The notes under the pieces: generated by a model | Database searches by the model: none | Told to the model about the DNA's origin: nothing | Seen by the model: only the letters and a program-made list of their open reading frames with translations | From: Planctomycetota bacterium | GTDB taxonomy: Bacteria; Planctomycetota; Planctomycetia; Gemmatales; Gemmataceae | Direction of reading: 5' to 3' | Assembly: GCA_016873095.1 (NCBI GenBank) | Contig: VGYC01000005.1 | Location: 1 to 64,000, forward strand | Length of the DNA stretch: 64,000 bases | Position numbers and translations under genes: made by a program | Shown here: positions 1 through 64,000 of the stretch, one piece after another | How the letters are laid out: every line of letters starts with the position of its first letter | How positions within the stretch are numbered: the first letter of the stretch is position 1

Positions 1-137
1 GATTGAGAGGTGTTCATGGACGACAAAACCCGACGCAAGCGACCCGGCTACGGGATGCGCCGATCCCGCGCCCCGGCCCGCTGCCAGCGCCCAAGCCGCA
101 AACCGTTCAGCCTACGCTTGATTAAGGCCTAGAGGAG

Positions 138-626
138 CTACTCCCCGACCGCTGGCAAGCCGCCGAGCCCAAGGCCGCCCCGGCCGGAACGACTCCGGCT
201 ACCGCCTCGCCAACCCCAGCCGCTTCCCAGCCCTGAGCGCCCGAAACCGACCCGCGCGGCACCGGCGCGGCACCGGCGCGGCACCGCCAGCGCGCTACGC
301 GGTTCGCCGTACGGACACGAAAAGTTTGCGGCCTCGGTCACCTTGCCATCCTCCGCGAGGCCAAGACCGAGAAAGCTTAGCATCCGCTCGAAAGACCTCA
401 ACAGGTTGGAACGAATCAGTGGGTCACTTCTGAAGACGGCGATTTCGCCCTCGTCGAGAAGCGGGGCATCGGGATTGAACTGGCTCGGCTCCGGCAGTGG
501 AAAAAGCCACTGAATGAAGTCGTGGACCGACTCGAACTCGTCGTCGTCCCAGGACAGGATTTGCTCCAGCGACCGACCCACACTGTCCGTCCCGTCGCCC
601 CGGTAGAAATCCAGCAGGCGAGACAT
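138..626 (-). CDS. OGFr-domain protein, C-terminally truncated
   Basis: The first ~110 residues resemble the opioid growth factor receptor (OGFr) conserved region found in many bacteria: a DFYRG start, then ILSWDDDEFESVHDFIQWLF, LPEPS-FNPDAPLL, and a segment ending NLLRSFERMLSFLGL. Bacterial members have no established function. As I recall the family, it continues into a block with an NHN-LR-TR-LRSL pattern; here that block is absent. After about residue 110 the protein becomes an Arg/Gly/Ser-rich tail with no family character, spanning three 11-bp tandem repeats. The ATG at 626 is chosen because GGGAGAA lies just upstream; the in-frame extension starts at a TTG. It is divergent from aroC, with about 50 bp between. 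I infer a truncated, possibly decaying gene. Confidence 0.6.
   Translation of the reverse strand: MSRLLDFYRGDGTDSVGRSLEQILSWDDDEFESVHDFIQWLFPLPEPSQFNPDAPLLDEGEIAVFRSDPLIRSNLLRSFERMLSFLGLGLAEDGKVTEAANFSCPYGEPRSALAVPRRCRAGAARVGFGRSGLGSGWGWRGGSRSRSGRGGLGLGGLPAVGE
254..286. repeat. 11-bp tandem repeat, three copies
   Basis: The unit GCGCGGCACCG occurs three times head to tail without mismatch. It lies in the open tail of the OGFr-like gene. The unit is not a multiple of three, so each gain or loss of a copy shifts the frame. This fits the loss of the conserved C-terminus just upstream in that gene. Confidence 0.85.
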
Positions 627-643
627 GGTTTCTCCCAAATCCG

Positions 644-673
644 TTCGCGCGTGCCCTGGGGATGCATTATAAT
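644..673 (+). promoter_or_regulatory. candidate aroC promoter, possibly leaderless
   Basis: A perfect TATAAT lies at 668-673, with a weak -35 (TTCGCG) 18 bp upstream. A start site about 7 nt after the -10 would fall on the ATG at 680, giving a leaderless aroC message. The earlier ATG at 662 lies upstream of this -10, so both readings cannot be right. The -35 is poor, so this is tentative. Confidence 0.4.
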
Positions 674-679
674 GCGATC

Positions 680-1783
680 ATGCCAGGCAATTCATTCGGC
701 GAGCTGTTTCGCGTGACAACGGCGGGGGTCAGCCACGGGCCGGGGTATCTGACCATCGTCGATGGATGTCCGCCCGGACTGCCATTGAGCGTCGAGGATC
801 TATTGCCGGACCTGCGGCGGCGACGGCCCGGGCAATCGAGAATCGTCACGCAGCGGCAAGAGGATGACATCCCGGAGATCTGGTCCGGCGTCTTTGACGG
901 CAAAACCGATGGCACGTCCATCGGCATCCTGTTCAAGAACCAGGACCAGCGCAGCCAGGACTATACCGACATCAAGGACAAGTATCGTCCGGGCCACGCC
1001 GACTTCAGCTTCGACGCGAAATATGGACTGCGTGACTACCGCGGCGGCGGCCGCTCCAGCGCTCGCGAGACCATGTGCCGCGTTGCCGCCGGCGCCATCG
1101 CCAAGAAGCTCCTTGGCCTCCACGGCGTCCGTGTACTCGGCTACGTCAAGCAAGTCGGGTCCATCGTCGCGGACATTGCCGATCCTACGGCAGTAACGCT
1201 CGAGCAAGTGGAAGCCAATCCCGTGCGCTGCCCAGATCCCATTCAGGCGGCGGCCATGATCGAGTTGATCGAGACGGTTCGCAAGCAGCAAGACTCCATC
1301 GGTGGCGTCTGTGAATTGACAGCAACGGGCGTTCCCGCGGGACTCGGCGAGCCGGTCTTCGACAAGCTCAAGGCCGATCTCGCCAAGGCGCTGCTGTCGC
1401 TGCCAGCAGTGATGGCCTTTGAATATGGGGCGGGCTTCGCAGTTGCCACAGCGCGGGGCAGTCAGAACAACGATGCCTTCATCGCCAAGAACGGCGGCAT
1501 CGGCACCGAGAGCAACCGGCACGGCGGCATGCTCGGCGGTATCTCGACCGGCGAGCCCCTCATCTGCCGGGTAGCGATCAAGCCGACCAGCAGCCTGCCA
1601 CGCCCGCAAAAGACCGTGACGCGCACCGGCGCGCCGGCCGAGATCGCCACGCGAGGAAGACACGATCCCTGTCTGCTGCCGCGCTTTGTCCCGATGGGCG
1701 AAGCCATGGTCGCCATCGTGCTCGTGGATCACCTGCTGCGCTGGCAGGCGCAATGCGGAAAGCTACCAGACAAGCATCAATGA
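680..1783 (+). CDS. aroC: chorismate synthase
   Basis: Converts 5-enolpyruvylshikimate-3-phosphate to chorismate, the last step of the shikimate pathway, in the cytoplasm using reduced FMN. The N-terminus GNSFGELFRVTTAGVSHGPG carries the family's first signature. The block GRSSARET near residue 126 is the second. A third conserved block, around GSQNNDAF and GGISTGEP, follows near residues 260-295. The length, 367 residues, fits the family. I prefer the ATG at 680, where homology begins, over the in-frame ATG at 662, which would add six residues. The gene converges on recA, with a strong hairpin between them. No other shikimate gene lies nearby, as is common in planctomycetes, which rarely keep biosynthetic operons. 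Confidence 0.96.
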   Translation: MPGNSFGELFRVTTAGVSHGPGYLTIVDGCPPGLPLSVEDLLPDLRRRRPGQSRIVTQRQEDDIPEIWSGVFDGKTDGTSIGILFKNQDQRSQDYTDIKDKYRPGHADFSFDAKYGLRDYRGGGRSSARETMCRVAAGAIAKKLLGLHGVRVLGYVKQVGSIVADIADPTAVTLEQVEANPVRCPDPIQAAAMIELIETVRKQQDSIGGVCELTATGVPAGLGEPVFDKLKADLAKALLSLPAVMAFEYGAGFAVATARGSQNNDAFIAKNGGIGTESNRHGGMLGGISTGEPLICRVAIKPTSSLPRPQKTVTRTGAPAEIATRGRHDPCLLPRFVPMGEAMVAIVLVDHLLRWQAQCGKLPDKHQ

Positions 1784-1787
1784 CGTC

Positions 1788-1835
1788 TCGCTCGGCGGCT
1801 TCGCGCGCATCATCTTGCGCGAAACCGCCGAGCGA
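1788..1835. terminator. convergent hairpin between aroC and recA
   Basis: Two 19-nt arms (1788-1806 and 1817-1835) pair with one mismatch around a 10-nt loop. The hairpin sits between the aroC stop and the recA stop, so it can end transcription from both sides. There is no U-tract. The arm contains GCGCGAAACCGC, also found in the larger inverted repeat at 22201-22302, so it may belong to a dispersed palindrome family. Confidence 0.7.
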
Positions 1836-1858
1836 CGTGCAACCACGCTTGTCTGAAA

Positions 1859-2947
1859 TCACTCCGTCGCCGCTGCGGCCTGGCGACGGGACTTGCTGGT
1901 GGGCGCTGGCTCGACCGGTGCTTGGCCGTTGGCCTCGTGGACAGGGGCGGCATTGAGCAGCCCGCGCTTCTCCAGCACGCGCTTGCTGATCTCCTCCATC
2001 AAGACAGGATTGTCGCGCAGGAACTGCTTGGCGTTTTCGCGACCCTGGCCGAGGCGCACGTCGCCATAGTTGATCCAGGCGCCACTTTTCTCGACGATCT
2101 TGTCGTCGATGGCCAGGTCGAGCACATCGCCCTCGCGACTGATGCCGCGGTCGTGCATGAGGTCGAACTCGGCTTGCTTGAACGGCGGGGCCACCTTGTT
2201 CTTGACCACGCGAACCCGGACGCGCGCGCCCACCGTCTCCTCGCCGTCCTTGATGCTGCTGATCTTGCGGATATCGAGGCGAACAGAACTGTAGAACTTG
2301 AGGGCCAGCCCGCCGGATGTCGTTTCCGGATTGCCGAACATGACGCCGATCTTCTGGCGGATCTGGTTGATGAAGACGATGCAGGTCTTGGTGCGCGAGA
2401 TGGCCGGTGTCAGGATGCGCATGGCCTGGCTCATAAGCCGGGCTTGCAGGCCCACGTGGGCGTCGCCGATCTCGCCCTCCACCTCGGATCGTGGCACAAG
2501 GGCGGCAACGGAGTCGATGACAATGATGTCCACGGCATTGGACTTGACAAGCATCTCGGCGATCTTGAGGGCTTCTTCCGCGTTGGAGGGCTGACTGACA
2601 AGCAGGCTTTCCAGATCGACGCCGACGCGCTTGGCCCAGCTGGGGTCGAGGGCGTGTTCGGCGTCGATGAAGGCGGCCACGCCGTTTTGCCGCTGCGCCT
2701 GGGCCACGGCGTGCAGGGCCACCGTGGTCTTGCCGCTTGCCTCCGGGCCGAAAATCTCGATGATCCGTCCGCGCGGCAGGCCCTTGCCACCCAGGGCCAC
2801 GTCCAGGCTCAGGGCCCCCGTGGAGATGCCCTGAATGTCCAGGCTCGAGCCACCTTCGCCCAGCTGCATGATCGAGCCCTTGCCAAACTGCTTCTCGATC
2901 TGGGCCAGCGTGTTCTTCAACTCACGATCAAATGCTTGCTCCGCCAT
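1859..2947 (-). CDS. recA: recombinase RecA
   Basis: DNA strand-exchange ATPase of homologous recombination and co-protease for LexA-type repressors. Visible are Walker [10 protein letters not shown] near residue 65, the segment [10 protein letters not shown], the Walker B region [13 protein letters not shown], loop residues [21 protein letters not shown], and LALKFY. The length of 362 residues is normal, with a charged, Ala-rich C-terminus. The ATG at 2947 is chosen because AGGAGGG precedes it closely; the upstream in-frame extension carries the promoter instead. Regulation is probably from the sigma-70-like promoter at 2988-3015, with a possible operator at its start site. Confidence 0.98.
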
Positions 2948-2972
2948 GGCTTCACCCTCCTGGGAGAGATAG

Positions 2973-2984
2973 TGTACATTTGTA
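2973..2984. promoter_or_regulatory. candidate operator at the recA start site
   Basis: TGTACATTTGTA contains the palindrome TGTACA and the interrupted dyad TACA-N2-TGTA. It lies between the recA -10 and its ribosome binding site, about where transcription would start. It matches neither the E. coli (CTGT-N8-ACAG) nor the Bacillus (GAAC-N4-GTTC) LexA box. It is a candidate damage-response site only by position. Confidence 0.3.
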
Positions 2985-2987
2985 GAT

Positions 2988-3015
2988 ATAATACCATCGG
3001 CCTGGCAGAAGACAA
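2988..3015 (-). promoter_or_regulatory. recA sigma-70-like promoter
   Basis: Read on the minus strand, TTGTCT (3015-3010) is followed by 16 bp and TATTAT (2993-2988). The predicted start is about 30-35 nt before the recA ATG, leaving room for the strong AGGAGGG ribosome binding site. Confidence 0.6.
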
Positions 3016-3092
3016 GACTGAAATCAAAAAAACACAATCGTGCCCAAGCCCCCAGTCAATTGCAGGCAACTTACGGTGTAGCACCGGCTTGG

Positions 3093-4175
3093 CTATCGTT
3101 GAACCCGCGCGGAACCGCCCTTGGCAAAAGACTCCACTTCCGCCAGGCTCGCCATGGTGACATCGCCGTGAAATGTGGTCAAGAGCGCGCCGTGGGCCCA
3201 GCCGAGACGCAGTGCCTCGTCAACCGACCGCCCCGAAAGCAAACCGTAGATCAACCCTGCCGCGAAGCCGTCGCCACCGCCAATGCGGTCGAGAACATCC
3301 ATGTGGCAGGTCGGACTGACGTATTTCTTGCCTTCCAGCCAGAGGACCGCCGCCCAGTCATGGCGGTTGGTTGAATGCACGTCGCGCAGCGTCGTCGCCA
3401 CGATCTTGATGTTCGGGAACTGCTCGACCGTGCGGTCGATCATCTGAAAGAAGGAGTCCGGATCGAGCTTCGACTTGGCCGCAACCTCGGGCCCGGCGAT
3501 GCCAAGGCCGTGCTGCAAATCCTCCTCGTTGCCGATGAGCGCATCCACCTGGCCGACAACACGGCGAAGGACTTGCTGCGCGCGCGTCAGTCCACCGAAG
3601 GGCGCCCAGAGCTTGGGACGATAGTTGAGGTCGAAAGAAATGACGGCGCCGGCAGCCCGCGCGGCTTGCATGCCCTCGACGATCAGCTCCGAGGTGGTCG
3701 GCGACAGGGCGGCGAAGATTCCGCCGGAATGGAACCAGCGCACTCCCCCGGCCAGCAGGTTGGCCCAGTCGAAATCGCCCGGCTTGAGCAGGGCGCCTGC
3801 CTCGTTGGCGCGATTGTAAAATACCACCGGGGCGCGGACACCGTGGCCGCGATCGCTGTACACAGTGGCGATGTTGGGGCCGCGGACACCGTCGTGCTCA
3901 AACCACTTGTAGAAGGGCGTGACGCCCGTCTCGCGGATGCGGGCCTGCACTAGTTCGCCGATGCCGTAGTGCACCATGGCCGTGGCAATGCCTGTCCGCA
4001 GCCGGAAGCAGTCCGCCAGCGCCGCCGCCACGTTGTACTCGCCGCCGGAAACATGAATGTCGAATGTCCGCGCCTTGCGAAACGGCACCACGCCTGGATC
4101 GAGGCGATGCACGACGGCCCCCAGAGCGAGAAAGTCGAGATTGCAAGCATCGGTGCGGATTCGAAAACCGCTCAT
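3093..4175 (-). CDS. PfkB-family sugar kinase, probable 2-keto-3-deoxygluconate kinase
   Basis: Probably phosphorylates 2-keto-3-deoxygluconate to KDPG in the cytoplasm. N-terminal GAVVHRLD and SGGEYNVAAALA match the first PfkB region. The C-terminal DRIGGGDGFAAGL corresponds to the second PfkB signature, with the catalytic Asp in GGGD. The middle NYRPKLWAP is typical of KDG kinases, which decides this subtype over fructokinase or ribokinase. GAGGATC lies upstream of the ATG. The rhomboid gene ends 9 bp before this start, so the two are probably co-transcribed. Substrate identity is inferred from motifs only. Confidence 0.85.
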   Translation of the reverse strand: MSGFRIRTDACNLDFLALGAVVHRLDPGVVPFRKARTFDIHVSGGEYNVAAALADCFRLRTGIATAMVHYGIGELVQARIRETGVTPFYKWFEHDGVRGPNIATVYSDRGHGVRAPVVFYNRANEAGALLKPGDFDWANLLAGGVRWFHSGGIFAALSPTTSELIVEGMQAARAAGAVISFDLNYRPKLWAPFGGLTRAQQVLRRVVGQVDALIGNEEDLQHGLGIAGPEVAAKSKLDPDSFFQMIDRTVEQFPNIKIVATTLRDVHSTNRHDWAAVLWLEGKKYVSPTCHMDVLDRIGGGDGFAAGLIYGLLSGRSVDEALRLGWAHGALLTTFHGDVTMASLAEVESFAKGGSARVQR

Positions 4176-4184
4176 GAATGATCC

Positions 4185-4949
4185 TCAAGAATACCGCTGC
4201 CGCGGATACTGACGCGGCGGCGGCTCGGTCAGGTTCAGCGCAAAAACCTTGACCAAAGCCAACCCGGCAAGGAAGCCGCCGATGTGGGCGCCGTAGGCAA
4301 CGCCTCCCTGGTCGCCACCCAGCATGCCCAGGCCGTTGACGAGCTGAAACAAGAACCACAAGCCGATGGCCACATATGCCGGCACGTCCGTCAGGAATCG
4401 AAACAGGATCACCGTGACGCGCCTGTGCGGATGGAGAATGAGATACGCGCCCAGCACACCGGAAATGGCGCCGCTGGCGCCGAGCGACGGAATCAGCGGG
4501 TTCTGATGAAACAGATACGTGGTGGCAATGTGCGCCATGGACGCCAGCACGCCGCATACCAGATAGAACGCGAGATAACGCAACGGACCGAGGTAATCTT
4601 CCACGTTGTCGCCAAATATCCACAGGAAGAGCATGTTGCCCAGCAGGTGCATGATGCTGCCGTGCATGAACATTGACGTGAGAAGCGTCAGGTAGACGGA
4701 GACCGGAGTCTTCTCGTGCTGGATCGTGACCGCCTTGTCGCGGCCGACGGGTATGTCGATCGGCCCTTCGATATCCGTGCCGGTGACAATTTCTTCCGGC
4801 ACCGTGCTGAAGGCCATCGTGAACCGGTTGTCTTCCCTGCCGAGTTCCTGGAGAAACACGAAGACAAAGACGTTGATGATGATCAGGACGTAGTTGACCA
4901 CCGGCTGCCGGAGGCGATCGCTGTTGTCGTCAAATAGCGGGAATACCAT
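4185..4949 (-). CDS. rhomboid family intramembrane serine protease
   Basis: Multi-pass protease that cleaves membrane helices. The catalytic Ser is in GASGAISGVLGAY near residue 150, and the His partner lies in GAHIGGFLAGLAL near residue 228. An early helix (VVNYVLIIINVFVFVFLQEL) precedes a long extracytoplasmic loop, then HGSIMHLLGNMLFLWIFGDN, a hallmark of bacterial rhomboids. The length, 254 residues, is usual. It lies 9 bp upstream of the sugar kinase gene on the same strand, but nothing ties their roles together. Confidence 0.93.
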   Translation of the reverse strand: MVFPLFDDNSDRLRQPVVNYVLIIINVFVFVFLQELGREDNRFTMAFSTVPEEIVTGTDIEGPIDIPVGRDKAVTIQHEKTPVSVYLTLLTSMFMHGSIMHLLGNMLFLWIFGDNVEDYLGPLRYLAFYLVCGVLASMAHIATTYLFHQNPLIPSLGASGAISGVLGAYLILHPHRRVTVILFRFLTDVPAYVAIGLWFLFQLVNGLGMLGGDQGGVAYGAHIGGFLAGLALVKVFALNLTEPPPRQYPRQRYS

Positions 4950-5121
4950 GAAAGAGTTCGTTCCTCGTTTCGACAGCTGTTGTCGATGGGCCCGCTTGAA
5001 TGCATTCTTGAGTGGCTTCGAGACGCCTCACTCCGCGGAACGCTCGCACCGGACCGCTCACGTCGGGGTTGTTGTAGTCGGCGGCCAAGCTGTCCGCCAC
5101 TATTCCTCGAAGGCGCAACTG

Positions 5122-8100
5122 TCAGATCCATGTTGCCACTATCTTCTCGTCGGCGGTGATGCCGATTTCTCCGGGCCGGGGGAGGATGACCGTCTTGCAT
5201 TCCGGACAGCTCACGCCGTTCCTGGCAAGCAGGTTGCGGATGCCTTCGGCGGAACGATAGCCGGTGTCGGCGCCCGCTTGCACAACGAAATCCTTGAAAA
5301 AATAGCGGAACCACTTCTCCAGCAGCCGGGCGTAATTCTCGGGACTGTCCTCGAACCAGAACCGTTCCGTACCGATGACGAGTTCATAGCCGCCCCTCTG
5401 CTGGTTGCGGCGTGACAGGACCTCGATGGTTGCAGGCATCACAGTGAAAAGCACATCTTGAAACCATACGCCGCGCTGGCAAAGGGTGAGCGGCGCCCCC
5501 TCGACTGCGAGCAACAGGTCCGGATAGGCGTCAAGCGCGCGGCCGCCAACTTTGGGTGTGGCGGCCAGCTCGAAGGCACTGACGGCGCGACCAATGCGTT
5601 CCCATGGACCATTCGCCTGCATGAGCCACAGGTAATGTAGCTGGGCGAGCCCTTCGAGGTCGTCCGTCGCCAGCAGTTTCTTGAGCGCCGGCACCACCAG
5701 GCCGAGATCGACGAGCGTCGGCAGTTGCACACCGGCGGCGAAGGCACGGTCGCAGAGCATGATCTTGAGGCGATTGAGCTGCCCGCGCGTCCAGGTCGGC
5801 GAGTTTTCCGCGGCACGACTGGCCAGATCCTGCAGCAGCAAACCAGCATAAGTCAGCGGCATCCGCCCGGCAAAACACCGGCCAACCTGCTCGGCAATGG
5901 CACGGCAGGGATCGTCACCGCGATAGATCTCGTCTTCGGCGGACAACCGCCACAGTGCCGCCAGATGCGGCACGTAGGCGGCATTGTCACGAGCCATCCT
6001 GTCCACGATCTCGCGACAATGTTCCAGCGGCGCGGCACGCTGCATCCGATCACCGTGGTCGTGGCTTATCCTGGCAAGCCCGGCGAGGTAGTCTGCTTCT
6101 GCCGGACCTGGCCTGTCCGGGAAAAGTTCACTGGCCAGTCGCAGCCAGGCCCAGTTCACCAGCCGATCCGCGGCCATGTCGGGCGCCGGCCAGGCCAGGT
6201 AAATCAGCCCACTCAACAACAGCCCCAGCCCCGTCGCCAGCACCAAGGCCGCAGCAATCGGCAAGCGGCCGCCGCTGAGCAGTTCGGCCACAAGAAAGCC
6301 GGCGAGCACGATCGGACCGATGAACAATGCCAGGGCGCCGTTGCGTGTCAACACGCGCCCCGGCTCCCGGCCGTCATATAGCACCTCGTCATCGCTTTCG
6401 ATCCGCAGACGCGGAAACAGCCCGGCGTCACTGACTTCGAGTCGATAGCCGAAGCCTTCGAGGGCATCATCGCTCTGCGTCAGTTCCGGCTCCGGCGGTG
6501 GTGGCACGCAAGGAACGCGGCCATAGCAATGAGGACAGAGCGATGCGTGCTTCTCGCGAGCACGCTCCAGCAGTGAGGACAGGGCTTGACGGTCCTCGAT
6601 GCCGTGCCGCAGCATGAGTCGCTGCAGGCGCCGTCCTCCGGTGCCTGGATCGAGCTTGTGGGCCAGCGATTGACAGCGTTCCAGCACGGACAGGTCCTTT
6701 TCCAGACGATAGTCCTCCAGCCAATCTTCCATGAGCCGCCAGGGTTCGCGCACGCGCCGGCCGTCCAGCATCAGGCGGTGGCAGTCCCAGAGGTGATCGA
6801 CCATCTGGGCGCGGCGAAGCTGCACGCCGCAGCGCGGGCAATCCATGCGCACCTGGTCTTCCAGCTCGGCGCTCAGGCGATCGATCTCGGCCGCTTGACC
6901 GACAAGTTGCTCGAGTTGCCGGAGCTTCTCGATGGCCCGCAACTTGCCCGCGCCGGCGACGGCGGCTTGCAGGACCCGGCGCGCTTCCGGTCCGTTCTTA
7001 CCTACGGCACGAATCAATGCCGCCGTCGCGCTCAGCCTGGCTTCGCGCGGCACGTACTTGTCGCTGAGCAAGGGCAGGACGGCTTCCATGAGGAGCACGT
7101 CGATGGGCGGCCTGAGCCGTGCGGCAATCTCGAGCGCCAGCCAGCGTTGCAAAGCCTGGATGCCGGGCAGTTTGTGAGGCCGGAGCAACGCCGGGATAAG
7201 CCGACCGCCGTCGCCGCTTCCTGCCAGCACCTCACCCAGTCCCGCGATCATGCCGGATCGCGCATCGCGGGGTACGTCGCGTAGCTTCTGACCAAGCCAG
7301 TGAAGCAGCCGCGCATCGGCCTCCTGCGGATGGCGGTCGCGAGCAATTTCCGCAAGCGTCCGCCAGGCGGATGTATCCGGGCTGGCGGTGCAGATCCGCT
7401 CCAGCAACAGAGCACGCATCTCGGCGAAAGGCCGGCGCACGCCGCGATACTCGAATATGCCATGGGCCCGGCGCAAGTGGGTCTCCAGATCGATCAGCCG
7501 AATCCGCGTCCGACACTCACTGCAGAAAACCGGCCGTTCTTGCTGCAACTCGACCAGGCAGGCGTGGGCCATCGCTTCCTCCAGCCCCAGGCCCGGCAGG
7601 TGCAGACAGAGCAGGATCTTCTCCTCGAGCAGATCGTCAGGCACGAGCTTGTCGAGGAGGAGGCGCAGATCGGCAACAGACAGCTTCGACCCGCGAATGG
7701 CAGCGGTCAACGCTGGCAGCATGAGCTTGCGTCCAATCTGCCGTAGCCGGGAGTCGCTGCAGCGTAACAACCCGGCGAACAGACTCGCGTCGACCGTCCG
7801 ACCCAGACAGGAAACGAGACCGTCGAAGGGCGTAAGCGATTCGGCAATCTCGCGCTGCCCGGCCGGCACCGCAAAGCGAGCGCGCACAGCCATTTCCAGA
7901 AATGCACAGTAACGTTGCGCCCGGTCTTCGTCGGCGCCGGCAAGCTCCAGCAACTGCGCATGAGCTTGGGCATCCGCGCTGGTGAAGACGCGGTCCCAGA
8001 GCCGGTCCAGGGCAACATCGCGCGGCAGCAGCGCGCCAAAAACATCGATGTAGCCGTGGGCGGCGCGCAAATGCTCGGGCCGATCGCGCCCGGTCAGCTC

Positions 8101-9942
8101 GATGCGGCACACAGGACAGGTCGAGGGGCGATCTCCTTCGAAAGCATTTACCGTGCGTTGAATCTGCAGGTCATCCACACCGATCTGCTTGAGGGAAAAC
8201 GCCGCGGCAATGGCATCATCGATGCGGCCGCGGCCAAGTGCTTCGGCAACGCGACGCACGCGGGCGTCGCCAGGCGGCCCGGCGTCGTTCAACAGCCCGC
8301 GTGCCGCCGCCAGCCGAAGTTGCGGTAGCGGATCGGCCAGCGCCCGCCACAAGAGCGCATCCGCCGGCGCCGATCGCGCCGTCAGCGGCTGGATTGCCGT
8401 CAGCCGCTGAATCGCCCAGCCACGCACCGCTGGCAGCGCGGAGGCAAGCAGCGTCTCGGAAAGCTCGGCGTAATCCAGCACCTGATAAAGCAGTTCCAGG
8501 CAAGCCGGTTCCGGTGCATCGACCTGGTTCGCTCGAGACTGACCTTGCAGCCAGCGAAGCAGGCTGTCCCTGTCGGGGCGAAGCAACTCGCCGTGCGTGG
8601 GGACTGACGGCGAAGCGGCGACGGCGGGCCGTTTCCGTGTGCAGATCGAATAGGAAACATCCCCCTCCCCTGGGGCGCCAGCATCGTCGATGATCGACGT
8701 CAACGGCCCGTCGTAGATGATCTCGTCTTGCGGAATCGTTGTGTCCAGTCTGGCCCCGCTAGCTCGGCGCACGACGATGTCGAGGTCGCCGGCCGCTTCC
8801 CCCGCATCGATTAGCACCTTGGCAACACCGCCGGGAGCCCGGACGGCGACGGCGGCTGCCACCGGCGCGGTCGGCGGCGCCACCAGCCAGGCGCGCAACT
8901 CCGCCACCGAACCGGGCCGGCGCCGCGCATCCCAGTGGAGCAACTGCCGGAATAACCCCAGCACATTGCCCGGCCAGCCGTGTACGAGTGCATCGGACGG
9001 CACACCGAGTTGCTCGGCCCAGTTGCGTGCATGGCTTGGTGGCACGGAGCGCAACGACCGCTCCATGGCGGCGTAGTGTTCGCGCTCGAGGTTTGCCCAG
9101 CCTCGGCCTTGCACCGCGGCGATCTTGCCCGGATCTTCTCCGGTGAGAAGGTAATAACCAAGGCAGCCCCATGAGAAGAAGTCACTACGTACATCCGGCA
9201 GCCGCGACGACGTGACACATTCCGGCGCCGCGAAGCCGGGAGCGTAGCGGGGCGGCGGAAAGAATTTTTGCCACCGCTCGCGAACTCCGTCGGCGAACGG
9301 CGCATCGACAGGCCAGACGGGCAGACCAGCCGCGCTGCCCGGAGGCGTCAGCACCATGTCCGTGCCGACGAAGTGGACGCGATTGGTCCGATCCACGTAC
9401 ATCGCGGCCGGCGTCAAGCTGTTGATCACGAGGCCCCGTTCGTGAGCCTGGCGAAGAAACTCCAGGGACTCGGCCAGCACCGACAATAGCGACGCCAGCG
9501 GCAGAACCTGCTTTTGCCATTCATCCAGGCGCAACCCGTGGGGATGCGCAAGGACGATGACCGGTTCCCGTTCCGCGGCGTTCACGGCCAGGGAATCGCG
9601 CGAGTTGGCGATTTCGAAGAAATCGACCGGTTCGGGCCAGAGCCGGCTGTGCCGTCCGCCGAGAATGCCGCGCGCTTCCGCCCGGGCCATCGCCCGCCGT
9701 CCCGCCACGTATTCCGCATCGTCCGCGTGCGAATATTGAATGGTCCGAATCAGGACGTCCAGCCATTCCTTGTCGTCGGTCTCACGCGGTCTCTTGGACG
9801 TGAAGTCGAAGTTGTAGAGTACCTTCTTGCCCGAGTACAGACCCGACCAGGCGGTCTCGCAAACCACACCGGTGACGAGATATCCACCCGGCTGATCCCC
9901 CGCGCCCGATCCGCTCAGCCGCTCGCCGACGTGGAGCCTCAT
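5122..9942 (-). CDS. giant pseudokinase / zinc-finger repeat / membrane protein
   Basis: This 1,606-residue protein begins with a kinase-like domain (about 25-370). The N-lobe is hard to align. The catalytic loop reads INSLTPAAMYVD where HRDLKPxN is expected, so the catalytic Asp, Lys and Asn are gone and no DFG is visible. The APE equivalent (FAAPEC) and the following SDFFSWGCLGYYLLTG remain, so the fold is probably kept without catalysis. Helical, HEAT-like sequence follows, punctuated by three C2H2-type motifs near residues 607, 805 and 1033 (CPVC, CSEC or CPRC, then HLRAAHG, HLRRAHG or HLWDCH). Another CPHC lies near 1134. Two membrane helices lie near 1200-1247, and a C-terminal domain carries a final CPEC. 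I chose the ATG at 9942; an upstream in-frame GTG at 9993 is an alternative. An active-looking kinase gene lies nearby. Function is unknown; a membrane scaffold is my inference. Confidence 0.85.
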   Translation of the reverse strand: MRLHVGERLSGSGAGDQPGGYLVTGVVCETAWSGLYSGKKVLYNFDFTSKRPRETDDKEWLDVLIRTIQYSHADDAEYVAGRRAMARAEARGILGGRHSRLWPEPVDFFEIANSRDSLAVNAAEREPVIVLAHPHGLRLDEWQKQVLPLASLLSVLAESLEFLRQAHERGLVINSLTPAAMYVDRTNRVHFVGTDMVLTPPGSAAGLPVWPVDAPFADGVRERWQKFFPPPRYAPGFAAPECVTSSRLPDVRSDFFSWGCLGYYLLTGEDPGKIAAVQGRGWANLEREHYAAMERSLRSVPPSHARNWAEQLGVPSDALVHGWPGNVLGLFRQLLHWDARRRPGSVAELRAWLVAPPTAPVAAAVAVRAPGGVAKVLIDAGEAAGDLDIVVRRASGARLDTTIPQDEIIYDGPLTSIIDDAGAPGEGDVSYSICTRKRPAVAASPSVPTHGELLRPDRDSLLRWLQGQSRANQVDAPEPACLELLYQVLDYAELSETLLASALPAVRGWAIQRLTAIQPLTARSAPADALLWRALADPLPQLRLAAARGLLNDAGPPGDARVRRVAEALGRGRIDDAIAAAFSLKQIGVDDLQIQRTVNAFEGDRPSTCPVCRIELTGRDRPEHLRAAHGYIDVFGALLPRDVALDRLWDRVFTSADAQAHAQLLELAGADEDRAQRYCAFLEMAVRARFAVPAGQREIAESLTPFDGLVSCLGRTVDASLFAGLLRCSDSRLRQIGRKLMLPALTAAIRGSKLSVADLRLLLDKLVPDDLLEEKILLCLHLPGLGLEEAMAHACLVELQQERPVFCSECRTRIRLIDLETHLRRAHGIFEYRGVRRPFAEMRALLLERICTASPDTSAWRTLAEIARDRHPQEADARLLHWLGQKLRDVPRDARSGMIAGLGEVLAGSGDGGRLIPALLRPHKLPGIQALQRWLALEIAARLRPPIDVLLMEAVLPLLSDKYVPREARLSATAALIRAVGKNGPEARRVLQAAVAGAGKLRAIEKLRQLEQLVGQAAEIDRLSAELEDQVRMDCPRCGVQLRRAQMVDHLWDCHRLMLDGRRVREPWRLMEDWLEDYRLEKDLSVLERCQSLAHKLDPGTGGRRLQRLMLRHGIEDRQALSSLLERAREKHASLCPHCYGRVPCVPPPPEPELTQSDDALEGFGYRLEVSDAGLFPRLRIESDDEVLYDGREPGRVLTRNGALALFIGPIVLAGFLVAELLSGGRLPIAAALVLATGLGLLLSGLIYLAWPAPDMAADRLVNWAWLRLASELFPDRPGPAEADYLAGLARISHDHGDRMQRAAPLEHCREIVDRMARDNAAYVPHLAALWRLSAEDEIYRGDDPCRAIAEQVGRCFAGRMPLTYAGLLLQDLASRAAENSPTWTRGQLNRLKIMLCDRAFAAGVQLPTLVDLGLVVPALKKLLATDDLEGLAQLHYLWLMQANGPWERIGRAVSAFELAATPKVGGRALDAYPDLLLAVEGAPLTLCQRGVWFQDVLFTVMPATIEVLSRRNQQRGGYELVIGTERFWFEDSPENYARLLEKWFRYFFKDFVVQAGADTGYRSAEGIRNLLARNGVSCPECKTVILPRPGEIGITADEKIVATWI

Positions 9943-9948
9943 TCTGCT

Positions 9949-9954
9949 AATATA
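9949..9954 (-). promoter_or_regulatory. candidate -10 element of the giant pseudokinase gene
   Basis: TATATT on the minus strand ends six nucleotides before the ATG at 9942. This is the same spacing as the TATAAT before aroC and would again give a leaderless message. No convincing -35 was found at the expected distance. Confidence 0.3.
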
Positions 9955-10106
9955 ACGCAACCGCAACCGGTTGGGAGCGATCGCTGACTGCACGTAGCCG
10001 CGATAGGTGCTGCCGAGAATTGAACCATGCGAAAAAGTTGTAGACGGACGCTGGCGGAAAAAGTACCCCTGACAGAGTAGGGACGTCGTCCACGAGGAAT
10101 GCAGTC

Positions 10107-10454
10107 ATGTCAGACACGCCGCTCGTCGGTGCGGACCATCGCGATGGGCTTCCGCCATTTCATTTCGGCTGCGCGACCGACATCTTTCCGCTGGAGGAAC
10201 TGAGCGCATTGCAGGAGCACGGCCAGCTATTTGAAGCGCTGGCCGCCGGAGCCATACCGCCGACGACGCCGGAACACCTGCGATTCTTGCGCGTCAATCG
10301 CGAAGAAATCGAGCCGGCGACCATCGAGGAACGCGCCTGGCTGCGCCTGAAGGGGCGACGGGAATTCGAAGCCGAACGCGCTGCCGCGGTTCCGCCGCCG
10401 CCCGCCGAGGACTATGGCATCATTGAGTGGGACAAGGAGAAGTGCTGGTGGTAA
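10107..10454 (+). CDS. DUF413/MaoP-like small protein
   Basis: A 115-residue cytoplasmic protein. The core pattern resembles the DUF413 (macrodomain Ori protein MaoP) family: FHFGCATDIFPLEELSALQE, then HGQLFEALAAGAIPPTTPEH, RFLRVNREEIEP, and ATIEERAWLRLKGR. The C-terminus is acidic with Trp (EWDKEKCWW). In enterobacteria MaoP helps organise the Ori chromosomal macrodomain; whether that role holds here is unknown. GAGGAA lies upstream of the ATG. It converges on the kinase gene, with 22 bp between the stops. Confidence 0.65.
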   Translation: MSDTPLVGADHRDGLPPFHFGCATDIFPLEELSALQEHGQLFEALAAGAIPPTTPEHLRFLRVNREEIEPATIEERAWLRLKGRREFEAERAAAVPPPPAEDYGIIEWDKEKCWW

Positions 10455-10476
10455 ACCCACAGCGACTCGCAGGCAC

Positions 10477-11547
10477 TCACTCGGCCAGCATCACCGCCGT
10501 CAGCGCCTTTTGCAAGCTCTCCGCGTCGGCAAAGCGCTTCTCCGGCTGAAAGTCGAGACAGCGCTCGATGAGCCGGCGTAGTTCGGGACGACAGTTTCCT
10601 TCCAGCAGCCTGGTGTCCAGGTGGACGGCACGCGGCTGGTTCTTGCCCAGCGACATGCCGAGGAACTCGGCGGGGGCACGGCCAGTCAGGAGATGGAAGA
10701 GCGTGCTGCCGACGGTGTAGACGTCGGCAGCCGGCGTCAGTGTGCCGTAGGGTTGCTCGCATTCAGGCGGGCAGTAGCCCGGCGTGCAGGCGCCTTGCAA
10801 CAGCTTTTGTCCCGTGTCCAGGTTCAGGAGCTGGCAGCCGCCGAGGTCGAGGACGGTGACACGATCCTGGTCCGTCAGCAGCAGGTTGGCGGGTTTCAAG
10901 TCCTGGTAGATGAGCCGCCAGGTCATGCCGGCACGCATTGGCCTCGGCTCATGCAATGTCTGCAAGACATCGACCACTTGCTGCATGATGCGTAGACTGC
11001 GCGCTTCGGAAAGCTTCTGTCCAGGCTGGCTCTTGAGAAATTCTTCCAGCGTTTGCCCGGCGATGGGCTCCATGATGAGATAGGGCTCGCTGTTGATCAT
11101 CTCCGGATCGTCGAAGGTCCACTGGTCGCCTTCCTCGGTGGCAAATGGACCGGCGAGTAGCGGATTGGTGTCGAAGACAAAGTCGTTGGGATGCGGCACC
11201 GCGTTACAACCGGCGTTGCGCAGCAGCACGAGGATGCGCCGCTCCATCTCCAGCGTCTTGCGCGGCAAGCGCAGCTGATTGGTGAAACCTTCCTGGTCGC
11301 GAACCCGAGCGTACGGAACCACGTCGTAATGCAGGATGCTCTTGATGAGGACTTCCGCACCGGTGCGCTGATCCTGCCCGGTGAGGAGAAGGCCCATGCC
11401 GCCGGAGGCGAAGAAATCGAGCACGCGATAGCGGCCGGCGAGCGGCTGGGCGATGGCGTACACCCGCCCGCGGTTGTCGCCGCGCGGCACCTCAGCCCGG
11501 ATGAACGACCGCCCGCCCCAGCTGAATTCCTGCCCGCGAGTGTTCAT
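10477..11547 (-). CDS. serine/threonine protein kinase
   Basis: A 356-residue soluble kinase with no membrane helix. The glycine-rich loop is at FFASGGMGLLL (near 45), and the ATP-binding Lys is probably in AEVLIKSILH. The catalytic loop is YQDLKPANLLL (near 213), with HRD changed to YQD but Asp, Lys and Asn all kept. DLGG replaces DFG, PGYCPPE replaces the APE region, and DVYTVGSTLFHLLTG is subdomain IX. It ends soon after subdomain XI (PEKRFADAESLQKAL), so there is no extra sensor domain. The ATG at 11547 is preferred over a TTG at 11556. It shares a strand and region with the pseudokinase gene; a substrate or regulator relation is possible but unproven. Confidence 0.9.
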   Translation of the reverse strand: MNTRGQEFSWGGRSFIRAEVPRGDNRGRVYAIAQPLAGRYRVLDFFASGGMGLLLTGQDQRTGAEVLIKSILHYDVVPYARVRDQEGFTNQLRLPRKTLEMERRILVLLRNAGCNAVPHPNDFVFDTNPLLAGPFATEEGDQWTFDDPEMINSEPYLIMEPIAGQTLEEFLKSQPGQKLSEARSLRIMQQVVDVLQTLHEPRPMRAGMTWRLIYQDLKPANLLLTDQDRVTVLDLGGCQLLNLDTGQKLLQGACTPGYCPPECEQPYGTLTPAADVYTVGSTLFHLLTGRAPAEFLGMSLGKNQPRAVHLDTRLLEGNCRPELRRLIERCLDFQPEKRFADAESLQKALTAVMLAE

Positions 11548-11557
11548 CAGGCCCAAG

Positions 11558-11607
11558 TCCGCTATTATTTCAGTGCCTAAAATCCGCTATTCCTTCAGTG
11601 CCTCAAA
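11558..11607. repeat. 25-bp tandem duplication at a gene end
   Basis: Two adjacent 25-nt copies (11558-11582 and 11583-11607) differ at only a few positions. The second holds the last codons and stop of the 11587-12132 gene; the first lies in the spacer before the kinase start. It looks like a slippage duplication of that gene's 3' end. Confidence 0.75.
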
Positions 11608-12132
11608 AAAACCGTGCGGCGTCCACTCCAGCCAGCCGATACCATCCTCACGCACCATACCCCGGCCCTTGCTGGCAAGAAACCGCCTCGCAGTATCGAC
11701 GACAAGATGTCCCGCGTCATCCTCACAATGCCTCACCTTCAGGCAGAAGGCGTAAATCTCGACGACTTGCTTGAGATGGCCGCGAACAAGAGCAGCCTTT
11801 GGCTCTCTGCGGCCCTTCAGGAAGTCTTCCAGCTGCTCCTGTACCATTCCTTCGACGATATCGGGCCCCACGATGCGGTCCAAAACGATGGGCACATCGC
11901 CAGCGCACGACTTTCCGGAATCCCTGAGCTTATAGGTCAAGTGATAGAGGGAGGATCGGGACTCCCTGCCGGCGTTTCTGGCCGATAGCCTGACCTTGAC
12001 GAATGCGAAATGATCGTCGAAGTAGTTGTAGCCGCGGTAGTCCGTGCAGTGTCTCTTGATGGCCTTCTGGAGCATGGAAGCTGAGAAGCGCGGAATACGT
12101 TCCTGGCAGTAAATGCTGATCCAGTGACTCAT
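11587..12132 (-). CDS. hypothetical protein
   Basis: I do not recognise this 181-residue protein. It begins MSHWISIYCQ, is basic in the first half (KAIKRHCTDYRGYNYFDDHF), and has a central segment VPIVLDRIVGPDIVEGMVQE suggesting an alpha/beta fold. It ends WLEWTPHGFFEAL. No signal peptide or membrane helix is seen. I chose the ATG at 12132 because the longer reading to 12228 is arginine/cysteine-rich with no family look. It lies about 40 bp upstream of the kinase gene on the same strand and may be co-transcribed. A genome-specific immunity or regulatory role is conceivable but unsupported. Confidence 0.55.
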   Translation of the reverse strand: MSHWISIYCQERIPRFSASMLQKAIKRHCTDYRGYNYFDDHFAFVKVRLSARNAGRESRSSLYHLTYKLRDSGKSCAGDVPIVLDRIVGPDIVEGMVQEQLEDFLKGRREPKAALVRGHLKQVVEIYAFCLKVRHCEDDAGHLVVDTARRFLASKGRGMVREDGIGWLEWTPHGFFEALKE

Positions 12133-12453
12133 GACATTGGTTTCGCAGTGACAGCGAGCTACGAGCCATCTTATTGTGGCGCACTTGGCGAGCGCAAGAT
12201 TCCGGGCGAATCTTCCGTCGAACCGCACGGGTGGACACCGGTTCTAGCGGTCTTCGAAGTACCTCGCGGTCACTTTCGCTCCCGGCTCGCCGGTCCATCT
12301 TCTCACCTTTTCGATTGACAGTCGCCAAAAAACTCCTTACGTTATTGCTAGGGTTCGATTTAGGGGGGAGTCCGCCCCTTGCCGCAGGCCAACACCCACC
12401 CGCCCATCGGCCATTCGCGGTAAGGACGCGCGGCCAACACAAGGGGGAGACCC
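12133..12453. other. intergenic region, 321 bp
   Basis: The only element I can support is the candidate promoter at 12315-12343 for the DUF1501 gene. Short readings on both strands lack start signals and family character. The part near 12360-12390 is G/C-tract rich (AGGGGGGAG followed by GCCCC) and could form a weak leader hairpin. Confidence 0.5.
12315..12343 (+). promoter_or_regulatory. candidate promoter of the first DUF1501 gene
   Basis: A perfect -35 TTGACA (12315-12320) is followed by 17 bp and TACGTT (12338-12343), a partial -10. The leader to the ATG at 12454 would be about 105 nt. The -10 matches at only three positions. Confidence 0.4.
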
Positions 12454-13764
12454 ATGCTGAATCTATTTGGCAAACGCAAGCATGCGACTTGCGACGGCGG
12501 CACGCGCCGTGACTTCATGAAGATCGGCGCCCTCGGGATGTCCGGTCTGATGCTGCCCGATCTGCTGCGCGCTCGCGCCCGCGCCAATCAGGCCGGCACG
12601 TCGACGCGCAACACGTCGGTCGTCTGGTTGTGGCTAGGCGGCGGTCCGACGCACGTTGAAACGTTCGACCCCAAGATGACCGCTCCGATGGAGTTCCGCA
12701 GCACCGTCGGCGCCGTGCAGACCAACGTCCCCGGCATCGAACTGGGCGGCGTGTTCCCGCGCATGGCCCGCGTCGCGGACAAGATGGCCTTTGTGCGTTC
12801 CTTCGCGCACAATAATTCCGGCCACGGCGGCGGCACGCACTGGGTCATGACCGGCTACGATTTCCCGCCGGCCGACAATGGCCAGCCGCAGAGCAAGCCC
12901 GGGCTCGGCTCCATCATGGCTCGCTATCGCGGCGCCAACAACTCCGCCACCGGCCTGCCCAATTACGTCCGCATCGGCGGCATTCTCGGCGACGGTCCCT
13001 CATGGCTCGGCTCCCCCTTCGCGCCATTCGACACCGCAGGCGATGCTCGCAACAACATGAATCTGCAGGTCACTCTTGAACGATTGGGCGAACGTCGCCG
13101 TCTCCTCCGCGGCTTCGACGGGCTCAATCGCCATATCGACCGCAGCGGTCTCATGTCAGGCCTCGATAGCTTCGAGACGCAAGCATTCGACCTCCTGATC
13201 AGCCGGGCCCGCGAGGTCTTCGACGTCTCCCGCGAAGAGCCGCGCACCCGCGACCTGTACGGCAACAACTCGCTGGCCCAGCAGATGCTGACGGCTCGCC
13301 GTCTGTGCGAGGCCGGCGTCGGCTTCGTCACGCTACACTTCGGCGGCTGGGACATGCACGGGCAGATCGCCCAGAGCATGCGCAATCTGGCGCCGCAGGT
13401 GGATCACGCGGTGTCAGCGTTCGTTCAGGACGTGCACCAGCGTGGCCTGGAGAATGACATCCTGCTGGTCATCACCGGCGAGTTTGGCCGCACGCCGCGC
13501 GTCAACGGCGGCGCCGGCCGCGACCACTGGGCCCCGCTGTCCACGCTCGCTCTGTCCGGCGGCGGACTCCGCATGGGCCAGGTCGTCGGCGAATCCACCT
13601 CCAAGGCAGAGGTGCCAAAGACCCGCCCCATCAGCCCGCAAGACCTCATGGCCACCGTCTTCCAGGTCCTCGGCATCCCGCAGGATCTGCAGTACAACGA
13701 TCAATCCGGCCGCCCGATGCCGATGGTCAACGGCGGCAGGCCGATCACGGAATTGGTCGGCTAA
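12454..13764 (+). CDS. DUF1501 domain-containing exported protein
   Basis: A 436-residue protein of the DUF1501 family, distant relatives of alkaline phosphatase/sulfatase folds and very numerous in planctomycetes. The twin-arginine signal is TRRDFMKIGALGMSGLML near residue 18. Family marks are VVWLWLGGGPTHVETFDPK, MAFVRSFAHNNSGHGGG, GWDMHGQI and ITGEFGRTPRVNG-GRDHW, which supply Asp/His residues that probably bind metal. It should act outside the cytoplasmic membrane, after export through Tat. It stands alone here, without the DUF1553 partner that often accompanies it. A strong terminator follows at once, so it is probably a single-gene unit. The enzymatic reaction is unknown. Confidence 0.93.
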   Translation: MLNLFGKRKHATCDGGTRRDFMKIGALGMSGLMLPDLLRARARANQAGTSTRNTSVVWLWLGGGPTHVETFDPKMTAPMEFRSTVGAVQTNVPGIELGGVFPRMARVADKMAFVRSFAHNNSGHGGGTHWVMTGYDFPPADNGQPQSKPGLGSIMARYRGANNSATGLPNYVRIGGILGDGPSWLGSPFAPFDTAGDARNNMNLQVTLERLGERRRLLRGFDGLNRHIDRSGLMSGLDSFETQAFDLLISRAREVFDVSREEPRTRDLYGNNSLAQQMLTARRLCEAGVGFVTLHFGGWDMHGQIAQSMRNLAPQVDHAVSAFVQDVHQRGLENDILLVITGEFGRTPRVNGGAGRDHWAPLSTLALSGGGLRMGQVVGESTSKAEVPKTRPISPQDLMATVFQVLGIPQDLQYNDQSGRPMPMVNGGRPITELVG

Positions 13765-13782
13765 AGAACGTTATCGATCCGC

Positions 13783-13818
13783 AAACGTCCATGGTCCTCG
13801 GGGACCATGGACGTTTTT
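13783..13818 (+). terminator. rho-independent terminator
   Basis: A perfect 15-bp stem (13783-13797 with 13802-13816) closes a TCGG loop and runs into TTTTT (13814-13818). It follows the DUF1501 stop by about 20 bp. The arm also begins with AAA, so it can work in both directions and may end transcription of the convergent BrkB gene too. Confidence 0.92.
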
Positions 13819-13984
13819 CATTTGAAGAGGCCTAGCACGACTCATTTAGGGCTGCAAGTAAAGAGGAATGCAACCGTGATTTGTTTCAGCCACAATGGCA
13901 CAAAACCGGTCAGGTTGTAGCGACAGTTCCGGCCGCGGCGTAGGGTAAGGTTCCTTGCTCGCGGGCCATGGACTCGAAGGCAAC

Positions 13985-14920
13985 TCACGCTCGCCGGTCG
14001 GTTACGGCCAGGTCGGCAATGCCTTTTCTTGCGGTGCGATTCTTGGTAACGACTTCGGCGCGATCCTCGCGCAGCTGAGGATGACCGTACGTGCGTGCGT
14101 AGACTTGCGTGAACTCGGCGCCCAGAAGAAATATCTGCGACGAATAGTAGACCCAAATCAGTACGACAACAAGGGACCCGGCCGCGCCGTAAGCAGAAAT
14201 CCAGCTGCTATGCGTCAGATACAGGCCAATCAGGAACTTGCCGATGCTGAAAAGCGCAGCGGTCGCGGCCGCACCCACCCATACGTCTCGCCACGCCATC
14301 TCGACATCCGGCAGCAGCTTGTAGACCATGGCGAACAGCAATGTAATGAAGCCGAACGAGATCAGCCAATCGATGGCCTTCCAGAGATAGATTTCGCCCG
14401 GCAAGTCGGCAGGGGTCAGGAAGGTCGTCAGCGCGGACAGGGCAGTGCTGACGACCAGCGATACCAGCAGCAATAGGCCCACGCCCAGGACGACCGCAAA
14501 CGACCAGAAGCGATCCTTGATCGTCAGCCACCAGCCGCGTCCAGACCTGGTTTTGACGCCCCACACGAAGTTGAGCGCCTGCTGCAGCTGGCTGAACAGT
14601 GCCGTCGCCGAGATGAGCAAGACCACGACGCTCAGGATCGTGGCGACCATGCCGGAACCTGTCTCGGACGATTGCTGGAGAATGGCCTGGATGGCGTCAG
14701 CCACGCGCGGACCAACCGCGTTGCTGATCTCGCTGGAAACGTGGCCGCGTGCCGCCTCGTCGCCAAAAACGGCGCCGGCGATCGCGATGGCAATCAGCAA
14801 GAGAGGCGCGAGTGAGAATACGGAATAATAGGCGAGAGCCGCCCCGAGCTGGCACGTATTATCATGGTACCACTCTCGCAACGTCTCTTTCGTCAATTCA
14901 AGAAAGCCCGTCCACTTCAC
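13985..14920 (-). CDS. YihY/BrkB family membrane protein
   Basis: A 311-residue integral membrane protein of the YihY/BrkB (virulence factor BrkB, formerly 'RNase BN') family. It opens with the family's typical TKETLREWYHDNTCQLGAALAYYSVFSL, split here as TKETLREWY and QLGAALAYYSVFSLAPLL. About six helices follow; GAAGSLVVVLIWVYYSSQIF near residue 265 is characteristic. The C-terminus is short and basic. The GTG at 14920 is chosen because GGGGGGAG lies four bases upstream; the 40-residue extension to 15040 has no family match. The molecular role is uncertain, with transport suspected. Confidence 0.9.
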   Translation of the reverse strand: MKWTGFLELTKETLREWYHDNTCQLGAALAYYSVFSLAPLLLIAIAIAGAVFGDEAARGHVSSEISNAVGPRVADAIQAILQQSSETGSGMVATILSVVVLLISATALFSQLQQALNFVWGVKTRSGRGWWLTIKDRFWSFAVVLGVGLLLLVSLVVSTALSALTTFLTPADLPGEIYLWKAIDWLISFGFITLLFAMVYKLLPDVEMAWRDVWVGAAATAALFSIGKFLIGLYLTHSSWISAYGAAGSLVVVLIWVYYSSQIFLLGAEFTQVYARTYGHPQLREDRAEVVTKNRTARKGIADLAVTDRRA

Positions 14921-14924
14921 GGAT

Positions 14925-14932
14925 CTCCCCCC
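14925..14932 (-). promoter_or_regulatory. ribosome binding site fixing the brkB-like GTG start
   Basis: GGGGGGAG on the minus strand lies four nucleotides before the GTG at 14920. No comparable site precedes the in-frame ATG at 15040, so it decides the start. Confidence 0.65.
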
Positions 14933-15123
14933 GTCAGTTGCCGAAGTCGTTGTCTCAATTCTGCAAGAAACCTGCAAAACACGTGCCGCTGCCAAAAGAC
15001 TTGTCAATGCGGAGACAGACGGTCGCCTGGATGGATTCACTCACCGCAATTCGCCGAGTGGGAACAGCCGCGTAGGATATTCCTGGTCGTGTTCGCCGCG
15101 TGCCCCGAATCAGGAGAGACCCC

Positions 15124-16149
15124 ATGCCTAAGTCAATACGCGTCGGTGTCATCACGCATTCGCGTGGACCGCATCTGGAGTTGTATCTCGCCGGTCTGGC
15201 GGCGACGGCGGAGGTAGAGGGCGTGACCATCGCCGATGCCAGCGGCGACACCACGGCGGCGGCGCGGAAGATCCTCGGCAAGAAATTCCAGGGGGCGGTC
15301 AAGGATTATCGTGACCTGCTACGGAAGAATCCGCCGGCCATGGCCCTGGTTACGATGGAGGCGAGCCTGTCGCCGCCGGCCATCGATGCGGCGCTCGACG
15401 CCGGCTGCCATGTCCTGTCCGAGAAGCCGGCCTGCGTGCGCGTCGAGGATTTCGAGAAGCTGGCCCGCAAGGCTGACCAGAAGCACCTGCATCTCATGCT
15501 GGCCCTGGCCAACCGCATCCATGCCCCGGTAGCCGAAGCCCGACGGATCGTGAACAAGAAACAGCTCGGCAAGATCTACGCCATGGAAATTCACATCGTC
15601 GCCGACCAGACACGGCTGACCCGGCCGGCTTATCACAAGCAATGGACCGCCATCCGGGCCCGCGCCGGCGGCGGCCATCTCATCTGGCTCGGTATCCACT
15701 GGCTCGACCTGGCCATGCACATCACTGGGCTGCGCGTGCAGGAGGTGGCCGGCTTCGCCGGCGTGGTCGGCGGGCAGCCCATCGATGTCGAGGACTCGGC
15801 CGCCATCGCCCTCAACTTCGGCGAGCGCACCTTCGGCACCATGATCTCCGGCTACTACCTCGACCGCGGCTACCATTCACACATCAAGATCTGGGGCGAG
15901 CACGGCTGGCTGCGCCTGGCCAGCATCGAGGACGAACCACTCGAATGGCACAACAACCGCGACGGCAAGCTGCAACGCATCCCCTATCCGAAGGGGGACC
16001 GCGGCTACACGCCCTTCGTTCGCGCCGCCGTCCGCTCCAGCGCCGGCCTCGAGGCAGCGCCCATCACCGCCGCCGACGGCGTGCAAGTCCTCAAGACCAT
16101 CTTCGCTGCTTACCGGGCGGCGCAGACGGGGCGAACGCAAAAGGTTTGA
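15124..16149 (+). CDS. Gfo/Idh/MocA family oxidoreductase
   Basis: A 341-residue NAD(P)-dependent dehydrogenase of the glucose-fructose oxidoreductase family, usually acting on sugars, inositols or their amino/uronic derivatives. The N-terminal Rossmann strand (IRVGVITHSRGPHLELYLAG) has lost the usual GxGxxG. The conserved LSEKPACV gives the catalytic Lys-Pro near residue 103. GGGHLIWLGIHWLDLAMHITG near residue 182 carries the conserved His. GDRGYTPFVRA is near the end. AGGAGA precedes the ATG at 15124; the upstream ATG at 15100 lacks such a site. It has no signal peptide, so it is cytoplasmic. The weak nucleotide-binding motif leaves substrate and cofactor open. Confidence 0.88.
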   Translation: MPKSIRVGVITHSRGPHLELYLAGLAATAEVEGVTIADASGDTTAAARKILGKKFQGAVKDYRDLLRKNPPAMALVTMEASLSPPAIDAALDAGCHVLSEKPACVRVEDFEKLARKADQKHLHLMLALANRIHAPVAEARRIVNKKQLGKIYAMEIHIVADQTRLTRPAYHKQWTAIRARAGGGHLIWLGIHWLDLAMHITGLRVQEVAGFAGVVGGQPIDVEDSAAIALNFGERTFGTMISGYYLDRGYHSHIKIWGEHGWLRLASIEDEPLEWHNNRDGKLQRIPYPKGDRGYTPFVRAAVRSSAGLEAAPITAADGVQVLKTIFAAYRAAQTGRTQKV

Positions 16150-16150
16150 C

Positions 16151-16238
16151 AACCACAAAGTTCACCAAGGACACAAGGGATACAAAGCAGAATCTGGCAA
16201 TTCGCAATGTATTCGTGTCCTTTGTGAGCTTTGTGGTT
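16151..16238. repeat. inverted repeat between convergent genes
   Basis: Arms of 24 nt (16151-16174 and 16215-16238) pair with two mismatches around a 40-nt spacer. The arm AACCACAAAG-TCAC-AAGGACAC resembles an ACCACAAAG/CACAAAGGAC-type repeat that I recall from many environmental genomes. It fills the space between the oxidoreductase stop and the recD2 stop, so it may end both transcripts. Confidence 0.8.
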
Positions 16239-16240
16239 GA

Positions 16241-18430
16241 TTAACTCGCCTCCGCCGCTTCTCGCAATCGCTGACAAAGTGCCGTGTAGCGCCGCTGCGT
16301 ATCCTGCCGGCGCACGGCGAGATCGAGCGCCTTGCCGCTGCCGACGATGACGACGAGCTTCTTGCCGCGGGTGATGGCGGTGTACAGCAGGTTGCGTTGC
16401 AGGAACATGTAGTGCTGCGTGTGCAGCGGAATGACCACGGCTGGATACTCGCTGCCCTGGCTCTTGTGGATGGTGAGGGCGTAGGCAAGCGATAGCTCGT
16501 CTAGTTCGCCGAAATCGTAAATGACCGGCCGGCCGTCGTAGTCCACGGTCAGCTCCTGTTCCTCGAGGTCAATTCTGGCGACGCGGCCAATGTCGCCGTT
16601 GAAGACTTCCTTCTTGTAGTTATTCTGCGTCTGCAAGACCTTGTCGCCGCGGCGAAAGGTCCAGCCGAAGCGCGCGACCTCGGGCTCGTCCTGGAACGGA
16701 TTGAGCACGTCCTGCAGCCGCTGGTTGAGATTGCGCACGCCCAGCTCGGAGCGGTTCATCGGCGTCAGCACCTGGATGTCGCGGAACGAATCATGCTTGA
16801 AACGGGCAGGGATGCGCTCGCGGATCAGTGTCACAACCCGGTCGATGATGGTGGCCGGCTGCTCACAATCGATGAAGTAGAAATCGCCGGGAGCATCGGC
16901 GGCGGCCGACTCCGGCAGCCGGCCTTGCAGCACGCAATGGGCCGCGCGGACGATGCCGCTCTCCTCGGCCTGGCGGAAAATCTCCGTCAAGCGCACGACC
17001 GGCACCTCCTTCGAGGCGATGATGTCCGCCAGCACCGTCCCCGGCCCCACCGACGGCAACTGGTCCACGTCACCCACCAGGATGACGCACGCCGCCGCCG
17101 GCACGGCCCGCAAGAGCTGGTTCATTAAGCTGACATCCACCATCGACGCCTCATCGACAACGAGCAGATCGAAGTCGAGCGAATGGTCGCGGTCACGGCG
17201 GCAGCCGCCGGAGGTCGGGTCGAACTCGAGCAGGCGGTGAATTGTCTTGGCCTCGCGGCCAGTGGTCTCGGCCAGGCGCTTGGCGGCCCGGCCGGTCGGC
17301 GCCGTCAATCCGCAGCGCTGATTCTTGGCGCTGAAGATCTCCAGGATGGCGCGGACGATGGTCGTCTTACCGACGCCGGGACCGCCAGTGATGACCAGCA
17401 CCTTCGACCGCGCCGCCTGCCGGATGGCGGCGCGCTGGCTGTCGGCCAGCGTCAGGCCCATCTTCTTCTCGACCCAGCCGAGCGCGACATCCGTGTCGAT
17501 GTCCGGCAATGGATGCGGTCCTTTTTGCAAAGCGTGCAAGGCTCGCGCGACGCCGATTTCCGCGTAGTAAAGCGCCGGCAAATACAACCACGGCTCGGCC
17601 GGCGCGGCCGACGAGTCCTCCCAGGTCTCGCGGATCAGCTCCTTCTCGCCGATCAGGAACGCGACGGCGTCGACGACCACGTCCCGGCCGATCTCCGTGA
17701 GAGCCACGGTGCGATTGATGACCTCGGTGTGCGGATGGCCGACGTTGCCTTCCTGGGCAAGCTGCTGCAGAACGTAGCGCAAGGCGGCGCGGGCCCGCAA
17801 CGGCGAGGTCGGCGGCACGCCTAGCCGGCCCGCCAGCTGATCGGCCATCTGGAAGCCGATGCCCCAGATGTCGGTCGCCAGCCGATACGGATTGGCCTGC
17901 ACCAGCTCGATGGCCTTGTCGCCATACGTCTTGTAGATGCGCAGGGCCCGGTTGAAGCCGACGCCATGCGATTGCAGAAAGACCATGATGCCGCGGACCG
18001 CCCGCTGCTCGCGCCAGCTCTCGCGGATCTGCTGGATGCGCTTGGCGCCGATGCCGCGCACTTCCTTCAGGAACGTGGGGCTGTCGTCGATGACTTGCAG
18101 CGTCTTCTCGCCGAAGACCTCGACGATGCGATGGGCCATTTGCGGGCCGATACCCTTGATGAGGCCGGAGCCCAGGAACTTCTCGATGCCTTCGGCGGAT
18201 TGCGGCGTCGCCGTGCGTAGCTCCTCCGCCTTGAACTGCGGGCCATGTTCCGGGTCGCGCTCCCACGTCCCGCTCGCCTCCAGCATCTCGCCGGCAATGG
18301 CGCTGGCCACGCTGCCCACGACCGTCACCGGGTCGCGCTTGCCCTGTACCTGCACGCGTAGCACCGCGAACCCGTTCTCCGGGTTGTGAAAGGTGACACG
18401 CTCAATGGTACCGGACAGCGCCTCGCTCAT
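16241..18430 (-). CDS. recD2: RecD2-type ATP-dependent DNA helicase
   Basis: A 729-residue 5'-3' DNA helicase of the RecD2 type, active without RecBC. The N-terminal OB-like region is [19 protein letters not shown]. Helix-hairpin-helix segments follow ([20 protein letters not shown] and [13 protein letters not shown]). Walker A is GGPGVGKTT (near 345), and motif II is [21 protein letters not shown] and EIFRQ follow, and the UvrD-like C-terminal motifs are [14 protein letters not shown] and [11 protein letters not shown]. The ATG at 18430 is where homology begins; the in-frame opening to 18907 is a shadow of the upstream gene. It lies 52 bp from that gene's stop. Confidence 0.95.
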
Positions 18431-18482
18431 GAAGACATTGTAGCCGCGGGGCTTCGGGCTGAGCGAACGCCTGGTCCGAGGG

Positions 18483-19979
18483 CTAGTCAGGCAGTTTCCG
18501 GCCATCGGCGAAGTCCATGTCCGGCAACACCTTGAGCGTGACCTGGAAGCCGAAGTCCCGCTTGATCGCGCCGTGGAACGGCTCCCAGTAGCTGATCCAG
18601 AGCGGGTCCAAACCCGGATCGGGGGCGAACTCGGACGAGGCGGCCTTGCATGGCCGCAGGCATTGCGAGTGCGTTGCCGAGACTTCCCATGCCTGTTGCA
18701 GCGCGAACGGGCCGGGCATGACCGGCACGGCGGCGGGACCTTCGCGATCGTTGATGGACAGATTCTCGCCGCCGAACACACCGTGCGCCGGCAACTCCAC
18801 CTTGACGATGCCAAGCTTCGCAACCGAGACGCTGGCGAGCGCGGGGCCGGTCTGGGCGCTGCCGCCACCGCGATGGCTGCGCAGCAAACCGATGACGCGC
18901 GCCTCAAGCGAGATCTTTGCGGACCTGACTTCTGGATTGTCGAACGTGACCTCGAAGAGTTGTAGCAAGTCGAACTTCAAAGTGGCGGCCGAGCCCTTGC
19001 AGGGATGAGCGCCGGCCACGGCCACGCCGGTCATGGTGACAACGACGGTATCGGCCGCAGGCTGGGCGACATCGATATTGCCGCCACCCGTGTGCGTGCA
19101 GCCCGCGCGACTGGGAACGACCGCCGCCTTGCGTGAGCCAAGCGTGATCGTCACCGCCGACCTTGCGGCAAAACCCGCACGAATCGGCCAGGGACATATG
19201 CTCAGCAAGAGTACCGAGAATTGCAAGCTGTCGCGGGCCGTTGGCGGCGCCCGGCGAACACTGCCGATGAACGTTGGATTGTCGGTGGGGTCGATGAAGT
19301 TGTCGCTTCCCAGCACCAGGCCGGCCTGCGACGACCAGGCTTCGGTCCACTTGAGGGTGGTCAACAATCCCGTGTGCGTGAATGGATTGTAGATGAACGT
19401 GTAAGAATGCGACACAAGATAGTTGTCCGGTGCTGCATTGCTCTCGATGCCAGTCTGGCCGAAAAAACGGCCAAGCTTGACGTCCAGTCCGCGGCCGATG
19501 CTGGGAAGGTATGCTTCGCCGTAAAACTGGATGGGGTCGATGCCGTAGCGATTCGGCTTGCCGTTGTCTGCGGTCAATTGAGCGTTGAACAGGCCCCGCG
19601 CCAGCGTGAATACATAGTCGCTGCCGGGCAAGATGGTATCGCTGCGGAAGCCGAAAGTCGGCTCCGTCGTTCCGCTCCGAGCCACGCCGCGTTCGATGCG
19701 CAGCCAGTTTTGCTGAAGCAGGAAATTGTTGGCCAGGTAGTTGAACCCCATGGGCAGGTTGCTGACACGGTCACTGCTGGCCGTGAATGACATATCGGTC
19801 CAGCCGGAAACGCGAAGGTGATTGTCGTCGAGAAGAGATCCTTGCCACGTGCCCTGCAACGACTTCATGAGCAGCCAGCGATCCGCACCGTAGGACCAGG
19901 TCAGCGCCGGCGCCGCACCGGCGGCAGGCGTCGCCTGCCCAGCCGCCAAGGCGCAACTGAGTAGCATGGGAGCCAGCAT
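18483..19979 (-). CDS. exported porin-like / unknown-domain chimera
   Basis: A 498-residue exported protein with signal peptide MLAPMLLSCALAAGQATPA. Roughly residues 50-255 match the BBP2 (OmpL-like) beta-barrel pattern: GWTDMSFTASSDRVSNLPMG, LARGLFNAQLTADNGKPNRY, and the segment from QFYGEAYLP to VKLGRFFGQTGIES. Near DSLQFSVLL the barrel stops, about two thirds of the way through by my recollection of the family. An unrelated stretch follows: GGGNIDVAQPAADTVVVTMT, a Cys/Gly/Ser-rich middle, then LKVLPDMDFADGRKLPD. The second half gives no family I know. The start could also be a TTG at 20024. The join looks like a deletion fusion. A barrel missing strands would probably not insert as a porin. 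Confidence 0.75.
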   Translation of the reverse strand: MLAPMLLSCALAAGQATPAAGAAPALTWSYGADRWLLMKSLQGTWQGSLLDDNHLRVSGWTDMSFTASSDRVSNLPMGFNYLANNFLLQQNWLRIERGVARSGTTEPTFGFRSDTILPGSDYVFTLARGLFNAQLTADNGKPNRYGIDPIQFYGEAYLPSIGRGLDVKLGRFFGQTGIESNAAPDNYLVSHSYTFIYNPFTHTGLLTTLKWTEAWSSQAGLVLGSDNFIDPTDNPTFIGSVRRAPPTARDSLQFSVLLLSICPWPIRAGFAARSAVTITLGSRKAAVVPSRAGCTHTGGGNIDVAQPAADTVVVTMTGVAVAGAHPCKGSAATLKFDLLQLFEVTFDNPEVRSAKISLEARVIGLLRSHRGGGSAQTGPALASVSVAKLGIVKVELPAHGVFGGENLSINDREGPAAVPVMPGPFALQQAWEVSATHSQCLRPCKAASSEFAPDPGLDPLWISYWEPFHGAIKRDFGFQVTLKVLPDMDFADGRKLPD

Positions 19980-20080
19980 GGTTGCCCCGGTCGAGCCGGC
20001 GCGCAAGCAACTTGCGCCCTGCAATTCTCAGGCAGAAACTGTGCAGCGCCCCGGCCGTCATGCCCGGCAGCCACAGCAAG

Positions 20081-20105
20081 CCATCACGCCGCGATGGCGT
20101 GATGG
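20081..20105. promoter_or_regulatory. hairpin upstream of the porin-like gene
   Basis: CCATCACGCC and GGCGTGATGG pair perfectly around a 5-nt loop. The hairpin lies about 100 bp before the porin-like start, probably in its leader. There is no U-tract. A leader regulatory structure, or an end for the unrelated cca transcript side, are both possible. Confidence 0.45.
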
Positions 20106-20228
20106 CCTTGAAACAATGATCGGCCGCCATGCAACAATCATGCACGGATTAAAGTTGATTTCTTGCCCATATTCTCCGGATTGCCTGCAAAGACGGCAGA
20201 GTCGACGTTGGTGGCGAGCCGCGAGAGG

Positions 20229-21548
20229 TTACTGCTGCTCCGCCAGCAAACGGTCTACCAGCTCCAGCGCCTGCTGCTTGTCCTTGACCTGACCATCGAG
20301 CTGGGCTTCGCGGACGGCGTCGAGGAGTAACTTGAACTTCGGCCCTGGCTCGAGACCGTGGCGGGTAAGATCATGTCCGGTGAGGATGGCCGGCGGGTTC
20401 AGGTCGGCATCGGTCCATTCATTGAGCAGGAACTCGCAGTAGTCCACGTGGTCCTCGCTCTTACCCCAGGCGCGGGCATCGGCCCGGTGCAGCGCCAGCA
20501 ACTCGCCGATTCCGGGATGTGCAAGCAATGGCTTGAGCTTGCTGGTCCGCATCTGCCGGGCGTCGCACAGGATGATGTGCTTTTCGACCAGCCAGGCAAT
20601 GCGTGCGCGGTCATCGTTGGACAGTTTGAGACGCAGGGAGATGTCACTGGCCAGGCGTGCGCCGACGTGCTCGTGATAATAAAACGTGTAGCGGTCCGGT
20701 GTGCGGCCTACGGTGCGCGGCTTGCCCACGTCGTGCAACAAGGCGGCCAGTGCCAGCGGAAACGAAATCCCTTCGCCCAGCAGGTCCAGCACGCGCAGCA
20801 CGTGCTCCCAGAGGTCCCCGGTGGGCGCCGCCGGCGGACCTTGCGGCAAGCCGACCATCGGCAGCAATTCCGGCAGGAGCGCCGCAATCAGGCCCAGCTC
20901 GCGCAGCAGTTCCACGCCGCGCGCTCGCCGTGAATGCAGCAGCAGCTTGCGGAGTTCCTCGGCGATACGTTCGGCGCTGACGACGGTGATCTCGCCTGCC
21001 ATGGCTTTGATGGCGGCCGCCGTGACCGGCTCGATTTCGAGGTCAAAGCAAGTGGCAATGCGGACGCCACGCAGCAAGCGCAGCTTGTCCTCGCGGAAGC
21101 GCTCCGGCGGCTTGCCGATGGCCCGCAGGACCTTCGCCCGCAGGTCGCCTTGCCCGCCGACGAAGTCGATAAGCCTGTCATTGAGTGGATCGAAGAACAT
21201 CCCGTTGATCGTGAAGTCGCGACGCAGGGCATCATCTTGAGCCGTCGAGAAAATGACGGCGTCCGGATGCCGGCCATCCGAGTAGGACACGTCGGAACGG
21301 AACGTGGCGACTTCCACCGTCAGCGGTTTCGGCCCAAGCACCTCGATCACGCCGAAGCTGGCGCCGACCGCGATGGAGCGGCGAAAGAGCTTTCGCACCT
21401 GCTCCGGTAGAGCGTTGGTAGCGATGTCATAATCCTCGGGCTTGCGACCGAGCAACTCGTCGCGCACGCAGCCACCGGCCCACAAGGCCTCGTAACCGGC
21501 CTCGTGCAGCCGCTTGACCACGGAGATTGCGAACTCGCGTTCCGTCAT
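20229..21548 (-). CDS. cca: CCA tRNA nucleotidyltransferase / poly(A) polymerase family
   Basis: A 439-residue class II nucleotidyltransferase that adds CCA to tRNA 3' ends. The nucleotidyltransferase motif is GGCVRDELLGRKPEDYDIAT near residue 25, with the metal-binding Asp pair in DYD. RRDFTINGMFFDP and EDKLRLLRGVRIA follow. A metal-binding HD domain appears at LLHDVGKP near residue 272. Its HEHVGARLAS helix is typical of the bacterial HD-containing type. The ATG at 21548 overlaps the rsmD stop as ATGA, implying coupled translation, and fits the start of homology (MTEREFAISVVKRLHEAGYE). A poly(A)-adding role cannot be excluded by sequence. Confidence 0.92.
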   Translation of the reverse strand: MTEREFAISVVKRLHEAGYEALWAGGCVRDELLGRKPEDYDIATNALPEQVRKLFRRSIAVGASFGVIEVLGPKPLTVEVATFRSDVSYSDGRHPDAVIFSTAQDDALRRDFTINGMFFDPLNDRLIDFVGGQGDLRAKVLRAIGKPPERFREDKLRLLRGVRIATCFDLEIEPVTAAAIKAMAGEITVVSAERIAEELRKLLLHSRRARGVELLRELGLIAALLPELLPMVGLPQGPPAAPTGDLWEHVLRVLDLLGEGISFPLALAALLHDVGKPRTVGRTPDRYTFYYHEHVGARLASDISLRLKLSNDDRARIAWLVEKHIILCDARQMRTSKLKPLLAHPGIGELLALHRADARAWGKSEDHVDYCEFLLNEWTDADLNPPAILTGHDLTRHGLEPGPKFKLLLDAVREAQLDGQVKDKQQALELVDRLLAEQQ

Positions 21549-22156
21549 GGCTCTGCGCAACCCGGCGGTTCGGTCAGCGGGCCGCCCCCGCATGTGTGCA
21601 ACAATAGCAGATTTCGGCCGTACGCACGCGCCTCCCAGGCTGAAAGGGCCGGGTGGCCGTCCAGCTCAGAGTGCCGCTCCGCTTGCAGGATGATGCGTGA
21701 CCCGGACGCGGCGCTGCTTGCGAAGGCGTCGAGCAATTCCAGCAGCTCATCAGTGCGGCGCTGAAAGTCCGCGAAGGGAGGACTCACGAATACGGTGACC
21801 GGTTCGCCGGGTGCCTCCCAGGCGCGGGCCCAGCGATAGGCGTCGGCCCGGGTGAGGCGTGCCAGCTCCACAACGCGCCATTCCTCAAGGTAGTTGTGAA
21901 TTTCCTGCACTTGCCGCAGATCGCGCTCGATGAAGAACACCGGCTGAGCGCCGCGACTGATGGCCTCCAGGCCGACGACGCCGCTGCCTGCGAAGACGTC
22001 GATGAATGGCCGATCCATCACGGAGTCGGCGAGGATATTGAATAGCGCCTCGCGGACGCGGTCCGGCGTCGGGCGAATTCCCAGCTTGGCATTGACCTGG
22101 CAGGCAATCTTCCTGCCCCGCAGAGAACCCGCCACGATGCGAAGCTGCACACGCAT
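21545..22156 (-). CDS. rsmD: RsmD-family 16S rRNA (guanine-N2)-methyltransferase
   Basis: Probably methylates G966 of 16S rRNA using S-adenosylmethionine. The N-terminal RIVAGSLRGRKI and RPTPDRVREALFNIL are typical, and the SAM-binding loop is DVFAGSGVVGLEA. The catalytic motif normally reads (N/D)PPY/F but here is SPPF (VFVSPPFADF), so the Asn/Asp is replaced by Ser. The fold appears complete at 203 residues. It overlaps cca by four bases (ATGA). Whether the enzyme is active is uncertain. Confidence 0.87.
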   Translation of the reverse strand: MRVQLRIVAGSLRGRKIACQVNAKLGIRPTPDRVREALFNILADSVMDRPFIDVFAGSGVVGLEAISRGAQPVFFIERDLRQVQEIHNYLEEWRVVELARLTRADAYRWARAWEAPGEPVTVFVSPPFADFQRRTDELLELLDAFASSAASGSRIILQAERHSELDGHPALSAWEARAYGRNLLLLHTCGGGPLTEPPGCAEP

Positions 22157-22200
22157 GCAAATCCACTTCCTCGGCGATACCTAAGGACGTGACCTCAACA

Positions 22201-22302
22201 GCGCGCCACTCGCTTGCGGTTTCGCGCACCGTCTCGGCTTCGGAAAGCATGATCCTTTCGGCCAAAGGACATTGAGCGCGAAACCGCAAGCGAGTGGCGC
22301 GC
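22201..22302. repeat. long perfect inverted repeat
   Basis: Two 27-nt arms (22201-22227 and 22276-22302) are perfect reverse complements around a 48-nt spacer. It lies between the hydrolase gene and rsmD, which both run on the minus strand. The arm core GCGCGAAACCGC is shared with the hairpin at 1788-1835, so it probably belongs to a dispersed palindromic family. A terminator role for the hydrolase side is possible. Confidence 0.88.
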
Positions 22303-22336
22303 AGTCGCCCGCAAGCGCGTCGCACTTCAGCTTGCG

Positions 22337-24355
22337 TCAACGATCGCGGAGCTTGATCAACCGCTTCGTATCTTCTTCTAGCAGATAGCCTTTCTCCATC
22401 ATCGTGAAACAATTCATGCCGAATAATTTTCGATAGCTCCCGTTCGGATAGCGCTCCTCGATGGACAGCCGAGTGTCGCCGGCCGCCGTCGCTTCGTCCT
22501 TTGTCTTGGCAAACGGAATGTACGAGCCCAGGAGATTCGCCAGCATTCCTTCGCCGCCCACGTCGCGCCGTCGCAGGTTCCAGCCGGTATACGTGGCAGT
22601 CGGCACCGCGACTTCCGGAGGCAGCAGGGTGCCGAGGTCGTTGCCGTCGCGGTCGCTGCGCGGGCCCAGCACGATGTACTGGCCCAGCATTCTGGGCGGT
22701 TCCTGGGTGATGACGCCTTCCTTCAGAAAGCGTGGTCCGTAGTCAAGCGCCGGCGGTTGCTGGATCACCTCCGGATAACGCACGCCGGGAATGGCGGGAA
22801 AGCCGGTGCTCTTCTGCCGCCAATCGACGAGTGTTTTGTTGTCGATGCGTGGATAGACGCTGGCCGGCGGCGTCTTGCCGTCCTTGACCCAGCGATCCAG
22901 TCCATCGAGCAAGGCACGGAGCATGGGCCGATAGTCGCCGGGGTTGTTCAGGTTGTCGGCGATGCCCTTGCCCGGGGGATACGCTGCCGGGCCGTGCTGC
23001 GTGCCGCCGAAGGCGTAGATGCGGACATTGGCCGGAATGTCGGCATCCTTCGTCCCGAGCGGATCGGTGTGCACGAGCGAGCCGCTGCGATGCCAGTACT
23101 CGGCGGCACTCTGCGTGTGCATGATCCTCGCCTTCCGCGAACCCTCCGAGCGCAGGATGCTATCCGTCCGCTTGCTGAACGGATCGGTCGCGGGCCCGTA
23201 AGTGAAGGGGAAGTAATCGACCGGATACAGGTGGTCCTCGTTCTGACCGGCGAAGCGCGTGGGCTGTGCGAAACGATGATTGAAGAAACCGAGTCCGCCG
23301 CCGGCGACGTGCGGCATCAGGCCGTCAAAGACGATGCGGCCGGCCTCGTCGGTGTTGAAGTCCAGGTACAAGAGATTGCGAAGAAACCGGCCGCTCTGCG
23401 AGACGCCGAAAGCCAGCGCCCGCGCGACGGCGGGCTTGCCGGCGGCGTCGCGCAGCGGGTTCCTTTCGGAATCATCATGCCGCAGGAAGGACACCAGGTC
23501 TCGCACCGCCGCAAAGCCGGTCCCCTGAACGATCGGCCCGTCGCACTCGGCAATCAACTCATAGAGATAGCCTGGCCGAAAACCGCCCGACAGTTTCAAG
23601 CGCACCTGCGGCAGCGTGCCGGGAACGCCGTGCTGGACCTCGGGGATCTTTCGGACTTCAAGCGACCATTGCGCGACGGGAATCGGCACGCGTGGATCGC
23701 CCTCGCGCATCCGCCACGTCAGCGTGGCCTCCTTGAGTTTGCTTGGCATGGGGACGTAGCAGCCGTGCCCCTCGCGGCGGGACAACGGCAGCGACTCGGC
23801 GGGCGCGTCAGTGCTCATCTCGAAGCGCACCTTGCCGGTGACGGGCTTCTCGACGCGCGGCGCTTGCAGGAGCAATCTTCCTTCGCCCGGCAGCATCTCG
23901 CCGATCCAGCCGCACCAGAGGACGGCATAGCCGCGGCGGAAGAGAAAGCCATCCCCCTCACTGCCAGGCTTGTCGAGATCATTGCCGCCCGGCGCGAAGT
24001 TGAACATGCGCAGCGCCAGCTTGTTGCCGCGGTTGTTGACATCGTAGAAGATGGCACCGTTTCCCTTGGCCGGGTCCTTGGGCGCCAGCAGGTAGAAATC
24101 GGCAGCGAACTCGACCTTGCCCTGATCGTTCTTCCTGGCCAGGGACAGATCGACGATGCCGCGATTGCGGGCATGCTCCGGATCGATGGCAAAACGAGCG
24201 ATGCCGACGATCTTCTCGTATGGCCCGGCAGCGCCAAACGACTTGCCGCCTGCGAACGGTTCGCGTTGCTGGATTTCCAAGGCCAGGACCTCGGCGCGGA
24301 CGCGCGCGGATTCCGCAAGGACCAGCAGGCCCAGCATGAGAGCGATGGTTTTCAT
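22337..24355 (-). CDS. secreted alpha/beta hydrolase domain protein
   Basis: A 672-residue exported protein with signal peptide MKTIALMLGLLVLAESARVRA. It fits the large alpha/beta-hydrolase family often annotated from N-terminal FAGGKSFG-AGPYEKI sequences. The nucleophile motif is GVSQSGRFLRNLLYLDFN near residue 320. It continues with FDGLMPHVAGGG and a His-bearing TQHGPAAYPP stretch near residue 450, a plausible catalytic His. The C-terminus reads TRLSIEERYPN. Substrate is unknown, possibly an ester or glycan-derived compound. It is a single-gene unit on the minus strand. Confidence 0.85.
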   Translation of the reverse strand: MKTIALMLGLLVLAESARVRAEVLALEIQQREPFAGGKSFGAAGPYEKIVGIARFAIDPEHARNRGIVDLSLARKNDQGKVEFAADFYLLAPKDPAKGNGAIFYDVNNRGNKLALRMFNFAPGGNDLDKPGSEGDGFLFRRGYAVLWCGWIGEMLPGEGRLLLQAPRVEKPVTGKVRFEMSTDAPAESLPLSRREGHGCYVPMPSKLKEATLTWRMREGDPRVPIPVAQWSLEVRKIPEVQHGVPGTLPQVRLKLSGGFRPGYLYELIAECDGPIVQGTGFAAVRDLVSFLRHDDSERNPLRDAAGKPAVARALAFGVSQSGRFLRNLLYLDFNTDEAGRIVFDGLMPHVAGGGLGFFNHRFAQPTRFAGQNEDHLYPVDYFPFTYGPATDPFSKRTDSILRSEGSRKARIMHTQSAAEYWHRSGSLVHTDPLGTKDADIPANVRIYAFGGTQHGPAAYPPGKGIADNLNNPGDYRPMLRALLDGLDRWVKDGKTPPASVYPRIDNKTLVDWRQKSTGFPAIPGVRYPEVIQQPPALDYGPRFLKEGVITQEPPRMLGQYIVLGPRSDRDGNDLGTLLPPEVAVPTATYTGWNLRRRDVGGEGMLANLLGSYIPFAKTKDEATAAGDTRLSIEERYPNGSYRKLFGMNCFTMMEKGYLLEEDTKRLIKLRDR

Positions 24356-24504
24356 GTGTTTCTCCTGCAGACCATCTTATGGACCATGAGCCCATATTGC
24401 GGGGAGCCGACCGGCGACCGATCCCGTTTCCGATAGTATGTCGGCGCCCGGCAAACAGCGGCAAACGATATCGCCGCCCGGCGGGCCACGCATAAGTTGA
24501 TGGG

Positions 24505-25851
24505 ATGGCTGTCGAACCGCTGCACACGCCTGCCGATGACCCGACGGCGCTGGAGCCACCGACACGGGTGCGCTACGGCGTTCTCGGCTTTCTCGGGGCG
24601 ATGACCTTCATTCTGTACCTCGACCGCGTCTGCATCGGTCAGGCCACCAGGTCGATTCAGGAAGAGCTTGGCATCGACAACTTCGAGATGACGTTCATCA
24701 ATACGGCCTTCATTCTCGCTTATGCCGTGTTCGAGCCGACGACGGGCCGCTGGGGCGATCGCTACGGGGCGCGCGGCGTGCTGACGCGCATCGTCGTGTG
24801 GTGGTCGTTGTTCACGGTACTGACCGGAGCCGCCTGGAATTTCTGGGTGCTGCTGGTGATCCGTTTTTTGTTCGGGGCCGGCGAGGCGGGAGCGTTGCCG
24901 AACTCAGCGCTGGTGACGCGCAAGTGGTTTCCGGAGTCCATGCGGGCATCTGCGCAGGGCTTCATTACCACGGCCATGCTGATTGGCGGCGCCGTCTCGC
25001 CGATTGCCGCAGCGGCGCTGATCGAGGTTGTCGGCTGGCGCGGCTCATTTGTTGTCTTCGGTGTCATCGGCGCCATCTGGGCTGCGGCGTTCTATTACTG
25101 GTTTCGCGACAATCCGGCCGAGCATGCCGCCGTCAACCACGCTGAAGTCAAACTGATTCTCGGCGGCCAGGTCGTGCAGGACCATGCCCAAAGCCACGGA
25201 GCGATTCCCTGGAGACTGGTGCTGCGCAAGGCCAACCTCTGGCTCATGGGCGGGATCATGAATTGCGCCTCCGCCGTCTTTTACGTGCTCATCTTCTGGT
25301 ATCCGCGTTACCTGCAAGGGGCGCGCGCGTCCACGAACCTGGAATCCGGCCGTTTGTCGGCGATGGTGCTCGCCTTCGGAGCCGTCGGCTGCATCGTGGG
25401 AGGCCCGCTGGCGGATTGGAGGCTGCGCGCCACAGGCGACTTTCGCCGCGCTTACCGGGACCTGAGCTGCTTTGCCTTCGCCGTTGCCGCCATCGCCCTG
25501 TTCGTCGCGTTGCAGACGGACAACCTGCTACTGTCCGCAGTCTACACCGGGCTGGCCTTCTTTTTCATGCAAACCGCGTTGCCGTCGTGGTGGGCAACCG
25601 TCACCAAGATCAGCGGCAAGCACGTGGGCGCGCTCTTCGGCCTGATGAACGCACTCGGGGCCGCCGCTGCCATTGCTGCGCAAACATTTTTTGGAACGAT
25701 GGCCGACGTCATGAAGGACCTTGGCTACACCGGACGCGAGCAATGGGACCCGGGGTTTTACGTATATGTCGGCATCCTGGTCGTCGGTAGCATCCTGTGG
25801 TTCTTCGTCGATCCGCGCAAATCATTGGCGGACGACAACCCCGCCGGCTAG
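24505..25851 (+). CDS. MFS transporter, anion:cation symporter type
   Basis: A 448-residue transporter with about 12 helices. The N-terminal FLGAMTFILYLDRVCIGQAT matches the ACS subgroup (hexuronate/glucarate-type carriers), where YLDRV is frequent. GRWGDRYGARGVLTR is the loop 2-3 MFS motif, and RFLFGAGEAGALPNSALVTR follows. GWRGSFVVFGVIGAIWAAAF is typical of the end of the N-half. The substrate is probably an organic anion or sugar acid, consistent with the KDG kinase elsewhere in the window, though that link is speculative. Its last 30 bp overlap the convergent aminotransferase gene. Confidence 0.9.
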   Translation: MAVEPLHTPADDPTALEPPTRVRYGVLGFLGAMTFILYLDRVCIGQATRSIQEELGIDNFEMTFINTAFILAYAVFEPTTGRWGDRYGARGVLTRIVVWWSLFTVLTGAAWNFWVLLVIRFLFGAGEAGALPNSALVTRKWFPESMRASAQGFITTAMLIGGAVSPIAAAALIEVVGWRGSFVVFGVIGAIWAAAFYYWFRDNPAEHAAVNHAEVKLILGGQVVQDHAQSHGAIPWRLVLRKANLWLMGGIMNCASAVFYVLIFWYPRYLQGARASTNLESGRLSAMVLAFGAVGCIVGGPLADWRLRATGDFRRAYRDLSCFAFAVAAIALFVALQTDNLLLSAVYTGLAFFFMQTALPSWWATVTKISGKHVGALFGLMNALGAAAAIAAQTFFGTMADVMKDLGYTGREQWDPGFYVYVGILVVGSILWFFVDPRKSLADDNPAG

Positions 25852-27021
25852 CCGGAGTGCCGTTGCCAGCCGGTCGATCTCCTCACGGGTGTTATAGAAG
25901 TGCGTTGACACGCGCAGCAAGTAACCGTCGGGCCGCTCCACGACGGGAATCTCGATTCGGCTCTTGTCCCAGAGTTCGCAACGCAGCGCCAGCGGATCGA
26001 TGCCGGCCGGCAGCCGAAATGCCGTGAGGAATCCCGAAAGCCGCGGATTGGCCGGCGTGACCGGCTGCAAACCGAGTTCGGCGCCAATTCGGCTGCGCAC
26101 GCAAGCCGCCAACTCCGCATTCCGCGCACGAATGTTCTGCCGGCCCAGTCGTTCTTGAAAGGCAATGGCCGTGGGCACGGCCAGCCAGGGGCACGGATCA
26201 CGCGTCCCCTCGAACTCGAGGCGGCGGATGCGCGGCGTCGTGCCAAACTCGTCCGGCTCATCCAAACAGTCCGGACGCGCGTGCCAGCCCCAGCTCACCT
26301 GCAACGGAGATAGCCGGTCCTCGTTGCCGGCGCCGATGTAGAGAAATCCGCTTCCGGTAGGGGCAAGCAGCCACTTGTGGCCGTTGCCGCCATAGAAGTC
26401 GCAGCCCAGCGCATCGAGTTCGAGGTCGATCATGGCTGGCGCGTGGGCGCCGTCCACCACGGTGAGAATGCCGTGTCGCCGCGCTTCGCGGCACATCTCC
26501 TGAGCCGGCAGCACCAGCCCCGTCGGCGACAGCACATGGCTGAAGAACAGCAGGCGCGTGCGCGGCGTCATGGCCGCGCGGAAAGCAGCCACGATCTCGC
26601 CGGGATCCTCGGCACGTACCGGCACCGGAAAGGTGCGCAGCGTCAATCCTTGCCGCTGCGCGGCGCGTTCCCAGCACCACTGCATGGCCAGGTATTCATG
26701 ATCCGTGAGCAGGATCTCGCCCGGCGCGGCCAGCGTCAGGCCGGCGGCCACGATGTTCATCGCCGCCGTCACGTTAGCGCTGAAGACCAGGCGGCGCGGA
26801 CTGGCGCCAAGGAATCGGCCGAACTCCTCGCGAGCCTGCCAGAGCAAGCCCGGCGCGAGCCGCAGGAAGAAGTCCATCGGCTCCTCGGCAAGCCGTTGAC
26901 GCAACTGCGTCACGCGTTCGAACACCGGCCGCGACCACGGACCAAACGACCCCGTGTTGAGGTTCGCCACCTCCGGATCAAGCAGCATATCGCGGCGGGC
27001 TTGTTGCCAGGTGTCGCTCAT
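25822..27021 (-). CDS. class V PLP-dependent aminotransferase, isopenicillin N epimerase-like
   Basis: A 399-residue cytoplasmic PLP enzyme. The cofactor Lys lies in GNGHKWLLAPTGSGFLY near residue 213. DGAHAPAMIDLELD upstream is the usual Asp stretch that contacts the pyridine nitrogen. LNTGSFGPWSRPVFE and ANVTAAMNIVAAGL match the CefD/isopenicillin N epimerase-like subgroup. The reaction is not fixed by sequence. The DUF1802 gene ends 3 bp before this start, so the two genes form an operon. It converges on the MFS carrier with a 30-bp overlap, which is unusual but within normal limits for a compact genome. Confidence 0.9.
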   Translation of the reverse strand: MSDTWQQARRDMLLDPEVANLNTGSFGPWSRPVFERVTQLRQRLAEEPMDFFLRLAPGLLWQAREEFGRFLGASPRRLVFSANVTAAMNIVAAGLTLAAPGEILLTDHEYLAMQWCWERAAQRQGLTLRTFPVPVRAEDPGEIVAAFRAAMTPRTRLLFFSHVLSPTGLVLPAQEMCREARRHGILTVVDGAHAPAMIDLELDALGCDFYGGNGHKWLLAPTGSGFLYIGAGNEDRLSPLQVSWGWHARPDCLDEPDEFGTTPRIRRLEFEGTRDPCPWLAVPTAIAFQERLGRQNIRARNAELAACVRSRIGAELGLQPVTPANPRLSGFLTAFRLPAGIDPLALRCELWDKSRIEIPVVERPDGYLLRVSTHFYNTREEIDRLATALRLAGGVVVRQ

Positions 27022-27024
27022 GAT

Positions 27025-27591
27025 TCACGCCAGCGCCACGGGATTCAGCAGCACGTCGAGACTGCGATGCAGGTCTTCCATGGCAGCGTCGCTCAGCACC
27101 GGCATGGCACCTTCTGTGGACAGGTCGCGATCGAGGTCGACCCAGCTACGGCAGCCGTGGTAGGCAGGCGATTCGGGAATATCGTGAGTGGCGGCGCGAT
27201 AAACGCGCACGGGCATGACATGCAGTCCCGGTGCGCGGTACTCGAAACGCTTGCGGACAGTCTCGTCCGACCAGATGTGCAGATGGGCGAGCAGCATGGC
27301 TCGCACCAGATCGTTGACGAGATAGACCCCCGTCACCTCGGCAAAGTGACTCAGGCGGATCGTACCCAGCGGCGGCCTGTCGCTCTCGACTTGCGCGAGG
27401 ATCGGCAGGGCGTCCGGGCGGATGCCATCGCGTTGCTGATGCGTGTAGGTGGGATACAGCCAGAAGCGCGCGTGCTCGAGTTGAAACGCGCCGACCGTCT
27501 CGGCGACGCCGCCCTTGCGGATAATCAGCGCCTGCCGGCCCTCGGCGAGCGCCTGGCACACGACGGCCCATTCCTTGAAGGCTTGCTTCAT
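27025..27591 (-). CDS. DUF1802 family protein
   Basis: A 188-residue protein of the DUF1802 family: FKEWAVVCQALAEGRQALII, RKGGVAETVGAFQLEHARFW, LYPTYTHQQ. It is probably cytoplasmic, with no known biochemical function. The stop precedes the aminotransferase start by 3 bp, so it is probably the first gene of that two-gene operon. The upstream 220 bp hold the sigma-54 promoter of the divergent binding-protein gene. Confidence 0.88.
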   Translation of the reverse strand: MKQAFKEWAVVCQALAEGRQALIIRKGGVAETVGAFQLEHARFWLYPTYTHQQRDGIRPDALPILAQVESDRPPLGTIRLSHFAEVTGVYLVNDLVRAMLLAHLHIWSDETVRKRFEYRAPGLHVMPVRVYRAATHDIPESPAYHGCRSWVDLDRDLSTEGAMPVLSDAAMEDLHRSLDVLLNPVALA

Positions 27592-27740
27592 CGACCTCTC
27601 ACAATTCCGGGCAGGCGGTTTGCCGGTTATCTTAGCTCAAAGGCACGCCAGGGAAAAGAAAAGCATCTGGCCCCCCTCGCGCAACTTTTTGCCAGGTGAG
27701 CGGCGCGCAATTGCCTGGCCGCCTCCCCTCCAAGATTGAA

Positions 27741-27766
27741 AAAACCGCGGAAAACACGCGGCTTTT
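27741..27766. other. small A/T-flanked hairpin
   Basis: CCGCG and CGCGG pair around a 7-nt loop, flanked by AAAA on the left and CTTTT on the right. No gene ends here, so a classic terminator is unlikely. It lies just upstream of the sigma-54 promoter, where an activator site would be expected, but no specific binding site can be named. Confidence 0.35.
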
Positions 27767-27770
27767 GCTC

Positions 27771-27786
27771 TGGCACGCAGATTGCT
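27771..27786 (+). promoter_or_regulatory. sigma-54 (RpoN) promoter
   Basis: TGGCACGCAGATTGCT matches the sigma-54 consensus TGGCACG-N4-TTGCW completely, with GG and GC 10 bp apart. The start would fall near 27797, about 20 nt before the ATG at 27816. Transcription should need an AAA+ enhancer-binding activator; none is encoded nearby. Confidence 0.75.
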
Positions 27787-27815
27787 CAATTGGCTGACTA
27801 CAAGGGGAGTGCATC

Positions 27816-28763
27816 ATGGCAACAATCTTGTTACGAACCGGGCTGGCGATCTTCTGGGCATCGTTCGGCGTGAGCGGCGCCCCTGCGCAGGACAGCGGGG
27901 CCGCGAAGAAGCCAATCCACATCGGCATGGTGCGGAGTTTCCTCGGCGATGACAGGCCCAAGCTTGCATACCTATGGGACGGTCCAAAGAAGCTCAAGGT
28001 GCTCGGCAAGCTGTTCGGCGATTTTGTGCGTGAACAGACCGGCATCGACGGCAAGCTGGTACTGGGGGGCGACTATCGCCGGGTCGCCCGCCTGCTGGAC
28101 AAGAAGCAAATCGACGTCGGCATCATGCACGGTTTCGAGTTTGCCTGGGCCCAGCGAGAGTTTCCTGAGTTGCAGCCGTTGCTGATCGCGATCTACCGGG
28201 ACCGCAGCTTGAGCGCGCACCTGGTGGTGCGCCACGACTGCCCGGCGACAAGCGTCGCCGACCTCAAGGGTGGCGCGCTGGCGTTGCCTATGCGCACCAA
28301 GGGGCACTGCCGATTGTTTCTGGAGCGGCTCTGCCAGGCCGCCGGCGCTGCCGAACCGAAGTCCCACTTCAATGTCATGGAACGCTGCGCAAACGTTCGC
28401 GCCGCGCTGGATGAGCTTGTGCAAGGCAGCGTCGATGCGGCGGTGGCGGACGGCGAGTTCCTGCAAAGCTACGCGCAGCTAAAGCCCGGCTGTTTCGAGA
28501 AATTGCGCATCCTCGCCCAGTCGGAGACGTTTCCGGCGGCAGTGCTCGTGCATCGTCCCGGAGTCATCGACCCACAAACGCTGCGGACCTTTCGCGATGG
28601 ACTGATCAAAGCGCATCGATCCATCACCGGGCGCGACCGCATGCTCATGTTCAAGATCGGCGCTTTCGAGATACCGCCGGTCGACTATGACGAACAACTT
28701 GCCGATATCCGGAGCGCCTATCCGCCGCCCGGCGCAATCACTCTCGTTGGCGCCAACAAGTAG
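27816..28763 (+). CDS. PhnD-like periplasmic substrate-binding protein
   Basis: A 315-residue exported protein with signal peptide MATILLRTGLAIFWASFGVSGAPA. It matches the phosphate/phosphite/phosphonate binding-protein (PhnD) fold, with IHIGMVRSFLGDDRPK, then DYRRVARLLDKKQIDVGIMH, then HLVVRHDCPATSVADLKGGA, and SVDAAVADGEFL. No permease or ATPase gene is adjacent, so it may serve as a signalling or orphan binding protein. Its promoter is sigma-54-type, which suggests nutrient-stress control. An octamer repeat separates it from the vWA gene, about 135 bp downstream; co-transcription is possible. Confidence 0.88.
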   Translation: MATILLRTGLAIFWASFGVSGAPAQDSGAAKKPIHIGMVRSFLGDDRPKLAYLWDGPKKLKVLGKLFGDFVREQTGIDGKLVLGGDYRRVARLLDKKQIDVGIMHGFEFAWAQREFPELQPLLIAIYRDRSLSAHLVVRHDCPATSVADLKGGALALPMRTKGHCRLFLERLCQAAGAAEPKSHFNVMERCANVRAALDELVQGSVDAAVADGEFLQSYAQLKPGCFEKLRILAQSETFPAAVLVHRPGVIDPQTLRTFRDGLIKAHRSITGRDRMLMFKIGAFEIPPVDYDEQLADIRSAYPPPGAITLVGANK

Positions 28764-28764
28764 C

Positions 28765-28812
28765 GTTCTCGCGTCCTCGCGTTCTCGCGTCCTCGCGTCC
28801 TCGCGTTCTCGC
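28765..28812. repeat. 8-bp tandem repeat, six copies
   Basis: The unit GTYCTCGC occurs six times without interruption, immediately after the binding-protein stop codon. The variable base is T or C. Flanking TAGC appears at both ends. It lies outside any reading frame, so copy changes would alter only the spacer. Confidence 0.92.
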
Positions 28813-28899
28813 TAGCGGCCGCATTCTTGTTGAACTTCACCTGGCAATTGTTATGATGCGAGACATCGAGGCCCCAAACTGGAGAGGGAGATCCGCATC

Positions 28900-29739
28900 A
28901 TGCCCTATGCCGCCGAAATCAGCCGCACCAACCCGTCGTGCTTCCTGTTCTTGCTGGACCAGTCGGGATCGATGTCCGATACTTTTTCCGGCGGCAGCAA
29001 GAAGAAGGCCGACGGTGTGGCCGACGCCATCAACAAACTGCTGCAGACGCTGGTGCTGCGCTGCTCGAAGTCGGAAGGCGTGCGCGATTATTATCATGTC
29101 GGCGTCATCGGCTACGGCAAGAAGGTCGGTCCGGCGCTGGGCGGCAACCTGGCCGGCTTCGGGCTGGTCCCCATCAAGGTAATCGCCGACAACCCATTAC
29201 GCATCGAACAGCGCACACGCCACAGTGACGACGGCGCCGGCGGCATCCTTACCCAGACAGTCAAATTCCCCGTCTGGTTCGAGCCGGTCGCCCACGGCCA
29301 GACGCCGATGTGCGAGGCCTTCGACCAGGCCTGGCACCTGGTCAGCGCGTTCATCGTCCAGTTTCCAGGCTGCTACCCGCCCATGATCGTCAATATCACC
29401 GACGGCGAGGCGAGCGACGGCGACCCGACGCCGCGCGCGGGCATGGTCCGGGACCTGGCCAGCACGGACGGCAACGTGCTGCTGTTCAACGTGCATATTT
29501 CCGCGTCGGCCAGCCAGCCAATCTTGTATCCAGACCGGGAAGCGTCCTTGCCGGACGAATTCGCGCGGTTCCTGTTCCGGATATCGAGCCCACTGCCGCC
29601 GGCGATGCTGCAAGCTGCCCGTCGCGACGGGCAAGCGGTCAGCGACGCCAGTCGCGGCTTCGTCTTCAACGCCGACCTGGTGTCGCTGATCAAGTTTCTC
29701 GACATCGGCACGCGTGTATCCGACAAAAACCTACGCTAG
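28900..29739 (+). CDS. vWA domain-containing protein (TerY-like)
   Basis: A 279-residue cytoplasmic protein with a von Willebrand factor A fold. The metal-ion-dependent adhesion site is DQSGSMS near residue 20, with the Thr/Asp pair supplied by VNITDGEASDGD near residue 165. HVGVIGYG and QTPMCEAFDQAWHLV lie between. The C-terminal half has no added domain. In TerY-P systems a TerY-type vWA protein works with a PP2C phosphatase and a kinase; the next two genes here fit that pattern. GGGAGA precedes the ATG. The stop is 11 bp before the phosphatase gene. Confidence 0.9.
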   Translation: MPYAAEISRTNPSCFLFLLDQSGSMSDTFSGGSKKKADGVADAINKLLQTLVLRCSKSEGVRDYYHVGVIGYGKKVGPALGGNLAGFGLVPIKVIADNPLRIEQRTRHSDDGAGGILTQTVKFPVWFEPVAHGQTPMCEAFDQAWHLVSAFIVQFPGCYPPMIVNITDGEASDGDPTPRAGMVRDLASTDGNVLLFNVHISASASQPILYPDREASLPDEFARFLFRISSPLPPAMLQAARRDGQAVSDASRGFVFNADLVSLIKFLDIGTRVSDKNLR

Positions 29740-29750
29740 CCGGGAGGATC

Positions 29751-30491
29751 ATGGAAGCGCGATCCGTGTGGCTCCCCAAGCGGGGGCATTCGCTGGATGA
29801 ATACGAGGATGCCGGCGCAGCCGATCCGGCGCTGGGCCGTTTCGCCATCGCCGACGGCGCCACGGAAAGCTCCTTTGCCGGCCCGTGGGCCCGCCTGCTG
29901 GCGGACGGCTTCGTCAGCGCCGCCGGGCCGCAACCCGGCCGCTGGTCCGACTGGCTGCCAGCGCTTCAACAGCGCTGGCTGGAACAGTTTCGCGACAAGG
30001 AGCTGGCCTGGTATGCGGAGGCAAAGCTGGAAGACGGCGCTTTCGCCACGTTTCTAGGCCTGACACTCTGCGCGCCGACGGGTTTCTTTATGGAGCGCAG
30101 GAAATGGCACGCCGTGGCCGTCGGCGATGGCTGCCTGTTCCAGGTTCGCGACAACGAACTTTATCGACCGTTCCCGATCGAACGCGCCGAGGATTTCGGC
30201 AACACGCCCTGGCTGATCGGTTCGCGCAACGATTCGTCGAAGAGCCTGCGACAAAAGGAGCTGCGCGCCAAGGGCGACTGGCGGACGGGCGACTGCTTCT
30301 GGCTCATGACCGACGCTCTGGCGCAGTGGTTTCTTACCGACATCGAGGCTTGCGGCACACCCTGGACCAAGCTCGAGGCGGTCCTGGGCAGCGACGATTC
30401 CCAGGAACGGTTCGCGGACTGGGTCGAGGATCAACGCGATCGGCAGGCGCTTAAGAATGACGATGTCACGTTGATTGTCGTCAACGTGTAA
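29751..30491 (+). CDS. PP2C-type protein phosphatase
   Basis: A 246-residue soluble protein of the PP2C/SpoIIE phosphatase group. The metal-binding motifs are AIADGATESSFAGPWA (the Asp-Gly motif near residue 27), AVAVGDGCLFQVRDNE near residue 122, and KNDDVTLIVV near the end. GDCFWLMTDALAQWFL carries the Asp of another metal motif. It would remove phosphate from Ser/Thr residues, most simply those put on by the kinase encoded next. GGGAGG lies directly upstream of the ATG at 29751. It is the middle gene of the vWA-PP2C-kinase triad. Confidence 0.85.
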   Translation: MEARSVWLPKRGHSLDEYEDAGAADPALGRFAIADGATESSFAGPWARLLADGFVSAAGPQPGRWSDWLPALQQRWLEQFRDKELAWYAEAKLEDGAFATFLGLTLCAPTGFFMERRKWHAVAVGDGCLFQVRDNELYRPFPIERAEDFGNTPWLIGSRNDSSKSLRQKELRAKGDWRTGDCFWLMTDALAQWFLTDIEACGTPWTKLEAVLGSDDSQERFADWVEDQRDRQALKNDDVTLIVVNV

Positions 30492-30527
30492 GAGCCTGAC
30501 GTGCCTGCTGAGGGCTGCGCGACTCAT

Positions 30528-30586
30528 GTAGCAGGGAATTCCGATTCCGTGCGTGCATTTCGCACGGAATCGGAATTCCGTGCTAC
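30528..30586. repeat. inverted repeat between PP2C and kinase-WD40 genes
   Basis: Two 26-nt arms (30528-30553 and 30561-30586) pair with one mismatch around a 7-nt loop. The arm contains GGAATTCCGATTCCGTGCG, typical of Gemmata-type intergenic palindromes as I recall. It is not followed by T's, so a rho-independent terminator is unlikely. It may uncouple the kinase from the phosphatase, or act as a mobile palindrome. Confidence 0.85.
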
Positions 30587-30620
30587 CTTGACGGCGCAGC
30601 TGCCATTAGAGAGGTTCGCC

Positions 30621-30692
30621 ATGACCTGGCCGGAGAACACCGATTACAGTGAGGCCATCTAGAATCCACGCGTCAATCTGGCCGACCCGGAG
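30621..30692 (+). pseudogene. interrupted N-terminus of the kinase-WD40 gene
   Basis: An ATG at 30621, with GAGAGG upstream, opens MTWPENTDYSEAI, then TAG at 30660-30662 stops it, and the same frame resumes NPRVNLADPEL into the kinase. As I recall, related planctomycete kinases read AIQNP at this point, so the stop probably comes from CAG to TAG. The downstream gene would then use a TTG at 30693 or an ATG at 30723. Confidence 0.7.
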
Positions 30693-32960
30693 TTGCAGCA
30701 GGGCGAGGCGGTCGCCACTGCCATGGGCATGCCCATCGTCCGCTCCGGCAACTTCGCCGATGTCTACGAGGTCCGCTGTCCGTCCGGCCATGGCTACGCC
30801 GTCAAGTGCTTCACCCGCGAAGTCAAGGACCTGCAACAGCGCTACCTTGCCATCAGCGATCATCTGAACCAGGTCGCGCTGCCTTTCACCGTTGATTTCC
30901 AGTACCAGGAGAAGGGCATCCTCATCAAGGGCGGCTGGTTCCCGATCCTGAAGATGCGCTGGGTCGAGGGACTGACGCTGAACCGCTTTGTGGACGAGCA
31001 TGCGGACAAGCCACACATTCTCGAACAACTCGCGCAGATGTGGGTTAAGCTGGCGCACAAGCTTCGCAAGGCAAACATGGCCCATGCCGACCTGCAACAC
31101 GGCAACGTGATTCTCGTCTCGGGAAAGACAGCCAGTTCGTTACGGTTGCGGCTGATCGATTACGACGGCATGTTCGTGCCGGCGCTGGCGCACACGGCTT
31201 CCGGCGAGGTCGGCCATCCTAACTTCCAGCATCCCGAGCGCATCGCCCAGGGCATCTACAACGCCGAGGTGGATCGCTTCTCGCATCTGGTCATTTACAC
31301 GGCGCTGCGTTGCCTGATGGCCGGCGGCAGGACGCTCTGGCAGAAATACGACAACAGCGAGACATTGCTATTTCGCGAAGCCGACTTGAAATCGCCGGGC
31401 GCGTCCGCGGTTTTTCAGGAACTCTGGCAACACCGCGACGCGGTGACGCGCACGCTCGCCGGCCACTTGATGCTTGCCTGCAGCGGCGGCCTTGCCAGCG
31501 TGCCGCTTCTGGACGACATTATCGTCAACGGCCACCCCGTGGAATTGACGTCTCAGCAGGCGCAGGCAGTCGCCAGCTTGCTGAACACGGGGAATGGCCA
31601 CGCGGCCTCGCCACCACCGCCTCCCGATGTCTACACAGCCGCGCCCGCGGAAACGGCGCCGGTTCCGGCACAAGCCCTCGCCTATGGCGTCAAGCCACCG
31701 GAAATCACGCCGGGGAGAGAACCCCTGGAATGGCTAACTTCGGCGCGCGAGGCAACCCGTGGCCATGCCGGGCGCACGGCGACCTCAGGCCGGCCGTCTC
31801 TGGCACAGCGGCAACAGCCGAATCGCGCCCGAACGCTGCAAATTGTCGGATTCACGACCCTGGGGCTGGTCTTGCTGGCGGTCGTCGTCGCGGTGGCGCT
31901 TCGCCCTTCGAGAGAACCCGACGAGCCCGTCGCGCACGCGCCGCCGCCGCCGATCGTAGTCCCGAAACCGCCCGACGTTCCTCCAGTCAGTTTTCCCGGC
32001 GGGCACCCTGGACTATCGGCCATCGCCATCTCGCCGGACGGGAAGACGGCGGCCACCGGCGGCGGCGGCTTCATCCGGACCTGGAATACCTCGAAACGGC
32101 TCAAGCTCCGGGAACTCAAGCTAACGCGCGACGGCACGCCGTATTCCGGTCGCGGCTGGCACTCGACCAACCGCAATGTCGCCTTTCTCGCCTTCGGAAC
32201 GGACGGCAGTGAGGTCCTGGCCGGCGCCGGCATGACCCTGCTGTTGCTCAGCCCGGACTCGACCTTTCTGCACCACAGCTTGCTTCCGGGCGGCGGTCAA
32301 ATTGTGGGCGGAAGCTACTATGGTGACCCGGATGCTCCCAAGGACCGGCCCAAGCCATTTGTCTATGCCCATAGTTCCGGCAGTTTCATTCGCTGGAACT
32401 GGCAAGATACGGCGGAGGGCAAGGGCCAGGTTGCAGCGGAACTCATCAAAACAGCGTTCACGACTGATGGACACAAGGCCCTGTGTGTGGATAACGGCGG
32501 TGGATCACCGGGTGTGCATCTCTGGGACGTGAAGAACGGCATGCAACTCGAGAAGCCTCCATTATCGGGAGCGCATGTTGCGCTGACGAGCGATGGCAAG
32601 CTGGCCATGTCGAGTGCGGTTGGTTTGTCGCGAACTCTGTGTTTCTTGCCCCTGGATGAGACGTTGCCCGCTGGAACGCCACCGAGCGCGCCGCGCGTGC
32701 CTGTACCGGACGAGATCACGGGTATGGCACTATCAGCCAACGGCAACCACGCCATCGCCACGACTGCAGACGGCAAGCTGCATCTATGGCATGTGCCCAC
32801 GCGCCAGGAAGTCATGCGGATGGACATCGATCGACCCAAGACGAATTCCAGCCCGCGCTGGTGGCACACGGTCGCGTTTGCGCCCGATGGCAAGCACATC
32901 CTGCTGGGGAGCGTGACCGGTGCGCTACAATGGATAACGTTGCCCAAGAATGCTCGGTGA
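30693..32960 (+). CDS. protein kinase-like / WD40 membrane protein, N-terminus broken
   Basis: From a TTG at 30693, 755 residues. The nucleotide loop is GNFADVYEVRCPSG and the ATP Lys is in YAVKCF. The catalytic loop is HADLQHGNVIL and IDYDG is the DFG counterpart, so catalytic Asp, Asn and metal Asp are kept. After a Pro-rich linker there is one membrane helix near residue 390 (IVGFTTLGLVLLAVVVAVAL). The C-terminal half has WD40-type repeats: SAIAISPDGKTAATGGG, VHLWDVKNG, KLHLWHVPTRQEV, VAFAPDGKHILLG. It is the third gene of the vWA-PP2C-kinase triad. A TAG at 30660 interrupts the better start at 30621, so the protein is made only from a weak start or not at all. Confidence 0.8.
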   Translation: MQQGEAVATAMGMPIVRSGNFADVYEVRCPSGHGYAVKCFTREVKDLQQRYLAISDHLNQVALPFTVDFQYQEKGILIKGGWFPILKMRWVEGLTLNRFVDEHADKPHILEQLAQMWVKLAHKLRKANMAHADLQHGNVILVSGKTASSLRLRLIDYDGMFVPALAHTASGEVGHPNFQHPERIAQGIYNAEVDRFSHLVIYTALRCLMAGGRTLWQKYDNSETLLFREADLKSPGASAVFQELWQHRDAVTRTLAGHLMLACSGGLASVPLLDDIIVNGHPVELTSQQAQAVASLLNTGNGHAASPPPPPDVYTAAPAETAPVPAQALAYGVKPPEITPGREPLEWLTSAREATRGHAGRTATSGRPSLAQRQQPNRARTLQIVGFTTLGLVLLAVVVAVALRPSREPDEPVAHAPPPPIVVPKPPDVPPVSFPGGHPGLSAIAISPDGKTAATGGGGFIRTWNTSKRLKLRELKLTRDGTPYSGRGWHSTNRNVAFLAFGTDGSEVLAGAGMTLLLLSPDSTFLHHSLLPGGGQIVGGSYYGDPDAPKDRPKPFVYAHSSGSFIRWNWQDTAEGKGQVAAELIKTAFTTDGHKALCVDNGGGSPGVHLWDVKNGMQLEKPPLSGAHVALTSDGKLAMSSAVGLSRTLCFLPLDETLPAGTPPSAPRVPVPDEITGMALSANGNHAIATTADGKLHLWHVPTRQEVMRMDIDRPKTNSSPRWWHTVAFAPDGKHILLGSVTGALQWITLPKNAR

Positions 32961-32993
32961 CTCGTTCTTCACGCCGGCCAGGAAAGGAACAGC

Positions 32994-35084
32994 ATGCGCC
33001 AGTGGTTGCGACCGGTCATGCCTTGTCTCGTGATTCTGCTCGGCGTGCGCGACGCTCACGGGCAATACAAGCACGCACAGCTGCCGCTGAAGCACTTGCC
33101 GCAGGACCACGCCTATCAGCGAGAATTGCGCAGCTACCTGATGTCGCTGCGAGAAAAAGACCTGATCGTGGAGCGCCGCGAGTTCAAGATCTCGACGCCG
33201 GTCGATCCCGAGGAGCAATTCCGCCTGTGGCTGCTGACGTTGAACACACCGCAGGTGGGCGCGGCCACGTTGCCGGCGTCCGCGTTTCTGCTGCATGCCA
33301 TCGAAGGACACAAGGGACTGGCCATGCCGGCCATGCCCGCCGACTCGCAGATGCTGGCATGGCTGGCGAACTGGGATCAGCCCGGCAATCCTCAGCGCGG
33401 CTCGCCGGCGCTCAAACGGCGTGCCCTGGTGCTGGCCATCGTGGACCTGGTGATGCTCGACTACTTGTACGAACATGCTCCGCAGGGCGCCGATCGCGCC
33501 GATTTCCTCGGTGGCAACCTGATCTGGATCGGCTACTCCTGCATGGTTGGCCGAGACTTGCTGCCCGCCGCGACGCGCGCCGCCCTGGATACCGGACTGA
33601 AAAAGCACATGGACCGGCTCGCGAAGTGGGGTCCGCGAGGCGCCATGACCGACATGGACCTGTTCGCTCCTGTCGGCATGTGGTACGTCGCCAAGGCGCT
33701 CGGCACACCGGAAGCGAAACGCCTGGCGGAAAGCTATAGCAAGCGGCTGTTCACGGAGGAGCGCTTCTTCCACCCTGCCGGCTATTTCGTTGACGTTGGC
33801 TGCTTCGACACGTCGTATAACGGCATCAGCTTGTATTTCGCCACCTGGACGGCGCTGGCGAGCGAGTGGTCATTTGCCCGCGAGGCGGTGGACCGAGCGC
33901 ATCGCTTGCGCGCTCATCTGTGCTTGCCGGACCCGGACGGTCAGCAATTCGGTCCAAGCCACATGAGTTCGCGGACCTCTGCCGACCCGCCGCGCGACCA
34001 GTGGAACTTTCCGCATCGTCCTTATGCCGCCGCCATGGTGACCGACGAGGCGTTGCCGCTGGCGCCACTGCCGTCGGCCGAAGCGTTGCGAGCCGCCCCG
34101 GGCCGCCTGAATGCCTACTTTGACGGCCTGTTTACCAAACCGCGGAAGTTGCAGCCATCGCCATGGATGGAAACTCACTGGAGCGGCTACCTCAACTTTC
34201 CGCACGAGCACTATCCGAAGGGACACTATGCCCGCCGGCTGCAACTCCAGAAGACGTCGGCGCCGCTGACAACACCGCTGTATCAGCGCGACGAACGATT
34301 CCTGCGCGAGTTTGACAGAGCGTTCGTGATTGCGCGTCACGACGATTTCGCGGCCGTGATCCACACCGGTCCGGTGCGCGGCTGGCCCTACGGCTTCGGT
34401 GGCGGTCAGCTCTCCGCATTCTGGACGCCCGCCGGCGGAGCGTCGGTGCTCGGCCGACGCCGCGGCATGCAAGGCCCCGTTACCGATGCTCTCGAGGAGT
34501 GGCGAACATGGCCCACGCACGCTGTCAGCGGCATCACGATGGACGGCGAATTCCTGACGTCCAACGCGATCAAGCAGCCACGCGTGCAGACCACCAAGAA
34601 AGGCATGGATGCCATCGTTCAGGTCGAAGGAGACATCCCGGCCAAAGACGCAAAGACCGCGCCTGCCTACCAGCGCCGCTTCGCCATCAGCCGTGCCGGC
34701 GTGACCGTGACAACGACCCTCAAGACACGGGCGCCGGCGCAATTCAAGGAACTGCGCGAAACGTTGCCGCTGTTTCTACACGAGGAAGCCCAGGTAAAGA
34801 ATGCCGGCGTCAAGATCGAATTCCAGGTGCAGGATCGCTGGATGCAAGCCGTTGCCAGGCCTGTGGCCGACGTCAAGGCCGTTCGCGTCCAGCGCTTGAA
34901 AGGCGGGATGCTGCTGACATTCGACAGACCGCGCACCGTCGAGGTGTCCCCACGCAACTGGACCGATGGCTACCAGACACGCGCGACCTGCCGGACGCTG
35001 CTCGTTGGTTTGCTGCAGAGCGGACGCGGCGACGGCCAGAACTTCGGCATCGAGTACACACTGACGCCGCTCGGCAGGAAATAG
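32994..35084 (+). CDS. secreted hypothetical protein, 696 residues
   Basis: It begins with a signal peptide (MRQWLRPVMPCLVILLGV). The middle is helix-rich with DYLYEHAPQGADRADF, YNGISLYFATWTALA and GYLNFPHEHYPKGHY, suggesting an alpha/alpha toroid as in heparinase- or alginate lyase-type enzymes, followed by beta-rich sequence (RFAISRAGVTVTTTLKTRAP, then AVRVQRLKGGMLLTF). I cannot name the family. Polysaccharide binding or cleavage is a guess from architecture. The gene starts 33 bp after the kinase-WD40 stop, so it may belong to the same transcript. Confidence 0.7.
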   Translation: MRQWLRPVMPCLVILLGVRDAHGQYKHAQLPLKHLPQDHAYQRELRSYLMSLREKDLIVERREFKISTPVDPEEQFRLWLLTLNTPQVGAATLPASAFLLHAIEGHKGLAMPAMPADSQMLAWLANWDQPGNPQRGSPALKRRALVLAIVDLVMLDYLYEHAPQGADRADFLGGNLIWIGYSCMVGRDLLPAATRAALDTGLKKHMDRLAKWGPRGAMTDMDLFAPVGMWYVAKALGTPEAKRLAESYSKRLFTEERFFHPAGYFVDVGCFDTSYNGISLYFATWTALASEWSFAREAVDRAHRLRAHLCLPDPDGQQFGPSHMSSRTSADPPRDQWNFPHRPYAAAMVTDEALPLAPLPSAEALRAAPGRLNAYFDGLFTKPRKLQPSPWMETHWSGYLNFPHEHYPKGHYARRLQLQKTSAPLTTPLYQRDERFLREFDRAFVIARHDDFAAVIHTGPVRGWPYGFGGGQLSAFWTPAGGASVLGRRRGMQGPVTDALEEWRTWPTHAVSGITMDGEFLTSNAIKQPRVQTTKKGMDAIVQVEGDIPAKDAKTAPAYQRRFAISRAGVTVTTTLKTRAPAQFKELRETLPLFLHEEAQVKNAGVKIEFQVQDRWMQAVARPVADVKAVRVQRLKGGMLLTFDRPRTVEVSPRNWTDGYQTRATCRTLLVGLLQSGRGDGQNFGIEYTLTPLGRK

Positions 35085-35106
35085 GCGAGGAACTTGGTTC
35101 GGATGG

Positions 35107-35997
35107 TCAGCGCAGCCCGTGCTCGCGCATCCAGGCAACATACGTCCGGGCGTAATGATCAAGGTTGGCAAGCGCGCCGCCGCTGCGGATGGGGGAGCAC
35201 ATCTCGTACGTGGCAATGCCGTCGAAGCCCCCCGCCCGCAAGCCTTCAAAGAAGGCGGCGTAGTTGATGAAGCCTGTGCCGAAGGGAACCGCCCGGACCA
35301 AGTCGGGCGTCGCCGGTTCGTAGTTCACCAGGTCCGGACGATAGTGGAAGCGCGGCAGGCGAACGTAGTCGGCATTCGTGGTGATGATGGTGTGCGAGCC
35401 GGCGGTGCGTGCGGCCTCGAACAGGTCTTCGCCGCGCAGGGCCGGCGACCAGGCGTCGAAGCCAAGCTTGCAGTTTGGCCGATCCACGTCGTGCAGCAAT
35501 TCCAGCAAGGCCGTCGTATGCACGCCGACGTCATGATGGTTCTGAACGGCGACCGTGATTCCGAAGGCAGCCGCGCGGTCGCAGATTTCACGAAGCGTCG
35601 CGGCAGTTTGCTTCCACACAGCCGATGGACCGATGCTGGGGGATTCGTATGCCGTGAACACGCGAACCACGTGTGCGCCCAGTTGTGAGCCGATGCGACA
35701 CAGCGATTCGACATAGGCGATCTGCATTTCCAGAAAGGGAACCTCGGCGGCGACACTGCCTCCAAAGTCGGTGTAGGCCGCGACGACAGCGCACTTCAGA
35801 CCGGCCTCGTGCAACTCGCGCTGCAGGGCGGCAATTTGCTGGTCGTCAACGTCGAGGGGCGACAGGTGCGGTCGTTTGCCCGCCAGCATGACCGCGTCAA
35901 AGCCCAGTTCGCTGGCGCGCCGGACAAACTGCGGCAGGTCCAGCTTGGTCTGGCCCCACAGGCCGCCATAACTGATGGAAAACAGGCTCAGCTGCAT
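35107..35997 (-). CDS. sugar phosphate isomerase/epimerase family protein
   Basis: A 296-residue TIM-barrel protein of the xylose isomerase-like (AP endonuclease 2) family. The start MQLSLFSISYGGLWG and LGFDAVMLAGKRPHLSPLD fit. Putative metal ligands are in VAVQNHHDVGVHT, LGFDAWSPAL and YEMCSP. No signal peptide is seen, so it is cytoplasmic. Its substrate is probably a sugar or inositol derivative, as for the Gfo/Idh enzyme in this window. It converges on the secreted protein gene 23 bp away and is followed by a 145-bp gap. Confidence 0.87.
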   Translation of the reverse strand: MQLSLFSISYGGLWGQTKLDLPQFVRRASELGFDAVMLAGKRPHLSPLDVDDQQIAALQRELHEAGLKCAVVAAYTDFGGSVAAEVPFLEMQIAYVESLCRIGSQLGAHVVRVFTAYESPSIGPSAVWKQTAATLREICDRAAAFGITVAVQNHHDVGVHTTALLELLHDVDRPNCKLGFDAWSPALRGEDLFEAARTAGSHTIITTNADYVRLPRFHYRPDLVNYEPATPDLVRAVPFGTGFINYAAFFEGLRAGGFDGIATYEMCSPIRSGGALANLDHYARTYVAWMREHGLR

Positions 35998-36143
35998 GCG
36001 TATTACTCGACGCAGTCGTGGCTAGGAATCCAGCTTGATTGTAGCCGGCCGTCCGACGTTTCTCCAACGTTTTTCAACCAGAAGTGCCGCAGGGATCGCG
36101 GGTGTGGCTTGATTAAAGAAAATGAAGATTGAGACTTCTGGCG

Positions 36144-36518
36144 TCAGTTGCCTACCTTGGTGGGGACGAGCAACACGCGCGGAGGATTCCCGGGCACGAC
36201 GCGGACGGCAAATAGCATGTCGCGGCCGGCGAAGAGGAGTGGAGGCCCCTGGTAAAGGACGCGGGTGGTCTGCCGGCCGTCGTAGATGGTTATGAAGCGG
36301 CGGCCTGGCTTGAGATTGATGTCCCAGCCTGTCTTGCCGGGAAAGACCAGCACGGGCAAGCCGCGGCGAACCATGTTGTTTTCGACGGTCGAACCCTGGA
36401 CGATGATGGGCATCTTGAGTTCGTTGACGAAGCCGATGCCCTCGGCGGCAGCGCGGCACGGCAACAGGACGACGGTCGCTAAGCCAAGTACTATCAGGAC
36501 TTTATGTTTAGCAATCAT
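36144..36518 (-). CDS. small secreted hypothetical protein
   Basis: A 124-residue exported protein with signal peptide KHKVLIVLGLATVVLLPCRA. The mature part is beta-rich: VNELKMPIIVQGSTVENNM, then VLVFPGKTGWDINLKPG, RRFITIYDGRQTTRVLYQGP, then LFAVRVVPGNPPRVLLVP. It has no known family name. I take the ATG at 36518, with GAGG upstream; the longer open frame to 37562 runs through other genes and is rejected. Its role is unknown; secreted small proteins of this type recur in planctomycetes. Confidence 0.7.
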   Translation of the reverse strand: MIAKHKVLIVLGLATVVLLPCRAAAEGIGFVNELKMPIIVQGSTVENNMVRRGLPVLVFPGKTGWDINLKPGRRFITIYDGRQTTRVLYQGPPLLFAGRDMLFAVRVVPGNPPRVLLVPTKVGN

Positions 36519-36645
36519 CGGCCGCCTCGTTCCGGCAACCCGCACTTGCGTGGAGACTCTCATAGTCTGAACGAGGCCTGGTGACTTACTTGCGCGACGC
36601 AATGCGAATCGGGAGAGCCTCTGATCTTCGATGGGCGGCGGTTCC

Positions 36646-36843
36646 TCAATCGCCGCCGCCGGATTGACCCGTGAAGCGGATGATGCAATCGTGCGGCGTG
36701 GCCTGCAACAACCGCTGGATCCGCCGAGCCTCGCTATAGCTATAGCAAGTCGCCAGCGGCCTTTCCAGTAGCTCGGGGGCCTGGTCAAAGTTGGGCGCGG
36801 ACCGCAGGAAAACCACGAAGAGTTCATCGTGCTCGGTAGCCAT
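36646..36843 (-). CDS. small conserved hypothetical protein
   Basis: A 65-residue soluble protein with the pattern CYSYSEARRIQRLLQATPHD and the tail CIIRFTGQSGGGD, which I recall as frequent in planctomycete genomes. GGGGGT precedes the ATG. Function unknown. It lies between the secreted protein gene and the sigma operon, with unremarkable spacers on both sides. Confidence 0.65.
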   Translation of the reverse strand: MATEHDELFVVFLRSAPNFDQAPELLERPLATCYSYSEARRIQRLLQATPHDCIIRFTGQSGGGD

Positions 36844-37065
36844 GGCGCACCCCCGGTGACTTTAGACGAGAAACTGGGTTGTTTCGGAATCGAGACGCGA
36901 GAAACCACGCCCCTTGGATTGAGATTGAGAGTAACAAGTGCGCGGCGCGAGTGCAACCGAAAAACAAATTTATTCGCGCGATCCTCACAATGACGGTTGA
37001 CGTTGTGCCGATCGTGCGGCGACCGGCCGTACAGCTTATCCAGATTCCAGCGCGACTCGCGGCCG

Positions 37066-37596
37066 TCAGCGCCGCTTGCCGGCAATGATGTTGACGAGCG
37101 CCTCGCGTCCAGGCCGAATCGTCCGGCCGGCGGCTTCGAGGATGCGTTCCTCGGCGCTACCAGGCGGAGCCATGCCGGCAGCAAGAGGCTGGATGAGTTG
37201 CAGCGTGCGTTCGCCGGTCGAGCGCCATTCGGGTTCCTTGGCCGGGTTGCCGGCGGCGGCGCGGCGCGCGCCAATGAGGTTGTCGGCCACGCCGCGCGAC
37301 AACACTGCCTGCAAGTAATCGCCCATTTGCAGCGCCCGCTTTTCATCGTCGTTGCCGGCGGACTGGCGGATCTCGCGCACCAGTGTCTCGGCCACATTCT
37401 GGAATGACTCGGCGCACTGTATCGGCGCCGGCGCCAGCGAAAGCTGAACGCTCTGGTTGACGAGTTTCTCGACCAGTGCCAGATCGTGCTGAAACTGCCG
37501 CAGCCGGTCCTGAATCCTGGCAGCAGGCTCTTGCCCGCGCAGAAAGCTCCCGAGAGCGGCAAACAGGGCGACGATCAGAAGCAGCTTGGTCCTCAT
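37066..37596 (-). CDS. exported hypothetical protein of a sigma-factor operon
   Basis: A 176-residue exported protein with signal peptide MRTKLLLIVALFAALGSFLR. The mature part is helical, with QDRLRQFQHDLALVEKLVNQ and QMGDYLQAVLSRGVADNLIG. It has no metal or catalytic motif that I recognise. The ATG overlaps the stop of the anti-sigma gene (ATGA), so its translation is coupled. It probably works in the envelope with the sigma/anti-sigma pair, perhaps as a sensor; this is inferred from position only. Confidence 0.75.
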   Translation of the reverse strand: MRTKLLLIVALFAALGSFLRGQEPAARIQDRLRQFQHDLALVEKLVNQSVQLSLAPAPIQCAESFQNVAETLVREIRQSAGNDDEKRALQMGDYLQAVLSRGVADNLIGARRAAAGNPAKEPEWRSTGERTLQLIQPLAAGMAPPGSAEERILEAAGRTIRPGREALVNIIAGKRR

Positions 37597-38435
37597 GGCG
37601 TTGCCTCCGTTATGAGGGCATTCAGCTGTTGCTGTCCGGCACGGGCAACAGCGGCGATGCGCAGCCACGGCTCGGCTTGCTCCGGCGGGGCAGCCCTGGC
37701 CAGCTTTTCTGCTTCCTTGCCCGCTTCCGCCAGCCGATTGCGAATCGGCCCCAGGGCACGGCGCCGATCGACAGGCAAGTCGCGTGCCCGCGGCACGATG
37801 CCGCCCTCGACTACCTTGCCATAGAGATCGGCGATCGCGTTCAGTTCCTTCGGCCCGGCCACAGGCGCGAGCGACCGGCCTTCGTCGTGCAGCAGCAGTG
37901 CCAGCGAGGCCAGCGATTCCAGCCGGGCTTCGGCGGTCAACGCCCTGGCGAGATCGAAATTCTTGGCAAGCAACCGGCCGGCCAGCGTGTCCGGCAGTTT
38001 CGACTTTTCCTTGTCGGGATGCGGGTTTTTCTCGACGAGATCCTGTTCAGGCCTGTTGTCGTCCAGGCGGGTCCGGGCGTTGTTCAGCAGGAGGCCAATC
38101 ATGATCAGGATCCCGGCCGCGACCGCGCCCCCGGCCGCTACCATCACCCAGTTTCGCAGCGACATTCCTGCTCGCAGCGGTAGCGTGGCGGGCGGTGGCG
38201 CCGGCGGAAAGGCCATGTCGCTCGCCTCCAGCCCTTGCAACATGGCTTCCTGAAACTGCTGCTTCTTGCCGGAAGGAGGAATCGGTAAGCGCGGCACGCT
38301 TGTTTCGACCAGCGCCAGCTGCGCGCGCCAGCGCCGGCACTCCGAACACGCGGCAAGGTGCGCTTCCGCATCGCCAGGAACCGGTTCGAATTCGGCCCGT
38401 TCAAGCAACGACTGTCGGCAGGTATCGCAGTTCAT
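37593..38435 (-). CDS. zinc-finger anti-sigma factor, membrane-bound
   Basis: A 280-residue protein that begins with a putative zinc-finger (anti-sigma HC2-type) domain: NCDTCRQSLLER then HLAACSECRRWRAQL, giving the Cys/His set. One membrane helix lies near residue 100 (VMVAAGGAVAAGILIMIGLL), and a long extracytoplasmic helical domain follows. By analogy it binds the sigma factor encoded just upstream and releases it after an envelope signal. The ATG at 38435 is chosen; a GTG at 38441 is possible. It starts about 30 bp after the sigma stop and overlaps the next gene. Confidence 0.85.
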   Translation of the reverse strand: MNCDTCRQSLLERAEFEPVPGDAEAHLAACSECRRWRAQLALVETSVPRLPIPPSGKKQQFQEAMLQGLEASDMAFPPAPPPATLPLRAGMSLRNWVMVAAGGAVAAGILIMIGLLLNNARTRLDDNRPEQDLVEKNPHPDKEKSKLPDTLAGRLLAKNFDLARALTAEARLESLASLALLLHDEGRSLAPVAGPKELNAIADLYGKVVEGGIVPRARDLPVDRRRALGPIRNRLAEAGKEAEKLARAAPPEQAEPWLRIAAVARAGQQQLNALITEATP

Positions 38436-38465
38436 TGTCACAAGTTTCAGTCTGCAAGCGAAACA

Positions 38466-39062
38466 CTACATCAGGTACGGCGCCATCACTTCCATGACCT
38501 TCTTGCGGGCCTTGAAGACACGCCAGCGGGCGGTTTCTTCACTGATACCCTGCACGTCGGCGATCTCGCGGAAGGACAGGTCTTCCTCGACGCGGAGCAG
38601 GTAGGCGGCCCGATAATCTCGCGGCAACCGGCCGATGGCTCGGGCCAGGTGCTGGAAGGCCTCGCGGCTCATGGCCTGTTCCTCCGGGCCAGGCTCGGCA
38701 ACGGCGACCTCTTCGGGAAAGGGCTGGCGAACCCGACGATTTGCCCGCCGCAGGTTGGCCAGCCCGTTGTGAGCGATGCGGAACAGCCACGCCTGAAAAT
38801 TTGTGCCCGGCTGAAACGACGACAGCCCGCGGTAGGCCTTCATCAGAGCCTCCTGGGTCAGGTCCTCGGCGGTGTGGGCATCGTGTGTCAAATGATAGAG
38901 CCAGCGATACAGACGATCCCAATAGCGCTCCACCAGGGTGGCAAACGCTTGCCGTTCCCCCTGCCGGGCGCTCTGTATCAGGGCTTGCTCGTCAGCCACA
39001 GGCACGGTTCGAACCGCGGTGCTCACACTCGTAAAACACCCGATGGAAAAGTTCGTTGGCAC
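38466..39062 (-). CDS. ECF RNA polymerase sigma factor
   Basis: A 198-residue sigma-70 family (ECF-type) factor with regions 2 and 4. Region 2 is LVERYWDRLYRWLYHLTHDA then EDLTQEALMKAYRGLSSFQ. Region 4 is LPRDYRAAYLLRVEEDLSF then REIADVQGISEETARWRVFK. It would direct RNA polymerase to an envelope-responsive regulon, restrained by the downstream anti-sigma. The start is a GTG at 39062 with GGAG upstream; a shorter GTG start at 39026 is also possible. It is the first gene of a three-gene operon. Confidence 0.93.
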   Translation of the reverse strand: MPTNFSIGCFTSVSTAVRTVPVADEQALIQSARQGERQAFATLVERYWDRLYRWLYHLTHDAHTAEDLTQEALMKAYRGLSSFQPGTNFQAWLFRIAHNGLANLRRANRRVRQPFPEEVAVAEPGPEEQAMSREAFQHLARAIGRLPRDYRAAYLLRVEEDLSFREIADVQGISEETARWRVFKARKKVMEVMAPYLM

Positions 39063-39435
39063 GGCTCCGCGAGTTTCGCGTCAGCCCCCAGGCCAGCGTG
39101 CGGCGACAACGCAGGCCACGGGCATCTAGCGAATGATTATACAGCAACGAATCGTTCCCAAGGCCGGCGTCGCAAGTCATTGCAGGGTCCATGATTGCAC
39201 ACGATCCTGGTAGGTTCTCGATTCCCTGGATGCGGCATTTTGGATTGCGTTGCGCTTGCGAGTTTTACACACCCACGCGTCCCTTACCCGCTTCAACCAA
39301 GGCTTATTGAGAGTTACCGATCCTGCAACGCTCGATTCGTTGCCGGGGTACCAGAGGGGGGGGTAGAAACGCAATCAATCTTCTTGCCCGGCGGCGGATC
39401 GGTGGTTATTGCATTCACCGATGCAAGGTGGCAAA
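39063..39435. other. intergenic region, 373 bp
   Basis: This spacer separates the minus-strand sigma operon from the plus-strand DUF1553 gene. It should hold promoters for both, but I see no clear pair of hexamers. It contains an eight-G run at 39356-39363. Open readings here lack start signals and family character. Confidence 0.4.
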
Positions 39436-42288
39436 ATGATAGTCATGAAACGGCTGCACGCTACCCTTCTGGCGCTCCTGTTGAGTTGCTATTTCGCCGT
39501 GCCTTCGGAGACTGCGCAACCGGTCAGAGCCGGGGACGCTGTCCGGCATTTTCGTGACGAGGTACGCCCGCTCTTGATTGCGAACTGCGTGGCCTGCCAC
39601 AACTCGAGCAAGAAGAAGGCAGACCTCGACCTGAGCCGGCGCGACACGATGCTCGCAGGCGGAGAAAGCGGAGCCGCCGTCGTTCCTGGGAACCCAGTTG
39701 AGAGTTTGCTGTACAAGAAGATCGCGGCAGGCAAGATGCCGCCCAAGGGAGCCTTGGCCCCTGCGCAGATTGCCGTCATCAAGAAATGGATCGAGCAAGG
39801 GGCACATGACGACGCCGAGCCGTTGCAGGCTGTCGCCGGCACGGAATCCAGCACGCTGTGGTCTTTGCGGCCAATTGCGTACCCCACGCCGCCGCGTAGC
39901 CGGTTCGATCATCTGGCCAGCAATGGCATTGACCGTTTCATCTTCGCGAAGTTGCAAGAAAAGGGACTGGAGCCGTCGCCGCCCGCGGGCGCGCAGGGGT
40001 TGCTGCGGCGCGTGACCATTGATCTGACGGGTTTGCCGCCGACGCCTGAGGATGTGGAGCATTTCCTCGCCAATCGCGCGCCGGATGCATATGAACAGGT
40101 TGTGGACCGCCTGCTGGCGTCGCCGGCCTACGGTGAGCGCTGGGGCCGGCACTGGCTCGACGTGGTCCGTTTCGGCGAGAGCCACGGCTACGAGCAGAAC
40201 CATGTCCGCTTCAACGCCTGGCCCTATCGCGACTATGTCATTCGCTCGTTCAACGAGGACAAGCCTTATCCCGATTTTATCGCCGAGCAACTTGCCGGCG
40301 ATCTAATCGGCAAGGGCAATCCGAAGATCGAAGCAGCCACGGGCTTCCTTGTCGCCGGCGTGCACGACACGGTCGGCATCCAGACCGTGGAGGGGACGCT
40401 GCAGCAGCGGGCCAACGACCTGGAGGACATCGTCGCCACCGTCGGGGCCGCCTTTCTCGGCATGACGATCGGCTGCGCCCGCTGCCACGACCATAAGTTC
40501 GACCCGATTCCGCAGAAAGACTACTATCGGCTGGCAGCCGTCTTCGCCGGCGTCCGACACGGCGAGCGCGAACTGCGGACCAGTGCGCCTGACATGGACG
40601 CCGGCAAGCGTGCCGCGACGAACGAACGGCTGCGCGTCCTGCAAGGCAAGATCGCGGATCTCGACGCCAAGGCGCGGCTGGCGGTCCTGGCAAAACAAGG
40701 TGAGACGAAGGCTCGCCGCCCCGCCGTCAATCCACGCCGCAACGTGGAAACCTTCGCGCCGACACAGGCTCGTTTCATCCGTTTCGATATCCAGGCCACG
40801 CGCGATGGCGCCGAGCCCTGCCTCGACGAGATGGAGGTTTTCGGCCCGGACAGCGAGCGCAACCTCGCGCTTTCCTCCACGGGCGCGACGGCGACGGCTT
40901 CCACGCTCTTGCCTGGCTATCCGATTCATCAGGTACATCACCTCAACGACGGCAAGCACGGCAACGACCATAGCTGGATCAGCAACCAGCCCGGCAAGGG
41001 CTGGGTGCAGATCGCGCTGCCGCGGCCATTACGCATCAACCGCATCGTCTGGAGCCGTGATGCCGGCGAGCCGACGCGCTACGTCGATCGGTTGCCCGTC
41101 GAGTACACGGTTGCTGTGTCGCTTGACGGCCGCGACTGGCAGACGGTGACGACGGGCAAGGATCGGGCGATTGCCAGCGAGGCCATTGCTCCGGCGGTAT
41201 TGCGGAAGATGCTGACGCCCGAACAGCGACGGCAACGCGATGAATGGGTCGCCGAGGCGGAGCGACTGCGGCGGCAGCTCGCCGATCAGGTGTCGGCAAA
41301 GGCCTATGTTGGCATGTTCACCGCGCCGGACACGATCCATCTGCTCCGACGTGGCGACGTGATGCAGAAACGCGAGGTGGTCGCGCCCGCAGCCTTGTCC
41401 GAGGTTCCCGGCTTCTCCGGCGAGCTGGCCATCGATGCCAAGCTCGGCGAGCCGGGCCGGCGGCTGGCGCTGGCTCGCTGGCTGACGGATCCTCGAAATC
41501 CTCTCACTGCGCGAGTGCTGGTCAATCGCGTCTGGCAGCATCACTTCGGCCGCGGGCTCGTCGCCACCGCCAGTGACTTCGGCAAGAACGGCACGCTGCC
41601 GTCACATCCCGAATTGCTCGACTGGCTCGCGCGCTCGTTCATCGACAACGGCTGGCGTTTGAAGGCGTTGCACCGGCTCATCGTCACCAGCCAGGCGTAC
41701 CGGCAAGCAAGCGCGGTGCATGAGAAGGGCGAGGCGGCCGACGCCGGCAATCAGTATCTCTGGCGGGCGCCGTTGCGGCGGCTCGAAGCGGAAGCCCTGC
41801 GCGACGCCTTGCTGCAAACTAGCGGCCAGCTCGATCGCCGCATGGGCGGGCCTGGCTACGCGCTCTTTAAGTACCGCGTCGTCAACATAGGCATATACGA
41901 GCCGCTGACGGAATTCGGCCTGGACACATGGCGGCGCGGCGTCTACTCTCTCGCCGCCCGCTCCATCCGCGATGACCTTCTTGGTAGCTTCGACTGCCCC
42001 GAATCCGCCCAGCGCGCACCGAAGCGCGATGTGACGACCACGCCATTGCAAGCGCTCAGCCTGCTCAACGGACCATTCGCGGTGCAGCAGGCGGAGTTGT
42101 TCGCGCGTCGGGTCAGGCAAGAGGCTGGCGCGGACACCGCGGCGCAGGCGGAGCGTGCATTTCGGCTGGCGCTCGGCCGCGCCCCGTCCCTGGAGGAACG
42201 CCAGGCGGCGCTGGAATTGATCAGCCGGCGCGGACTGGTCGCGCTGTGTCGAGGACTGGTGAACACCAACGAGTTCCTGTACTATTGA
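39436..42288 (+). CDS. DUF1549/DUF1553 cytochrome-type exported protein
   Basis: A 950-residue exported protein with signal peptide KRLHATLLALLLSCYFAVPS. A CVACH motif near residue 53 begins a PSCyt1-like domain, with KMPPKGALAPAQIAVIKKWI after it. DUF1549 follows (RVTIDLTGLPPTPEDVEHFL, AYGERWGRHWLDVVRF), then a second CARCHDHKFDPIPQ near residue 347. A discoidin-like insert lies near 445-580 (LDEMEVFGPDSERNLALSS). DUF1553 closes it (ARVLVNRVWQHHFGRGLVAT, PLQALSLLNGPFAVQQAE). It probably binds heme and acts outside the cytoplasmic membrane, but its substrate is unknown. AGGTGG precedes the ATG at 39436. No DUF1501 partner is adjacent. Confidence 0.92.
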   Translation: MIVMKRLHATLLALLLSCYFAVPSETAQPVRAGDAVRHFRDEVRPLLIANCVACHNSSKKKADLDLSRRDTMLAGGESGAAVVPGNPVESLLYKKIAAGKMPPKGALAPAQIAVIKKWIEQGAHDDAEPLQAVAGTESSTLWSLRPIAYPTPPRSRFDHLASNGIDRFIFAKLQEKGLEPSPPAGAQGLLRRVTIDLTGLPPTPEDVEHFLANRAPDAYEQVVDRLLASPAYGERWGRHWLDVVRFGESHGYEQNHVRFNAWPYRDYVIRSFNEDKPYPDFIAEQLAGDLIGKGNPKIEAATGFLVAGVHDTVGIQTVEGTLQQRANDLEDIVATVGAAFLGMTIGCARCHDHKFDPIPQKDYYRLAAVFAGVRHGERELRTSAPDMDAGKRAATNERLRVLQGKIADLDAKARLAVLAKQGETKARRPAVNPRRNVETFAPTQARFIRFDIQATRDGAEPCLDEMEVFGPDSERNLALSSTGATATASTLLPGYPIHQVHHLNDGKHGNDHSWISNQPGKGWVQIALPRPLRINRIVWSRDAGEPTRYVDRLPVEYTVAVSLDGRDWQTVTTGKDRAIASEAIAPAVLRKMLTPEQRRQRDEWVAEAERLRRQLADQVSAKAYVGMFTAPDTIHLLRRGDVMQKREVVAPAALSEVPGFSGELAIDAKLGEPGRRLALARWLTDPRNPLTARVLVNRVWQHHFGRGLVATASDFGKNGTLPSHPELLDWLARSFIDNGWRLKALHRLIVTSQAYRQASAVHEKGEAADAGNQYLWRAPLRRLEAEALRDALLQTSGQLDRRMGGPGYALFKYRVVNIGIYEPLTEFGLDTWRRGVYSLAARSIRDDLLGSFDCPESAQRAPKRDVTTTPLQALSLLNGPFAVQQAELFARRVRQEAGADTAAQAERAFRLALGRAPSLEERQAALELISRRGLVALCRGLVNTNEFLYY

Positions 42289-42297
42289 GCGAAGCCA

Positions 42298-42798
42298 ATG
42301 GACCAATCGCCGTCCATCACCGAAGCCGTGCAGATCCTGGGTCGCTACCACCGTGCCGTGGTGACCAGAATCGCCGAAGAGATTGTCGAAAACCAGGAAG
42401 ACTTCGAGGATTGGTCCTATTCAGGAAAAGCCGAGGAACTCATCGACCGCCATGGGCTTCATCTGCAAAACATTGCGCGCGTCTACTGCGACCTGATGTC
42501 GCTTGCCAGTCCGAACATCGCGGGTTGCGGCCTGCCAGCGAACTTCCCGGGTGCGCCGGTGCCTCCTTCCGGCCGCGCTATTGGCCGCGACACCATTCTC
42601 GAAGTTGGGTCGAGCGTGCTTGCGGAGCAATGCGGCGCCTGGTGGCGGGCGTCGGTGCTAGCCCTTGAGGACGACGGAACCGTACGGATTCATTACGAAG
42701 GCTGGGACGATAGCTGGGACGAGACAGTGCCACGTCGCCGTCTCCAACACACTGCGGAAGCGCCCGAAGCTGGCGACAGTGGCGACGGTGTCGGATGA
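42298..42798 (+). CDS. Tudor-like domain protein
   Basis: A 166-residue cytoplasmic protein. The N-terminal ~75 residues are helical and unfamiliar. The C-terminal part matches the Tudor-knot/agenet-like pattern, with WWRASVLALEDDGTVRIHYE then GWDDSWDETVP near residues 115-150. That fold binds methylated residues or nucleic acid in eukaryotes; its bacterial role is not settled. The tail is acidic. It starts 9 bp after the DUF1553 stop on the same strand and may be co-transcribed, and converges on the PhyH gene. Confidence 0.7.
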   Translation: MDQSPSITEAVQILGRYHRAVVTRIAEEIVENQEDFEDWSYSGKAEELIDRHGLHLQNIARVYCDLMSLASPNIAGCGLPANFPGAPVPPSGRAIGRDTILEVGSSVLAEQCGAWWRASVLALEDDGTVRIHYEGWDDSWDETVPRRRLQHTAEAPEAGDSGDGVG

Positions 42799-42810
42799 TT
42801 GCCAGGCAAT

Positions 42811-43746
42811 CTACTGCCGGGCCACCCATGGCGTTCCCAGCGGCTGGGCGGCTTTCTGTTCGCCGTAACTGCCCCCTTTGGCGCCGGTCGGATTGGCGCC
42901 GAAAAAGCGGGGATCGTCAGCCCGGTCGGCCGCAGGCTGATAGCGTACGTCGACCGACAAGCGAACACGTCCAAGTGGTGAATGATTGTCGAGCGAGCCG
43001 TGCATCGTGAAGCCGCCGAAGATGACCACGTCGCCCTGCCAAAAGTGCGTCGACAAGAGACGCGTGCGGCGCGAGCGCAAGAATCCCAGCGTATCGCTCG
43101 CGCCGGACTGATACGCGGCTTCCTGCGCAAGGGCGAATCCGCGCGGATCGGCAGACAGCCGTGCCGAGCGGATCGGTCCGAGCAAATCCTCGAATTGGTG
43201 GGAGTTCTCGACGATCGCCAGCGGACCGTCACAGATCGGGATCTCTCCCAGCGGTATCCAGCAAGTGACGATCTGGGCAGCGCCGCCCGCGAAAAACGGA
43301 AAGTCAACGTGCAGGTTGGTGGCGTTGCCCACCGGCGCAGGCCGCAGAAACAGATAGTCGTGCGGTCGCGCGGGGGCGTCGAACAACAGCCCGGCCAGTT
43401 CGCGCAGTCTCGGCCCGTGCGTGACACGCCGCAGCGCCGGTCCCTCGCTGACTGATTTCCAGAACATTCCCGCATCGGACGCCAGCGTCTGTCGCTGACT
43501 GAGACCGCTGGCAATCCCCTCTTCCACTGGCGGCACGATCTCTCCAACCTCCGCCAGCCGCGTGAAAACTTCCTTGCGAGCGGCCAGGACGTCATTGCGA
43601 TCGAGGGCATCACGAAGAAGCACGTAGCCGTGTTCGGCAAACGACTGTTGCAGCGCCTGCGGATCGTCCCGCCACGCAGAGCACTCGGCAAGCGGTCCGA
43701 GAAGCTCGTCAGGGATGGGCTGTCGCTGAGTGATTCCGTCAAGCAT
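42811..43746 (-). CDS. phytanoyl-CoA dioxygenase (PhyH) family protein
   Basis: A 311-residue Fe(II)/2-oxoglutarate-dependent oxygenase. The iron-binding motif is NLHVDFPFFAGGAAQIVTCW near residue 145, with His and Asp of HxD. The distal His and the 2-oxoglutarate-binding Arg are probably in FTMHGSLDNHSPLGRVRLSV. FAEHGYVLLRDALD near the N-terminus is common in the family. It hydroxylates a small molecule or lipid-like substrate not identifiable here. The ATG at 43746 is chosen, with GGAG further upstream. It lies 58 bp from the SDR gene, so the PhyH, SDR and VOC genes may form one unit. Confidence 0.87.
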   Translation of the reverse strand: MLDGITQRQPIPDELLGPLAECSAWRDDPQALQQSFAEHGYVLLRDALDRNDVLAARKEVFTRLAEVGEIVPPVEEGIASGLSQRQTLASDAGMFWKSVSEGPALRRVTHGPRLRELAGLLFDAPARPHDYLFLRPAPVGNATNLHVDFPFFAGGAAQIVTCWIPLGEIPICDGPLAIVENSHQFEDLLGPIRSARLSADPRGFALAQEAAYQSGASDTLGFLRSRRTRLLSTHFWQGDVVIFGGFTMHGSLDNHSPLGRVRLSVDVRYQPAADRADDPRFFGANPTGAKGGSYGEQKAAQPLGTPWVARQ

Positions 43747-43804
43747 GATACCTGGCTCCAACAATTCTTGCCCTGCAGATCCACGCACGATGCGTCGTGG
43801 ACGA

Positions 43805-44593
43805 CTATTCGGAAGAGATGGCGATCACGTTGGCAGCGCCCCCGTCAATTGGAATCGTACAGCCCGTGACGTACGCGGCGGCATCGCTCGCCAGAAAGGC
43901 CACCACGCCGGCCACGTCCTCGGCTTCTCCCCAGCGCCGGAGTGGAACACGCTCGAGTACTTTTGCCGCGCGTAGCGGATCGTTTTGCAAGACTTGAGTC
44001 ATCGGCGTCCGAATCCAGCCGGGCGCCACGGCGTTGACGCGAATCCCGTGAGCACCCCACTCCGCCGCCAGGTCGCGCGTCAGCGCCACGATGCCCCCCT
44101 TGGTCATCGCATAGATCGACCCTCCCCGTCCCAAGCCCACCAGCCCGCCGCCAAGCGCGGACACGTTGATAATGCTGCCGCTTCTTCGGGAGAGCATCAC
44201 CTTGCCGACGGCGCCGGCCACCTGGTAGCAGCCAGTCAGATTGACGGCGAAAACGTCGCCCAGATCCTGTGGCTGGTAGCTGGCTGGAGTTCCGCGCCTG
44301 TGGATGCCGGCGTTGTTAACCAGGATATCGATCCGCCCGTAACGGCCGGCGATTTGTTCAATGCAGGCATCGACCTGCGTCTTCTGCCGAGTATCACAGA
44401 CAAGCCCTTCGACAGGTTGTCCCGTCGCGCGGGCAATTTCCTCTGCCCTGGCAGCGACCGCTTCGGCCTGCAGATCGAGCAGAGCGATGGCGGCACCCTG
44501 CTCGCTCAGCGCACGTGCGATCGCGGCGCCCAATCCCTGCGCTCCGCCGGTGACGACGGCAACGCGGCCGGTCAAGTCAAATCTGGCGGCCAT
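43805..44593 (-). CDS. SDR family NAD(P)-dependent oxidoreductase
   Basis: A 262-residue short-chain dehydrogenase. The cofactor loop is VAVVTGGAQGLGAAIARALS, and ILVNNAGIHRRG and SIINVSALGG give the Asn and Ser. The catalytic YxxxK is SIYAMTKGGI near residue 160. The C-terminal GCTIPIDGGAANVIAI fits the classical type. The ATG at 44593 is used; a GTG six bases earlier is possible. It probably oxidises a hydroxylated product, perhaps in series with the PhyH enzyme, but the substrate is not known. Confidence 0.93.
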   Translation of the reverse strand: MAARFDLTGRVAVVTGGAQGLGAAIARALSEQGAAIALLDLQAEAVAARAEEIARATGQPVEGLVCDTRQKTQVDACIEQIAGRYGRIDILVNNAGIHRRGTPASYQPQDLGDVFAVNLTGCYQVAGAVGKVMLSRRSGSIINVSALGGGLVGLGRGGSIYAMTKGGIVALTRDLAAEWGAHGIRVNAVAPGWIRTPMTQVLQNDPLRAAKVLERVPLRRWGEAEDVAGVVAFLASDAAAYVTGCTIPIDGGAANVIAISSE

Positions 44594-44614
44594 GGACACG
44601 TGCCCTGCCCTGCT

Positions 44615-45094
44615 TCACGTTGGCGGCTGGAATAACTCGAGCGTATAACCATCGGGGTCGAAAAAATAAACGACGAGCCCACCGGCATTCGGGCCGGCCG
44701 TGATCGTCACCGGTTCCGACTTGAAGCGCACGCCCTTTGCCTTGAGATCAGCGTGGCAGGCTCGCAAATCGTTCACCGTGATGCACAGATGGCTGTTACC
44801 GGAACGGTTCGTTGCGGTCTCGGCAGGTGGGCCCGCATGGTTCATGTATTGCACCACTTCGAGCGACTGGGCGCTGCCGGGCGCGACCTTGAACGAGGCG
44901 ACGTTCAGCACGACACCGGGATAGCCGGTCTGCGCAGCGACATAATCGTTGTCCACGTGCGGCCGGCGGCGATGCAAGGTCATTCCCAGGATGTCGCGGT
45001 AAAAGGCGATCGAGCGCTCGATATCGGCAACCGTCAAACCGAGATGATGCAAGTCTCCCAGCCGCCAGGCTGGGGACGCCGTATTCGCAACCAT
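44615..45094 (-). CDS. VOC family protein (glyoxalase-like)
   Basis: A 159-residue metal-binding fold protein of the vicinal oxygen chelate family: LGDLHHLGLTVADIERSIA then FYRDILGM begins the first beta-alpha-beta-beta-beta module, with LEVVQYM as a metal-ligand Glu candidate. SHLCITVNDLRACHADLKAK opens the second module, and DPDGYTLELFQPP ends it with a Glu. The reaction is unknown. The ATG at 45094 is chosen, with GGAG upstream. It lies just before the SDR and PhyH genes on the same strand, which suggests a small-molecule pathway. Confidence 0.88.
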   Translation of the reverse strand: MVANTASPAWRLGDLHHLGLTVADIERSIAFYRDILGMTLHRRRPHVDNDYVAAQTGYPGVVLNVASFKVAPGSAQSLEVVQYMNHAGPPAETATNRSGNSHLCITVNDLRACHADLKAKGVRFKSEPVTITAGPNAGGLVVYFFDPDGYTLELFQPPT

Positions 45095-45170
45095 GTCGCG
45101 GCTCCGTCTGGCGCCGAATAAGGCGCCGCCCCTCGTGAGTGCCCGCATCGCCGTCACCAACACGCGATCG

Positions 45171-46571
45171 TCAGCTCAGTATTCCGGTCACAACAGTGCC
45201 ATGAACGTCCGTGAGGCGATAATCGCGGCCCTGGAGGCGGAAGGTGAGCCGTTCGTGATCCAGGCCCAACAGATGAAGCAATGTGGCATTCAGATCGTGC
45301 ACATGGACTGGATCCTGAACGACATTGAACCCGAACTCATCGGTCTGGCCATGCACATGGCCCTTCTTGATGCCGCCGCCGGCGAGCCACATGGTGAAGC
45401 AGCGGTTATGGTGATCGCGCCCGTCATTGCCGCCTTGCACCATCGGGGTTCGACCGAATTCGCCGCCCCAGATGACCACGGTATCGTCGAGCAAGCCCCG
45501 CTGCTTGAGGTCCCTGATCAGCGCGGCACTGGCGCGGTCGGTCGCATCGCAGTTCGCTTTGATGGCGCGCGTCAGGTCGCCATGCTGATCCCAGGCTTCG
45601 TGAAAGAGTTGCACGAAGCGCACCCCGCGTTCGATCAGTCGCCGCGCCAGCAAGCAGTTCCGGGCATAGCTGGCCTCGCGCACATCCGTGATGCCATACA
45701 GATCCAGGATGGCACGAGGTTCATGAGTCAAGTTCATGAGTTCCGGGGCGCTGGTTTGCAGCCGATGCGCCATCTCGTAGGCCTGGATGCGGGCGGCGAT
45801 TTCGGGGTCGCCGATGTCGCGAAGCGCCAGCTGATTGAGTTGCTGGAGGGCGTCAAGCGAATCGCGCTGAGCGCGGGCATCGATGCCCGGTGGGTTGGAA
45901 AGGTACAGCACCGGATCGCCGGTGTTGCGGAAAGGGACGCCGCCGAAGGCGGTGGGAAGGAAGCCGCAGCCATAATTGCTGGCGCCGCCGGAGGTTCCCT
46001 TGGCGCTGGTCAGGACGACGTAGCCGGGAAGGTCCTGGTTTTCGCTCCCCAGGCCGTAAAGGGTCCAGGCGCCGAAGCTGGGTCGGCCGAACTGTTGCGA
46101 TCCCGTGTTCATCATGATCTGGGCGGGGGCGTGGTTGACCGCGTCCGTCTGCATCGAGCGAATGAAGCAAAGATCGTCCACGATCGCGCCGGTGTGCGGC
46201 AACAATTCGCTAATTTCAATGCCGCTGCGCCCACGCTTGACAAACCTGTATTTCGGTCCGAGCAAGGCGGAGTTCGGGTTGATGAACGCGGCTCGATAGC
46301 CCTGGAGCAACTCGGCAGGAGGCAGCCGGCCGTCGTGGCGCGCGAGCGTGGGCTTGGGATCATACAGTTCCAGATGGCTTGGGGCGCCGGCATGAAAGAG
46401 ATAAATGACGCTCTTCGCCTTGGGAGCGAAATGAGGCCGACGCACGCCATTGCCTGCCGCTCGCCTCTCCTGGGCCAGCAGCGAGCCGGCGGCAATCCCG
46501 GCCAGACCGACGCCGCATTCACGCAGAAACCAGCGGCGCGTCACTGCGGCTCGAAACTCATCACGCTTCAT
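45171..46571 (-). CDS. DUF1501 domain-containing exported protein
   Basis: A 466-residue Tat-exported protein. The signal is TRRWFLRECGVGLAGIAAGS near residue 11. Family motifs: SVIYLFHAGAPSHLELYDPK, CFIRSMQTDAVNHAPAQIMM, HEAWDQHGDL, and IWGGEFGRTPMVQG then GRDHHNRCF. It sits downstream of the DUF1553 gene on the same strand with a 39-bp gap, the pairing seen repeatedly in planctomycetes. The products probably act together outside the cytoplasmic membrane. AGGGAG precedes the ATG at 46571. Confidence 0.93.
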   Translation of the reverse strand: MKRDEFRAAVTRRWFLRECGVGLAGIAAGSLLAQERRAAGNGVRRPHFAPKAKSVIYLFHAGAPSHLELYDPKPTLARHDGRLPPAELLQGYRAAFINPNSALLGPKYRFVKRGRSGIEISELLPHTGAIVDDLCFIRSMQTDAVNHAPAQIMMNTGSQQFGRPSFGAWTLYGLGSENQDLPGYVVLTSAKGTSGGASNYGCGFLPTAFGGVPFRNTGDPVLYLSNPPGIDARAQRDSLDALQQLNQLALRDIGDPEIAARIQAYEMAHRLQTSAPELMNLTHEPRAILDLYGITDVREASYARNCLLARRLIERGVRFVQLFHEAWDQHGDLTRAIKANCDATDRASAALIRDLKQRGLLDDTVVIWGGEFGRTPMVQGGNDGRDHHNRCFTMWLAGGGIKKGHVHGQTDEFGFNVVQDPVHVHDLNATLLHLLGLDHERLTFRLQGRDYRLTDVHGTVVTGILS

Positions 46572-46610
46572 GGTCACTCCCTTCACATCTCAAGGCGCGT
46601 ACCGCAAGAA

Positions 46611-49600
46611 TCAAGGCCGGCATAGCGTTTCGTCCAGATTCAGGAGTATGCGGCTCACCATGGTCCATGCGGCGATGTCGTTGGGCGTGGCGTCAACGGG
46701 CAAGTCCTCGAGCCTGGTGAACCTGGAGAAGGCAATTGTCCGGGCCTGGAGCTCGCCGCGTACCAGGCGAGCACGGTTGGTCGCCAGCAGCTTGAGCACG
46801 ACCTGAAGTTCCGCGGGCTTTGCCGGGCGGGCCGTGCACAGGACGAATGCATGATGAACGCGTGCGACATCGTCCTTGCCCCCCTCCTTCAAGATACGCA
46901 ACGCCAGCGCTTGCGAGGCCTCGATGAACGTCGTCTCGTTCAGACTCGTCAGCGCGGAAAGAGGCGTGTTCGACCGGGGCCGACGGGCACAGGCGACGTC
47001 GCCGTTGGGGGCATCGAAGCTCGTCAAAACCGGGTCTGGCATCGAGCGCTTGCGCACAGCATAAAGTGCCCGACGATAGCGCTCGGGCCCTTCCGGTGGA
47101 ATCCAGTAGGTAGGCTTGAAATAGTTGTAATCGAGCACGCTCTGCGGCACCGGAGGAAAGAAGCTGGGACCGCCGACTTCCTTCAGATGCAGCAAGCCGG
47201 CGATGCTCAGCGTCGTATCGCGGATGACCTCTGCATCCATCCGGAAACGCGCGCCGCGCGATAGCAAACGATTGCGCGGATCGCGCTCCAGATGCAAGGG
47301 CGTGATGGTTGCGGACTGCTGATAGGTCTCGCTGGTGACAATCCGTTCCAGCAAATGTCTGTGACTCCAGCCATGCTCCATGAAATCAACCGCCAGCCAA
47401 TCGAGCAGGTCGAGATACACGGGCACGGGCGTTCGCGTGCCAAATTCTTCCGCAGTTTCGACGAGTCCGCTACCAAAAAGGGCCTGCCAGACTCGATTGA
47501 CAGCGACCCGCGCCGCCAGGGGGTTGCGATCGCTGGCCAGCCAGTTGGCAAAATCGAGTCGGCTCGGCGAGGCTTTCCCGAGTGGATGAAGGAAAGCAGG
47601 CACTTGCGGCTTGACGGGGTGCTTCGGTCTGTCCCACTCGCCCCGATCGAGTAACCGTGTCGTCCGCGGGTGGCGGGCTGTCCGTTCCGCGAGGTGAAGG
47701 GCGGATGTTTGCCCAATGGGGAATTTCCGCCACTCGGCTGCAATCGCTTCTTGCATCTTGCGTGACTCGGCATCGCCGAGAGTCTTCAGCCACGCCGAGA
47801 AGATCACGTCCTTTTGCTGCTCGGTCCGCTGCGCGGGTGCAACGTTCATGGCCAGAACGGCGGCATGATCCACAGGCTGGGCCTGGGGATCTGCCGCGCT
47901 GGTCAAGCTCAGCCGGCAACAGCCGAGTTGCATGTTATGTCGGCCGTTGTCGCTGCCGCCATGGTCCATGACCAGCAGGACTTTCAGCCTGGTCTTGTCC
48001 GGGAGGTCGAGCGGCTGTTCAAACTGCACCACTGCAACGCTATCTTGATTTCTCAGTCCAGGCCCGCGATCGGCCCGCCAGCCGGTCTTGTCATCGCCAT
48101 CGATCAGATAGGCGACAGGACCGCGCAACCGTTTCTTGTCCTTGTCGAAGTCCGCCTTCCACTCGTCCTCAACCTTGCCATCGGGCTCGGAGAAATCGGC
48201 GGTGGCGTTTCGCAACTTGAGCGGCTGCCATTTGTCGCTGGCGGGCAACTGGTAGAGCACCTTGAGTTCGCTAACGGCCCAGGTTCCGTACTTGCTTCGT
48301 CCCGGGCCTCCGAACGGCATGTCACGATGGGCGAGCGCTTCGAGGCGCAAGCCTGTCACTCCTTTCAGATCGGCGGCGAAGATGCCGAATATGTCCCCCT
48401 TCGTCGTCGGGTGTCCATGGGTCAGGATGCTGAGATCCGCTTCCTGTGTGGGATGGTTCAAGCCGCCGGTGCTGTCGAGTTCCACTGCCTTGAGCGGCTG
48501 CCAGGCGACTTCCCTGGCAAGAACGCTTTTCTCCCATGCCGCCAGCTCTGCCTGCCAGCGGGGCCGATGCTTTTTCAGACGAGCTTCCAGGGCCCGCAGC
48601 TTGGCGCGAATGTCGCCGATCTGTCGTTGCTGTTCCGTCGAATAGACCCACGACTGCGCCTCGTAGGTGTTGTTCAGGAAGGCGAACAGGCCGTAGTATT
48701 CGTTCTGGGACATCGGGTCGAACTTGTGGGAATGGCACTGGGCACACTGGATGGACAGACCGAGCGCGGCCTTGCCGACACAGTCCATGCGGTCGAACAT
48801 CTCGAACATGCGGAACTGCTCGGGCACGATCGCGCCTTCCTCGTTGATCATCGAATTGCGGAGAAAACCGGTGGCCACGATCTGGTCCTGCGTCGGGTTG
48901 GGCAGAAGGTCTCCGGCAATCTGCTCGATCAGGAAGCGGTTGTAGGGCATGTCGTTGTTGAACGCCTGGATGACCCAGGCACGCCAAGCCCACATTTCGC
49001 GCAGCAGATCCTTTTCGAAGCCGTTGCTATCCGCGAAGCGGGCGATGTCCAGCCATAGCCGCGCCCAGCGCTCGCCGAATTGCGGCGAAGACGACAGGCT
49101 GCGCACCAGTTCGACAATAGCCCTGGCCCGATTGCGTCGATAGGCTTCCAGGAAGGCATCCAGTTGCTGGGGCGTCGGCGGTATGCCGAGCAGATCAAGG
49201 TACATGCGTCGGCAAAGTGTCGCCGGATCCGCAGGAGGCGCTGGCTGCAGCTTGCTGGCAGCGAGCTTGCGCTTCACGAAGAAGTCGATCGGGTGCTGGT
49301 CCTTTGGAGTCGGCTCCTTGCGCGGCATTTCGAAGGCCCAGTGTTTGGAATAATCCGCGCCTTCGGTGATCCACTGTTTCAGCGTTGCGATCTGCCTGGC
49401 GTCAAGCGGATTCTTGACCCGGGGCGGCGGCATGACATCGCCGGGAAGGTGCGCCGTCACGCGTCTGATGAGCGCGCTCTGGTCTGGTCTTCCGGGGACG
49501 ATCGCTGGGCCATCGGACCTGCCGCCCTTGAGGGCGGCGCTACGCTCGTCAAGTCGCAGCCGGCCCTTGCGGTCCTTCTCGTCCATGCCATGACAATGAA

Positions 49601-49757
49601 AGCAATGCTCCGACAGGATCGGCCGAATATCGCGATTGTAGGACAACTTCCTGGAGTTCTCCGGGGCGTCGCCTGACCAGGCGAGAGCGCCCAGCGACGC
49701 GACGACAAGGAGAAAACATGTGCCTCGAATCGTCATCGAGAGAGATTGGCGTGACAT
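46611..49757 (-). CDS. DUF1549/DUF1553 cytochrome-type exported protein
   Basis: A 1,048-residue exported protein with signal peptide TIRGTCFLLVVASLGALAWS. A CFHCHGMDEKDRKG motif near residue 52 and MPPPRVKNPLDARQIATLKQ form the PSCyt1-like domain. DUF1549 includes RMYLDLLGIPPTPQQLDAFL and CAQCHSHKFDPMSQNEYYGL near residue 338. A large insert holds a KHRPRWQAELAAWEK helix, then DUF1553 (AARVAVNRVWQALFGSGLVE, ARRPRSNTPLSALTSLNE). It is the first gene of an operon with the DUF1501 gene. It is divergent from the SGNH-like gene at 50058. Function unknown; heme binding is inferred from CxxCH only. Confidence 0.93.
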   Translation of the reverse strand: MSRQSLSMTIRGTCFLLVVASLGALAWSGDAPENSRKLSYNRDIRPILSEHCFHCHGMDEKDRKGRLRLDERSAALKGGRSDGPAIVPGRPDQSALIRRVTAHLPGDVMPPPRVKNPLDARQIATLKQWITEGADYSKHWAFEMPRKEPTPKDQHPIDFFVKRKLAASKLQPAPPADPATLCRRMYLDLLGIPPTPQQLDAFLEAYRRNRARAIVELVRSLSSSPQFGERWARLWLDIARFADSNGFEKDLLREMWAWRAWVIQAFNNDMPYNRFLIEQIAGDLLPNPTQDQIVATGFLRNSMINEEGAIVPEQFRMFEMFDRMDCVGKAALGLSIQCAQCHSHKFDPMSQNEYYGLFAFLNNTYEAQSWVYSTEQQRQIGDIRAKLRALEARLKKHRPRWQAELAAWEKSVLAREVAWQPLKAVELDSTGGLNHPTQEADLSILTHGHPTTKGDIFGIFAADLKGVTGLRLEALAHRDMPFGGPGRSKYGTWAVSELKVLYQLPASDKWQPLKLRNATADFSEPDGKVEDEWKADFDKDKKRLRGPVAYLIDGDDKTGWRADRGPGLRNQDSVAVVQFEQPLDLPDKTRLKVLLVMDHGGSDNGRHNMQLGCCRLSLTSAADPQAQPVDHAAVLAMNVAPAQRTEQQKDVIFSAWLKTLGDAESRKMQEAIAAEWRKFPIGQTSALHLAERTARHPRTTRLLDRGEWDRPKHPVKPQVPAFLHPLGKASPSRLDFANWLASDRNPLAARVAVNRVWQALFGSGLVETAEEFGTRTPVPVYLDLLDWLAVDFMEHGWSHRHLLERIVTSETYQQSATITPLHLERDPRNRLLSRGARFRMDAEVIRDTTLSIAGLLHLKEVGGPSFFPPVPQSVLDYNYFKPTYWIPPEGPERYRRALYAVRKRSMPDPVLTSFDAPNGDVACARRPRSNTPLSALTSLNETTFIEASQALALRILKEGGKDDVARVHHAFVLCTARPAKPAELQVVLKLLATNRARLVRGELQARTIAFSRFTRLEDLPVDATPNDIAAWTMVSRILLNLDETLCRP

Positions 49758-50057
49758 CGATCAACTCGCTTGCGATCGAGAACGGCGGCACTCGGCATCC
49801 GCCTCGCTGGATTAGGTAAGAAGCTACAGGGTGCGGATAATCTACCTGACCATTCTATCATCATCTCCAGGATTGGGCAGGCAACAACCCTGGGACTTTT
49901 ACAGGCCGAAGTGCCACCGATCAACCGTCCTTGCCAGGCGCCGCGAACGCCTGCATTGCACCGTGCTTTTTGCGCTAATGTTGATTTAATGAGCTGGGTA
50001 CATCGCAAGAGCGACATCGTGTGGTGCCGCCCCCAGGCGTAAAGGTCGAGCGCCGCC
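49758..50057. other. divergent intergenic region, 300 bp
   Basis: It separates the minus-strand DUF1553 operon from the plus-strand SGNH-like operon and must contain promoters for both. I see A/T-rich stretches near 49850 and 49975 but no clear paired hexamers. No short reading here has a family look. Confidence 0.4.
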
Positions 50058-51245
50058 GTGAAACATTTCATCGTATTCCTGGCACTGCTGGTGTTTCATT
50101 CCGGCACGGTGCGCGCGGGCGAAAAGCGTGTGCGCAAAGAACTGGCTGATACGGATCGCGTGCTCCTGCTTGGCGGCGGATTCATCGAGCAGGAGCGGCT
50201 GCATTGTTACCTGGAAACGCGACTGCTCCGGCATCATCCACGCGGACAGTTGCTGTTCCGCAACCTCGGCTGGGGCGGCGACACCGTGCGCGGATCCGCG
50301 CGGACCGGCGGCTTCGAGAATCCACAAGGTTTCGCCCGCTTGCTCAAGGAAGTCACACAATGGAAGCCGACCGTGATCCTGGTGGGATACGGGATGAACG
50401 AATCCTTCGCCGGCGCGAAGGGCATCGACGTGTTTGTCAAGGATTATCGGAGTCTGCTTGATAAACTCGCGCCTCTCAAGTCGCGATTGATCCTGCTGGC
50501 GCCAACGTATCATGAAGCACTCGGTCCACCCCATCCAGACCCGACCGAGCACAACAAGAGTTTGCAGTCTTATGCCGAGGCGATACGCGATCTGGCGCAG
50601 AAAAGAGATGTGGAGTTCATCAACCTGTTTCACGCCATGAAGACAGCGAAGGCGACGATGCCCGGGCGCATCTTCACGACCAATGGCATTCAGCCCAATG
50701 AGCTCGGCTACGCGGTGATCGCCCGCACGGTTGAGAAGGCGCTGGGCTATGCCAGCGCGAGCGACTGGCATTTCACCGTGTCCGCGAAGGGCAAAGTAAG
50801 AGAACAAGGTGGCGTCAAGGAAAAAGTGGAAGCGACAAAGCGTGGTCTGCGACTCTGGATTCAGGAACCTGTGGTGCCGGTCACGGATCCACTCGCAAAG
50901 GAAGGATTGGTCCTGAGAGTGACCGATCTTGCCGATGGCATGCATGTGCTGACCGTTGGCGGCAAGGAAGTACTGCGGGCAACCGGTGAAGCATGGGGGC
51001 GCGGCCTATTCATCGCCGCCGGAAATCCGGACGGGGAAAAACTGCGTCAAGCCGTCATTGCCAAGAACGAACTGTTCTATCGTCGCTGGAGGCCATTCAA
51101 CGATCATTCGAGGCACTTCGATTTCTTGCGAGGAGACTTCTCCCTTTATGACAAGGCCATCGCGGATCGGGAACGGGCCATTCAAGACATGCTGGCTCCG
51201 CGCTGGCATTGCTTCGAGATCGTGCCTCTGGGAAAGTCCAAATGA
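50058..51245 (+). CDS. SGNH/GDSL-like exported protein with lost triad
   Basis: A 395-residue exported protein with signal peptide KHFIVFLALLVFHSGTVRA. The fold fits SGNH/GDSL hydrolases: VLLLGGGFIEQE near residue 35 (block I), NLGWGGDTVRG (block II), LVGYGMNESFAG (block III) and FTTNGIQPNELGYAVIA (block V). The usual catalytic Ser is Gly, and the Asp and His of block V read Asn and Gln. As written it is unlikely to hydrolyse esters. PVC-type SGNH domains beside the dehydrogenase family vary here, as I recall. Its stop overlaps the next start (ATGA), so the two proteins are made together. Confidence 0.82.
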   Translation: MKHFIVFLALLVFHSGTVRAGEKRVRKELADTDRVLLLGGGFIEQERLHCYLETRLLRHHPRGQLLFRNLGWGGDTVRGSARTGGFENPQGFARLLKEVTQWKPTVILVGYGMNESFAGAKGIDVFVKDYRSLLDKLAPLKSRLILLAPTYHEALGPPHPDPTEHNKSLQSYAEAIRDLAQKRDVEFINLFHAMKTAKATMPGRIFTTNGIQPNELGYAVIARTVEKALGYASASDWHFTVSAKGKVREQGGVKEKVEATKRGLRLWIQEPVVPVTDPLAKEGLVLRVTDLADGMHVLTVGGKEVLRATGEAWGRGLFIAAGNPDGEKLRQAVIAKNELFYRRWRPFNDHSRHFDFLRGDFSLYDKAIADRERAIQDMLAPRWHCFEIVPLGKSK

Positions 51246-54200
51246 AGCACTTGCGAAATCTGACCAGGATAGTTGTTCTTGCCGTTCTGGGGATGCTGTC
51301 ACTTCAACCCGGAGCGCTGGGGCAGATGCCGCCTGCGGAAATGAGCGATGACCCGGAAGTCTTTCGCAAGCTGACACAGCTACCGGATGGATTCGAGATA
51401 CAGCTAGTCGCAGCAGAGCCGACGATCATCAATCCGGTTCAAATCAACTTTGACGCGCGCGGCCGGCTATGGGTCTTGTGCGCTCCACGCTATCCACAGA
51501 TTCTGCCGGGTCAGGCCCCGAAGGATTACGTCGTTGTCCTGGAAGATTTCGACCCTGCCGGGAAGGCGAAAAAGTCTACGGTTTTCGTGGAGGGGCTGAC
51601 GGTGCCTACCGGGATGATGCCGGGAGACGGCGGCGTCTATGTTGGGCAGGGGGAGACGCTGCTGCATTTTTCGGATCCCGGGAAAACAGGAAAGGCGACG
51701 AAGCGAAAGGTAGTGTTCGCGGGATTCGGCACCTCGGACACGCATCACACGCTCAACACGTTTCGCTGGGGACCGGACGGCGCCCTGTACTTCAATCAGG
51801 GTGTCTACATCCTCAGCACCGTCGAGACGCCGTACGGACCGCGCAAGCTCTTCGGTGGTTGCATCTGGCAACTGCGAACGGATCGACTCAAGCTGGAGGT
51901 ATTCGATCGCTCGATTCTGCCGAACAACACCTGGGGGCATGCGTTCGATGCCATGGGGCAGTCGTTCATCGCGAGCGCCTGGCCAGGAGCACTGAACCGT
52001 ATCTTGCCCGATTCGCCGCTGCATCGTGAGACGGACCAGGAAGCCGTGCCGAACCTGAAGATGACGCAGATCGGCGGCGAGCGCCATTGCGGGCTGGAAA
52101 TCGTGTCCGGCCGGCACTTCCCGGAAGACTGGCAGGGCAACCTGCTCACAGGCGATTTCTTGTCCCACAAGATTTATCGTTACCGGCTGGAAGATGATGG
52201 CCAACAGTTCGTGAGCAAGCTCTTGCCGCCGCTCGTGGTGTCCAGGCATCGCAAGTTTCGCCCCATCGATATCAAGATGGGACCGGACGGAGCCGTGTAT
52301 ATTGCCGACCTGTATCAGCAGATCATCCAGCACAACCAGATCGATTTTCGCGATCCACGCCGCGATCACACGTGCGGCCGAATCTGGCGCGTGGTCCGCA
52401 AGGATCGGCCGCTGCTCGCCAACCCGAATCTCGCGGATTTGCCGCTACCCAGGTTGCTGGACCACCTCAAGGATCCGGAACAGTGGACTCGCCTGCAAGT
52501 CAAGCGCTTGCTGGCCGAGGGGGACCGGCAGGCCGCCGGTAAAGCGCTGGGGCAATGGGTCAGCGGCATCGATGCGAAGGACCCGCAGCGCTTGCGCCAT
52601 CTGCTGGAGGCTTTGTGGGCGTATCAGAGCATCGACCAGGTTGAGGCACGCTTGCTTGAGCAATTGCTGCAAAGCGACGATGCGCGGATCCGCGCGGCGG
52701 CGACGCGCGTGATCGCGGCCTGGCATGAGCGACTCCCCGAGCCGACGCGCTTGCTGGCCCGGCAGGCGCGCGACGCCAGTCCGCGCGTTCGACTGGAGGC
52801 GGCCATGGCAGCCGGCCATATTCCGTCAGCCAGGGCACTTGATGCCGCGCTGAGCCTCCTGGATCAGCCCATGGATCCGTTGCTGGATTTCGCCCTGCGT
52901 CGCACCATCATCCTTCTGAAGCCAGGCTGGTTTCCCGATTTTCAGAACGGGAAACTGGTTCTGCACGACAGCGCCCGGCATCTGCCCTTCGCCCTGCAGG
53001 CCATCAAGGCGCCCGGCGCCATCGCGGCACTGCGAGATCTCTTCGTGGCAAGGAGAATACCGGCGAGCAATCGCGCCGAGGTATTGCGACTTCTGGCTTC
53101 GCTTGGCGACGAGAATGACCTGAACCTGATCGCCAAGGAACTCATCGGTCTGGCACCGCTGCCGGCACGCGATCAAGCTCGCATTCTGGATGAGCTGGCG
53201 AACGCGGCAGGTGTGAACCGTCCGAAAAGCGTCCCGGCAGCCATGCCCTGGCTGACACTGTTCGCCTCCGCCGACCGGGATGTGGCGGCGAGTGCGGTGC
53301 GCGTGGCGGGCCTATGGAAGCAGGAACACCTGCGTGCGGAGCTGACGCGGATAACGGCTTCAGATTCGCCCAAGCTGCGTGTGGCGGCGGTGGAAGCTCT
53401 CGTCGATCTGGGTGGAGTCAGGAGCGTGGAGTTCCTCACGCGTCAGGCCGACAGCAAGCTGCCTGCCGAGAACCGTCTGGAAGCGGTGATCGGGCTCGCC
53501 CGCCTCGATCTGGCGAAAGCAACCCCACGCGCAGCGGAGTTGTTGCGGGGGCCTCCGCAGCCCGAGGTTGTGTTCGAACGACTGTTCACCACTTTTCTCG
53601 GGCGCAAAGGCGGGCCGGCAGCACTGACAGCGGCATTCAGCGAGAATACACCGTCGAAGGAGTCGGCCAAGCTAGGCTTGCGCGTTCTGGCCGGGTTGGG
53701 GACGCCGGCGCCGACGCTCAACGAGGCGTTGCAGGCGGCGGCCGGGTTTCGCGGTATCGTCCGCAAGCTGTCGGCGGAGGAAACAAAGCAGATCTTGCAT
53801 CTGGCCCGAACCAAGGGAAATCCGGATCGTGGCGAGGCTGTTTTTCGCCGGCCAGTCCTGGGATGCTTCCAGTGCCATGCCCTGGGAGGAGCGGGAGGCA
53901 ACGTGGGGCCGGATCTGTCCGGCATCGGCACCAGTGCGCCGATGGAATACTTGCTGGAATCGGTCGTCTTGCCAGCGAAGACGATTCGCGAGGGCTACAC
54001 GACCGCGACGATCTTCACCGTCAGCGGCCAGCTTCTGACCGGAGTCCTGGTGCGCGAGAGCCCAAAGGAGCTGGTTCTGCGTGAGCCGACTCGCCCGGAC
54101 GAAATCGTCATCAAGAAGAAAGACATCGAGGAGAAGAAGATCGGCGGCTCATTGATGCCGAACGGCCTGGATCAATCCCTGAGCGATGAAGAGCTGGCCG

Positions 54201-54691
54201 ATTTGGTTCGTTTCTTGTCCGAACTGGGCAAACCCGGTCCTTTCGGCGTGACGCACGAACCGGTGGCACGGCGCTGGCAGAAACTCGACGCAGCGCCCGA
54301 AAAGTGGAAGAATCAAGATGCCGAGTCTCTCGGCAAGACCCTGCGTGATGGAAAGGGCCTCACCTGGTCAACCGTGTATGCGCGCGTCCGCGGCGACTTG
54401 CCTCTGAAGGACCTGGTAACTGCAGGGAACTCGGTCTCGGTGCTGCGCACGCAGTTGCAGGTCGCGGCGCCCGGGAAGATTGCCCTGCGTCTCGCAAAGA
54501 TCCCGACGCTGAAGCTGTGGGTAGATGACAGGCCGGTGGCCGTGTCGGAAAAAATCGAGCTGGATCTGGACCGAGGATTACACTCGCTGACTCTATGGCT
54601 TGATAGGCCAGAGCCGACGATGGAATTGCGGCTGGCGCTTGTCGAGGTTGCGGGTTCAACGGCGGCCGCGCGCTTCGTGCACGGCAGGTAA
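51242..54691 (+). CDS. PVC-type membrane-bound dehydrogenase with HEAT repeats and heme-binding domain
   Basis: A 1,149-residue exported protein with signal MKHLRNLTRIVVLAVLGMLS. Residues about 50-430 form the PVC dehydrogenase beta-propeller (DARGRLWVLCAPRYPQ, TFRWGPDGALYFNQGVYI, IDIKMGPDGAVYIADLYQQ). HEAT-like repeats follow (SPRVRLEAAMAAGHIPSARA). The heme-binding domain has CFQCHALGGAGGNVGPDLSG near residue 875 and DQSLSDEELADLVRFLSELG. It ends with a small unclassified domain. It probably oxidises an unknown substrate outside the cell membrane and passes electrons to the heme. The ATG at 51242 overlaps the SGNH-like stop. Confidence 0.92.
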   Translation: MKHLRNLTRIVVLAVLGMLSLQPGALGQMPPAEMSDDPEVFRKLTQLPDGFEIQLVAAEPTIINPVQINFDARGRLWVLCAPRYPQILPGQAPKDYVVVLEDFDPAGKAKKSTVFVEGLTVPTGMMPGDGGVYVGQGETLLHFSDPGKTGKATKRKVVFAGFGTSDTHHTLNTFRWGPDGALYFNQGVYILSTVETPYGPRKLFGGCIWQLRTDRLKLEVFDRSILPNNTWGHAFDAMGQSFIASAWPGALNRILPDSPLHRETDQEAVPNLKMTQIGGERHCGLEIVSGRHFPEDWQGNLLTGDFLSHKIYRYRLEDDGQQFVSKLLPPLVVSRHRKFRPIDIKMGPDGAVYIADLYQQIIQHNQIDFRDPRRDHTCGRIWRVVRKDRPLLANPNLADLPLPRLLDHLKDPEQWTRLQVKRLLAEGDRQAAGKALGQWVSGIDAKDPQRLRHLLEALWAYQSIDQVEARLLEQLLQSDDARIRAAATRVIAAWHERLPEPTRLLARQARDASPRVRLEAAMAAGHIPSARALDAALSLLDQPMDPLLDFALRRTIILLKPGWFPDFQNGKLVLHDSARHLPFALQAIKAPGAIAALRDLFVARRIPASNRAEVLRLLASLGDENDLNLIAKELIGLAPLPARDQARILDELANAAGVNRPKSVPAAMPWLTLFASADRDVAASAVRVAGLWKQEHLRAELTRITASDSPKLRVAAVEALVDLGGVRSVEFLTRQADSKLPAENRLEAVIGLARLDLAKATPRAAELLRGPPQPEVVFERLFTTFLGRKGGPAALTAAFSENTPSKESAKLGLRVLAGLGTPAPTLNEALQAAAGFRGIVRKLSAEETKQILHLARTKGNPDRGEAVFRRPVLGCFQCHALGGAGGNVGPDLSGIGTSAPMEYLLESVVLPAKTIREGYTTATIFTVSGQLLTGVLVRESPKELVLREPTRPDEIVIKKKDIEEKKIGGSLMPNGLDQSLSDEELADLVRFLSELGKPGPFGVTHEPVARRWQKLDAAPEKWKNQDAESLGKTLRDGKGLTWSTVYARVRGDLPLKDLVTAGNSVSVLRTQLQVAAPGKIALRLAKIPTLKLWVDDRPVAVSEKIELDLDRGLHSLTLWLDRPEPTMELRLALVEVAGSTAAARFVHGR

Positions 54692-54742
54692 CGGCCTATG
54701 TCCGGCGCTTGGCTGGTCGATGCGCCACGGAGGAAGATTCTC

Positions 54743-57547
54743 ATGAATTCGCTAGCACGCCTCGGCATCTGGATCGTGGGCGCGGCCTTGGGCCTGGCGC
54801 TGCTCGGCCAAGTAGGTCCGGCGGACGTCTTCATCGACGACCGTTTCGAGGACTTTGCGGGCGGAACACTCGATGCCGGCGGGCAGAACCTCTATGTAAG
54901 CCGCGACGGGAAGGTGAGGAGCATCAACCGTTTCGACCTGAATGACGACGGCCATATCGATCTGATCTTCAACTGCACACACGACACCTATCAGATGATC
55001 CCTGCGACAGCGGGCCTGGTTGACCGGGAGCGCCATTCTCGAAGCCTTGACATTGCCGTGGAGGGCTCGGCGCGAGTCGTGCTGGGAGATCTGAACAAGG
55101 ATGGCTACACCGACGCGGTATTCTGCCCCAACTCGATTGGAGTCCACCATGATCGCCGTTTTGTGTCGGTCGCCTGGGGAGGGCCGGAAGGATGGCTGTC
55201 GCAAAGAGTCAATAGCGTCCTGCCGATGAATGCGGCAAGCACGGTGGTTCTGGCCGATCTCAACCATGACAGCTGGCCGGACATCGTCGTTCTGGGCGGA
55301 CAGCGCTGGCGTCCCGAGCAACCCGCCGACCGCATCATTCGCGTATTCTGGGGTAGTGCAACCGGTTTTTCCGCCGTCGAGTTTCAGGACTTTGGTGTTC
55401 ATGGAGCCATCGAACTGGCAGCCGCCGACTTTGATGGCGACGGCGCCCGTGACCTGGCAGTGCTCCGTTCCGACGGCAAGGTCAGCATTCTCTGGGCGAC
55501 GCGCGCCAAATCCACGCCGATCGTCGTTGAGCGAACGGAAGTCGCTCTGCCTGGCAAGAACGCCACATGCCTGACGGCCGCCGACGTGAACGGGGATGGC
55601 CGGCCCGACCTGTGCGCCGGCACCAGCGAGAAGGCGATCTATCTGGTGCCGGTACGACCTGACCGTCGCTGGGATCAAGCAGCATCGATTCCGGCGTTTC
55701 CGGCCACGCACGTTGTCGTCGGTGATCTGGATGGGGACGGCCAGGCCGACCTGGTGCTGACGGATTTTCACCAGGCACATGCCGCGGGAGGCGAGCAGGC
55801 AGGCGGCGCTCACGGCGCTCTCGATCGCATTCACCTGCTGTGGGGCGGCGCGCGCGGCTTTCAGGCCAACCGGGCCGACATACTCAAAGTTCCCCATGCG
55901 GCAGCTGCTGCCGTGGCGGACCTGGACGGGGATGGCCATCCGGATCTCGTGGTGGCCATCCACCAGGGCGAAACAACTTTCAACGGCGAGTCGACAGTGT
56001 TTTTCGGCGATGGACGGCGCAACTTCACCCGTGCCAAGACCGGCTTTCGCACTTCCGGCACGACCGACGTGGCCGTCGCGCCGTCCGAGAAAGGGCTAAG
56101 CGCCAGGGCCATTTTCTGCAACAGCATCGGCGGCCGACTCGACGAGGCCGTCCCGGTCCTTGTCTACTGGGGAGGCAAGGGCGGCTTCGACCCGAAACGC
56201 GTCTGGAAGATCCCTTTCCACAGCGGTTACGAGTCCAGTGCCGCCGATCTGGACGCCGACGGTTTCGTCGATCTGGTCTTGCTCAATTCCGGCCACGCCG
56301 GTGACGTTGCCTCCAAGGACGCGACGCTGGGCGCCAACATCTTCCGGGGAAGTCCCAAGGGGATTGATCTGCAACGAAAACGGACGGTGCTTCGCGAGAA
56401 CTTCCTCGGCACCAGCACGGTGGCCGACTTGAACAAGGATGGCTACCTCGACCTGGTGCTCGAGCCATTTGCGCCCGCGAAGCCGGGCGAGGTGGAGCAA
56501 CTGATCATCTACTATGGAGGGAGCGACGGTTTTCACAAATCGCACCGGGTGTCCTTTCCGAAGGAAGGATACGGTCAGGAGCATCTGGTAGCCGACTTCA
56601 ACGCGGACGGCTGGCTCGACATTGCCTCGACGACGCGTTCCCTCAACTGCGTGCGCATCTGGTGGGGCGGGCCCAAGGGATTTGATCCGAAGAACGAGCA
56701 ACGCCTGAAAGTGTCCGGACCGCTCGGAGTCAACGCCGCGGATCTGAACGGCGACGGACATCTCGACCTGGTGGTTGGCAGCTACAATGACCCCGTGTCC
56801 GGGCATCGGGACATGGGACTCTTGATTTTCTGGGGCGGCCAGGGCGGGTATCGGCACGCCAATGCCCAATGGCTGCCAGGCTTCGCCCCGCTGGGACGCT
56901 GCATCGCCGATTTCGACGGCGATGGCTACCTCGACATTTTTTCCCCGCAACATTCGGGCGAACTGACGCGCGAAGACCTCGCCTGCCACATCTACTGGGG
57001 CGACAAGGACGGCTTTTCCAGGCAGCGGCGAAGCACGCTGTTCTGCGATTCCGTGAACGCCTCCATGGCCGCGGATTTCGACGGCGACGGCAAGATGGAC
57101 CTGGCCGTCGCCTGCCACACGCGGCACGGCGACCACCGTACGCAGTCGCGCGTTTTTTACAACGACGGCAACCGCTTCGAAAGCCCGCGCCTGCAAAAAC
57201 TCCCGACCAACGGCCCACACCTGATGTGGGCTACGGACCTGGGAAATATCTATGACCGCCGCTATCGCCAGACATTCACATCACGCGTTTTCTCCTGGCA
57301 GCGACCCGCATCGGCCGGGACGCTGCAGTTCAAGGCCGATCTGGGGCCCGGGAAAAAACTGGTCTTCGAGGCGCGTTCTGCAGAAAACCAGAAATCCCTC
57401 TCGAATGGCCGGTGGCGTTCCGTCACGAATGGAGAATTACCACTCAACCCGAAAGACCGCTGCTTGCAGTATCGCGCCGTTTTTCTCTCGGACAATGGCG
57501 ACCGCTATCCGGCACTGGATCGGGTCGAAATCGCCTTGTCGCGTTGA
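54743..57547 (+). CDS. secreted VCBS/FG-GAP repeat protein
   Basis: A 934-residue exported protein with signal peptide LARLGIWIVGAALGLALLG. I count 13 Asp-rich calcium-type loops, including DLNDDGHIDL, DLNKDGYTDA, DFDGDGARDL, DVNGDGRPDL, DLDGDGQADL, DLNKDGYLDL, DFNADGWLDI, DLNGDGHLDL, DFDGDGYLDI and DFDGDGKMDL. They are spaced about 45-90 residues apart over most of the length, as in integrin-like beta-propellers. A beta-rich C-terminal domain ends it. It is probably a cell-surface or secreted binding protein. GGAGGAAG precedes the ATG at 54743. It follows the dehydrogenase gene by 51 bp. Confidence 0.92.
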   Translation: MNSLARLGIWIVGAALGLALLGQVGPADVFIDDRFEDFAGGTLDAGGQNLYVSRDGKVRSINRFDLNDDGHIDLIFNCTHDTYQMIPATAGLVDRERHSRSLDIAVEGSARVVLGDLNKDGYTDAVFCPNSIGVHHDRRFVSVAWGGPEGWLSQRVNSVLPMNAASTVVLADLNHDSWPDIVVLGGQRWRPEQPADRIIRVFWGSATGFSAVEFQDFGVHGAIELAAADFDGDGARDLAVLRSDGKVSILWATRAKSTPIVVERTEVALPGKNATCLTAADVNGDGRPDLCAGTSEKAIYLVPVRPDRRWDQAASIPAFPATHVVVGDLDGDGQADLVLTDFHQAHAAGGEQAGGAHGALDRIHLLWGGARGFQANRADILKVPHAAAAAVADLDGDGHPDLVVAIHQGETTFNGESTVFFGDGRRNFTRAKTGFRTSGTTDVAVAPSEKGLSARAIFCNSIGGRLDEAVPVLVYWGGKGGFDPKRVWKIPFHSGYESSAADLDADGFVDLVLLNSGHAGDVASKDATLGANIFRGSPKGIDLQRKRTVLRENFLGTSTVADLNKDGYLDLVLEPFAPAKPGEVEQLIIYYGGSDGFHKSHRVSFPKEGYGQEHLVADFNADGWLDIASTTRSLNCVRIWWGGPKGFDPKNEQRLKVSGPLGVNAADLNGDGHLDLVVGSYNDPVSGHRDMGLLIFWGGQGGYRHANAQWLPGFAPLGRCIADFDGDGYLDIFSPQHSGELTREDLACHIYWGDKDGFSRQRRSTLFCDSVNASMAADFDGDGKMDLAVACHTRHGDHRTQSRVFYNDGNRFESPRLQKLPTNGPHLMWATDLGNIYDRRYRQTFTSRVFSWQRPASAGTLQFKADLGPGKKLVFEARSAENQKSLSNGRWRSVTNGELPLNPKDRCLQYRAVFLSDNGDRYPALDRVEIALSR

Positions 57548-57652
57548 CCCGCGCACGCTGGCGCGGCGAACGGCAAACCGTACCTTTGTTGTTGCGAGCA
57601 GAGACTTCCGCGGTTAGCGTGGAGATTCTGTTACAAGGTTTGAGGGCAAAGC

Positions 57653-59083
57653 ATGCTTCGGGTCCTGGGACAACGCGGCGCAGCGTGTGACGGGGTCAGT
57701 CGCCGTGAATTACTTCACGCGGGAGCGCTTTCGCTCTTTGGAGCCCTGGGACTGCCTGGAAGATCGCGAGCACGTCCCGGTTCCAATCGGCAGCCGGGCG
57801 CGGCACGGTCCGTCATCCTGCTGGACCTGTTTGGCGGTCCCAGCCATCTGGACACCTTTGATCCGAAGCCAGCAGCGCCGGCGGAGATTCGCGGAGAGTT
57901 CAAGCCGATTGCCACGTCGCTGCCCGGCGTGCTCATCTGCGAGTATTTGCCCCGCATCGCGCGCTGGATGCATCGCCTGTGCCTGATTCGCACCGTGGCG
58001 CACGACTACAACAGCCACAACCCGTACGCCGTCATGACCGGTTTCACCGGCGGCAATGACGCCCAGGATTACTTTTCTCGACCGAACAATCACCCCAGCA
58101 TGGGATCTGTCTGTCAGTATGCGGGCCTGGGCAATCCTGGGATGCCGCCATACGTGCTGCTGCCCGCATTTCCCGGGTACACGCAGGGACTGCGCCGCGC
58201 CGGTCCCTACGGCGGCTACCTGGGCACGCGCTTCAATCCACTTTTCAGCACCTGCGACCCTCGATTTGATCGTCCGGTCGATGAGGACAAGGATGCGTAC
58301 AACCACACGATCGTGCCGATGGGAGAGCCGACCTTGCCCACGCTGGCGCCAGGACAGACGATCGATGCGATGGACCGCCGACGGTCGTTGCTGAGCCAGC
58401 TTGACGCGCAGGCAGCGGCAGCGGAGCGCAGTTCCAAGGCTCATCCGCTGGGGTACTTGCAGCGGCAAGCCTTCGAGCTATTGCTGTCGTCATCGGCACG
58501 CACGGCTTTCGACCTTGGCCAGGAACCGGTGGGGATGCGCGAGCGCTACGGCCGGGATCTTTTCGGCTCCAGCATGTTGCTGGCCCGCCGCCTCGTCGAG
58601 GCGGGTGTGACATTCGTGACTGTCCACACGGAAGCCAAGGGAAGCGGCCACTGGGATACGCACGAAAACAATTTCAACATGCTGAAGCACTCGCGGCTGC
58701 CTTTTCTCGATCGCGCGGTGTCGGTACTGCTAGAGGACCTGGAAGCGCGCGGCCTGCTCGACTCGACATTGCTGGTGGTCATGGGAGACATGGGCCGCAC
58801 GCCGAGAGTCAACGCCAAGGCCGGACGAGACCACTGGCCCCGGTGCGGCTTCTGCCTCCTGGCCGGAGCTGGTCTAAAGGCCGGCATCGTCCACGGCACC
58901 AGCGACCGGCAAGGAGCCTACCCCAACGATCATCCCGTATCGCCGGGCGACATCGTGGCCAGCATCTACCATCTTGTCGGCGTTGATCCTGAGATGACGG
59001 CGCCGGACCTGACCGGCCGACCGATCTCGATCGCGCACGGAGGGCAGCCAATCTGGGACGTGATTGCCGCAAATCAGCGCTAG
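57653..59083 (+). CDS. DUF1501 domain-containing exported protein
   Basis: A 476-residue Tat-type exported protein: signal SRRELLHAGALSLFGALGLP near residue 16. Family motifs: SVILLDLFGGPSHLDTFDPK, CLIRTVAHDYNSHNPYAVMT, GHWDTHENN and VMGDMGRTPRVNAKAGRDHW. It is the last gene of the SGNH-dehydrogenase-VCBS run, with a 105-bp gap after the VCBS gene. The probable MITE begins one base after its stop codon. Function unknown, as for the family. Confidence 0.93.
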   Translation: MLRVLGQRGAACDGVSRRELLHAGALSLFGALGLPGRSRARPGSNRQPGAARSVILLDLFGGPSHLDTFDPKPAAPAEIRGEFKPIATSLPGVLICEYLPRIARWMHRLCLIRTVAHDYNSHNPYAVMTGFTGGNDAQDYFSRPNNHPSMGSVCQYAGLGNPGMPPYVLLPAFPGYTQGLRRAGPYGGYLGTRFNPLFSTCDPRFDRPVDEDKDAYNHTIVPMGEPTLPTLAPGQTIDAMDRRRSLLSQLDAQAAAAERSSKAHPLGYLQRQAFELLLSSSARTAFDLGQEPVGMRERYGRDLFGSSMLLARRLVEAGVTFVTVHTEAKGSGHWDTHENNFNMLKHSRLPFLDRAVSVLLEDLEARGLLDSTLLVVMGDMGRTPRVNAKAGRDHWPRCGFCLLAGAGLKAGIVHGTSDRQGAYPNDHPVSPGDIVASIYHLVGVDPEMTAPDLTGRPISIAHGGQPIWDVIAANQR

Positions 59084-59084
59084 G

Positions 59085-59260
59085 CTAGGGCGTTTTGACA
59101 ATAGCTGGTGAACGTAGGCAAGAGACTGGGTAACGTGGGGCAGGTCGCCGACCTGCCAAAGCCGCTGATGGCAGGTTGGCAACCTGCCCCACGAAGAGAA
59201 TCGCCGAAATCTGGTTCACCATTCCTCCTTGCTTACCCAGGAATTGTCAACACGCCCTAG
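59085..59260. mobile_element. MITE-like element, 176 bp
   Basis: Imperfect terminal inverted repeats of 18 nt (59085-59102 and 59243-59260) differ at one position: CTAGGGCGT(T/G)TTGACAAT. The ends carry TA, so a TA target duplication of the IS630/Tc1 kind is possible, though the duplication cannot be separated from the repeat. No reading frame fits inside. An internal 23-nt inverted repeat (59135-59157 and 59170-59192, two mismatches) makes a strong nested hairpin. Its source transposase is not in the window. Confidence 0.6.
59135..59192. repeat. nested inverted repeat inside the MITE-like element
   Basis: Arms of 23 nt pair with two mismatches around a 12-nt loop. Each arm is itself nearly palindromic (CAGGTCGCCGACCTG and CAGGTTGGCAACCTG), so several folds are possible. 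Confidence 0.8.
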
Positions 59261-59544
59261 TGCTGGAGTCAAAAAAGGATTCTGAGTTTGGCAACTCAAC
59301 CGCGCCGTGAAAGCCGTGGTTCGTGTGTGGTACTCGGAATTAACCTGCATTTCCGCTGTCACCCCTGCCACCTCCCAGACTTCTCGGGTTGCGAAGATTG
59401 TTGCGGGCGTTGCGGGCGACATTCCCCTTGGAAACCACTTTCGCGCTGCGTTACACTGAAAGGACGCTGCGCAGCCGGCGGGAAGGTCGAGTGATCGGAA
59501 AGGCATGGCCTGGCAGTGTTAAGATAGATCGGGTGGATCGTCCT

Positions 59545-60180
59545 ATGAGTGCGAGAAAGGCCGGCCCCAAGACAGCAGCAAAACCGATCGCGGGCAAGTT
59601 GAAGTCAGCCGGCAGGGAACGAGCGGCCATGAAGAAAAGCCCGCCACTGCCGGACCCGCGCAGCGCGGAGTTTGAGGAGTTGTATCAACGCCACAGCCGG
59701 GAAATCTGGGCCCTGGCCTATGCTCGCTGGATGAATGCCGACGTGGCCCTGGACATCATGCAGGAAGCTTATCTGCGGCTATGGCGCCAGTGGCAGGACG
59801 GCGGAGGTAGCGAGATCGTCAACCCGAGGGCCTGGTTGTTGCGGGTGGCCCGGAACCTGGCGGAGGATTTCGCCAAGAGTTCTTTCCGCCGCAACGGTAC
59901 GCAACCCCCCCAGACCATGAACGCCGTCCGCGGCCGCGATGGGTTGCCGCTGGACCGCATGGAACGCGAAGAGACTTTTGGGCAGCTACGCTCCGAAATG
60001 GAAAAGCTGGCCCCGCCCGACCGAGAGATTTTGACCCTGCGCTACGCCCTGGACTACAATGCCACCGAGATAGCGGACATACTGGAAATCAATGCGACGG
60101 CCGTACACATGCGGCTGTCCCGCGCTCGCCAGCGTCTGGCGGAGCGGCTGACGGCACAAGGTGTGGTGAACTTGCCATGA
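59545..60180 (+). CDS. ECF-type RNA polymerase sigma factor with basic N-terminal tail
   Basis: A 211-residue sigma-70 family factor. A Lys/Ala-rich tail (ARKAGPKTAAKPIAGKLKSA) precedes region 2 (FEELYQRHSREIWALAYARW then DIMQEAYLRLWRQW). Region 4 is PPDREILTLRYALDYNATEI then ADILEINATAVHMRLSRARQ. Starts at GTG 59491 (GGAAGG upstream), ATG 59545 and ATG 59629 are all possible; I list the middle one. It overlaps the next gene by four bases (ATGA). The next two genes are a membrane protein and a PDZ protein, suggesting an envelope signal. Confidence 0.9.
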   Translation: MSARKAGPKTAAKPIAGKLKSAGRERAAMKKSPPLPDPRSAEFEELYQRHSREIWALAYARWMNADVALDIMQEAYLRLWRQWQDGGGSEIVNPRAWLLRVARNLAEDFAKSSFRRNGTQPPQTMNAVRGRDGLPLDRMEREETFGQLRSEMEKLAPPDREILTLRYALDYNATEIADILEINATAVHMRLSRARQRLAERLTAQGVVNLP

Positions 60181-60614
60181 ACGACTTGCACTCTCCCACG
60201 ACAACCCGCTGGTCGGACGACCACATGGATGACCTGCTGCGCGGCTTCTTCCGTGCTGAGATGCCCGACCCATGGCCGGCGATGACCGCCCCGGAGCCGG
60301 CGAAACTCAAGATGCCGCACGGCCCCCGGTTGGTTCAGGCGAGGCAACATTGGTTCCGGCTCGGCGCCCGGTTCGCCCTCGCTGCTTCCATTGGCTTCAT
60401 TATCGTCGCCTATCTGGCCCTGGCCCGCAACTTCCCGCAGGTAAGCAGCGAGCGGCCCGGTGTGTCGCCCGAGACGAAGAATGTTGGTCACAAGCAACCG
60501 CGACGCGTCAAGACGTCGCGCGGCCAGGATGCACTGCTGTGGGAGGAACACCGCGACGGCGACCGCATCTTGCTGAAGCTGCAAATGATCGATCTACCCA
60601 AGGGTCAGCGTTGA
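60177..60614 (+). CDS. single-pass membrane protein, putative anti-sigma
   Basis: A 145-residue protein with a cytoplasmic N-terminus (MNDLHSPTTTRWSDDHMDDL then LRGFFRAEM), one membrane helix near residue 68 (ARFALAASIGFIIVAYLAL), and a short outer tail (LLWEEHRDGDRILLKL). It has no Cys/His zinc finger, so it is not a classic anti-sigma, but its place and topology suggest it binds the sigma factor. Its ATG overlaps the sigma stop. The end overlaps a possible TTG start of the PDZ gene. Confidence 0.75.
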   Translation: MNDLHSPTTTRWSDDHMDDLLRGFFRAEMPDPWPAMTAPEPAKLKMPHGPRLVQARQHWFRLGARFALAASIGFIIVAYLALARNFPQVSSERPGVSPETKNVGHKQPRRVKTSRGQDALLWEEHRDGDRILLKLQMIDLPKGQR

Positions 60615-60628
60615 TCGAAAGCCATCCC

Positions 60629-61300
60629 ATGCATCGCGTCATTGCCGTCATCGCGACAGGCTTTGTTTTGCTGCCGTGCGTCGCGCTCGCTCAGAATGCT
60701 CCGCAAGACAAGTCAGCGCGGCAGGCGGCGCCAACCTTTGGCTTGAAACTGGCGTCGGTTCCAGACGTGGTCTATGCCCAGGTCCCTGCATTGAGGGAAG
60801 GCCGCGGCTTGCTTGTGCTACAGGTTGTGCCCGATTCTCCCGCCGATCGCGCCGGTCTTTCGCGCCACGACATCCTGCTTTCATGTGACGATGACGAGTT
60901 GCACAAGCCCGAGCAGCTGGATCTGCGCATCCTTGCCGAGCAGCACAAGCATTCGCCACTGAGGCTGCGCGTTCTCCGTTCCGGCAAGGAGTTGACGCTG
61001 CGGATGTCGCCGACGCTCTTGCTGGTTTCCGGTCCCACCGCGACGCTCAAGCCGGGCGGACCGCCCGCAGTCAACGTCGATGCCAAGCGCCTCGAGAACG
61101 ATCGTCTCAGCGTCACCTTCACGTATTATTCCAACGGTTCGGCCAAGCTGGAACGCATCACTTGCGCAGGCTCTGTGGACGAGATCAAATCACAAGTCAA
61201 GGACCTGGCTCGCGACAAGCGCATGTCCGCCGGAGTGCTGGACCTCGCCGACGTGGCCCTCGAACGGCTGCGCGTCCTCAATTCACCGACAAAGAAGTAA
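60629..61300 (+). CDS. exported PDZ-domain protein
   Basis: A 223-residue protein with signal peptide MHRVIAVIATGFVLLPCVAL. A PDZ fold follows: GRGLLVLQVVPDSPADRAGL then SRHDILLSCDDDELHKP near residues 55-120, with a carboxylate-binding loop at GLLV. The C-terminal part is beta-rich and unfamiliar. It has no protease domain. In RpoE-type envelope systems PDZ domains sense misfolded proteins, and a sensor role with this sigma factor is plausible. The ATG at 60629 is used; a TTG at 60611 overlapping the upstream stop is an alternative. Confidence 0.8.
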   Translation: MHRVIAVIATGFVLLPCVALAQNAPQDKSARQAAPTFGLKLASVPDVVYAQVPALREGRGLLVLQVVPDSPADRAGLSRHDILLSCDDDELHKPEQLDLRILAEQHKHSPLRLRVLRSGKELTLRMSPTLLLVSGPTATLKPGGPPAVNVDAKRLENDRLSVTFTYYSNGSAKLERITCAGSVDEIKSQVKDLARDKRMSAGVLDLADVALERLRVLNSPTKK

Positions 61301-61362
61301 ATGCAGTCTGGTAGCGGGACTCGAACGAGTTCGACAGCCGGCGTCTGGTCGCTGTCAGAGGC

Positions 61363-61977
61363 TTAGCGGCGCTCACGCAGGTACCGCTCGGTTTCAACGA
61401 GGGCCACGGAGACGGCCTCTGCTTCGGTGGCGGCGGCGCCTTCTACCTGGTGGACACGGCTACCCTGTAGACAGAGCAGGAAAGTGACGCTGACAGCGCC
61501 GGCCGGGGTGTGATCGACGCGAAAACTCTTCACCCCCATGGTTTCCAGGCGGGGACGGATCGCCGCCCAGTCCGCGCCGGGTTGCGACTGGCTCGAAGCT
61601 GCAACGCCAAGTTCTTCCGGTGATGGCATGACCAGGGGACGCGGCCCAGGCTCGATCGCGTCGTCAGCGGCCTGCATTCGAAAACGCGGCGCCGGCGTCT
61701 GTGGCGAGGACGCGGGTGCGTTGCGGCACGGCAATCCGCTGGCCATTTCGGCCAGGACCGGCGGCCGCGGCGGCGGCGAAGCTTGCCTGGGGGATGTCAA
61801 GATCCGCGGCTTGGGCGGCTGATTCCAGCCAGGCGGCGGCATCGATCCACTCGCAAACATTGGCTGACCCGGCATCGCCTGACCGGGCATCAGCTGGCCA
61901 GGCATCGTCGGACCGGGCATTGGCTGACCGGGCATCAACGTCATTGCTGGCATCATCATCGGCGGACCGCCGAACAT
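61363..61977 (-). CDS. proline/methionine-rich protein, broken from its signal peptide
   Basis: A 204-residue open frame whose first 40 residues are Met/Pro/Gly-rich with MPGQ repeats. The C-terminal ~75 residues look folded (WAAIRPRLETMGVKSFRVDH then AGAVSVTFLLCLQGSRVHQV). No known family. The ATG at 61977 lacks a ribosome binding site. Twenty-one bases upstream, in the same frame, a TGA ends a 32-codon stretch that begins at 62097 with AGGAG upstream and encodes a signal peptide. I infer one secreted protein interrupted by a nonsense codon. It converges on the PDZ gene. Confidence 0.65.
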   Translation of the reverse strand: MFGGPPMMMPAMTLMPGQPMPGPTMPGQLMPGQAMPGQPMFASGSMPPPGWNQPPKPRILTSPRQASPPPRPPVLAEMASGLPCRNAPASSPQTPAPRFRMQAADDAIEPGPRPLVMPSPEELGVAASSQSQPGADWAAIRPRLETMGVKSFRVDHTPAGAVSVTFLLCLQGSRVHQVEGAAATEAEAVSVALVETERYLRERR

Positions 61978-61998
61978 CGGGCCGCAGCCCGCGGGTCC

Positions 61999-62097
61999 TC
62001 AGCCGGCCTCTAACCAGCCGGGAAAGCCGGCGATGCCGACCAGTGCGCTTGCCAGAACGAGGAATGACCAAACCTGCCGCCGCGCTTCCTTGCGCAT
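61999..62097 (-). pseudogene. signal-peptide fragment of the proline-rich gene
   Basis: From ATG 62097 with AGGAG nine bases upstream, 32 codons read RKEARRQVWSFLVLASALVG then AGFPGWLEAG, and stop at TGA 62001-61999. The sequence is a typical signal peptide. The stop is in frame with the downstream proline-rich reading frame. Confidence 0.7.
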
Positions 62098-62558
62098 CTG
62101 TTAGGCTCCTTCACCAGCCACTGGACCGAATGCCCAGTGGACAACCGAGCCGATAGCATCCGTCTCGTTGCTAAACAAGGGCAGTTCTTCACTCCAGGCG
62201 CTTGGCACAAATTACAACGAGTTTGCACTCATTACAATCGGTCAACGGTCCGCAGCTTGGTGCTCGTCGCTTAACGGCATGGATTTGCAAACGATTGGCT
62301 GTCCGAGCGAAATTGGGCCATGATCCAATTCCGGAGATTTCCGACGGCGGTCGTGCGCGTGAGGGCATGACGTCTGCATCTGACTCGTCCGGCCTGGCTC
62401 TTCAAATTCGATACGATGTCGCATTCGGCGTGCAAACTCTAACCCCAGGCTTTCACTGTGAGGAGAAGATCGGCAGGCAGCGCCGCCATTATCCTTGTCG
62501 GCAATTGCGCCAAGCGATGGCCGCGACAGCAGCGGCTCGTAACTTCTCGACGCCGAGC
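62098..62558. other. intergenic region, 461 bp
   Basis: It lies upstream of the broken proline-rich gene and downstream of the ceramidase-like gene, both on the minus strand. It contains two ATTACAA tracts near 62207-62240 and no convincing promoter or hairpin. No reading frame has a family look. Confidence 0.4.
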
Positions 62559-63908
62559 CTATTTCTTAGGCCTCAACTTGAGCGGCGCAAAGGAATCGAA
62601 GACGTCGCCGATCACGCGGTCGGCTAGCCGCAGCGATTCCGAGACAAGGACCGCTTCAGCCCCGGGGCCGGAATCGGAGTAAGTGGGTTCGTAGCCGCCT
62701 TCCTTGTGGGCCTGAGCGGTGCAGATGTAGCCAATATTGCCGTTGGCGTAGCCAACGACGATCGGGATAGCTCGATCGGCGATCGCCTTTTCCAGCCGGA
62801 ACCCATACTCGACCATTGGTTCGCCGGGCAGGGTCAGAAACAGGTATGGGCCGACCTTGAGCGCCTGAAGTTCGCAGCGAACGGCCTTGCCGGCCTTGGC
62901 CGCCGGAACCTCAATTTCACGAATGGCGCAACGGATCGGATAGACAGTCGGACGCTTGGCAAGTTCTTCGCGTACCGCGCTGCGGTCGGCGGCGCGGACC
63001 ACTGCGCAGCCCAGGCCACGGCCGATGGCGCGCATGTCGGCTTCGTCGCCGCATCGATAGGGAAAACCGGGCAGGTTTGGCCTGATGTCGCCGGCGCAGC
63101 CCTGGAGAAACAGCGCCCTCGTTCGTTCGCCATAAACCTTCTCGACGAACCCTTTGGCCTCGCCTGGAAAATCGGCGCTCATTTTCGGATAGCCGTTGGG
63201 ATAGGGCGGCGACCACTTGTCGCCCCAGGTCAGCACGCATGGATGGCAGACCGCGTGCATCAGGACTGCGACGGGGTCCAGGCTGCGGCCATCGTCGAAG
63301 CGCAATACCTTCACACGACGATCGCAGGGACCAGCGGGATTCAGCCGAACCACCGAGCGGCCCTCGACCATCTTGCGGCGGTTGATGTTGAAATCGATCC
63401 GATCCTCGGCATAGCCGATGTTGACGACTTGCATCTTCTTCGCGGCTTCGGTCACCGCGGCCGACACGTCCTTGACAACCTTGCGACTCCAGGCGGGTTC
63501 GGACTCCCACTTGGGACCGGAATGGTTGTGGGAGGCGGCCACCATGATGTTCTGAAGTGGCGTGCCAGAAGCGTTGGCGACGGCCTCCCGGAACCCGGCC
63601 ACAACCGCTGAACTGCTGGCGATCAGATCATGAGTCACCAGCGCGGCCTTGGTCTTGCCGTCGTCGAGCAGCATGATCACCGCATGCAGTCGATCGCGAA
63701 ATCCCTTCGTCGGTCGCACGTGTCCGGTCACGGCCGTCCCGTCAGGAGGCGAGATGTCCACCTTGGCCACCGCAACCTTCAGATTCGAGTCCACCTTGAA
63801 CGAAACACTGTCGGGGCCGTCGCCATTGCTGGTGGACACGAAAGCCAGGAACAACAGGGCTGCGACGCCCGCCCTGGTGGACGCGTGAAAGGAAGGAAGC
63901 TTGTTCAT
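62559..63908 (-). CDS. neutral/alkaline ceramidase-like exported protein
   Basis: A 449-residue exported protein with signal peptide GVAALLFLAFVSTSNGDGP. It resembles the N-terminal domain of neutral/alkaline non-lysosomal ceramidases: AVAKVDISPPDGTAVTGHV and AASHNHSGPKWESEP (metal-binding His), then HAVCHPCVLTWGDKWSP and LFLQGCAGDIRPN. C-terminal VGYANGNIGYICTAQAHKEG is also a family mark. It probably hydrolyses an amide or lipid-like bond outside the cell membrane; the substrate is open. The ATG at 63908 is used; 63938 is an in-frame alternative. Confidence 0.9.
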   Translation of the reverse strand: MNKLPSFHASTRAGVAALLFLAFVSTSNGDGPDSVSFKVDSNLKVAVAKVDISPPDGTAVTGHVRPTKGFRDRLHAVIMLLDDGKTKAALVTHDLIASSSAVVAGFREAVANASGTPLQNIMVAASHNHSGPKWESEPAWSRKVVKDVSAAVTEAAKKMQVVNIGYAEDRIDFNINRRKMVEGRSVVRLNPAGPCDRRVKVLRFDDGRSLDPVAVLMHAVCHPCVLTWGDKWSPPYPNGYPKMSADFPGEAKGFVEKVYGERTRALFLQGCAGDIRPNLPGFPYRCGDEADMRAIGRGLGCAVVRAADRSAVREELAKRPTVYPIRCAIREIEVPAAKAGKAVRCELQALKVGPYLFLTLPGEPMVEYGFRLEKAIADRAIPIVVGYANGNIGYICTAQAHKEGGYEPTYSDSGPGAEAVLVSESLRLADRVIGDVFDSFAPLKLRPKK

Positions 63909-64000
63909 CACGGGTATTCTCGGCGTGTGGTATTGCATGAAAGTATGAATTCACTCGGGAATCGCGGCGCAAAAGCGTTGTCGGGCTGGCCCTGGTTACT

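Follow-up and report, generated by a model that had tools for sequence, protein, structure and literature searches.

A Gemmataceae protein that joins a pseudokinase-like domain to finger-bearing helical repeats and a predicted membrane hairpin

A single-frame gene and its kinase-like N-terminal domain

The window that we analysed, a stretch of 64,000 nucleotides from a planctomycete of the family Gemmataceae, carries on its minus strand a gene (5122..9942) whose single open frame counts 1,606 codons and a stop; the initial annotation had both the coordinates and the length of the product right. An alternative GTG at 9993, 51 bases upstream of the ATG at 9942, would lengthen the protein by 17 residues; we take 9942 to be the better start because, from the position equivalent to this ATG, the aligned homologues likewise begin with M-[RK]-L-x(2)-G-[EQ]-R. 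The start and layout of the 1,606-residue protein recur in 12 other Gemmataceae genomes (i.e., 13 of 95), the frames of these long members are free of internal stops, and the homologues are under purifying selection. Searches of Pfam and NCBIfam returned sub-threshold matches only, none above its curated cut-off in the tables listed, which agrees with the earlier remark that no named family has this order of parts. The protein is a new architecture built of known kinds of parts.

The N-terminal domain (residues 1–356; 8875..9942, minus strand) had been described as kinase-like, and by profile and by the predicted fold of its C-lobe it is indeed a relative of the protein kinases. An 11-member profile of residues 1–370 matches kinases of the PDB (E 9e-8), and a Foldseek search with the predicted model of residues 1–1025 ranked PknB first (E 3.4e-5, prob 1.00). 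Pfam Pkinase matches nine of 11 members at E <= 0.1; on the 1,606-residue protein itself this match spans residues 234–344 at E 2.2e-4, which is below the cut-off. The structure models were built from alignments of 10–11 rows that left out short-form sequences (see below), and the N-lobe (residues 1–136) has a pLDDT below 50; support for the kinase fold rests on the C-lobe.

The catalytic apparatus of this domain is degenerate, as the initial annotation recognised from the loss of the catalytic Asp, Lys and Asn. Within residues 173–195 (9358..9426, minus strand), placed by the family alignment and by a HMMER alignment to OSR1, INSLTPAA stands for HRDLKPxN and GTD for DFG; the other members have [LIV]x[GS]LGPx[AS] at the first of these sites. 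Every feature by which an active Ser/Thr kinase is recognised (the HRD Asp, the catalytic Lys and Asn, and DFG) is replaced in the members aligned: the Asp by Ser or Gly, the Lys by Thr or Gly, the Asn by Ala or Ser, and DFG, read in ungapped register, by G-[TSA]-[DE] in most members and by A-S-D in one (L040). The domain does keep, again as previously claimed, the APE region (GFAAPE) and subdomain IX (RSDxxxWG) at residues 236–259 (9166..9237, minus strand), with invariant columns A239, P240, E241, R252, D254, W258 and G259. The alignment also reveals conserved, unusual motifs in the N-lobe (NFDF, KRxRET and EWLDV), and position 195 holds an acidic residue. Because the N-lobe is modelled at such low pLDDT, the domain may still bind nucleotide or have some unusual activity. 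Between pairs of relatives, dN is lower in the pseudokinase domain than anywhere else in the protein (dN/dS 0.13–0.15 for the domain); such constraint, despite the loss of the catalytic motifs, indicates that it is retained for something besides ordinary catalysis.

Comparison with known kinases and pseudokinases helps to place this domain. It shares with Ser/Thr kinases of the PknB/Stk1 type (PF00069) the C-lobe kinase fold, the APE region, subdomain IX and the subdomain XI Arg, whereas it lacks the HRD Asp, the catalytic Lys, the Asn and DFG, and its N-lobe is unrecognisable; moreover, PknB/Stk1 proteins have one membrane helix with PASTA domains, whereas here an N-terminal kinase domain precedes a putative zinc-finger solenoid and a two-helix hairpin. 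The GLW pseudokinases are mostly proteobacterial, with the motif GLW for HRD and poly-Leu in beta3 (PMC12599244). Both they and the present protein replace HRD by small or hydrophobic residues and are membrane-associated, whereas the latter has [LIV]x[GS] at this site, lacks poly-Leu and thus lies outside the GLW family as defined. EssB/YukC is a membrane pseudokinase in which all catalytic motifs are lost and which recruits secretion machinery in a scaffold role (PMC12599244). It is monotopic, belongs to type VII secretion in Firmicutes and has not been described with zinc fingers, whereas two membrane helices are predicted here; we found no sequence link, and the resemblance would be an analogy of function, not membership. 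No secretion genes were recognised by eye among the ORFs that neighbour the pseudokinase gene. Weak matches to the defence kinases PglW, MAD6 and PD-T4-6 cover only the generic region of the kinase part, for which reason we rejected a defence function; no defence neighbours were identified.

Helical repeats, putative zinc fingers and a probable split zinc ribbon

Immediately after the pseudokinase domain, DSSP of the model delineates a seven-strand beta-sandwich (residues 363–454; 8581..8856, minus strand) that has no Pfam match. By strand count only, it would be Ig/Fn3-like; an Fn3-like reading found no profile support and was set aside. Most of the protein outside the kinase part is predicted to be helical, and three blocks, HEAT-like in the models, each contain one finger-like motif: block 1 (residues 480–700; 7843..8505) with finger 1, block 2 (residues 700–910; 7213..7845), which also occurs in relatives of ~820 aa, with finger 2, and block 3 (residues 900–1145; 6508..7245) with finger 3 and the helices that follow it (all on the minus strand). 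These blocks are homologous. Profile–profile comparison with hhalign pairs block 1 with block 2 at prob 98.3 and E 1.1e-14, block 3 with block 1 at prob 92, and block 3 with block 2 at prob 49.6 with the fingers in register; controls, in which the repeat blocks were compared with the kinase and C-terminal regions, reached a prob of 22.5 at most. The proposal that the fingers close recurring helical blocks of ~200 residues is therefore upheld, and the models place helices both before and after each finger. No HEAT family is among the Pfam matches listed; helical hairpins appear in the models of these homologous blocks.

The fingers themselves lie on the minus strand at residues 609–629 (CPVC-x11-H-x4-H; 8056..8118), 807–827 (CSEC-x11-H-x4-H; 7462..7524) and 1035–1055 (CPRC-x11-H-x4-H; 6778..6840). 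All four ligands of each are invariant in the aligned homologues (C609, C612, H624 and H629 in finger 1; C807, C810, H822 and H827 in finger 2), those of finger 3 in both long and short forms. Since the ligands are invariant and the blocks that end in fingers are homologous, the motifs are not a chance occurrence, and they would be expected to bind zinc. The initial designation of C2H2 fingers holds for the ligands, in that all three fingers carry the conserved C-x2-C...H-x(3-5)-H pattern of C2H2-like fingers; it needs adjustment for the spacing (C-x2-C-x11-H-x4-H, with Leu after the first His, or Ile in one), which on sequence is closer to that of Di19/UBZ-like than of classical C2H2 fingers. 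Di19, UBZ and C2H2-like fingers (PF05605, PF18439) share the C-x2-C and HLxxxH ligands; in contrast to them, each finger here stands alone at the close of a helical repeat, at a distance of ~200 residues from the next. Similarity to the Pfam family zf-Di19 is weak, with 12 of 21 members matching at E up to 1, below cut-offs. The initial annotation had set two outcomes against itself in advance, no predicted kinase fold and Cys/His motifs that vary among homologues; what we found is a predicted kinase fold (C-lobe) and motifs that are invariant in the homologues aligned.

The model of residues 1015–1606 (pLDDT 82.8, pTM 0.77) describes the membrane-proximal and C-terminal parts, all coded on the minus strand. 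A CPHC motif (residues 1136–1139; 6526..6537), flanked by two short strands (residues 1133–1135 and 1142–1144), precedes a four-strand beta domain (residues 1160–1192; 6367..6465), after which come the two membrane helices that had been claimed: by model and hydropathy, helix 1 spans residues 1200–1223 (6274..6345; peak 2.38) and helix 2 residues 1229–1250 (6193..6258; peak 2.33). Averaged over 66 proteins, Lys plus Arg number 3.1 in the 20 residues that precede this hairpin, 0.7 in its loop and 3.5 in the 20 residues that follow it; by the positive-inside rule, both flanks are predicted to face the cytoplasm. One short form on a long branch (L102, genome G008) has no helix above the hydropathy threshold.

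Beyond the hairpin, the model predicts an alpha-solenoid (residues 1257–1449; 5596..6174; pLDDT mostly 80–94; no significant PDB fold match), then seven strands followed by one long helix (residues 1476–1556; 5275..5517). The latter's order of strands and helix is as in PH-like domains, but neither profile nor fold searches gave a significant match to a PH domain. A Foldseek search with the C-terminal model yielded no hit below E 0.1, and neither the C-terminal solenoid nor the beta domain has a significant fold or profile match. A second CxxC motif, CPEC (residues 1579–1582; 5197..5208), sits in a beta-hairpin of the model and is present as C-x2-C in 57 of 59 homologues. The initial annotation had a C-terminal domain with CPEC and had the claimed parts in their places; it overlooked the helical and beta domains that lie before CPEC, as well as CPHC and the seven-strand domain at residues 363–454. 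CxxC at the CPHC position occurs in all 59 proteins with finger 3, and both motifs together in 57 of the 59, each in a predicted beta-hairpin; the two probably form one four-Cys zinc ribbon that is split across the membrane hairpin. Two members of genus g32 (L063 and L081) have CxC in place of the C-terminal CxxC (RCGCGAG and RCRCGAD) and keep the CPHC equivalent.

Distribution, history and an upstream DUF255 gene

Long relatives were found at ten loci, all of them in planctomycete MAGs and most in Gemmataceae. Within this family, the N-terminal 931 residues have a match in 13 of 95 genomes (seven genera), and the C-terminal core of 670 residues in 68 of the 95 (33 of 39 genera), at about one copy per genome once matches interrupted by gaps or contig ends are merged. 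The core is absent from the 391 other Planctomycetota sampled and from the genomes of other families of the order that were searched, it corresponds to no family of Pfam or NCBIfam (no match above cut-off in the tables listed), and most members of its family are short, at 650–860 aa. No free-standing N-terminal half was found in the 95 Gemmataceae genomes.

In a tree of 59 core proteins, rooted at the midpoint for drawing only, the 13 long forms make up one clade (support 100/100) nested among short forms, and forms with fingers 2 and 3 occupy the neighbouring clade. Because the long clade nests among short forms, growth at the N-terminus requires the fewest changes: the pseudokinase half probably joined an older family later and is not the protein's core, and loss from a long ancestor is a possible, costlier alternative. 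The relatives record a stepwise build-up, from a core with finger 3, through the gain of finger 2, to that of finger 1 with the beta-sandwich and the pseudokinase.

The short forms have a recurrent neighbour. In 16 genomes the short-form gene comes directly after a DUF255 gene of the same orientation (L011, L020, L021, L029, L059, L062, L063, L069, L077, L078, L081, L087–L090 and L094), at a gap that is often a few tens of bases or an overlap and in one case ~260 bases. We saw no such linkage in the long-form loci; DUF255 genes are present elsewhere in long-form genomes. The one DUF255 product that was read as an example starts with a signal-peptide-like stretch. An apparent 1,769-residue fusion of DUF255 and core (L087, genome G061) was rejected: its upstream part is an out-of-frame reading of the DUF255 gene.

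Proposed role, rival readings and other genes of the window

In view of the observed kinase homology, loss of catalytic motifs, conservation of metal ligands, homology of the repeats and clade history, we tentatively favour a cytoplasmic scaffold that sits on a membrane hairpin and uses the pseudokinase as a non-catalytic docking module. The older core, which comprises a helical repeat, finger 3, the presumed split zinc ribbon and the hairpin together with the solenoid and beta domain of the C-terminus, would be a Gemmataceae-specific, membrane-anchored interaction protein; profile searches found no enzyme family in it, which is consistent with a scaffold. The two-helix hairpin would anchor it on the cytoplasmic side of the membrane, and the CPHC and CPEC halves would meet across this hairpin, which would lock both membrane-proximal parts to one side, the cytoplasmic one. 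One clade would have extended the N-terminus by copies of the repeat and by a kinase domain unable to transfer phosphate in the usual way, with the zinc-capped helical repeats serving as a rod that presents it. The pseudokinase would then dock or switch, in the simplest case by binding one of the cells' many Ser/Thr kinases or their partners; Gemmataceae carry 98–140 such kinases (PMC11032199).

Several considerations count against this scaffold: the kinase gene next door (10480-11496) was not found next to the other long members, the N-domain may retain some activity, the finger surfaces could bind nucleic acid, and the DUF255 linkage of short forms, together with the signal-peptide-like start of the DUF255 product, gives a hint of an envelope or redox function. 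In one rival reading, the protein would be a membrane-tethered nucleic-acid-binding protein, with fingers that contact RNA or DNA and a pseudokinase that either regulates this contact or binds a partner. The weak similarity to Di19 and matches to C2H2 proteins of solved structure (including a C2H2 nucleic-acid-binding protein and CTCF; best E 0.038) are what suggests it; however, these matches are not significant, the fingers stand ~200 residues apart with no tandem array, and x11 with HLxxxH is also typical of ubiquitin- and protein-binding fingers, and we consider this reading unlikely. Somewhat less probable again is a redox or zinc sensor partnered by DUF255 (YyaL/SSP411-like, thioredoxin-fold), in which Cys clusters would change state and the solenoid would relay the change. 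Its attraction lies in the conserved CxxC pairs and in the same-strand DUF255 gene directly upstream in 16 genomes; yet the DUF255 example begins with a signal-peptide-like stretch whereas the Cys motifs of the core are predicted to be cytoplasmic, no long-form locus shows the linkage, and long-form genomes carry their DUF255 genes elsewhere.

The remaining rivals concern the N-domain itself. It could have an atypical enzymatic activity, as was discovered for SelO and SidJ, instead of being inactive: purifying selection, the conserved NFDF, KRxRET and EWLDV motifs of the N-lobe and the acidic residue 195 would fit, whereas replacement of the HRD Asp, the catalytic Lys, the Asn and DFG, along with a low-confidence N-lobe model that offers no ATP site, makes us as doubtful of it as of the redox sensor. 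That the domain is a degenerating kinase fusion without function, as the lost catalytic motifs might suggest, is highly improbable: long members have no internal stops, they form one conserved clade that spans seven genera, and a pseudokinase dN/dS of about 0.14 contradicts relaxed selection.

A bolder version of the scaffold, which we regard as rather improbable, would make the protein a Gemmataceae-specific platform for membrane organisation or signalling, with the split zinc ribbon closing around the hairpin and the pseudokinase added later as a control module. If this version were true, the pseudokinase would form a new class and its anchor would be of a new kind. Gemmataceae have elaborate, heavily invaginated internal membranes; a single-copy membrane protein confined to this family, with a selected, catalytically dead kinase in one clade, offers a defined gene for study. 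A review of bacterial pseudokinases covers seven families and describes none as having zinc fingers or as occurring in planctomycetes (PMC12599244); pseudokinases and zinc go unmentioned in a survey of planctomycete kinases (PMC11032199). The literature searched, open-licence papers only and hence weak evidence on this point, does not describe the present architecture.

The window holds further kinase-like genes. At 10480-11496 on the minus strand lies a kinase that is well above the Pfam cut-off, with YQDLKPAN for HRDLKPxN and DLGG for DFG; this active-looking kinase was considered as a conserved partner and rejected, since we did not see it next to the other long members. Between it and the pseudokinase gene, and antisense to both, a gene at 10107-10454 (plus strand) encodes a DUF413 protein (PF04219, E 1.1e-7, above cut-off). 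At 28900-32960 on the plus strand, three consecutive genes resemble a VWA protein and a PP2C-like phosphatase (ending near 30491), both recognised by eye, and a kinase; in the third, where Pfam supports the WD40 part only and the kinase part is below cut-off, the kinase-like region is joined by a membrane helix and WD40 repeats.

Follow-up and report, generated by a model that had tools for sequence, protein, structure and literature searches.

A TerY-P-type triad with a predicted receptor-form kinase, interrupted by an in-frame TAG, in a Gemmataceae genome

Do three neighbouring genes for a vWA protein, a PP2C-type phosphatase and a protein kinase constitute a TerY-P module when the kinase carries a membrane helix and WD40 repeats, and what might such a module do? 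TerY-P modules have been linked to phage defence and to stress, with neither their signal nor their target known. The trio considered here occupies 28900–32960 of a 64-kb stretch of planctomycete DNA (the window), where the vWA gene, the PP2C gene and the kinase frame follow each other in that order, all on the plus strand, exactly as a preliminary description of the sequence had placed them.

Composition of the triad

The first gene (28900–29739, plus strand) encodes a vWA protein of 279 residues that matches the PADLOC TerY model (PDLC02224) with 345.4 bits over 274 of 277 positions; the protein is thus close to TerY and not a member of an unrelated vWA group. Its metal site is intact, as had been read from the sequence: Asp20, Ser22, Ser24, Thr135, and Asp168 are all kept, and each is invariant among the relatives that align there (94–95 of the 96 collected). 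A PDB sequence search with the vWA protein returned no match, and a plasmid search found it in 2 of 72,556 records, both cyanobacterial. Upstream of the gene, a single weak match to a sigma-70-type promoter lies at 28830–28857 as a candidate (2 in the region against 0.7 expected).

The true start of the second gene is at 29751, 12 bp past the vWA stop, and the gene encodes a PP2C-type protein phosphatase of 246 residues (29751–30491, plus strand). This assignment, also made in the preliminary description, is borne out by 117 bits against the PADLOC PP2C model (PDLC02222), by a Pfam PP2C_2 score of 24.6 bits (cut-off 24) and by retention of the metal-site Asp residues (Asp20, Asp35, Asp188, Asp237, and Asp238).

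The protein kinase domain spans 30726–31592 on the plus strand, as delimited by profile match, structural model and alignments. With numbering from TTG 30693, the catalytic residues Asp133, Asn138, and Asp156 are kept, in agreement with the Asp and Asn noted earlier, and so is Lys38, which aligns with the β3 Lys position of IKK-β and ULK3 in a profile of 23 such kinases. The role of the β3 Lys in kinases is well established. From TTG 30693 the kinase part scores 255.6 bits against the PADLOC STK_OB model (PDLC02223); its Pfam Pkinase score of 26.7 bits is under the cut-off of 31.7. The STK_OB match stops at position 304–305 of 562, leaving the OB-fold half unmatched, and in 10 further triad-type kinases it likewise ends at 267–308. 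A domain-family scan of the window kinase found no zinc ribbon family, and NCBIfam holds no family for the vWA protein, the PP2C or the kinase apart from weak Bud32 matches.

The kinase domain is followed by a low-confidence, Pro-rich linker, a single predicted membrane helix (residues 379–402; 31827–31898, plus strand) and a WD40-like β-propeller (residues 426–752; 31968–32948, plus strand). The helix and the WD40 repeats were part of the original reading; hydropathy recovers the former, and the latter yield 36.4 bits against Pfam WD40 and match solved WD40 folds. An AlphaFold2 model of the kinase, built from 24 sequences and of modest confidence (mean pLDDT 69.1, pTM 0.49), contains a confident kinase domain, the low-confidence linker, the helix and then the propeller, in which residues 469–582 are mostly of low confidence. 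Structural alignment of the propeller with VIA-align gave its best match with the WD40 domain of PkwA (5yzv_D; Z 22.2, rmsd 3.1, 252 residues aligned), tied with many other WD40 proteins. The propeller is predicted from hydropathy and charge to lie outside the cytoplasm, the charge bias across the helix of the window kinase being slight (3 versus 2 Lys/Arg).

All three proteins therefore match the PADLOC TerY, PP2C, and STK_OB models, which we read, going by their names and consecutive numbers in the library, as the components of one TerY-P system. These matches support the proposed composition and order, that is, a TerY-P triad in the broad sense of a TerY-like vWA protein, a PP2C, and a Ser/Thr kinase. 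For its composition, the trio is also supported as a variant of the known TerY-P, with a kinase that has a linker, a membrane helix, and a WD40-like propeller in place of the OB tail. The name and the composition would suit a tellurite or ter stress operon as well, and the available part of PMC11090510 states an association of TerY-P with tellurite resistance. However, the preliminary observation that no TerD-type gene lies nearby extends well beyond the locus: TerD has 0 matches in the whole genome (E 1e-3; assembly 95.5% complete), the flanks scanned included. Since the genome yielded no TerD gene, the triad is not a ter operon; judged by this search, such a reading is close to refuted and retains almost no probability.

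An in-frame TAG in the kinase gene

Comparison with relatives places the kinase start at ATG 30621, which is preceded by AGAGG at a distance of six bases. Translation from this ATG gives MTWPENTDYSEAI and then reaches a TAG at codon 14 (30660–30662), so that the stretch 30621–30662 of the plus strand holds the expected start and the N-terminal motif M-x-W-P-x3-D-Y-x-E-A-I-Q, which is strongly conserved in relatives, and ends in the stop. At the position of the TAG, 92 of 99 relatives have Gln; in three more the Gln is offset by a small indel, as read, and four have none. Read across the TAG from 30621, the kinase scores 281.8 bits against STK_OB, versus the 255.6 bits obtained without this segment. 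The kinase gene as first described thus stands with regard to its catalytic residues, helix, and WD40 repeats, but its frame is not clean, the in-frame TAG having been overlooked, and as assembled the three genes of this copy are not all intact. Because the kinase start is interrupted, a normal kinase is not made from the sequence as assembled, and the TAG makes it less likely that this copy yields a functional kinase; the vWA and PP2C genes are intact.

Use of TAG as a sense codon was considered and set aside: TAG also ends the vWA gene of the window, and of the 60 strong kinase hits listed from 61 genomes of the family, none but the window kinase is marked as having a stop inside. No tRNA gene was found within the 64-kb window.

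The interruption raises the alternative that the locus is decaying, the kinase being a recent null and the vWA and PP2C genes either remnants or partners of the other two kinases of the genome. Decay would account for a stop that replaces a Gln so widely conserved and that is found in this kinase alone, and two further features point the same way: a hairpin element sits in the gap between the PP2C and kinase genes, and of another vWA gene of this genome, on contig C147, a fragment is left. Decayed TerY-P clusters are reported for H. pylori, in the part of PMC4978471 available to us. Past the TAG, however, the frame is open (30663–32960; 755 codons), with all catalytic residues kept, and because these 755 codons are open, any loss must be recent. 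A one-base error is possible in a draft of 548 contigs, and translation could restart at TTG 30693, giving 755 residues (30693–32960, plus strand), or at the later ATG 30723 or ATG 30729. A restart at TTG 30693 or ATG 30723 would spare the kinase core and cost only the N-terminal motif, although TTG 30693 has no ribosome-binding site at a suitable spacing 5′ of it, a point in favour of decay. Recent loss, sequence error, and restart fit this draft assembly alike. We give decay appreciable weight as a possibility, short of preferring it.

The hairpin in the gap is a long inverted repeat (30514–30600, plus strand) with arms of 40 nt, a loop of 7 and a fold z-score of −7.5. It belongs to a dispersed, REP-like hairpin family that matches this genome at 10 further places and has no match in 10 relatives. 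Two relatives carry different hairpins in the corresponding gap. A terminator scan found none in the gap, though the hairpin is very stable. The draft genome as a whole contains three kinases of this kind, two full vWA genes and one fragment, and a single PP2C, that of the window, which is the sole one of its kind found. The other two kinases lie beside a vWA gene without a PP2C (contig C31) and beside the vWA fragment (C147).

Recurrence of the gene order and variation of the kinase tail

Conservation of the trio was assessed in 61 genomes of the Gemmataceae, the family of the window. After removal of vWA hits with E above 1e-14 (three rows), kinase hits with E above 1e-27, and one second PP2C fragment, 42 vWA, 33 PP2C, and 60 kinase hits were kept. 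In 33 of the 42 vWA hits, a PP2C gene follows on the same strand no more than 2.5 kb downstream, and 25 of the 42 head a full triad, with PP2C and kinase genes downstream; the three are thus neighbours in related genomes. The PP2C occurs in 25 of the 61 genomes, all within the 26 that have the vWA (Fisher p 3e-16). Half of the strong kinase hits (30 of 60) lack a vWA gene in the 7 kb upstream, and no kinase follows 13 of the 42 vWA hits; some of these cases lie at the end of a contig and others show a different layout. The three are accordingly not obligate partners. Of the genes that flank the triad, one ORF reappears in 2 of 39 family loci and the rest in none; neither a ligand, nor a substrate, nor a conserved downstream effector was found.

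A multi-phylum set of 70 distinct loci, each anchored on a vWA hit in a named genome (the best 80 of 177, duplicates removed), gave a similar picture. Tallied by hand from the rows, a PP2C gene lies directly downstream in 66 of the 70 and both PP2C and kinase in 41, and in several others the kinase is upstream or divergent. The hosts in this set of the best 80 of 177 include Chloroflexi, Acidobacteria, Verrucomicrobia, Obscuribacterales, Myxococcus, and Paenibacillus. A further 26 vWA loci, chosen through their kinase match and biased for that reason, were kept outside the 70. The order vWA–PP2C–kinase therefore recurs in the family and in many other genomes, as the preliminary description had led us to look for, and because both order and strand are repeated so widely, a chance neighbourhood of the three genes is ruled out.

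The kinase tail is far more variable. By hydropathy, a membrane helix is present in 76 of 96 kinases (window included), namely in 36 of 41 from the family and in 40 of the 55 others of triad type; the helix is accordingly not the special trait that it had seemed. Exactly one helix is found in 34 of the 41 family kinases; the 55 others divide into 24 with one, 16 with two or more, and 15 without any. In the 34 one-helix family kinases, Lys and Arg are more numerous on the kinase side of the helix in 29, equal in 5 and fewer in 0. The stretch beyond the helix has a median of 799 residues in the family (33 rows, all uncut). WD40-type tails occur in 14 of 41 family kinases versus 3 of 55 others, as labelled with a small HMM built on 15 repeats of these kinases themselves; the window kinase was hand-labelled as helix plus propeller in this count, its helix also being computed and its propeller also found by the repeat HMM. 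Pfam WD40 gives 12 of 38 and 3 of 46, respectively.

On the kinase tree, the WD40 tail requires a minimum of 14 changes, and Pfam tails outside the family also include TPR, HHH, KTSC, and others. This scatter indicates that tails have been swapped often around a constant vWA/PP2C/kinase core, and the expectation of a conserved domain make-up holds for that core but not for the WD40 tail, which is one of several interchangeable ones. All 41 family kinases and one from a further planctomycete form a single group (SH-aLRT 96), which indicates cohesion and not origin since the sample was drawn from Gemmataceae. Many Gemmataceae kinases share this layout of one helix followed by an exchangeable tail, and membrane helices are found in the triads of other phyla too. 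The proposal of a planctomycete variant was too wide in taxonomic scope for the vWA protein: a strong vWA hit is present in 26 of the 61 family genomes, versus a full-length strong hit in 2 of 198 genomes sampled from the rest of the phylum.

Proposed function and relation to known systems

The reading that we consider probable is that of a TerY-P-type signalling triad that stands alone and whose kinase takes the form of a receptor, the kinase being stopped in this copy as assembled. In such a triad, the vWA protein (as a metal-site adaptor), the PP2C, and the kinase would make up one reversible phosphorylation switch, in which a cytoplasmic kinase domain would be joined through the linker and one membrane helix to the WD40-like propeller outside. 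The propeller may respond to a ligand, to a partner at the surface or to damage of the envelope, and its signal would alter the output of the kinase. The vWA protein would bridge kinase and substrate, and the PP2C would reset the switch. The PP2C of the window may also serve the other two such kinases of the genome.

What the triad does, phage defence included, is a matter of inference. As a phage-defence module, it would sense infection at the envelope through the propeller, and phosphorylation would trigger arrest or block phage growth. The vWA and PP2C proteins match models from a defence library, the kinase part matches STK_OB, and occurrence over the phyla is patchy; moreover, TerY-P is reported to act against T7-like phages (PMC7699616, in the part available), and kinase-OB modules are given as stand-alone antiphage systems in what was accessible of PMC11090510. 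However, the window kinase has no match to the OB tail found in the defence form, and none of 8 flanking ORFs scanned is another defence gene, the only matches being weak ones to DndA/SspA by an ordinary aminotransferase-like protein. A defence role is therefore conceivable but, in our judgement, unlikely.

A broader scheme can be put forward as speculation, which we doubt will hold in full: TerY-P would be a shared switch with swappable sensor tails. In Gemmataceae its kinases would have become envelope receptors, with a β3 Lys, one helix, very large outside domains, and several copies per genome that share few PP2Cs or one; in most other phyla the β3 position is Arg, and these kinases may be atypical or weak, with different chemistry. 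The window kinase would be one that was just lost, its PP2C serving the sister kinases. The β3 Lys/Arg split would then predict which TerY-P kinases truly transfer phosphate. A lineage of single-pass receptor kinases would also offer a natural handle on the input, as the outside domains could be expressed alone for ligand screening, phage surface proteins included.

Judged by titles and the openings of abstracts, no description of a receptor-kinase form of TerY-P was found in the literature searched. Gao and colleagues reportedly described, in 2020, a TerY-P antiphage module with an STK-OB kinase, which PMC7699616 and PMC11090510 also describe. The window triad resembles this antiphage form in its vWA protein, its PP2C, the first ~300 residues of its kinase and its organisation as a stand-alone trio; it differs in having a helix and a WD40-like propeller instead of the OB-fold half, and a TAG in the kinase. 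According to the available part of PMC11090510, the kinase of stand-alone defence TerY-P has an OB fold and that of CoCoNuTs a zinc ribbon. The TerY-P of Type II/III-A CoCoNuTs shares a TerY-like vWA protein, a PP2C and a Ser/Thr kinase with the window triad, but its kinase ends in the zinc ribbon amid restriction genes, neither of which was found in the scans of the window kinase and of 8 flanking ORFs. In the actinobacterial GAP1-N2 set, as far as the accessible portion of PMC7159879 goes, the kinase may have TM helices and is adjoined by a PP2C and a stand-alone vWA protein; that set is embedded in a GTPase-centred system, in contrast to the stand-alone triad of the window.

E. coli YegL, PphC, and YegI make up, by annotation, the same set of vWA protein, PP2C, and kinase, and the window could in principle hold a module of this type. 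Sequence similarity to the window proteins is marginal, however (BLAST scores of only 24.6, 20.0, and 18.5 bits), YegL and PphC match no PADLOC TerY-P model, YegI matches only other kinase models and these weakly, and in E. coli yegJ, on the opposite strand, lies between genes of the set, all of which makes this equivalence very improbable. PkwA of Thermomonospora curvata, whose propeller is the best fold match for that of the window, presumably also joins a kinase to its WD40 tail; we know of no triad that includes it. The PknD-type receptor kinases of Mycobacterium are built like the window kinase, with a cytoplasmic kinase, one TM helix and a propeller outside, but their propeller is of the NHL type and their kinase belongs to another family.

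Lysine and arginine at the catalytic beta3 position

The catalytic beta3 position is occupied by Lys in all 41 kinases from Gemmataceae, including that of the window (K38, numbered from the TTG at 30693; codon at 30804-30806, plus strand), and by Arg in 46 of the 55 triad-type kinases from outside this family, as counted in alignments A1, A2, and A4 with five rows that were missed by a first pattern and then assigned by eye or with a second pattern. Across the kinase tree, the Lys/Arg state at this position changes seven times.

Surroundings of the triad and a partly lost triad elsewhere

Immediately 5' of the triad lies a gene for a phosphonate-binding-type periplasmic protein (27816-28763; Pfam PF12974, 80.1 bits), and a tandem repeat of the 8-base unit GCGTYCTC (28763-28818) is located between that gene and the vWA gene. 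The gap between the PP2C and kinase genes contains a REP-like palindrome (30514-30600) with 10 more matching places in the same genome; in loci L042 and L064, other hairpins occupy the corresponding gap. Elsewhere in this genome, on contig C147, a vWA remnant of ~60 residues (L038:5844-6020) is situated shortly 5' of a kinase frame, and the pair is a triad that has been lost in part.

A GAP1-N2 cluster within Gemmataceae

A GTPase-associated GAP1-N2 cluster with kinase, vWA, and PP2C genes is present in genome G055 (locus L168:1-18001) of the same family. Similar spacing is found in genomes G015, G027, and G032 (contig C20), the Pfam check for GAP1-N2 covering L168 alone. PMC7159879 describes this GTPase-associated theme as restricted to actinobacteria.
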